A stretch of 22,449 nucleotides of DNA. It comes from a virus. Below the pieces are notes generated by a model. It ran no database searches. It was not told where the DNA came from and worked only from the letters and a program-made list of their open reading frames with translations. The stretch covers positions 1 to 22,449 of the IMG/VR virus record IMGVR_UViG_3300021959_000438. One strand, given 5' to 3'. The translations under genes were made by a program, and so were the position numbers. Shown piece by piece: positions 1 to 22,449 of the stretch; position 1 is the first letter of the stretch; each line of letters starts with the position of its first letter.

Positions 1-1233
1 CAAGATATCATTGGTGGTGCTTTAGTCACTAATGGGACACATACAGGTTTATCAGTAGCATACGATGATGCTGGTGATGGTGCAATAGACATAACTGTAA
101 GTCTTTCTTCATTCGATACAGACGACCTTTCAGAAGGTTCAACAAACCAATATTTTACAGATGCAAGAGTGATGACTTCACTAGCAACTGTAGATGCAAA
201 TATTGTTCCAACTACAGACGTAACATACGATTTAGGTTCTTCTTCAAAACAATGGAGAGATATCTATGTTGGGCCAGGTTCATTATATGTTAATGGACAA
301 CAAGTGGTTTCAGATAATTCAGGAACAATTACTGTTTCTGCAGACGATGACCAAAACGTATCACTTCAAACAGGTGGTTCAGGTGATATCGAATTAGATG
401 CAACTGGAACAGGTAATATACAAATTAAAGCACCTATGCAGATACAAGCATCAAATGCTATATCTTCATCAGATGGAAATGCAATTCAATTCTCAAACTC
501 GATTGATGTAGATGCAATTGAATCAAGAAGCACAGACACTAACTTAGTGTTAACAGGAAATGGAACAGGTAATGTCACATTAAATGACGATGTTGCAATC
601 ACAGGTAACTTAACAGTTTCAGGAACAACTACTACAGTTAATTCAGAAACTATATCACTTGCAGATAATATTATTGCATTAAACAGTAATTTTACTTCAG
701 GTTCACCAACAGAAGACACTGGTATCAGTGTGACTCGTGGTGGTTCTGCTTCTAAGACATTTCTTTGGGACGAAACAAATGATAAATGGTCTGTTGGTTC
801 AGAAACAATGGTTGCAGGAACATTTGAAGGAAACCTAACAGGTAATGTTACAGGTAATGTAACTGGTAGTTCAGGTTCAACAACAGGTAATGCTGCTACA
901 GCAACTGCACTTGCAACTTCAAGAACAATCGGTTTAAGTGGAGATGTTTCAGGTTCAGGTTCTTTTGATGGAACAGGAAACCTTACAATTACAGCAACAA
1001 TTGCAGATGATTCACATAATCATACCATTGCAAATGTTGATGGATTACAGACTGCATTGAACACGAAATATGAAAGTGGTTCAAATGTATCTTTAGGAAC
1101 TGTTGCTTCAGGTGCAATAACAATCACCAATGCAACGAATGCTGGTGGAACTGCAAGAAATATGTACCAATCAACATCAGCACCTACGAGTGGTGATGGT
1201 GCAGTTGGTGATATGTGGATTCTTTACTCCTAA
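1..1233 (+). CDS. Tail-fibre-like virion protein, 5' end outside the window
   Basis: The frame is open from base 1, so the true start lies upstream; the GTG at 169 is internal. The visible 410 residues hold the motif STNQYFTDARV near residue 48, then Gly/Thr/Asn-rich beta-type repeats (GTGNI, GNLTVSGTTTTVNSETISLA) and a stretch of GNVTGNVTG repeats. These patterns are typical of fibre proteins of marine T4-like phages, where a trimeric beta-structured shaft carries a C-terminal tip. The C-terminus has NMYQSTSAPTSG followed by GDMWILYS, common at the ends of such fibres. The role is probably host recognition at the tail or baseplate periphery. Which fibre it is (long, short or accessory) cannot be decided. 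It is followed by a late promoter and two repeat-protein genes. Confidence 0.8.
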   Translation, partial: QDIIGGALVTNGTHTGLSVAYDDAGDGAIDITVSLSSFDTDDLSEGSTNQYFTDARVMTSLATVDANIVPTTDVTYDLGSSSKQWRDIYVGPGSLYVNGQQVVSDNSGTITVSADDDQNVSLQTGGSGDIELDATGTGNIQIKAPMQIQASNAISSSDGNAIQFSNSIDVDAIESRSTDTNLVLTGNGTGNVTLNDDVAITGNLTVSGTTTTVNSETISLADNIIALNSNFTSGSPTEDTGISVTRGGSASKTFLWDETNDKWSVGSETMVAGTFEGNLTGNVTGNVTGSSGSTTGNAATATALATSRTIGLSGDVSGSGSFDGTGNLTITATIADDSHNHTIANVDGLQTALNTKYESGSNVSLGTVASGAITITNATNAGGTARNMYQSTSAPTSGDGAVGDMWILYS

Positions 1234-1252
1234 AATAGGGGTTTAGAGTCTT

Positions 1253-1260
1253 TATAAATA
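1253..1260 (+). promoter_or_regulatory. T4-type late promoter (TATAAATA)
   Basis: Exact TATAAATA in the 52-nt gap after the fibre gene. T4-like late promoters consist of this single -10-like element, read by host polymerase with the phage gp55/gp33/gp45 system. The expected start is about 6 nt downstream (near 1266), giving a leader of about 20 nt before the ATG at 1286. No strong Shine-Dalgarno sequence is visible in that leader. Confidence 0.7.
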
Positions 1261-1285
1261 CTAACAATAATTAATGGATAACTAA

Positions 1286-2230
1286 ATGGCATCAGGTTCA
1301 CAAAAAGTTAAAACACCAACGGGTTGGAATGCAACTCAAGGTGCTTGGGTAAAAACTGGTAGTACTACTTGGAAAGCAGTTGACCAAATATATGTTAAAA
1401 CACCTACAGGGTGGAATGATGCATCAGGTCAACAAAGTGCCCAACAACCGTATCCATATATTGCGAATAGTCAAACACCTTATATTGCAAACGCACAGCA
1501 ACCATACCCATACATTGCAAATAGTCAAAGTCCGTATATTGCTAATGCACAACAACCTTATCCATACATTGCAACTGGTCAAGAACCAAATATAAGGAAC
1601 GCTCAGACACCGTTTACATATCAAAGAACTGGACAGACACCTTTCACATATCAATATAGAAGTCCATCAACATATGCTAGACAGGGTCAAACACCGTTTA
1701 CCTATCAGCATAGACAACCTAATACGTATGCAAGACAGGGACAAACACCGTTTACGTACCAACATAGAAGTCCGTTCACATACAGTCATAGGTCACCATT
1801 TACATACAGTCATAGGTCACCATTTACATACAGTCATAGGTCACCATTTACGTATGATGCAAGGTATCCTGCAAATGCTCAAAGTCCTAGTAGTAAACAG
1901 TCACCTTTCACATACAGTGCAAGGTATCCTGCGAATGCTCAGAGTCCTAGTAGTAAACAGTCACCTTTCACATACAGTGCAAGATATCCTGCAAACGCAA
2001 GACAACCAGTATCTGCAAGGAATCCGTTTACATATAGAGTACCGTACATTGCTAATGCAAGACAACCGAATAGTGCAAGAAACCCATTCACGTATAGAGT
2101 ACCTTACATTGCTAATGCTCGTGCATCTGTAGGTTCACAGCAACCGTTCATATATCAAGGAAGACAACCTGTAGTATATTTCTTCGGTTCGCCAGGATTT
2201 GGTACTGGTTTCAACCCACTAACTAAATAA
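1286..2230 (+). CDS. Proline/tyrosine-rich tandem-repeat structural protein, copy 1
   Basis: 314 aa. Residues 1-48 form a small Trp-rich module with KTPTGWN at 9-15 and again at 38-44. From about residue 50 to 300 the protein is almost only short repeats around proline: QQPYPYIANSQ, SPFTYSHR (8 aa), YPANAQ and SPSSKQ (6 aa), and NPFTYRVPYIANAR. These assemble into 20-residue super-repeats. Acidic residues are nearly absent and Arg, Gln and Tyr are frequent. The C-terminus is Gly/Phe-rich (FFGSPGFGTGFNPLTK). No signal peptide or membrane segment is seen. Similar repeat proteins occur beside fibre genes in marine T4-like phages, but I know of no proven function. Position between fibre and neck genes, and a late promoter, suggest a virion or fibre component (inference). 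Other long frames inside it on both strands are by-products of the repeats. Confidence 0.75.
   Translation: MASGSQKVKTPTGWNATQGAWVKTGSTTWKAVDQIYVKTPTGWNDASGQQSAQQPYPYIANSQTPYIANAQQPYPYIANSQSPYIANAQQPYPYIATGQEPNIRNAQTPFTYQRTGQTPFTYQYRSPSTYARQGQTPFTYQHRQPNTYARQGQTPFTYQHRSPFTYSHRSPFTYSHRSPFTYSHRSPFTYDARYPANAQSPSSKQSPFTYSARYPANAQSPSSKQSPFTYSARYPANARQPVSARNPFTYRVPYIANARQPNSARNPFTYRVPYIANARASVGSQQPFIYQGRQPVVYFFGSPGFGTGFNPLTK
1769..1864 (+). repeat. 24-bp tandem repeat, about 4 copies (SPFTYSHR units)
   Basis: Copies at 1769-1792, 1793-1816, 1817-1840 and 1841-1864. The middle two are identical; the first differs mainly in its first bases and the last has changed to SPFTYDAR. Each copy codes for eight residues, so copy-number change keeps the frame. 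Confidence 0.9.
1841..1980 (+). repeat. 60-bp tandem repeat, about 2.3 copies
   Basis: Copies start at 1841, 1901 and 1961 (the last partial). Each full copy codes for a 20-residue block of three proline units: SPFTYSAR, YPANAQ, SPSSKQ. Copies 2 and 1 differ by a few bases only. Confidence 0.9.
2021..2120 (+). repeat. 60-bp tandem repeat, about 1.7 copies (NPFTYR-VPYIANAR)
   Basis: Copies start at 2021 and 2081. The 20-residue block is NPFTYR, VPYIANAR, QPNSAR. The same type of block recurs in the next gene at 2461-2613, with a different linker (QPVIYR), so the two genes share repeat vocabulary. Confidence 0.85.
2223..2229 (+). promoter_or_regulatory. Possible late promoter (CTAAATA) over the stop codon
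   Basis: CTAAATA overlaps the TAA of the first repeat gene. CTAAATA also occurs in the gaps before gp18 and before the genes at 21074 and 21345. A start near 2235 would give a leader of about 37 nt containing the purine-rich AAAGGGAG (about 2254-2261) before the ATG at 2272. Overlap with coding sequence makes it less certain. Confidence 0.4.
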
Positions 2231-2271
2231 ACAATGAAAACGATAATTAATATAAAGGGAGATAACATACA

Positions 2272-3078
2272 ATGGTAACTGGATATTATCAAAGTGCTTT
2301 CAGCGCATTCGGACAAACTCCCGTTATTGCACAACAGCCTTTTACCTATAATGCTAGGTACCCAGCAAGTGCTCAGCAACCGTATACGTTCCAATCACCA
2401 TTTACATATAGTGCAAGATATCCAGCAAGTGCTCAACAACCGTTTACATATCAGAGTCCATTTACATATAGGGTTCCTTATATTGCTAATGCTAGACAAC
2501 CTGTAATCTATAGAAACCCATTCACATATAGGGTTCCTTATATTGCTAATGCTAGACAACCTGTAATCTATAGAAACCCATTCACATATAGGGTTCCATA
2601 TATTGCTAATGCACAGCAACCTAATATCAGGTCAGCACAAGAACCTAATATCAGGTCAGCACAAGAACCTAATATCAGGTCAGCACAAGAACCAAACATA
2701 AGAGATGCACAACAACCGTATCCTTATATTGCTAATAGTCAGAGTCCTTACATTGCGAATGCTCAACAACCGTATCCGTATATTGCAAATGCACAAGAAC
2801 CAAACATAAGAGATGCACAACAACCGTATCCGTATATTGCGAATGCAAGACAACCTAGTACTTACCAACATAGAAGTCCGTTCACTTATCAGAGAACTGG
2901 TCAAACACCGTTTACCTATCAGCATAGACAACCTAATACATATGCGAGACAAGGACAAACTCCATTCACTTATCAGAATAGACAACCTGCTACATATGCT
3001 AGACAGGGTCAAACACCTGTAATTAGATGGGATGGTGAGTTAAGTCAACAATGGCCAGGAACACCGATATCTTCTTAA
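2272..3078 (+). CDS. Proline/tyrosine-rich tandem-repeat structural protein, copy 2
   Basis: 268 aa, paralogue of the preceding gene but without its Trp-rich N-terminal module. It starts with a short Tyr/Phe segment (MVTGYYQSAFSAFG) and goes straight into proline-centred repeats: YPASAQ, QPFTYQ, SPFTYR, VPYIANAR, QPVIYRN, then EPNIRSAQ three times in a row, then QQPYPYIANAQ and QTPFTYQHR blocks. It ends WDGELSQQWPGTPISS, unlike copy 1. A stretch of 41 bases (2899-2939) is identical to 1685-1725 in copy 1. The purine-rich AAAGGGAG about 10 nt upstream supports the start. Function unknown; a fibre-associated or adhesive virion protein is likely. It is followed after 35 nt by the glycosyltransferase gene, possibly a functional link. 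Confidence 0.75.
   Translation: MVTGYYQSAFSAFGQTPVIAQQPFTYNARYPASAQQPYTFQSPFTYSARYPASAQQPFTYQSPFTYRVPYIANARQPVIYRNPFTYRVPYIANARQPVIYRNPFTYRVPYIANAQQPNIRSAQEPNIRSAQEPNIRSAQEPNIRDAQQPYPYIANSQSPYIANAQQPYPYIANAQEPNIRDAQQPYPYIANARQPSTYQHRSPFTYQRTGQTPFTYQHRQPNTYARQGQTPFTYQNRQPATYARQGQTPVIRWDGELSQQWPGTPISS
2461..2613 (+). repeat. 60-bp tandem repeat, about 2.5 copies
   Basis: Copies start at 2461, 2521 and 2581 (partial). The first two differ by about one base in 60, which points to a recent duplication or continued homogenisation. Each codes for 20 residues containing FTYR, VPYIANAR and QPVIYRNP. Confidence 0.95.
2620..2691 (+). repeat. 24-bp tandem repeat, 3 identical copies (PNIRSAQE)
   Basis: Perfect copies at 2620-2643, 2644-2667 and 2668-2691, followed by a diverged copy in which NIRSAQ becomes NIRDAQ. 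Perfect identity suggests recent expansion. Confidence 0.95.
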
Positions 3079-3113
3079 GACCTATATACTAGAAACATTT
3101 CGGGTATTACATT

Positions 3114-4676
3114 ATGAGTAACTTTATTGAATTAAAAGATTTAGACACAGCAATGTCTACACTTTCTGAAATTGAAGATTTCAAAGATACCTATTTTCAT
3201 TTAGGGTCATTACAATTATCCTCAGACTATACTTCTAGTAAAACCTTTAAAATTTTAAAATATGCGATGGAAGATATTCTTCCTCCTATGAAATTATTTA
3301 CTTGGGGTGAGTTTGAGAAAGAACGTAAGAAAGACAAATGGGCCCTATTCAATGGACTTAAAAATGAGTCTCCTTGTTATCATAAATTTCTACCAATAGG
3401 ATATACATCAAAACCAAGAGCTGCAATGCCAGGAGTAGCAGGAATGGATACTATGTCTCTTGATGGAGAATACGTAGATGTAGAAGATTACATTGATTGG
3501 AAAGATGGTTATGTTCCGACAGATGGTGATATAACATCCTTACAGTCTATGTATTATCATTCAGCAAAAGCACATTGGTTGATACATAGTATTCAAGAAG
3601 ATGGACTATGGGCTCCAATTCAAGGAAAGGTGAATGAACTAGTAAAAGACTCTCGTTATCAATTACAGATTCATCCTGGCTCTATTAGGTCAGGAGTTTT
3701 TGAAGAGATGGGAGACCCCGAATTAGAACTTTGCATTATGGATAAATATGATGCAATCGATTCTCCAAAAATTAGTGTGGAAGAACTTCTTGATTATTGG
3801 AAGGGGAAGTTAGATAAAAGAGCTCCTGCAAGAGGAGATACTAATGCACATTATAACATATCCTTTACTATTATACAAGGTGCATTAGAATACCACACTA
3901 GTCTTATGGATGTTTCACACTTTAGACCTATTGTTCACGAGTTTAATAAAAAGGTTCACACTTTATCTAAAGGTAAACCGTTTAATATCTACATTGGATA
4001 TGATAGTAGACACCAACAATTACCTACCATTGCAAAGAAGTCTATTGAAGATACTATTAAACGAGGTATGGGTAATGGACACCTTGTAGATGAGATGAAG
4101 TTTGTTCCCGAAATTAAGTTTCTTGACAAGTCTAAAATTCCCGAGTATAATAGAGAATACGCAAATCAATCTACAGAGTTCACTTACAGTAGATTCTTAA
4201 TACCTTACTTAGAGAACTATGAAGGGTTTAGTATGTTCATTGATGATGACTTTATCTTTGAGAAGAGTTTATTACCTATGTTCTATTACTTACATCCCGA
4301 TGATGCTGTTGCTTGTATTCAATACCCACAATATAAACACGACTCTACTAAATTTGATGGGGAGATTAATATAGACTATCCTTGCAAACTTTGGTCAAGT
4401 CTAATGATATTTAACAATGGTCACGAAGACTGTAAAAAATTAACACCCGAAGTTATCAATACTTGGACTGGTAAACAATTACATCAATTCGAGTGGACAG
4501 ACAAGATTAGTAAGATACCCGAAAAGTATATTTTTACAGAAGGATATGATGACCCAAAAACTAAATGGGACTTCAATGGAATACATTATACAAGAGGTGG
4601 GCCTTGGGTAAAAGGTATGGATTATTCGCATATAAATAATCTAGACATATACAAGAGATGGGAAATACTATCTTGA
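3114..4676 (+). CDS. Glycosyltransferase (GT-A fold, GT8-like) with long N-terminal extension
   Basis: 520 aa. The C-terminal part (about 288-500) looks like a GT-A sugar transferase: NIYIGYDSR (291-299) as the nucleotide-sugar binding start, STEFTYSRFLIPYL (353-366), the metal-binding acidic motif FIDDDF (375-380), SSLMIFNN (428-435) and HYTRGGPW (491-498). This pattern is known from GT8-like enzymes that use UDP- or similar sugars; donor and acceptor cannot be told. Residues 1-285 are not typical of the family. Within them, residues 155-212 (SIQEDGLWAPIQ, then IHPGSIRSG, then a hydrophobic ELELCIMD strand) faintly resemble the ParB/sulfiredoxin-like fold, a weak suggestion only. It lies 35 nt after two proline/tyrosine repeat genes, so fibre glycosylation is a reasonable guess; glycosylation of DNA or host surface is an alternative. 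No strong ribosome binding site is visible. Confidence 0.75.
   Translation: MSNFIELKDLDTAMSTLSEIEDFKDTYFHLGSLQLSSDYTSSKTFKILKYAMEDILPPMKLFTWGEFEKERKKDKWALFNGLKNESPCYHKFLPIGYTSKPRAAMPGVAGMDTMSLDGEYVDVEDYIDWKDGYVPTDGDITSLQSMYYHSAKAHWLIHSIQEDGLWAPIQGKVNELVKDSRYQLQIHPGSIRSGVFEEMGDPELELCIMDKYDAIDSPKISVEELLDYWKGKLDKRAPARGDTNAHYNISFTIIQGALEYHTSLMDVSHFRPIVHEFNKKVHTLSKGKPFNIYIGYDSRHQQLPTIAKKSIEDTIKRGMGNGHLVDEMKFVPEIKFLDKSKIPEYNREYANQSTEFTYSRFLIPYLENYEGFSMFIDDDFIFEKSLLPMFYYLHPDDAVACIQYPQYKHDSTKFDGEINIDYPCKLWSSLMIFNNGHEDCKKLTPEVINTWTGKQLHQFEWTDKISKIPEKYIFTEGYDDPKTKWDFNGIHYTRGGPWVKGMDYSHINNLDIYKRWEILS
4123..4151 (+). promoter_or_regulatory. Consensus sigma70-type promoter inside the glycosyltransferase gene
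   Basis: TTGACA at 4123-4128 and TATAAT at 4146-4151, separated by 17 nt, an exact match to the bacterial housekeeping consensus. It lies in sense orientation within coding sequence (residues LDKSKIPEYN). It would drive the block from 4719 on, or an internal fragment of the glycosyltransferase. A chance match cannot be excluded, but a second identical arrangement lies 550 nt downstream. Confidence 0.5.
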
Positions 4677-4701
4677 CAAATAACGATTAGTAGTTTATAA
4701 T
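4673..4701 (+). promoter_or_regulatory. Consensus sigma70-type promoter before the accessory block
   Basis: TTGACA at 4673-4678 overlaps the glycosyltransferase stop codon; TATAAT at 4696-4701 follows after exactly 17 nt. The predicted start is about 4708, directly at the Shine-Dalgarno GAGGT (4708-4712), giving an unusually short leader of about 11 nt before the ATG at 4719. This looks like an early promoter for host polymerase, placed among late structural genes. Confidence 0.75.
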
Positions 4702-4718
4702 ATTAGTGAGGTAACTAT

Positions 4719-5276
4719 ATGAAAAGTGAATTGATATATGGTGAAGACGGTGTTCTTCACATTACGAAACAAAATGGACTTAGATATTCTTTTGAGAATG
4801 TTGACCCACCTGCTCTAGGATTCGAATACGAAGTTTTAATCTATGCAGACTTAGAAATAAAAATAGAAAAGTGGGAAGATGATAAACATTTTGATGAACA
4901 GGAATCCTTTTTTCTAACAGATGCAGATAAAGATTCTATAGAACTTTACATTGAAAACTCCGAACCCCCTTTAGGATTTAATTTAAATAGACAATACATT
5001 AATGAAATAAACAATGTATGTCACGATTTTGTCAATGAACAAATGAAAATGACGGGATTTGATAATTTAAATGAAGTAGTGTATGCAGGTAGAGAAGGTT
5101 CTGCTCATCCTAGAAGGTCTGATGCAAGACGTATTATGGAATATGCAGATGCAGTTTGGATGTGTTATGTTCAAGTGGAAGAAGAGATTTACAACACTAG
5201 GGAAGATACTCTAAAAGATATGCAAGAATATCTCTCTGTTATACCAACACCCCTATTAGCACCCGATACAGTATAG
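4719..5276 (+). CDS. Unidentified 185-aa protein, first gene after the sigma70 promoter
   Basis: I do not recognise a family. The protein is acidic in its first half, with predicted beta-type segments (ENVDPPALGFEYEVLIYADL at about 26-45), then a mostly helical second half with NRQYINEINNVCHDFVNEQM, a basic turn AHPRRSDARR and a helix around DAVWMCYVQVEEEIYN (about 149-164). The end SVIPTPLLAP is Pro-rich. No signal peptide, membrane helix or catalytic motif is seen. The helix-plus-Pro tail faintly recalls small phage fibre-assembly factors, but this is only an impression. Start is well supported: GAGGT six nt before ATG and a consensus promoter just upstream. The next gene starts 1 nt after its stop, so it is probably co-transcribed with the oxygenases. 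Confidence 0.7.
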   Translation: MKSELIYGEDGVLHITKQNGLRYSFENVDPPALGFEYEVLIYADLEIKIEKWEDDKHFDEQESFFLTDADKDSIELYIENSEPPLGFNLNRQYINEINNVCHDFVNEQMKMTGFDNLNEVVYAGREGSAHPRRSDARRIMEYADAVWMCYVQVEEEIYNTREDTLKDMQEYLSVIPTPLLAPDTV

Positions 5277-5277
5277 T

Positions 5278-5991
5278 ATGACTTCACTTGATGTTGTCTA
5301 CTTGGATAGTCCGTTTAAGGTCGATACCCTACCATTAGATAAGGTTTATGTTATAGACAATTATCTAGACACATCATTACATCATTCATTGGATGATTTT
5401 TTTACTAGACAATCACATTGGGCAAAGACCAATCAAGTTAATGGAGATAATCCTACTGGACTTCCACATCATTCCTTTTGGGGTGCATCCTTTCTAACTG
5501 GAGTTGATGAACACGCTGAGGATTCATTATTATCCATCCTCCCTAAGTGGTTCAATAGAAGATTACAAACTGATTTTCAATTTAAGTGGGAGAGGTTTCA
5601 GTATATGGGATTAAACTCTCAAACACAAGGTCTACACGGGACAACTCATTCAGATTGTCAAGATGAAGATGAGTGGAATCTTTCTTTTTTATACTACTAT
5701 AATAAATTTTGGAATCCTTCTTGGGGTGGACAATTAAGATTTTATGATTCACCACAACAAGGATTGGAAGGTAGAGATAACCATATAAAAAATCATCAAA
5801 TTGCCGAAGTTGAGTTTAAACCAAATAGACTATTAATGTTTGATGGTAGAATACCTCACGGTGCTGATGCTCCAAATGCAAATGCACACTATATGGACAG
5901 ACGGTCAGTTGTAGTTAGAGGTGATGAAGTAAGATTAGTTAACAATGAGGAGATGTTTCGTGCCGACGATAGAATTTACTTGCTACGATAG
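5278..5991 (+). CDS. 2-oxoglutarate/Fe(II) dioxygenase, prolyl-4-hydroxylase-like
   Basis: 237 aa. The facial-triad pattern is visible: HSD at 124-126 in GLHGTTHSDCQDEDEW, the distal His194 in RIPHGADAP, and Arg208/209 for 2-oxoglutarate binding in DRRSVVVRG. The strand WGGQLRFYD (149-157) and NRLLMFDG (183-190) are typical of the double-stranded beta-helix of this superfamily (2OG-FeII_Oxy_3 / P4Hc type). Such enzymes couple decarboxylation of 2-oxoglutarate to hydroxylation of a substrate, often a prolyl side chain. Substrate here is unknown. It starts 1 nt after the previous stop and its 3' end overlaps the next gene, which indicates tight co-translation. Related genes are common in marine T4-like phages. 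Proline-rich proteins encoded 2-4 kb upstream are candidate substrates (inference). Confidence 0.8.
   Translation: MTSLDVVYLDSPFKVDTLPLDKVYVIDNYLDTSLHHSLDDFFTRQSHWAKTNQVNGDNPTGLPHHSFWGASFLTGVDEHAEDSLLSILPKWFNRRLQTDFQFKWERFQYMGLNSQTQGLHGTTHSDCQDEDEWNLSFLYYYNKFWNPSWGGQLRFYDSPQQGLEGRDNHIKNHQIAEVEFKPNRLLMFDGRIPHGADAPNANAHYMDRRSVVVRGDEVRLVNNEEMFRADDRIYLLR
5947..5952 (+). promoter_or_regulatory. Ribosome binding site that favours the GTG start at 5960
   Basis: GAGGAG at 5947-5952 lies 7 nt before the in-frame GTG at 5960, an ideal distance. The ATG at 5945 in the same frame overlaps this element and has no purine-rich element at proper distance, so it is unlikely to be the start. Confidence 0.65.
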
Positions 5992-6841
5992 TGATACCGT
6001 AAAAAACTTTAGACCAGTCTTAGCAAAAGACATTTCACCCGATTGGTGGAAAAAGATGAAGATACAATCTTCTCAAGCTACTATAAAGACACAGACAATA
6101 CGCTCTTGTCCTGCAATGGACGATTGGTTAAAGAGTGGGTGGTTGTTAGTTGCAAATCGTGATATGACAGTAACTGCAGGGTATCGTAAAGAAGTTGACG
6201 AAGATAGTAATGTATTCGTAACAGCAAATGACCGTAAAGGATATGCATCACCCTCACACGGTTCACATCAATTCGATGGTGTATTCGAATACTTTGGAAC
6301 AGATGCTCCAATAAAAGATGCATTTAAAATGAGGAATCCTTGGAATATTGTTACACCTGAAGGTTATTCTTGTATGTACTTAGACCCATTTTTATTCCAA
6401 AATAAATACTTTGCAACTTGGCAAGGAATTATAGATACAGATAAGTTTAACGCTAATATGGATAATGCACAGATAATATTTTACCCTAAAGTTGACCACG
6501 GATTTACTATACTGAAAGGAACACCTCTTTGTCAAATTATACCATATAAAAGAGAAACTTGGAATGCAAGTTACATACAATATGACCACGAAACTTATCA
6601 ACGAAATAGGTCAACTATTACAACCAATTTAAATCACGAAAGTATGGATGAGTGGAATAGAAAGAAAGGATTTTCTGAAGAGGAAAGAGCGGATACTGGT
6701 AAGACTGGTGCTTATCGTAAAGGTTCTTATTGGAACCCGAAAGGTAAAATGTTTAAAGAAGACTCTCCACCACCCGAATGTCCTATGCATAAATCAGAAG
6801 ATGATGATAAAAAAGAAATACAATTGGAGTTAGACGTATAA
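5960..6841 (+). CDS. DUF6065-like protein of unknown function
   Basis: 293 aa from the GTG at 5960 (298 aa if ATG 5945 is used). I chose the GTG because of the well-spaced GAGGAG and because the protein then starts PTIEFTCYDSD, a natural first strand. Visible pattern: ISPDWWKKMK near residue 28, RSCPAMDDWLKSGWLL near 47-62, an AGYRKEVDE segment, PWNIVTPEGYSCMYLDP near 144 and NAQIIFYPKVDHGFTILKGT followed by a hydrophobic strand. This CP...W...G-W and late GT-P-L-C-Q-I-P arrangement resembles the DUF6065 proteins found next to oxygenases in cyanophages; no reaction is established for them. The C-terminal 60 residues are charged and probably disordered (KSEDDDKK). Its stop overlaps the next start by one base (TAATG). 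It overlaps the preceding oxygenase gene by 32 nt. Confidence 0.65.
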   Translation: MPTIEFTCYDSDTVKNFRPVLAKDISPDWWKKMKIQSSQATIKTQTIRSCPAMDDWLKSGWLLVANRDMTVTAGYRKEVDEDSNVFVTANDRKGYASPSHGSHQFDGVFEYFGTDAPIKDAFKMRNPWNIVTPEGYSCMYLDPFLFQNKYFATWQGIIDTDKFNANMDNAQIIFYPKVDHGFTILKGTPLCQIIPYKRETWNASYIQYDHETYQRNRSTITTNLNHESMDEWNRKKGFSEEERADTGKTGAYRKGSYWNPKGKMFKEDSPPPECPMHKSEDDDKKEIQLELDV

Positions 6842-7545
6842 TGGCAGTTAGATTATTATTCCCAACCTTCGTATTTGAGAGGGATTTGTTAGACCCAAAC
6901 TTGAATGAACGACAAGGTATCGATGAAAAGTATTTAAAGATGTGCAAGGATGAGATAGATGCAATGAGAAGGAAAGACCCTGTAGGTCGAAATGTATCTA
7001 ATAGGTCAGGTTGGCAATCAGACGATGGTGTCGAGTCAAACCCTGGCTTAAGCAAACTGATGAGAACAATCGAACAGACATTTAAGGATGAAGTCCTACC
7101 ATTTCACGGTATAGACACGACAAAATGTACGATACATATTGGTAACTCTTGGGCGAATATAAACGATAAGGGTTCTTGGAACTCTCCACATTTACATAAT
7201 GGATGTTGGTATAGTGGTGTATTTTATGTAAGAGCAGATGGTGATGAGGGTGAAATCGTAATGATAGACAAAGACACTAAAGTAGTGTCAGATTTTCCTA
7301 ATTCTCAAAGGGTAAGAGAACAGTTTCCGTATAAACCTAAAGAAGGTAATCTCATATTGTTTCCTAGTGGATTAATGCATATGGTAACACCAAACACAAC
7401 AGATAAAGAACGATATAGTATTTCCTTTAATATGAATATGAGATATCATAGTCCGACTTATCGTCACGGGGATGTGCAGAATTACAATCCTAATGAATTT
7501 GTTTTTAATATTGATGAAAACGGAGACCCTATAGTATCATTATAG
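6841..7545 (+). CDS. 2-oxoglutarate/Fe(II) oxygenase, TIGR02466-like
   Basis: 234 aa. The N-terminus LLFPTFVFERDL is typical of the TIGR02466 / 2OG-FeII_Oxy_5 family, which starts with a strand that reads like 'FPTPVY'. The iron site is seen as SPHLHNGCWYSGVFYV (115-130; His117 and/or His119), and the distal part as GNLILFPSGLMHMV (169-182; His180) with Arg191 in KERYSISFNMN for 2-oxoglutarate. SWANIND (103-109) is another family feature. Substrate unknown. Unlike the oxygenase at 5278 it belongs to a different branch of the superfamily, so the block holds two distinct hydroxylase types and not a duplication. Start overlaps the upstream stop (TAATG), so it is translationally coupled. A late-promoter motif begins directly after its stop codon. 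Confidence 0.8.
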   Translation: MAVRLLFPTFVFERDLLDPNLNERQGIDEKYLKMCKDEIDAMRRKDPVGRNVSNRSGWQSDDGVESNPGLSKLMRTIEQTFKDEVLPFHGIDTTKCTIHIGNSWANINDKGSWNSPHLHNGCWYSGVFYVRADGDEGEIVMIDKDTKVVSDFPNSQRVREQFPYKPKEGNLILFPSGLMHMVTPNTTDKERYSISFNMNMRYHSPTYRHGDVQNYNPNEFVFNIDENGDPIVSL

Positions 7546-7553
7546 TATAAATA
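7546..7553 (+). promoter_or_regulatory. T4-type late promoter placed 5 nt before a start codon
   Basis: Exact TATAAATA immediately after the oxygenase stop codon. With the usual spacing, transcription would start at about 7559, which is the A of the next ATG. No Shine-Dalgarno sequence is possible in between. The same 5-nt arrangement occurs before gp20. Confidence 0.6.
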
Positions 7554-7558
7554 ATGAT

Positions 7559-7819
7559 ATGGAAATAGTCATAGACCCAACCTTTCTTTGGAACTTTTTT
7601 TTAACGGTAGTACTTATACCGTTGGGATTCTTTACACGTTCAGTGTTAGCAGAACAAAAACGAGTTGACATATTGGTCAACAAGACTCGTGAAGAGATAG
7701 CAAGGGATTATGTTACTAGAGAACAAAATGAAGCAGACTTTGGTAGAATTATGGATACTATAACACGTATTGATGAAAAACTAGACCGACTTCAAACTAA
7801 GACCTATTTCCAAGACTAA
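7559..7819 (+). CDS. Small protein with one membrane helix and a coiled coil
   Basis: 86 aa. Residues 8-27 (FLWNFFLTVVLIPLGFF) form a single likely membrane segment, preceded by an acidic short N-terminus. Residues 30-82 are charged and helical (KTREEIARDYVTREQNEADF, then heptad-like IMDTITRIDEKLDRLQ), suggesting a coiled coil. I recall similar small proteins just before gp13 in marine T4-like phages, with no proven function. A holin, spanin or membrane-anchored scaffold role is possible, but the sequence does not decide. No Shine-Dalgarno sequence is visible before the ATG; the late promoter suggests a leaderless message. Confidence 0.65.
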   Translation: MEIVIDPTFLWNFFLTVVLIPLGFFTRSVLAEQKRVDILVNKTREEIARDYVTREQNEADFGRIMDTITRIDEKLDRLQTKTYFQD

Positions 7820-7825
7820 AAAACA

Positions 7826-7833
7826 TATAAATA
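7826..7833 (+). promoter_or_regulatory. T4-type late promoter before gp13
   Basis: Exact TATAAATA in the 36-nt gap. Predicted start about 7839, leader about 17 nt, with AGGA at 7844-7847 eight nt before the gp13 ATG. A 5-bp inverted repeat (GTATT at 7834-7838, AATAC at 7847-7851) would enclose part of that site. Confidence 0.7.
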
Positions 7834-7855
7834 GTATTACAACAGGAATACTATT

Positions 7856-8671
7856 ATGTCAGAACCAAACTCAAAAGCATCGTTAAAAGAATACATTAAA
7901 AGAAGACTTGGAGCTCCAGTCTTAGAAATCAATGTAGATGATGACCAAATGGACGATAGAATTGATGAAGCATTGCAATACTTCAGAGAGTATCATTACG
8001 ATGGTTCAATTAAGACCTATCTAAAACATCAGATTACAAAAGACAAGAAGACTACAATGAAGACCAACGAGTCTACTACAGAGACTTCTGCTGGTACTCA
8101 CGCATATGATGATGAGGTGACACTTGAACAACAGAACTATATCGTATTACCCGAACACGTTCTTGCAGTAATTAACATTTTCCCATTTAATGATAAACAT
8201 AATATGAATATGTTTGACCTTAGATATCAACTAAGACTCAATGATTTGTGGGATTTAACTTCTACTAATATACTATATTACGAACAAGTACAACAACATA
8301 TCAATCTATTAGACCATATTTTAGTAGGTCGTACTCCTATTAGATATAACACACATATGAATAGACTATACTTAGATATGGATTTAGACTCTATCTATGA
8401 TGATGAATACATTCTTATTGAGTGTTATAGAAAGTTAGACCCATCCAACTTTACTGATATCTTTAATGATATGTGGTTAAAACGATATTCAACTGCATTA
8501 GTTAAATATCAGTGGGGTGAAAATCTATCCAAGTTCCAAGGTATCGCACTTCCAGGCGGGGTGACACTCGATGGTTCTGCAATGAAACAAGAAGCACAAG
8601 AAGAGATTACAAAATTAGAAGAAGAATCTAGACTGAATTATGAAATGCCAGTTATGGATATGATAGGTTAG
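7856..8671 (+). CDS. gp13: Neck protein gp13 (head completion)
   Basis: 271 aa, somewhat shorter than T4 gp13 (309). T4 gp13 joins the portal after DNA packaging and, with gp14, forms the neck to which the tail binds. Family features: the N-terminal LKEYIKRRLGAPVLEINVDD followed by DRIDEALQYFREYHYDG, a central LPEHVLAVINIFPF, the MFDLRYQLRLNDLW block, and a C-terminal MWLKRYSTALVKYQWGENL with LPGGVTLDGSAM. Residues about 55-80 are Thr/Lys-rich and probably a loop. Position before gp14, gp15, gp16 and gp17 is as in T4. It has its own late promoter and a fair ribosome binding site. Identification is firm from both sequence pattern and order. Confidence 0.92.
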   Translation: MSEPNSKASLKEYIKRRLGAPVLEINVDDDQMDDRIDEALQYFREYHYDGSIKTYLKHQITKDKKTTMKTNESTTETSAGTHAYDDEVTLEQQNYIVLPEHVLAVINIFPFNDKHNMNMFDLRYQLRLNDLWDLTSTNILYYEQVQQHINLLDHILVGRTPIRYNTHMNRLYLDMDLDSIYDDEYILIECYRKLDPSNFTDIFNDMWLKRYSTALVKYQWGENLSKFQGIALPGGVTLDGSAMKQEAQEEITKLEEESRLNYEMPVMDMIG

Positions 8672-8676
8672 GGATT

Positions 8677-9531
8677 ATGGCAACAAATGTTTTTTTCAAC
8701 CACGCAGTATCGACTGAACAACACCTCTATGAGGATTTAGTTGTTGAGTCATTGCGAATATACGGACACGAAACATATTATTTACCAAGAGAGGTTGTAG
8801 AAGAAGACACTATACTTGGTGAAGACGTGCAGTCAACATTTGGTGATGCATATTCCGTAGAGATGTATTTGGAAAATACAGATGCATTTGAAGGAGAGGG
8901 AGACCTATTCAGTAAGTTTGGTGTTCAAGTAAAAGACCAAGCAACCTTTGTCATATCTTTAAGAACTTGGGAAAGATTTATATCACTAGACTCCAACCTT
9001 GCAACATCACTAAGACCCAATGAGGGAGATTTAATTTACTTCCCTATGAGTGGTTCAATATTTGAAATCAAATTTGTGGAACACGAGAATCCATTCTATC
9101 AAGTTGGGAAACTCTTTGTATTCAAAATGCAATGTGAACTTTACGAATATAGTGGAGAAGATTTTGATACTGGTATTGATACAATAGACATTGTTGAAGA
9201 CCAACAAGCATATCAAATCGTTCTCAATATGGATAGTACAGGTACTGGAAATTATACTCCTAATGAAAATTTAACTAGAGATGGTATTGCTGTGGGTGAA
9301 GTGGTGTCTTGGACTCCATCCTCACACAAACTTGCTCTAAAAGATAACACTACAACACTACTAGTAGGAGATACTATTGTGGGTGCAAACGGTGCTTCCT
9401 ATGATATCTCTTCAATTGTGGATGTGTTATCATTTGATAATGATGGAAATGCACAAAATAAAGTATTTGAAGATGATGCAGATAACTACTTAGACTTCTC
9501 AGAAACAAATCCATTCGGTGAGGTTACATAA
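8677..9531 (+). CDS. gp14: Neck protein gp14 with C-terminal beta-domain
   Basis: 284 aa. The first 180 residues carry gp14 patterns: MATNVFFNHAVSTEQHLYED, IYGHETYYLPRE (29-40), TFGDAYSVEMYLEN (54-67) and the gp14-type core through FVISLRTWERF (91-101). T4 gp14 closes the filled head together with gp13 and connects to the tail. Residues about 183-247 look like a separate small beta-domain, containing IAVGEVVSWTPSSHKL and LLVGDTIVGANGASYDISSI, a pattern that also occurs in gp15 and, more loosely, in gp18 of this phage. The gene lies 5 nt after gp13 and its stop overlaps gp15's start by one base. Weak ribosome binding site (TAGGGAT), so coupling to gp13 is likely. Confidence 0.9.
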   Translation: MATNVFFNHAVSTEQHLYEDLVVESLRIYGHETYYLPREVVEEDTILGEDVQSTFGDAYSVEMYLENTDAFEGEGDLFSKFGVQVKDQATFVISLRTWERFISLDSNLATSLRPNEGDLIYFPMSGSIFEIKFVEHENPFYQVGKLFVFKMQCELYEYSGEDFDTGIDTIDIVEDQQAYQIVLNMDSTGTGNYTPNENLTRDGIAVGEVVSWTPSSHKLALKDNTTTLLVGDTIVGANGASYDISSIVDVLSFDNDGNAQNKVFEDDADNYLDFSETNPFGEVT

Positions 9532-10583
9532 TGTTTGGGACATTTTTTTACAATGAAACTACAAAACGTGCAGTATCTATATTTGGAACTTTGTTTAATA
9601 ACATAACAATTAAAAAAATTAAATCAGACGGAACTGTATTGTTTCAACAAAAGGTTCCAATATCATATGGGCCGAAAGAAAAGTTTCTAGAAAGACTTAA
9701 AGAAGAACCGAATCTAAGTGATGGAAGTAGGACTGCAATATCACTTCCACGTATGGCATTTCAATTAAGTGGATTTGAATATGATGCATCTAGACAGCAA
9801 AACAAACTCATAAGACAATCTAAAACAACACTAGACACTGATGACACTACAAAAAGGTCATTTCAATATCAACCATCACCATACAATCTAAATTTCACTC
9901 TTTCTATTCTTACAAATCAAACTAATGATGCATTACAGATTGTAGAACAGATATTACCATATTTCCAACCCGAATATACAGTCACTATGAAAATGATTGA
10001 TGATATGGCAGATGTTAGAGATGTACCAATAATATTGAATAGTGTTAGTATGGACGAAAACTATGAGGGAACTTTTGAGGAAAATAGAACAATAGAATAC
10101 ACTTTAGACTTCACTATGAAAATATACTTCTTTGGCCCAGTCAATACAGGGAAGATTATTACCAATGTTATTGAAAGAGACTATATCAATAGTGCAAGTG
10201 GTCTGTTTACATCCTCTCAAATAAATGATTCAGGTCTAATAAAAGAAGTTAAACACTATGAACCTGCATTCGCAGAAACAACATCTACTGCAGTATCCAG
10301 TTCTACAACAATACCTTTTGCAACTGCAATAAATAATAGTATAAGTGTGGGTGATGAAGTATTTGGAACAAACTTAGCAACCAATCCAACCATTTCAAGT
10401 ATCGCAGTAGATAAGTTATCTATAGTAGTGTCGAGTGCAGTTACCATAGATACAAAAACCACACTTAAATTTGTGGGTTCAGTAAATCCAAATGACACAT
10501 TTGTTGTTGCTGAAACAGTAACCTTCTATGATGAGGGTACTAGTTCAACATATGAAGAAGATACAGAAAGTGATGCAAGTTAA
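9531..10583 (+). CDS. gp15: Tail sheath terminator/completion protein gp15
   Basis: 350 aa, longer than T4 gp15 (272). The N-terminus MFGTFFYNETTKRAVSIFGT with LFNNITIKK is characteristic of gp15, as are FQQKVPISYGPKEKFLERL (38-56), LPRMAFQLSGFEYD (72-85) and YNLNFTLSILTNQTNDALQI (118-137). In T4 gp15 caps the tail as a hexamer and binds the neck. The additional C-terminal segment, about 250-315, holds an extra beta-domain (SVGDEVFGTNL, then TISSI, SIVVSSAVTI and TTLKF), a type often found attached to marine phage structural proteins. The last 15 residues are acidic. TAATG overlap with gp14; gp16 starts 2 nt after its stop. Confidence 0.9.
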   Translation: MFGTFFYNETTKRAVSIFGTLFNNITIKKIKSDGTVLFQQKVPISYGPKEKFLERLKEEPNLSDGSRTAISLPRMAFQLSGFEYDASRQQNKLIRQSKTTLDTDDTTKRSFQYQPSPYNLNFTLSILTNQTNDALQIVEQILPYFQPEYTVTMKMIDDMADVRDVPIILNSVSMDENYEGTFEENRTIEYTLDFTMKIYFFGPVNTGKIITNVIERDYINSASGLFTSSQINDSGLIKEVKHYEPAFAETTSTAVSSSTTIPFATAINNSISVGDEVFGTNLATNPTISSIAVDKLSIVVSSAVTIDTKTTLKFVGSVNPNDTFVVAETVTFYDEGTSSTYEEDTESDAS

Positions 10584-10585
10584 TT

Positions 10586-10987
10586 ATGACAGACAAAATA
10601 GACGACCAATTAAATAACCTATTAGACATATCTACAGATATTAAGAAAGAGACTGAATTAGTTCCTCTTCCTAGTAGAGTACAAAACATAGAAACCGATT
10701 ACAAGTATGCACGAGAGAACCTCTACAACCTCGTAGAGAGGGGTCAGGATGCAATCGATGGAATACTTGAACTATCTAAAGAAACTGAACACCCACGTGC
10801 TTACGAGGTCGCAGGACAGTTAATTAAGACAGTAGGTGAGACTGCAGAGAAGTTAATAGACCTACAAAGTAAATTGAAAAAACTAGAAGGTGAAGAACAG
10901 AAAGTTGGAACTCAACACAATCATTTATATGTCGGTTCTACATCAGAGTTACAAAAATTCTTAAAGAAAGAGACTAATAAAGACTAA
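10586..10987 (+). CDS. gp16: Terminase small subunit gp16
   Basis: 133 aa (T4 gp16: 164). The conserved middle part is clear: DYKYARENLYNLVERGQDAI (38-57), a long helix DGILELSKETEHPRAYEV (58-75) and QLIKTVGETAEKLIDLQSKL (77-96). These form the helical hairpin by which gp16 oligomerises into a ring and regulates the gp17 motor at initiation of packaging. The C-terminal part after residue 103 (VGTQHNHLYVGSTSELQKFL) is short and may contact gp17 (family knowledge). It sits between gp15 and gp17 with 2-nt and 1-nt-overlap junctions, the T4 arrangement. Confidence 0.9.
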   Translation: MTDKIDDQLNNLLDISTDIKKETELVPLPSRVQNIETDYKYARENLYNLVERGQDAIDGILELSKETEHPRAYEVAGQLIKTVGETAEKLIDLQSKLKKLEGEEQKVGTQHNHLYVGSTSELQKFLKKETNKD

Positions 10988-12570
10988 TGGTTAATCCTCA
11001 AAATTCAGGGTATCTTGGTAACGTCCTGATTAAAAGAGCTGGTATTGAACACCAATACACTGAAGACGAGTTACAAGAATACTTAACGTGTTCTAAAGAC
11101 CCCTGTCATTTCATTGAAAACTATACACAAATTATATCACTAGATGAGGGATTGGTTCCCTTTAAACTTCGTGGTTATCAAGGGAAACTTATAGACCACT
11201 ATAATAAGAATCGTTTTAATGTGGTTCTTGCAAGTAGACAGAGTGGTAAATCAATTACATCTTGTGCATATTTACTATGGTATCTTCTATTTCATCCCGA
11301 AGTCAATGTTGCAATTCTTGCTAACAAAGGTGCGATTGCAAGAGAGATGATTTCTCGTCTTGTGACTATGTTGGAAAGTGTCCCGTTCTTTTTACAGCCA
11401 GGTGTTAAGATTCTTAACAAAGGGTCTATTGAGTTTGCAAATGATAGTAAAGTCGTTGCAGCTGCGACCTCTTCAAGTTCTATTCGTGGTATGTCAATCA
11501 ACCTACTATACTTAGATGAGTTTGCATTCGTAGAAGGTGCAGAAGAGTTCTATACTTCAACCTACCCTGTTGTGACCTCGGGTAAAGAGTCTAAGGTTAT
11601 TATCACCTCTACTGCAAACGGTGTGGGTAATATGTTCCATAAGATATACGAATCTGCAGTCCACGAACAATCCGAATATAAATCATTTACAATCAACTGG
11701 TATGATGTTCCTGATAGAGATGAAGAGTGGAAGAAGATGACTATTGCAAACACTTCCGAAGCACAGTTTGAACAGGAATATGGTAATAGTTTCTTAGGAA
11801 CTGGGTCAACACTTATCAATAGTAATACACTATTAGGTCTTAGAGCAGTAGACCCTGAATGGTATAAAGATAATGTTAGTATATACGAGTTACCACAAAA
11901 AGACCATAACTATGTTTGTACAGTAGATGTATCACAAGGTAGAGGGTTAGATTACTCCACATTTACTATTATTGATGTGTCAGTACAACCATTTCAGTTG
12001 GTTGCATCATATAGAGACAATATGATATCATCTATGCTACTTCCTGATATTATAAATAAATATGTAAAACCTTATAACGAAGCATTAGTTGTTATAGAAA
12101 ATAATGCTGAAGGTTCTATGGTAGCAACGCAATTGCATTATGATATAGAGTATCCTAATGTATTCGCACAAGGATTACAGAAAGCATCAGATATTGGTGT
12201 GACTATGAACAGACAGATTAAGAGAATCGGTTGTTCAACATTAAAAGAACTTTTAGAAGAGAACAGATTAAATATAGTAGACCGTGCAACCATAACAGAA
12301 CTGATGACCTTTGTTATCAAAGGTAATAGTTATGAAGCAGATAGAGGATATCACGATGATTCTGTTATGAATCTCGTATTATTTTCTTGGTTCGTGACTA
12401 CACAACAATTTGAGTTCCTAACAGATAGAGCAGTTAAAGACTTGCTTTATTCGGAACAACAGAAGTTAATCGAAGATGACCTATTACCGCCAGGTTTCTT
12501 CCATCAAGATGAAGGTGTGGAAACTAGTTTTGTAGATTCCAACGGAGATAGGTGGTTCACAAATACCTAA
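10987..12570 (+). CDS. gp17: Terminase large subunit gp17 (packaging ATPase and nuclease)
   Basis: 527 aa (T4: 610). N-terminal ATPase: Walker A SRQSGKS at 83-89, Walker B LLYLDE with Asp177/Glu178, coupling motif TSTANG at 207-212. C-terminal RNase H-like nuclease: first acidic residue Asp314 in CTVDVSQGRGLDYST, second Glu371 in VVIENNAEG, third Asp457/458 in GYHDDSV. These correspond to D401, E458 and D542 of T4 gp17. The enzyme pumps DNA into the procapsid through gp20 and cuts the concatemer. Compared with T4 the N-terminal region before the ATPase core is shorter. Start ATG overlaps gp16's stop. It is the last gene before a strong late-promoter region for gp18. All key residues are present, so it should be active. 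Confidence 0.97.
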   Translation: MVNPQNSGYLGNVLIKRAGIEHQYTEDELQEYLTCSKDPCHFIENYTQIISLDEGLVPFKLRGYQGKLIDHYNKNRFNVVLASRQSGKSITSCAYLLWYLLFHPEVNVAILANKGAIAREMISRLVTMLESVPFFLQPGVKILNKGSIEFANDSKVVAAATSSSSIRGMSINLLYLDEFAFVEGAEEFYTSTYPVVTSGKESKVIITSTANGVGNMFHKIYESAVHEQSEYKSFTINWYDVPDRDEEWKKMTIANTSEAQFEQEYGNSFLGTGSTLINSNTLLGLRAVDPEWYKDNVSIYELPQKDHNYVCTVDVSQGRGLDYSTFTIIDVSVQPFQLVASYRDNMISSMLLPDIINKYVKPYNEALVVIENNAEGSMVATQLHYDIEYPNVFAQGLQKASDIGVTMNRQIKRIGCSTLKELLEENRLNIVDRATITELMTFVIKGNSYEADRGYHDDSVMNLVLFSWFVTTQQFEFLTDRAVKDLLYSEQQKLIEDDLLPPGFFHQDEGVETSFVDSNGDRWFTNT

Positions 12571-12593
12571 ATAGTATTTGTTAGAATAACAAA
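12567..12593 (+). promoter_or_regulatory. Possible late promoter CTAAATA with following hairpin
   Basis: CTAAATA at 12567-12573 overlaps the gp17 stop. A perfect 7-bp inverted repeat follows (TTTGTTA at 12577-12583, TAACAAA at 12587-12593, loop GAA), close to the expected start near 12579. It could be a 5'-end hairpin or a weak processing or termination hairpin for gp17 mRNA. Confidence 0.45.
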
Positions 12594-12596
12594 AGT

Positions 12597-12631
12597 TATA
12601 AATAAAACAGTAAGAAAACAAAACTTTTTAC
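12597..12631 (+). promoter_or_regulatory. Late promoter of the tail sheath gene with 5'-end hairpin
   Basis: TATAAATA at 12597-12604. Predicted start about 12610. A hairpin can form exactly from there: GTAAGAA (12610-12616) with TTTTTAC (12625-12631), 7 bp including one G-U pair. AGGAG at 12639-12643 then lies 7 nt before the gp18 ATG. Confidence 0.65.
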
Positions 12632-12650
12632 AATTAACAGGAGAAAAAGT

Positions 12651-14648
12651 ATGGCATTTCAAGTATCACCCGGCATTCAGGTCTCAGAGATAGACTTAAC
12701 GAATGTTGTGCCAGCTGTATCATCTACTACAGGTGCATTCGCTGGTTCATTTCAATGGGGCCCTGTTGATGAGGTAATAACAGTTTCAGATGGTAAAGGT
12801 CTAGTTGACTCATTTTATGAACCTGCTAATACGGACTCTTCAGCAGAGGACTTTTATACTGCTGAATCATTCCTTAAGTATGGTTCATCATTAAGAGTAG
12901 TTAGAATTAATACTACGGGATTGCAGAACGCTAACGCATCTGCAGGAACACAATTAATCACAAATGAAACAAACTATGACGACATCGCAAAAGACGGTCA
13001 ACTTGCAGCTACAATAGGAAAGTTCACAGCAAGATATGCAGGTGCTTTAGGTAATTCACTTAAAGTTTCAGTATGTGCAAGTGCAGACGCTTATTCTAAG
13101 AGTGCAGAGACAACTCTTTCTGCAGAAGAAGTAGCAGGACAAACACTTATTAGTGTTACTGCTGCAGATGGTTTTATCGTCAGAGATATAGTAGAATTTG
13201 CAAACCACGACACATTATACAGAGTAACAGCAGTCGATACAGGTGCAGATACAATTACAGTATCAGCATTAAATCAACCTACTGGTACTGGACTAACAGA
13301 AACTGTTCCAAGTGCAACTAGTGTTGCTAGGTCTTGGGAATTTTATAACCTATTCAATAAAGCGCCAGGTAAATCACAATCTGCATTAAAAGCAGGTGGT
13401 TCAGATGATGAAATACACATAGTAGTAGTAGACGAAGATGGAGACATCACAGGAACTGCTAACACAGTATTAGAATCATATGGATTTGTATCTCTCGCAT
13501 CGGATTCTAAAGATTCCACAGGTAATTCAAACTATTATAGAGATGTAATACACAACAGTTCAAAGTATATTTACTGGACTGGACATTCAACTGCAATGTT
13601 AACCACTGCATCTGAAACAAGAACACATTTACTATCAGCAACAACTGCTTTCTTAAGACCTTCAACACCTGAAAACTCATCATTGAGTGCTGGTGCAGAT
13701 GGTAGTGCAACAACTGCTGGTCAGAAACACGCTGCTTGGACAACACATTTTGGAGATGCAGAGTCAATAGACTTATCTTTCCTAATAATGGGTTCAGTTG
13801 CAGGTGATTCACTTACAGATTGGACTACAATGGTTAATCAAGGTATTTTACTTGCAGAAACAAGAAAAGATTGTATGTTCGTTGCATCCCCACTAAGAAA
13901 GGATTGTCTCGGAACTACAAACACTGAAACAGGTCATTTTGCACCAACAAATGAGTCTAATAGGACTAAAAATGTTATTGCAACAATGAATACTGCATCA
14001 TCTTCATCATATTGTGTCTTTGACTCAACTTGGGTTTACCAATACGACAGATTCAATGACAGATATGTATGGATACCTGCTAACCCACACACTGCTGGAA
14101 TTATGGCAAGGTCTGACTTACTAAGAGACCCTTGGTTCTCACCTGCTGGATTCAGTAGAGGTCAGTACTTAGGTATAACAAAACTCGCTCATAACCCTGC
14201 ACAATCATCTAGAGATGATTTATATCGTGCAAGAGTTAACCCAGTTGTTACATTCCCAGGCCAAGGAACAGTGTTATTTGGTGATAAAACAGGATTAACA
14301 ACTACAAGTGCTTTTGACAGAATTAATGTCAGAAGATTATTCATCGTCTTAGAAAAGGCAATCGCAACTGCTGCTAAAGCACAATTATTTGAATACAATG
14401 ATGCATTCACACGTGCTCAGTTTAGAAGTGCAGTAGAACCTTTCTTAAGAGATGTTAAGAATAGAAGAGGATTAACAGACTATTCAGTTATTTGTGACGA
14501 AACAAACAATACTGATTCAGTAATAGATAGAAACGAATTTGTTTGTTCTATCTTTATCAAACCTGCAAAATCCATTAACTTTATTACTTTAAACTTTGTC
14601 GCTACTCGAAGTGGTGTTCAGTTTGAAGAAGTTTACAGTGCAGTTTAA
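12651..14648 (+). CDS. gp18: Tail sheath protein gp18
   Basis: 665 aa, about the size of T4 gp18 (659). The N-terminus AFQVSPGIQVSEIDLTNVVP is the family hallmark, followed by SSTTGAFAGSFQWGPVDEV. The C-terminal half carries the conserved contractile core: AETRKDCMFVASPL, a YVWIPANPHTAGIMARSD block, WFSPAGFSRGQ, LFGDKTG, FDRINVRRLFIVLEKAI and the last strand ITLNFVATRSGVQFEE. The protein forms the contractile helix around the gp19 tube. Residues about 152-228 (TLSAEEVAGQTLISVTAADG, then IVEFANHDTLYRVTAVDTG) look like an inserted beta-domain on the outer surface. It has its own late promoter with a 41-nt leader and a strong ribosome binding site, which fits its high demand. Confidence 0.97.
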   Translation: MAFQVSPGIQVSEIDLTNVVPAVSSTTGAFAGSFQWGPVDEVITVSDGKGLVDSFYEPANTDSSAEDFYTAESFLKYGSSLRVVRINTTGLQNANASAGTQLITNETNYDDIAKDGQLAATIGKFTARYAGALGNSLKVSVCASADAYSKSAETTLSAEEVAGQTLISVTAADGFIVRDIVEFANHDTLYRVTAVDTGADTITVSALNQPTGTGLTETVPSATSVARSWEFYNLFNKAPGKSQSALKAGGSDDEIHIVVVDEDGDITGTANTVLESYGFVSLASDSKDSTGNSNYYRDVIHNSSKYIYWTGHSTAMLTTASETRTHLLSATTAFLRPSTPENSSLSAGADGSATTAGQKHAAWTTHFGDAESIDLSFLIMGSVAGDSLTDWTTMVNQGILLAETRKDCMFVASPLRKDCLGTTNTETGHFAPTNESNRTKNVIATMNTASSSSYCVFDSTWVYQYDRFNDRYVWIPANPHTAGIMARSDLLRDPWFSPAGFSRGQYLGITKLAHNPAQSSRDDLYRARVNPVVTFPGQGTVLFGDKTGLTTTSAFDRINVRRLFIVLEKAIATAAKAQLFEYNDAFTRAQFRSAVEPFLRDVKNRRGLTDYSVICDETNNTDSVIDRNEFVCSIFIKPAKSINFITLNFVATRSGVQFEEVYSAV

Positions 14649-14661
14649 TAGGAGTATATAA

Positions 14662-15159
14662 ATGGCAACAATAGACCAATTTAAAGCACAATTAATCGGT
14701 GGTGGCCCTCGTGCAAACCGATTTAGAGTGTTCTTACCTCGTGCAGGAAACAAAATAGAATTTCTATGTAAGGCTGCACAGATACCTGCTGCAACAATCG
14801 GAGTAGTTCCTGTAAACTTTAGAGGACATATTCTTAAACTTGCAGGGGACAGAACATTTGAACCTTGGAATGTTACTATAATCAACGATGTTGAGTTTAG
14901 TGCAAGGACTGCCCTAGAAGCGTGGCAAACAGAAATTCAAGCATTAGACAGTGGAGAAGGTGCAACAGACACTGATTATCTACTATCACGTGCTTATGTT
15001 GAACAATTAAATAAAGACGATTCAGTACTAGCGAGATACGAATTCTTCAATATGTTCCCTACTTCAATTGGTGCAATAGACCTTTCATACGAAAGTGTAG
15101 ATGCATTAGAAGAGTTTACAGTTGACTTTGAGTTCTCTCACTGGGAAAGAGTCGTTTAG
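14662..15159 (+). CDS. gp19: Tail tube protein gp19
   Basis: 165 aa (T4: 163). Typical tail-tube pattern: FKAQLIGGGPRANRFRVFLP at the start, IEFLCKAAQIPAATIG (32-47), VNFRGHILKLAGDR (51-64), FEPWNVTIINDVEFSARTAL (66-85), and RYEFFNMFPTSIGAIDLSYE near 124-143. Hexamers of it stack into the tube through which DNA leaves. AGGAG at 14650-14654 lies 7 nt before the ATG; gp18 ends only 13 nt upstream, so the two are probably co-transcribed. A distant relative of the same fold is encoded at 21559-22095. Confidence 0.96.
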   Translation: MATIDQFKAQLIGGGPRANRFRVFLPRAGNKIEFLCKAAQIPAATIGVVPVNFRGHILKLAGDRTFEPWNVTIINDVEFSARTALEAWQTEIQALDSGEGATDTDYLLSRAYVEQLNKDDSVLARYEFFNMFPTSIGAIDLSYESVDALEEFTVDFEFSHWERVV

Positions 15160-15163
15160 TGAA

Positions 15164-15185
15164 ATGACACCTAAAATGGTGTTAT
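15164..15185 (+). other. Hairpin between gp19 and gp20
   Basis: ATGACACC (15164-15171) pairs with GGTGTTAT (15178-15185), 8 bp with one G-U pair and loop TAAAAT. It overlaps the first bases of the late-promoter motif at 15183. No T-run follows, so it is not a standard terminator. It could protect the 3' end of gp18-gp19 mRNA or be a processing site. Confidence 0.45.
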
Positions 15186-15190
15186 AAATA
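15183..15190 (+). promoter_or_regulatory. Late promoter placed 5 nt before the portal start codon
   Basis: TATAAATA, followed by 5 nt and the gp20 ATG at 15196. The predicted start coincides with the A of that ATG, as also seen at 7546-7559. If real, gp20 mRNA from this promoter has no leader; read-through from gp18-gp19 would give a conventional message, though without a clear ribosome binding site. Confidence 0.6.
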
Positions 15191-15195
15191 TCAGT

Positions 15196-16728
15196 ATGGA
15201 ATTATTTGGTTACGAAATAACTCGTAAGAAAGACGAGTTGAGGAACACGGAAACAGACAAAGCTGTTTCCTTTGTTCCACCTGTTGACGATGATGGAACA
15301 CCCGTCATACAAACACAGCCTGGTGGATTTATCACTGGTGGTGCGTATGGTTCATATGTAGATATGGAAGGTGGTATCAAGAATGAGGTTGAACTCATTC
15401 GTAGATACCGTGAAGTATCTCTTATACCCGAGTGTGATTCTGCTATCGAAGACATAATTAATGAGTGTATCACATCTGACTCTTCAGATAGGATTGTATC
15501 ACTCGACCTCAGAGATGTTAAACTCTCTGACAGTATCAAAACAAAGGTACAAGACGAGTTTGCATACATCTTATCCCTAATGAAGTTCAATCAGAACTCT
15601 CACGAAATATTCAGAAAGTGGTACGTTGACGGAAGAATCTATCTTCATAAGGTAGTGAATTCCAAACGTGAGAAAGCAGGTATTGTAGATTTGCGTATCA
15701 TCGACCCCCTAAAGATGAAGAAGATACGAAACGTAGAAAAAGAGAAAGATGCAAAAGGGGTCGATAGAATTAAAAAGGTTGAAGAGTATTTTGTCTTCAA
15801 CGAAAAAGGTTTTGATAAGTCAGGTGGACAAGATGGTGCCACTCTGAAAATTGCACCTGAAGCAGTAACTTTTACAACTTCGGGTCTATTAGATTACACT
15901 AGAAATGTAGTCATCGGGTATCTTCATAAAGCATTGAAGACTGCAAATCAGTTATCAATGATGGAAGATGCACTTGTTATCTATAGGATATCTCGTGCTC
16001 CCGAAAGAAGGATATTTTACATTGACGTAGGTAACCTTCCAAAAGCAAAGGCAGAACAGTACCTTGCAGATGTAATGAACAAGTATAGAAACAAACTTGT
16101 TTACAATGCAGATACTGGTGAAATCAAAGACGATAGAAAACATATGTCGATGATGGAAGACTTTTGGTTACCGAGAAGGGAAGGTGGAAGAGGAACAGAA
16201 ATTAGTACACTTCCTGGCGGACAGAATTTATCAGAGATAGAAGATATAGAATACTTTAAAAAGAAACTATATCAATCTTTGAATGTTCCTAGAAGTAGAT
16301 TGGAAGCAGATAACGGATTCAATATGGGTCGGTCTTCTGAAATTTCTAGAGACGAACTTAAATTTAATAAGTTCACAAACAGACTTCAGAAGAAGTTTGC
16401 AAGAGTGTTTATTGATATACTAAGAACACAACTTGTACTTAAGGAAATAATTCCTGCAGAGGAATTTGATAAAGTTAAAGACTTTATGCAGTTTGATTTT
16501 GCAACAGATAATCATTTCACAGAGTTGAAAGATTCAGAAATTGTAAGAGAGAGACTAGATACACTAAGTCAGGCAAGTGAGTATGTTGGAAAGTATTTCA
16601 GTCACGAGTACATACGAAAGTATATACTTAGACAAACTGAAGACGAAATTGCGATTCTCGACAAACAGATAAAAGACGAGAAAGCCGCAGGTGGTGATGA
16701 AGATGATGATGATTTTGGAGGATTTTAA
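15196..16728 (+). CDS. gp20: Portal vertex protein gp20
   Basis: 510 aa (T4: 524). Conserved portal segments are seen in order: RRYREVSLIPECDSAIEDII, a wing region RIVSLDLRDVKLSD, the EIFRKWYVDGRIYLHKVV block, LRIIDPLKMKKIRN, the crown/stem part DALVIYRISRAPERRIFYID and VGNLPKAKAEQYL, then FWLPRREGGRGTEISTLPGG, which is highly conserved, and NVPRSRLEADNGFNMGRSSE. The C-terminus is an acidic tail ending DDDDFGGF. Twelve copies form the packaging channel, start head assembly on the membrane and dock gp17. The 3' end carries GGAGGA (16717-16722), which serves as ribosome binding site for the next small gene. Confidence 0.97.
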   Translation: MELFGYEITRKKDELRNTETDKAVSFVPPVDDDGTPVIQTQPGGFITGGAYGSYVDMEGGIKNEVELIRRYREVSLIPECDSAIEDIINECITSDSSDRIVSLDLRDVKLSDSIKTKVQDEFAYILSLMKFNQNSHEIFRKWYVDGRIYLHKVVNSKREKAGIVDLRIIDPLKMKKIRNVEKEKDAKGVDRIKKVEEYFVFNEKGFDKSGGQDGATLKIAPEAVTFTTSGLLDYTRNVVIGYLHKALKTANQLSMMEDALVIYRISRAPERRIFYIDVGNLPKAKAEQYLADVMNKYRNKLVYNADTGEIKDDRKHMSMMEDFWLPRREGGRGTEISTLPGGQNLSEIEDIEYFKKKLYQSLNVPRSRLEADNGFNMGRSSEISRDELKFNKFTNRLQKKFARVFIDILRTQLVLKEIIPAEEFDKVKDFMQFDFATDNHFTELKDSEIVRERLDTLSQASEYVGKYFSHEYIRKYILRQTEDEIAILDKQIKDEKAAGGDEDDDDFGGF

Positions 16729-16731
16729 AAA

Positions 16732-16899
16732 ATGGTAGATAGTAAAAAAATTGTAGACCACATCGAATCGGGTGAATGGAATGATGCTAAAGAAGCAATC
16801 TTTGATGGAATCAAAGTTAAAGCTGCAGAAACCGTTGATATGAAACGATTGGAAATTTCTACGGATTGGATATCCAATTCGAGTGATAGTGAAGAGTAA
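16732..16899 (+). CDS. Small prohead-core-like protein (gp67 position), 55 aa
   Basis: ATG at 16732 lies 9 nt after GGAGGA and 3 nt after the gp20 stop; TAA at 16897-16899. The 55-residue product, beginning MVDSKKIVDHIESGEWNDAK, is acidic and helical, with VKAAETVDMKRLEISTDW in the middle and an Asp/Glu/Ser tail. T4 has two small core genes, 67 and 68, between 20 and 21, and small proteins with the pattern 'IxxGxxxxAKExF...VxExxxxKR' at this place are common in T4-like phages. Identity as a gp67-type core component is therefore inferred mainly from position. The next ATG follows after 3 nt. Confidence 0.7.
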   Translation: MVDSKKIVDHIESGEWNDAKEAIFDGIKVKAAETVDMKRLEISTDWISNSSDSEE

Positions 16900-16902
16900 G
16901 TA

Positions 16903-17211
16903 ATGAAATCGTTTCTTACAATGTCTCGAGAATTGCACGAAGCAAAGTTCAAAGCACCAAGTGGTGAAAAGGAACTGAAAAGAGATATAGAGAAACTCGG
17001 TGGGAAAAGAGTAGAGATAACCTTTACCCAAGATAAAAAGGGCAGGATTCACGTGTATCTAAACGGTGATGATTTCACTGGTGGAAACCCATATAAAGAT
17101 ATGAAGACTGCAGAAAAAGAAACAAAGGATATGAAGAAAATAATGCTTCAAATGTCCTATGACGGAATTAATACTGGAGATATTTTAGATGAAATTAATA
17201 TCAGAATTTAA
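16903..17211 (+). CDS. Prohead-core-like protein (gp68 position), 102 aa
   Basis: 102 aa, basic and lysine-rich, beginning MKSFLTMSRELHEAKFKAPS. A predicted strand pair RVEITFTQDKKGRIHVYLNG (36-55) is followed by a helix DMKTAEKETKDMKKIMLQM. An in-frame ATG at 16921 is an alternative start; 16903 is preferred because of the purine-rich GAAGAG just upstream. It lies where T4 has gene 68, whose product is a minor component of the assembly core. Direct similarity to T4 gp68 cannot be claimed from inspection. Its 3' end overlaps gp21 by 23 nt, indicating coupled translation. Confidence 0.7.
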   Translation: MKSFLTMSRELHEAKFKAPSGEKELKRDIEKLGGKRVEITFTQDKKGRIHVYLNGDDFTGGNPYKDMKTAEKETKDMKKIMLQMSYDGINTGDILDEINIRI

Positions 17212-17842
17212 TGACTACGGGGTTCAACCTGTAATTATAGAACAAAACGAAAAGGGTGAAAAAGAGTACTTCATTGAAGGTATTTTTATGCAGTCTGAAA
17301 TAAAGAACAGAAATGGTCGTGTCTATCCTAAAGAAGTAATGAAAAAGGAAGTAGGTAGATATGTCAACGAATTTGTTAAGAAATCCCGTGCATTCGGGGA
17401 GTTGGGACATCCTGATGGGCCAACAATCAACCTTGACAAAGTATCCCATTTAATTACATCACTAGAAGAAGATGGTGATAATTATATCGGAAAAGCAAAG
17501 ATTTTAAGTACACCAAACGGTCAAATCGTAAGAAATTTGATTGATGATGGTGCTAAGTTGGGTGTTTCATCTCGTGGTCTAGGTTCACTAGAACAGAAAG
17601 GTGGTGCTCAATACGTAAAAAGTGACTTTCAACTTGCAACTGCAGGTGACATTGTCGCAGACCCATCGGCACCTGAAGCATTTGTAGAAGGTATAATGGA
17701 GGGTGTTGAATGGATATATGAAAATGGTATCCTAAAAGCACAGGAATTAGATATGATGAGAACCAACCTGAAGACTGCAAAGTTAAATCAGTTGGAAGAA
17801 GTCAAACTAAATACTTGGAAAAGGTTTGTTAAGAACCTTTAA
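17189..17842 (+). CDS. gp21: Prohead core protease gp21
   Basis: 217 aa (T4: 212), peptidase family S80 (U9). Catalytic surroundings are visible: His74 in FGELGHPDG, Ser127 or Ser128 in GVSSRGLG, and an acidic partner in GDIVADPSAPEAF (Asp154/Asp158). NRNGRVYPKEVM (40-51) is the conserved N-terminal part. The protease is packed in the prohead and after assembly degrades the gp22 core, trims gp23 and destroys itself. A QLEE motif at 201-204 fits the T4-type cleavage signal (Leu/Ile-x-Glu) and may be a self-processing site. A late promoter begins 2 nt after its stop. Start overlaps the gp68-position gene. Confidence 0.95.
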   Translation: MKLISEFNDYGVQPVIIEQNEKGEKEYFIEGIFMQSEIKNRNGRVYPKEVMKKEVGRYVNEFVKKSRAFGELGHPDGPTINLDKVSHLITSLEEDGDNYIGKAKILSTPNGQIVRNLIDDGAKLGVSSRGLGSLEQKGGAQYVKSDFQLATAGDIVADPSAPEAFVEGIMEGVEWIYENGILKAQELDMMRTNLKTAKLNQLEEVKLNTWKRFVKNL

Positions 17843-17844
17843 TG

Positions 17845-17852
17845 TATAAATA
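17845..17852 (+). promoter_or_regulatory. Late promoter of the scaffold gene
   Basis: TATAAATA two bases after the gp21 stop, followed directly by AATAATAG. Predicted start about 17858. The leader of about 47 nt holds a small hairpin and AGGAG at 17894-17898, six nt before the gp22 ATG. Confidence 0.7.
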
Positions 17853-17864
17853 AATAATAGAATA

Positions 17865-17883
17865 AACTCTTATTTAAAGAGTT
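17865..17883 (+). other. Hairpin in the gp22 leader
   Basis: AACTCTT (17865-17871) and AAGAGTT (17877-17883), 7 bp, loop ATTTA. AT-rich and only moderately stable; it lies about 7 nt after the predicted transcript start. Confidence 0.4.
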
Positions 17884-17904
17884 ATACTCAAACAGGAGAA
17901 AAGA

Positions 17905-19257
17905 ATGGCAGAGTTAGAAAATAACCTAGAAAACGCAATAGAGGAAGGTGTTCAACCTGATTCTAAAGCTGAAAAAGGTGACTCAAAACCTATGAAACAA
18001 GGTTCATCAGACGCCGCTAAAATTGAAAGTGGTAAAGGTGAAGTCGTCAAACCTGAAGAAAATCCTGTTGACAAAGCTGTTGCATCAGTAAAAGCTGCTG
18101 AGAAAGGAACCAAAGAAGTGAGTGGAGACGCTCAACAGAAAGGTGAATCTCCTGCAGAGAAGCAACCACAATTGAAAAAAGTTAAAGAAGGTGAGGATTC
18201 TGAAAAGGATACTCCTTCTAAAATGGAAACAATTAAGGCAATGGTCAACGCAATGAAGGGAATGGATAAAGAAAAACTTCAGGCAATGTACTCTAAAGTC
18301 AAAGATGACGATGGAGAGGTTGACGAATCCTTAACTAAGGCAGAAGTCGCAAGACAAATCGTTGAACTTATGAAAAAGAAAGACGATGAAGATGTTAAAA
18401 AAGTAATGTCAGAAATGGACGATTCAGAAGAAGATGAAGTCGAAGACGAAGATGATGACGAGGAAAAAGTAGATGAAGAAACTTCTGCTAAACTCGAATC
18501 AAGTTTGTTAGAGATGGAAATCGATGACGACCTATCTGCAATCTCAGAAGCATTAGACTTATCAGAAGAAAATACTGAAAAGGCAAGAACAATCTTTAAA
18601 GCTGCAGTATCTTCAAAAGTTTCTGAAATTAAAACAGAACTTGAAGAACAATTTAATACAAATTTAAAAACCTCAACAGAAGAAGTTAAACAAGACCTTG
18701 CAGAAGCAGTGGACAAGTATATGACTTATTGTGCAGAAGAGTGGACGAAAGAAAACGAACTCGCAATCGAAAGAGGTTTGAGGTCAGAAATGACAGAAAA
18801 CTTTATTGAGGGATTAAAAACATTGTTCGTAGAACATTATGTTGACGTTCCTGAAGACAAGTACGATGTTATTGATGAACTCGCAAATCGTCTCGATGAG
18901 ATGGAAGAGAAACTAGACAACGAAGTATCTAAAAATATGGAAATTGTTGAAGAGAACGACCAACTCAAGAGAAGTAACGTGATAGAAGAGGCCTGCAAAG
19001 ACCTAACTGAATCACAAACGGAAAAAATGGTTTCATTATCAGAAGGTGTAGACTTTTCAGACATCGAAGACTTTAGTGATAAAGTTAACGAGTTGAAAGA
19101 AGCTTACTTCCCTGTTGATGGTGAGACGATGGCAGAAGAAACTATTGAAGTAGAAGGAATTGGAACTTTAGAAGAAGAAACATCTTCAGAAAAGGTTTTA
19201 GACCCAACTATGAATAAGTACGCTACTGCTTTGACAAAACTTAAACCATTAGGTTAA
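17905..19257 (+). CDS. gp22: Prohead scaffold protein gp22
   Basis: 450 aa, much longer than T4 gp22 (269). The first ~110 residues are lysine/glutamate/proline-rich and probably disordered (KPMKQGSSDAAK, EKQPQLKKVKEGE). A strongly acidic stretch follows (SEEDEVEDEDDDEEKVDEE, around residue 173), then the conserved helical scaffold part with LSAISEALDLSEENTEKAR and VDKYMTYCAEEWTKENELAI, which is the characteristic gp22 segment, and NFIEGLKTLFVEHYVDVPED. The protein fills the prohead as a core and is cut to peptides by gp21. LEME and LEEE sequences are possible cleavage points. Lies 18 nt before gp23. Identification rests on the central helical pattern and gene order; the N-terminal extension is typical of marine relatives. 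Confidence 0.9.
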   Translation: MAELENNLENAIEEGVQPDSKAEKGDSKPMKQGSSDAAKIESGKGEVVKPEENPVDKAVASVKAAEKGTKEVSGDAQQKGESPAEKQPQLKKVKEGEDSEKDTPSKMETIKAMVNAMKGMDKEKLQAMYSKVKDDDGEVDESLTKAEVARQIVELMKKKDDEDVKKVMSEMDDSEEDEVEDEDDDEEKVDEETSAKLESSLLEMEIDDDLSAISEALDLSEENTEKARTIFKAAVSSKVSEIKTELEEQFNTNLKTSTEEVKQDLAEAVDKYMTYCAEEWTKENELAIERGLRSEMTENFIEGLKTLFVEHYVDVPEDKYDVIDELANRLDEMEEKLDNEVSKNMEIVEENDQLKRSNVIEEACKDLTESQTEKMVSLSEGVDFSDIEDFSDKVNELKEAYFPVDGETMAEETIEVEGIGTLEEETSSEKVLDPTMNKYATALTKLKPLG

Positions 19258-19275
19258 TTTAAAGGAGAAACTTAA

Positions 19276-20580
19276 ATGTTTTTATCAGAAAACTTACAAG
19301 AAAAGTGGCAACCGATTCTAGAACACTCCGATTTACCAAAAATCGAAGATAACTACAAACGTGCTGTTACTGCTGTAATCTTAGAAAACCAAGAGAACGC
19401 TCTCAACGAAGAGAGAACTACACTTGAAGAGGCAGCACCTTTAAATGCTACTGGAAGTTCTGCAATTAGTAATTGGGACCCAATCCTAATCTCACTAGTA
19501 CGTAGAGCTATGCCAAATCTCGTTGCTTACGACATTTGTGGTGTTCAACCAATGACAGGCCCAACTGGTCTTATCTTTGCTATGAAAGCAAGATATAACG
19601 ACTATCCTTCTGCTGGAAGAGAAAGTCAATCAGAAGCATTAGGTATCAACGAACCTAGAACTGGAGTGTCCGCTACTAACGGGCCAAACGGTTCTGCAGG
19701 TGTTGACGCTGACGCAAATGGCGACCCATTCGCTAGTGCATATGCAACTGATACTACAGGCGGAATGTCAACTGCAAACGCAGAAGCTTTAGGAGATTCA
19801 TCTTCTAACGCATTTAACGAAATGTCTTTCTCAATCGAGAAAGCTACAGTTACTGCTACATCCAGAGCATTAAAAGCAGAGTACACACTCGAACTTGCTC
19901 AAGACTTAAAAGCAATCCACGGTCTTGATGCAGAATCAGAACTTGCAAATATTCTTTCATCAGAAATCCTTGCAGAAATCAACAGAGAAGTTGTTAGAAA
20001 TGTAAACTTACAAGCTAAAACAGGTGCATCAGCAACTGCAGTAGCTGGTACATTTAACTTAGACGTTGATGCAAACGGAAGATGGTCAGTAGAGAAGTTT
20101 AAAGGTTTGTTATTCCAAATCGAAAGAGAAGCTAACGTAATTGCTAAAGAATCAAGAAGAGGTAAAGGTAACTTTATCCTATGTTCTTCAGACGTTGCAA
20201 GTGCTCTTTCAATGGCTGGTGTATTAGATTACGCACCTGCACTTTCAACTAACTTAAACGTAGACGACACAGGTAATACTTTTGCTGGTGTTCTAAACGG
20301 AAGAGTTAAAGTATACGTTGACCCATATGCTGGTTCAGACTACTTAACAGTTGGTTATAGAGGTACTAACCCTTATGACGCAGGATTATTCTATTGCCCA
20401 TACGTTCCATTACAAATGGTTCGTGCAGTCGGTGAGAATACATTCCAACCAAAAATTGGTTTCAAAACTAGATACGGAATGGTATCTAATCCTTTTGTCG
20501 GTGCTACACCTTCAAACGGACTTGCATCCAATGGAACGAACTTCTATTACAGAAAGATGGCAGTGTCTAACATTCTGTAA
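19276..20580 (+). CDS. gp23: Major capsid protein gp23
   Basis: 434 aa, shorter than T4 gp23 (521). Family features: LVRRAMPNLVAYDICGVQPM (about 75-94), TGPTGLIFAMKARY, FSIEKATVTATSRALKAEYT, LDAESELANILSSEILAEIN, REVVRN, the GNFILCSSDVASAL strand and the end TFQPKIGFKTRYGMVSNPF. A probable processing site lies at LEE (50-52), so the mature protein would start at Ala53 (AAPLNATG), matching the T4 rule of cutting after Glu in Leu/Ile-x-Glu. No gp24-type vertex paralogue follows in this window. AAGGAG at 19262-19267 gives strong initiation; no own late promoter is visible in the 18-nt gap, so it is probably transcribed with gp22. A strong terminator follows. Confidence 0.98.
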   Translation: MFLSENLQEKWQPILEHSDLPKIEDNYKRAVTAVILENQENALNEERTTLEEAAPLNATGSSAISNWDPILISLVRRAMPNLVAYDICGVQPMTGPTGLIFAMKARYNDYPSAGRESQSEALGINEPRTGVSATNGPNGSAGVDADANGDPFASAYATDTTGGMSTANAEALGDSSSNAFNEMSFSIEKATVTATSRALKAEYTLELAQDLKAIHGLDAESELANILSSEILAEINREVVRNVNLQAKTGASATAVAGTFNLDVDANGRWSVEKFKGLLFQIEREANVIAKESRRGKGNFILCSSDVASALSMAGVLDYAPALSTNLNVDDTGNTFAGVLNGRVKVYVDPYAGSDYLTVGYRGTNPYDAGLFYCPYVPLQMVRAVGENTFQPKIGFKTRYGMVSNPFVGATPSNGLASNGTNFYYRKMAVSNIL

Positions 20581-20608
20581 GACGAAAGTCTCATTACCTT
20601 CGGGTAAT
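20580..20608 (+). other. Two successive tetraloop hairpins after the capsid gene
   Basis: Right after the gp23 stop, AGAC-GAAA-GTCT (20580-20591) can form a short GNRA-type hairpin. It is followed by ATTACC-TTCG-GGTAAT (20593-20608), a hairpin with the canonical C(UUCG)G loop. Both precede the terminator. They could block 3' exonucleases on the abundant capsid mRNA. Confidence 0.6.
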
Positions 20609-20609
20609 A

Positions 20610-20960
20610 CTAAAAAGGTCTCTTACGAGACCTTTTTTTTGTCTTTAAATTGGGACTGCATCTTTCCGAATCACGCCTTATTATCCTTTCCTTCAAAGTT
20701 GACTCTAATCGTTCAATGTCTTGGGGATTAACCCAATTCTTTACACCGTGTCCTTCTAGTGAGGCCTTACCCCAATTTTATCTAGGTCAATAGGTAGTGA
20801 CCATAAAGAAATTCGTTTACCATACTTTCCCAATTCGTCAAAAATTTCAAGTACTTCTCTGTTCGGTTTCTATCCACACCTCACGATTATATGCCACGTC
20901 TTAATTGACTTTAACAGTGTGGAACACCTTTTCTATACGGAACAACCTCTCACAACCAAC
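20610..20960 (-). pseudogene. Minus-strand unit with broken reading frames: decayed gene or small RNA
   Basis: In this stretch the plus strand is rich in C and T, the reverse of the rest of the window, which suggests minus-strand transcription. No intact frame of useful length exists, but protein-like pieces follow each other in three frames: 20960-20847 (with LFRIEKVFHTVKVN, a stop at 20903-20901, then DVAYNREVWIETEQ), 20869-20756 (EVLEIFDELGKYGKRISLWS, then LPIDLDKIG), and 20771-20610 (GKASLEGHGVKNWVNPQDIE). The last two would join if the GGGG run near 20771-20774 had one more G. No ATG with ribosome binding site is found at the start. I do not recognise the protein. Options are a pseudogene, a non-coding RNA, or sequencing errors in a real gene; the last is less likely because all neighbouring genes are intact. 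It has its own promoter and shares the capsid terminator. Confidence 0.4.
20612..20640 (+). terminator. Intrinsic terminator of gp22-gp23, probably bidirectional
   Basis: Stem AAAAAGGTCTC (20612-20622), loop TTAC, stem GAGACCTTTTT (20627-20637), continuing to a run of eight T (20633-20640). On the minus strand the same stem is followed by five T, so it can also end the transcript that arrives from the minus-strand promoter at 20990-21019. Confidence 0.92.
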
Positions 20961-20989
20961 TTACTTCCGTCTCGATTTCCTACTTTACT

Positions 20990-21019
20990 AGTATAACAAA
21001 AAGTTAGGTGCATTGTCAA
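20990..21019 (-). promoter_or_regulatory. Sigma70-type promoter on the minus strand
   Basis: Read on the minus strand: TTGACA (21019-21014), 18 nt, TATACT (20995-20990), with TG one base before the -10 (extended -10). Predicted start near 20983, directed towards the capsid terminator. It is the only convincing minus-strand promoter in the window and is almost back to back with the late-promoter motif at 21021. Confidence 0.65.
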
Positions 21020-21020
21020 C

Positions 21021-21027
21021 CTAAATA
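21021..21027 (+). promoter_or_regulatory. Late promoter (CTAAATA) of the 72-aa gene
   Basis: CTAAATA, in a context (CCTAAATACTA) like the one at 21294. Predicted start about 21033. AGGAG at 21063-21067 lies 6 nt before the ATG at 21074. Confidence 0.55.
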
Positions 21028-21032
21028 CTAGT

Positions 21033-21049
21033 GTAAGAATAAATCTTAC
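21033..21049 (+). other. 5'-end hairpin of the 72-aa gene transcript
   Basis: GTAAGA (21033-21038), loop ATAAA, TCTTAC (21044-21049), 6 bp. It begins at the start site predicted from the late promoter at 21021. Confidence 0.45.
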
Positions 21050-21073
21050 GACATACACACACAGGAGAACAAT

Positions 21074-21292
21074 ATGTCAAATCAAGGAAAATCGGGTTTT
21101 GAAATCAGAGCCGACTTACTATCCCTATCCGAAGGTCTTTTGACCAGTAACTACCAAAGAGAAGTTGATGCTATCTATGCACACAATGACTCATTCCCTA
21201 ATGATAAGAAACCCTTACCATTAAGAGAAATAACTGGTGAAGAGGTTATTAGAACTGCAAGACAACTTAATGAATTTGTAACGGAGAAGTAA
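21074..21292 (+). CDS. Small conserved-looking phage protein, 72 aa
   Basis: Starts MSNQGKSGFEIRADLLSLSE; the rest is helical with NYQREVDAIYAHNDSFPNDK and ITGEEVIRTARQLNEFVTEK. The pattern 'SGFEIRADLL..A.GLL' with a C-terminal 'VI.TA..LN.FV' occurs, as far as I recall, in many marine T4-like phages, without known function. No membrane segment or motif of an enzyme is seen. Its own late promoter, strong ribosome binding site and place right after the capsid gene suggest a late, abundant product, possibly a head-associated protein (inference). Confidence 0.75.
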   Translation: MSNQGKSGFEIRADLLSLSEGLLTSNYQREVDAIYAHNDSFPNDKKPLPLREITGEEVIRTARQLNEFVTEK

Positions 21293-21293
21293 C

Positions 21294-21300
21294 CTAAATA
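21294..21300 (+). promoter_or_regulatory. Late promoter (CTAAATA) of the 73-aa gene
   Basis: CTAAATA one base after the stop of the 72-aa gene, in the sequence CCTAAATAGTATT, which also occurs at the gp17-gp18 junction (12566-12578). Predicted start about 21306; AAGGA at 21333-21337 lies 7 nt before the ATG. Confidence 0.6.
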
Positions 21301-21306
21301 GTATTG

Positions 21307-21328
21307 TGGGGTGAAATATTTCGCCCCA
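21307..21328 (+). other. GC-rich hairpin at the 5' end of the 73-aa gene transcript
   Basis: TGGGGTGAA (21307-21315) pairs with TTCGCCCCA (21320-21328), 9 bp with one G-U pair, loop ATAT. Very GC-rich for this genome. It begins one base after the predicted start and is followed by the ribosome binding site and no T-run, so a 5' stabilising or regulatory hairpin is more likely than a terminator. Confidence 0.65.
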
Positions 21329-21344
21329 ATTAGAAGGAAAAATT

Positions 21345-21566
21345 ATGACAGATTTTGAAAGAACAGTAAAAGTTTTAGAAGGCCCGTGGTCAACTAAAGC
21401 ATTCCCAAATGGGGAAGAAACAACTAAAGGTGTTATTAGTAGAAAGATTACTACACTATATGAAGAAGATGGTTATCTTTGTGAAGAGGTAGTTACAAGA
21501 GAATATAGAGGTAATGACTACATGGACACTTCAACAAACAAGAGAGTATTAAAATTAAATGACTGA
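21345..21566 (+). CDS. Small protein of unknown function, 73 aa
   Basis: Starts MTDFERTVKVLEGPWSTKAF and continues with EETTKGVISRKITTLYEED and YLCEEVVTREYRGNDYMDTS. The composition suggests a small beta-rich domain. No family recognised with certainty; short proteins with this look lie between gp23 and uvsY in other marine T4-like phages, to my memory. Good ribosome binding site (AAGGA), own late promoter with a GC-rich 5' hairpin. Its last 8 nt overlap the start of the tail-tube-like gene (ATGACTGA), so translation is coupled. Confidence 0.7.
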   Translation: MTDFERTVKVLEGPWSTKAFPNGEETTKGVISRKITTLYEEDGYLCEEVVTREYRGNDYMDTSTNKRVLKLND

Positions 21567-22095
21567 CATAAACAAGTCTTTACTTAACAACAATAACTTT
21601 AGATTACTTATAGATAAAGTTCCTACTGTTGAGTATTATGTCCAATCTGTAAATATACCTAGTATGGTATTTTTAGAAACTGTTATGCCTTCTAGAGTTG
21701 GTATAGACGCATACTTCCCTGGCGATAAAGTTACATTCGGTAATCTAAGTGTCACATTCCTTGTTGATGAAGACTTAGAGAACTACAAAGAAATGTATGA
21801 CTGGATGAATGCAATTGTTCCTATATCAGATACTAAGGACTACAAAGACTATGTTGACACTAATACACTTTCAACTGGTGAATTAGCAAGTATAAATTCT
21901 GATTTAATTCAGTATTCACAAATTACATTAGTGACTAACACTAATAAAAACTTACCAAATAAATTCTTTAAATTCTACGACTGTTTTCCTACGGGATTGG
22001 GTGAGATAGAATTAAGGTCGGGTTCAGATGCAGAAGCTGTGACTTGTACTGCAGAATTTAGATTTACTTATTTTGATATAAATACCACTAGTTAA
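21559..22095 (+). CDS. Tail-tube-fold protein, probably gp54-like tube initiator
   Basis: 178 aa. The pattern NNFRLLIDKVPTVEYYVQSV followed by NIPSM is that of the gp19/gp54 superfamily, where the N-terminal strand leads into the inner tube barrel; compare gp19 of this phage (ANRFRVFLPRAG, FLCKAAQIPAA). Further on are GDKVTFGNLSVTFLVDEDLE and NYKEMYDWMNAI, then KFFKFYDCFPTGLGEIEL and EAVTCTAEFRFTYFDI, matching the second tube strand pair (in gp19: YEFFNMFPTSIGAIDLSYE). It differs strongly from gp19, so it is not the main tube subunit. T4 gp54 starts the tube on the baseplate; that or a tube-cap function is most probable. The 3' end carries a late-promoter motif for uvsY. Confidence 0.75.
   Translation: MTDINKSLLNNNNFRLLIDKVPTVEYYVQSVNIPSMVFLETVMPSRVGIDAYFPGDKVTFGNLSVTFLVDEDLENYKEMYDWMNAIVPISDTKDYKDYVDTNTLSTGELASINSDLIQYSQITLVTNTNKNLPNKFFKFYDCFPTGLGEIELRSGSDAEAVTCTAEFRFTYFDINTTS
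22077..22084 (+). promoter_or_regulatory. Possible late promoter before uvsY
   Basis: TATAAATA within the last codons of the tail-tube-like gene (residues DINT). Predicted start about 22090, 36 nt before the uvsY ATG. Being inside coding sequence lowers confidence. Confidence 0.45.
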
Positions 22096-22117
22096 ATAAC
22101 ACTTTTAGTGGTATAAT
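22083..22117 (+). promoter_or_regulatory. Extended -10 promoter candidate and hairpin before uvsY
   Basis: TGGTATAAT (22109-22117) is an extended -10 element; no good -35 is seen at 17 nt. An 8-bp perfect inverted repeat TACCACTA (22083-22090) / TAGTGGTA (22106-22113) overlaps it. In T4 uvsY is read from middle and late promoters, so a host-type or activator-dependent promoter here is plausible. No clear ribosome binding site is visible in the 8 nt to the ATG. Confidence 0.45.
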
Positions 22118-22125
22118 AGTATATT

Positions 22126-22449
22126 ATGACCTTAGATGAAATCAAACAATTATGGGAAAAGGACTGTATCATAGATGATATAGAACTGGACAAATCTTCT
22201 TTAGAAGTTCCTAGACTACACGCAAAATATCAAGACTTACTATCTAGTAAGATTCTATTGATGAAACAACATGAATTTAAGTATAACATTTTACTTAAAG
22301 ATAAGTGGTTGTGGTTTAATGGCAAAATGGATGAAGATAGAATTAATGAACTTGGTTGGAAACATGACCCATTTGACGGCTTAAAAGTTATGAAGAACGA
22401 TATGCAATTGTTCTTTAACTCAGATGAAGATTTACAAAAAGCAAAAGCA
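22126..22449 (+). CDS. uvsY: UvsY recombination mediator, 3' end outside the window
   Basis: The first 108 residues are present and the frame is open to the last base. The start MTLDEIKQLWEKDCIIDDIE with the segments LHAKYQDLLSSKILLMKQHE and LKDKWLWFNGKM agrees with UvsY of cyanophages and more distantly with T4 UvsY (137 aa), including the 'KY..L...+..L...E.K...L..K...Y.GK' pattern. UvsY loads the RecA-like UvsX onto gp32-covered single-stranded DNA during recombination-dependent replication. Its place after late structural genes agrees with other marine T4-like phages. Nothing unusual is seen in the visible part. Confidence 0.85.
   Translation, partial: MTLDEIKQLWEKDCIIDDIELDKSSLEVPRLHAKYQDLLSSKILLMKQHEFKYNILLKDKWLWFNGKMDEDRINELGWKHDPFDGLKVMKNDMQLFFNSDEDLQKAKA

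Follow-up and report, generated by a model that had tools for sequence, protein, structure and literature searches.

Two genes of proline- and tyrosine-rich repeats, R1 and R2, stand in a marine phage directly before genes for a glycosyltransferase (GT) and two 2OG oxygenases, and the question raised by this locus is whether the phage modifies a repeat protein of its own virion. Marine T4-like phages commonly carry 2OG-Fe(II) oxygenase genes whose role is unexplained, and the cassette offers a concrete, physically linked candidate substrate for these enzymes. The window analyzed here is the whole 22,449-base IMG/VR record, with positions counted from its first letter, and represents a fragment from the late block of structural genes in a T4-like phage. 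Its genes follow the order fibre protein, R1, R2, GT, U185, OX1, D6065, OX2, an 86-aa protein, two neck proteins and further genes (Table 1), with terminase, sheath, tube, portal, protease, scaffold and capsid-like ORFs downstream; the names of these later genes were taken from the order in annotated relatives. The D6065 ORF starts within the last 47 bases of OX1. The initial annotation had placed two repeat genes directly before a GT-A glycosyltransferase, a P4H-like oxygenase, a DUF6065-like protein and a second oxygenase, and both the positions and the gene types proved correct. As judged by the terminase, the closest cultured phage is C48C1 (57%), and the carriers of the cassette are a group of uncultured marine T4-like phages.

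Table 1. Positions of the features discussed, with the evidence for each.
Feature	Positions	Strand	Evidence
Fibre-like protein, 5' end missing, precedes the repeats	1..1233	+	PHROG matches: tail fibre / structural families
T4-type late promoter motif TATAAATA, 5' of R1	1253..1260	+	Exact match
R1, 314 aa, 38 Pro	1286..2230	+	ORF, TRF repeats
R2, 268 aa, 36 Pro	2272..3078	+	ORF, TRF repeats
GT, 520 aa, HPGS-R domain fused to GT-A	3114..4676	+	AlphaFold2, Foldseek, alignments
sigma70-type promoter TTGACA-N17-TATAAT, overlaps GT stop codon	4673..4701	+	Exact match
U185, 185 aa, conserved protein, family not assigned	4719..5276	+	Conserved motif in alignment
OX1, prolyl-hydroxylase-like 2OG-Fe(II) oxygenase	5278..5991	+	PF13640, alignment, PDB profile matches
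D6065, phrog_7084 protein, weakly DUF6065-like	5945..6841	+	Profile matches
OX2, PF13759 / TIGR02466 / phrog_81 oxygenase-like protein	6841..7545	+	Profile matches
Late promoter motif, 5' of 86-aa gene; virion neck genes follow from 7856	7546..7553	+	Motif match

First, we analyzed the repeats themselves. TRF detects arrays of 24 to 60 bp across both genes. R1 consists of an N-terminal VKTPTGW-type domain (~50 aa), dyad Pro/Tyr repeats and a Gly/Phe C-terminus, which in some relatives holds an intein-splicing (Hint) domain; R2 is a dyad Pro/Tyr repeat protein with the C-terminal sequence ...RWDG..QQWPGTPISS. Typical words are QTPFTYQH, RSPFTY, QEPNIRDA, QQPYPYIANA, RYPANA and RQPNTYARQG. Relatives of R1 that are 75% identical are present in IMG/VR; among 50,697 cultured phage records, tblastn with R1 and distant blastn with R1/R2 gave no match, to which the low-complexity filter may contribute.

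A new finding is that R1 and R2 hold an exact two-residue period. The prolines, earlier described as recurring every 6–9 residues, are in fact spaced by 2, 6, 8, 10 or 14 residues inside the repeats of the window and never by an odd number, odd spacings (29 and 15 in R1; 13 and 3 in R2) occurring only at the ends, beyond the repeats. Counted along each full-length protein, 35 of 37 spacings in R1 and 33 of 35 in R2 are even (binomial p ~5e-9 and 2e-8), and all 55 tyrosines inside the repeats are out of phase with proline. The same grammar is found in 131 dereplicated relatives, where 4459 of 4813 Pro spacings within repeat runs (92.6%) are even, compared with 47.6% in structural and enzyme proteins of the same loci and 46% in shuffled sequence. 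The spacings of Tyr/Phe in these relatives are also largely even (92%). Relative to proline, Tyr falls out of phase in 95% of cases, Phe in 91% and His in 90%, whereas Ile is in phase in 84%; 79% of prolines are preceded by Gln or Arg two residues upstream. Repeat units vary in length, the lengths being even, with the exception of one repeat protein, at locus L037, that has 7-residue units.

Two-residue insertions seem to be tolerated in the repeats and one-residue insertions not, as an alternating (beta-strand-like) chain predicts. Because the prolines share a single phase, hydrogen-bond donors would be lost from just one edge of such a strand. The period fits an extended beta-type fibre. Since the AlphaFold2 model of R1 (13 sequences, monomer) was uninformative (pLDDT 35), we infer the beta-fibre from periodicity only. 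A strict two-residue Pro/Tyr grammar whose unit lengths vary freely but stay even makes for an unusual fibre, which we could not assign to any known family and which would be of interest to structural virology even if R1 and R2 carry no modification at all.

The grammar also bears on the chemistry first envisaged, in which the repeats would be treated like plant or algal extensins. The likeness to the extensin/HRGP pathway, where P4H action is followed by glycosylation, lies in the combination of Pro/Tyr/Ser-rich repeats with a P4H-like oxygenase and a glycosyltransferase. The phage repeats differ in that they lack SPPP, keep a strict two-residue period instead of the period of three of polyproline-II or collagen, and contain isolated prolines following [R/Q]x. 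Among 5646 prolines in the 131 relatives we found no [ST]PPP motif and only 19 Pro-Pro pairs, and the Ser-(Pro)n blocks of extensin/HRGP systems are missing from the repeats; neither are there Gly-X-Y collagen triplets or a period of three, Gly standing at 4.7%. With no SPPP, nearly no Pro-Pro and the wrong periodicity, the plant analogy fails in detail. The Thr, Tyr and Ser residues of the repeat words would serve just as well as sugar acceptors as a putative hydroxyproline.

Second, we examined the enzymes. Assignment of GT to the GT-A glycosyltransferases is borne out by a predicted GT-A fold (AlphaFold2, pLDDT 88) and by a DxD motif, D377/D379, that is invariant in the alignment. Foldseek returned 86 PDB matches at E <= 1e-3 for the model, the best to UGGT and GT8 enzymes; the top matches include LgtC, the xyloside xylosyltransferase XXYLT1, glycogenin and the PBCV-1 capsid glycosyltransferase. 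At the level of profiles, the window protein scores 15.0 bits for GT8 (PF01501) against a gathering score of 24.3, and 22 of 36 relatives match this family at E <= 0.1 (best 2.1e-5). The GT-A part (approximately residues 290–505) is preceded by an HPGS-R domain (approximately 134–286) with an invariant HPG..R motif. The PBCV-1 A64R-type capsid enzyme (PDB 2p6w/2p72/2p73) shares the GT-A fold and acts in PBCV-1 on a virus protein, with TM values of 0.54–0.57 by target length and ~10% identity; the phage protein differs in its extra N-terminal domain, and R1/R2 are its candidate acceptors. These phages also encode the N-terminal domain as a stand-alone protein in the baseplate module, where its gene immediately follows those for a CMP-sugar (Kdo-type) cytidylyltransferase and a HAD phosphatase. 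A ParB/Srx-like layout suspected by eye for this domain found no support in a PDB profile search (best 0.025, unrelated).

OX1 is a P4H-like 2OG oxygenase, as had been proposed: it matches PF13640 with 37.1 bits (cut-off 27, E 6.5e-9), its site is complete, with H124/D126/H194 (HxD...H) and R208/R214 invariant in 34 relatives, and prolyl hydroxylases are its nearest solved relatives, nearly all of the closest PDB profile matches being of this type (P4H, TPA1, PHD2; best E 2.3e-4, the rest weak). A pattern scan of bacterial genomes found no relatives of OX1. The NCBIfam label "FlmC-family" was given no weight, with a score of 40.7 against a cut-off of 240; FlmC in one published account is a cytidylyltransferase of flagellin glycosylation. 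OX2 is an oxygenase-like protein that scores above cut-off for PF13759/TIGR02466 and matches phrog_81; its solved relatives are all uncharacterised. The DUF6065-like label of the third protein holds only weakly, as the gathering score of DUF6065 (PF19541) is not reached and 1 of 28 relatives matches it (E = 0.026); phrog_7084 fits better (9e-37), and identity to haloarchaeal virus proteins is 20–28%. For U185, which has the conserved motif REGS.HP..S.AR, no match was found in Pfam, PHROG, NCBIfam or PDB.

Third, we asked how the cassette is distributed. The order R-GT-U185-OX1-D6065-OX2-neck is found in 164 of 164 testable loci, that is, loci anchored on R, GT or terminase and free of truncation at contig ends (156 by coordinates and 8 by inspection, the GT ORF being over-extended into R2). 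These loci hold 81 distinct GT proteins, as several belong to identical or nearly identical phages. In every one GT lies next to its presumed structural substrate and is conserved together with R. Loci anchored on the terminase were chosen independently of the cassette genes; the 33 that extend 8.5 kb or more upstream show this fixed order, and 32 start at R, the remaining one, without R before GT, being read as a contig cut. The automatic label missed D6065 in one of the 33; a profile search finds it in every testable locus. Of records found by the repeat-word DNA pattern alone, 24 were searched again; 12 have both GT and OX1, including all 10 that bear a terminase. Repeat-bearing contigs without GT also lack a terminase match and were counted as cut; five of them that we read (L354, L393, L398, L402 and L420) represent, in the same clade, the fibre region with a second repeat pair, R3/R4, which has no GT or oxygenase alongside.

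Terminases of all carriers are at least 76% identical to that of the window, and our searches found no complete genome with a terminase between 57% and 76%. In the sister clade (C48C1-like, terminase ~57% identical), R, GT, OX1, D6065 and OX2 are absent from the complete 156-kb C48C1 genome and from 8 contigs of 67–160 kb, and none of the six gene types, U185 included, occurs at the neck in the 19 loci that extend 6 kb or more upstream of it. A lone "R" call at one sister-clade locus (L245) was on inspection an ordinary long fibre protein and thus a false positive. Independent distribution of repeats and enzymes, which the initial annotation had named as an outcome that would speak against modification, is therefore not what we observe: the genes are jointly present in one clade and jointly absent from its sister clade, and a single gain may explain the joint presence. 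Within the carriers, cassette genes diverge to a minimum pairwise identity of 37–42%, with order and complete active sites kept. Their divergence correlates at 0.67 within the cassette and 0.57 with neck genes (bootstrap difference 0.04–0.15); the signal looked strong against one control gene and modest against three, and we use the modest figure. For GT the coefficients are 0.78 with OX1, 0.83 with D6065, 0.62 with NECKa and 0.75 with NECKb.

Finally, we analyzed the promoters. The proposal of an early-type promoter for the oxygenases and a late one for the repeats agrees with the window, where a TTGACA-N17-TATAAT element precedes U185 and a late motif precedes R1; there is no exact late motif before R2. 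A sigma70-type promoter (up to two mismatches) lies 5' of U185 in 62% of relatives (8% in shuffled sequence), with no other upstream region of the block above 11%. The exact late motif is found 5' of R1 in 12% of relatives (1% shuffled) and, with up to one mismatch, 5' of the 86-aa gene in 82%; neck, sheath and portal genes are preceded by exact late promoters. The conserved promoter would split the cassette into a late R1-R2-GT part and an early U185-OX1-D6065-OX2 part, and since it lies between them, GT and the oxygenases may be separate sub-modules. Late expression of the U185 unit is also possible because an exact late motif occurs just upstream of U185 in the window, at 4631–4638. Early synthesis of the enzymes and late synthesis of their substrates would be consistent with modification, and no proof of it.

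Based on these observations, the initial proposal that the phage modifies a repeat protein of its virion survives in part: the conserved repeat-GT-oxygenase cassette stands, and the extensin-type chemistry does not. The reading that we prefer, and consider a serious prospect stopping somewhat short of probable, is that R1 and R2 are fibres modified by GT and the oxygenase unit. They would be long, thin fibre or fibre-tip proteins of the virion, with extended, beta-like chains in which one face exposes Pro, Gln/Arg, Thr and Ile and the opposite face Tyr, Phe, His and Ala. GT, probably in the same late operon, would place a sugar on a recurrent hydroxyl (Thr, Tyr or Ser) of words like [R/Q]xP-F/Y-T-Y. 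U185-OX1-D6065-OX2 would be inherited as one unit and expressed early from a sigma70 promoter of its own, so that the enzymes would already be available by the time the late fibre proteins appear. OX1 might then hydroxylate a residue, most simply the recurrent proline, with OX2 and D6065 performing a further step, and the outcome would be a densely decorated fibre. The chances that R1/R2 are the substrate of GT appear evenly balanced. That OX1 acts on them is doubtful, and hydroxylation by OX1 and glycosylation by GT as a sequential pathway is improbable. Only slightly more credit is due to the fuller version in which OX1/OX2 and then GT perform dedicated steps on the phage's own beta-type fibre, the [R/Q]xP... 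grammar directing the fold and also marking the site that the enzymes recognize. If true, a bacteriophage would encode a two-step protein modification system for its virion, and the orphan 2OG oxygenases of marine phages would have a substrate.

In favor of modification are: (i) the resemblance of the predicted GT to protein glycosyltransferases, the PBCV-1 capsid enzyme included, (ii) the apparent resemblance of OX1 to prolyl hydroxylases and (iii) the constant R-GT-oxygenase order, the joint presence and absence, and the slightly higher co-divergence within the cassette. Set against it are the small size of that excess, NECKb being nearly as good, and the R3/R4 pair with no modifying enzyme as neighbour. 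As precedents, mimivirus collagen modification and mycobacteriophage virion glycosylation are better than plant extensin. Mimivirus encodes repeat proteins (collagens), a prolyl/lysyl hydroxylase of the 2OG type and glucosyltransferases (L230, R699) that modify the repeats, lysine hydroxylation and glycosylation having been shown in vitro (PMC9546862). Those are Gly-X-Y collagens of a giant virus of amoebae, whereas the repeats of this tailed phage lack Gly-X-Y and have a period of two, and their modification is putative. For mycobacteriophages, phage glycosyltransferases (Che8 gp110, Corndog gp38, Myrna) that act on the phages' own structural proteins are cited in PMC12363180. The targets named there are capsid and tail-tube proteins; the candidate targets of the present GT are repeat proteins, and two 2OG-oxygenase-type genes share its block.

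The strongest alternative, which we judge rather unlikely, is that two separate modules adjoin: R1-R2-GT for late fibre glycosylation, and U185-OX1-D6065-OX2 as an early auxiliary unit parked in the late region, whose target would be a host protein, some metabolite or 2-oxoglutarate itself. The conserved sigma70-type promoter, which parts the oxygenases from R-GT exactly at the boundary, argues for it and against modification, as do cyanophages that hold OX1- and OX2-like genes (~26–38% identity) of the same families (PF13640/PF13759; phrog_274, phrog_81) without R or GT. Two cyanophage-type records searched whole have distant OX1-like genes and, in one of the two, an OX2-like gene; R, GT and D6065 are absent from both. 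In ACG-2014d the OX1 homologue is the late-block gene immediately preceding the terminase. An effect of cyanophage 2OG oxygenases on the 2-oxoglutarate and nitrogen status of the host has been proposed (PMC3037559). Against separate modules, R-GT and the oxygenase unit are never apart in the 164 loci and are jointly absent from the sister clade, and the divergence of GT tracks that of OX1 and D6065 more closely than that of NECKa, although NECKb comes close.

It is less likely still that GT, with or without the oxygenases, modifies a glycan of the host surface or a different virion protein, R1/R2 being unmodified fibres. Sugar enzymes for cell-surface change are common in phages (PMC9602691). 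The stand-alone N-terminal domain beside the cytidylyltransferase in the baseplate module points the same way, since the sugar chemistry is thereby not tied to R alone. A host-modifying gene inside a late structural block is unusual, however, and GT adjoins R in every testable locus and is absent together with it.

Ordinary synteny, that is, a clade-specific insertion at the neck with functionally unlinked repeats and enzymes, draws on the restriction of the cassette to one clade, possibly by one evolutionary event, and on the fact that T4-like late-module genes, the surrounding structural genes included, are all equally syntenic, but we regard it too as improbable because order and active sites have been kept despite the divergence of the cassette genes.

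An exact late-promoter motif, TATAAATA, lies at window:4631-4638 within the 3' end of the glycosyltransferase (GT) gene. Since the early promoter of U185 comes after it, the oxygenase unit (U185-OX1-D6065-OX2) may be read late as well as from that early promoter.

In some relatives the repeat protein R1 ends in a C-terminal intein-splicing (Hint) domain with the motifs CF..GT.V... and, C-terminally, HNFFAN..(M/L)VHN; in L008 a GGGG stretch immediately precedes it, which looks as if the domain trims or splices the fibre. Some phages of the clade that carries the cassette have, next to R3/R4 (their second pair of repeat genes, located in the fibre module), a gene resembling those for arginine deiminase/amidinotransferase (weak PF02274 match, DEWSPLREIVVGT motif); arginine is abundant in the neighboring repeats. 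Phages of this clade also carry in their baseplate module a mini-operon of a HAD phosphatase, a CMP-sugar (Kdo-type) cytidylyltransferase and a stand-alone version of the GT N-terminal HPG domain; this stand-alone protein has no relative among cultured phages.

Loci of these genes and domains in related phages
Feature	Locus	Strand	PF14890 score (bits; cut-off 35.8)
R1 with Hint domain	L008:10001-11305 (C-terminus)		45.1
R1 with Hint domain	L211:3-836		41.2
R1 with Hint domain	L064:10001-12325		32.1
Arginine-deiminase/amidinotransferase-like	L393:1091-1972	-	
Arginine-deiminase/amidinotransferase-like	L420:5221-6084		
Arginine-deiminase/amidinotransferase-like	L398:3806-4699		
Arginine-deiminase/amidinotransferase-like	L002:3486-4367		
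Phosphatase/cytidylyltransferase/HPG mini-operon	L343:4000-5985		
Phosphatase/cytidylyltransferase/HPG mini-operon	L344:7209-9297		
Phosphatase/cytidylyltransferase/HPG mini-operon	L345:4957-7120		

A 2OG oxygenase resembling the prolyl-hydroxylase-like OX1 is encoded in Synechococcus phage ACG-2014d (L236:8983-9591), with the terminase directly after it; its annotation as ‘DNA endonuclease V’ (phrog_274) is apparently a propagated misannotation. The even residue spacing between prolines inside the repeats is broken in one repeat protein (L037:1351-2976), which contains a block of 7-residue units: RQPVDAF QQPTAAY RSPTDAS RQPVAAV.
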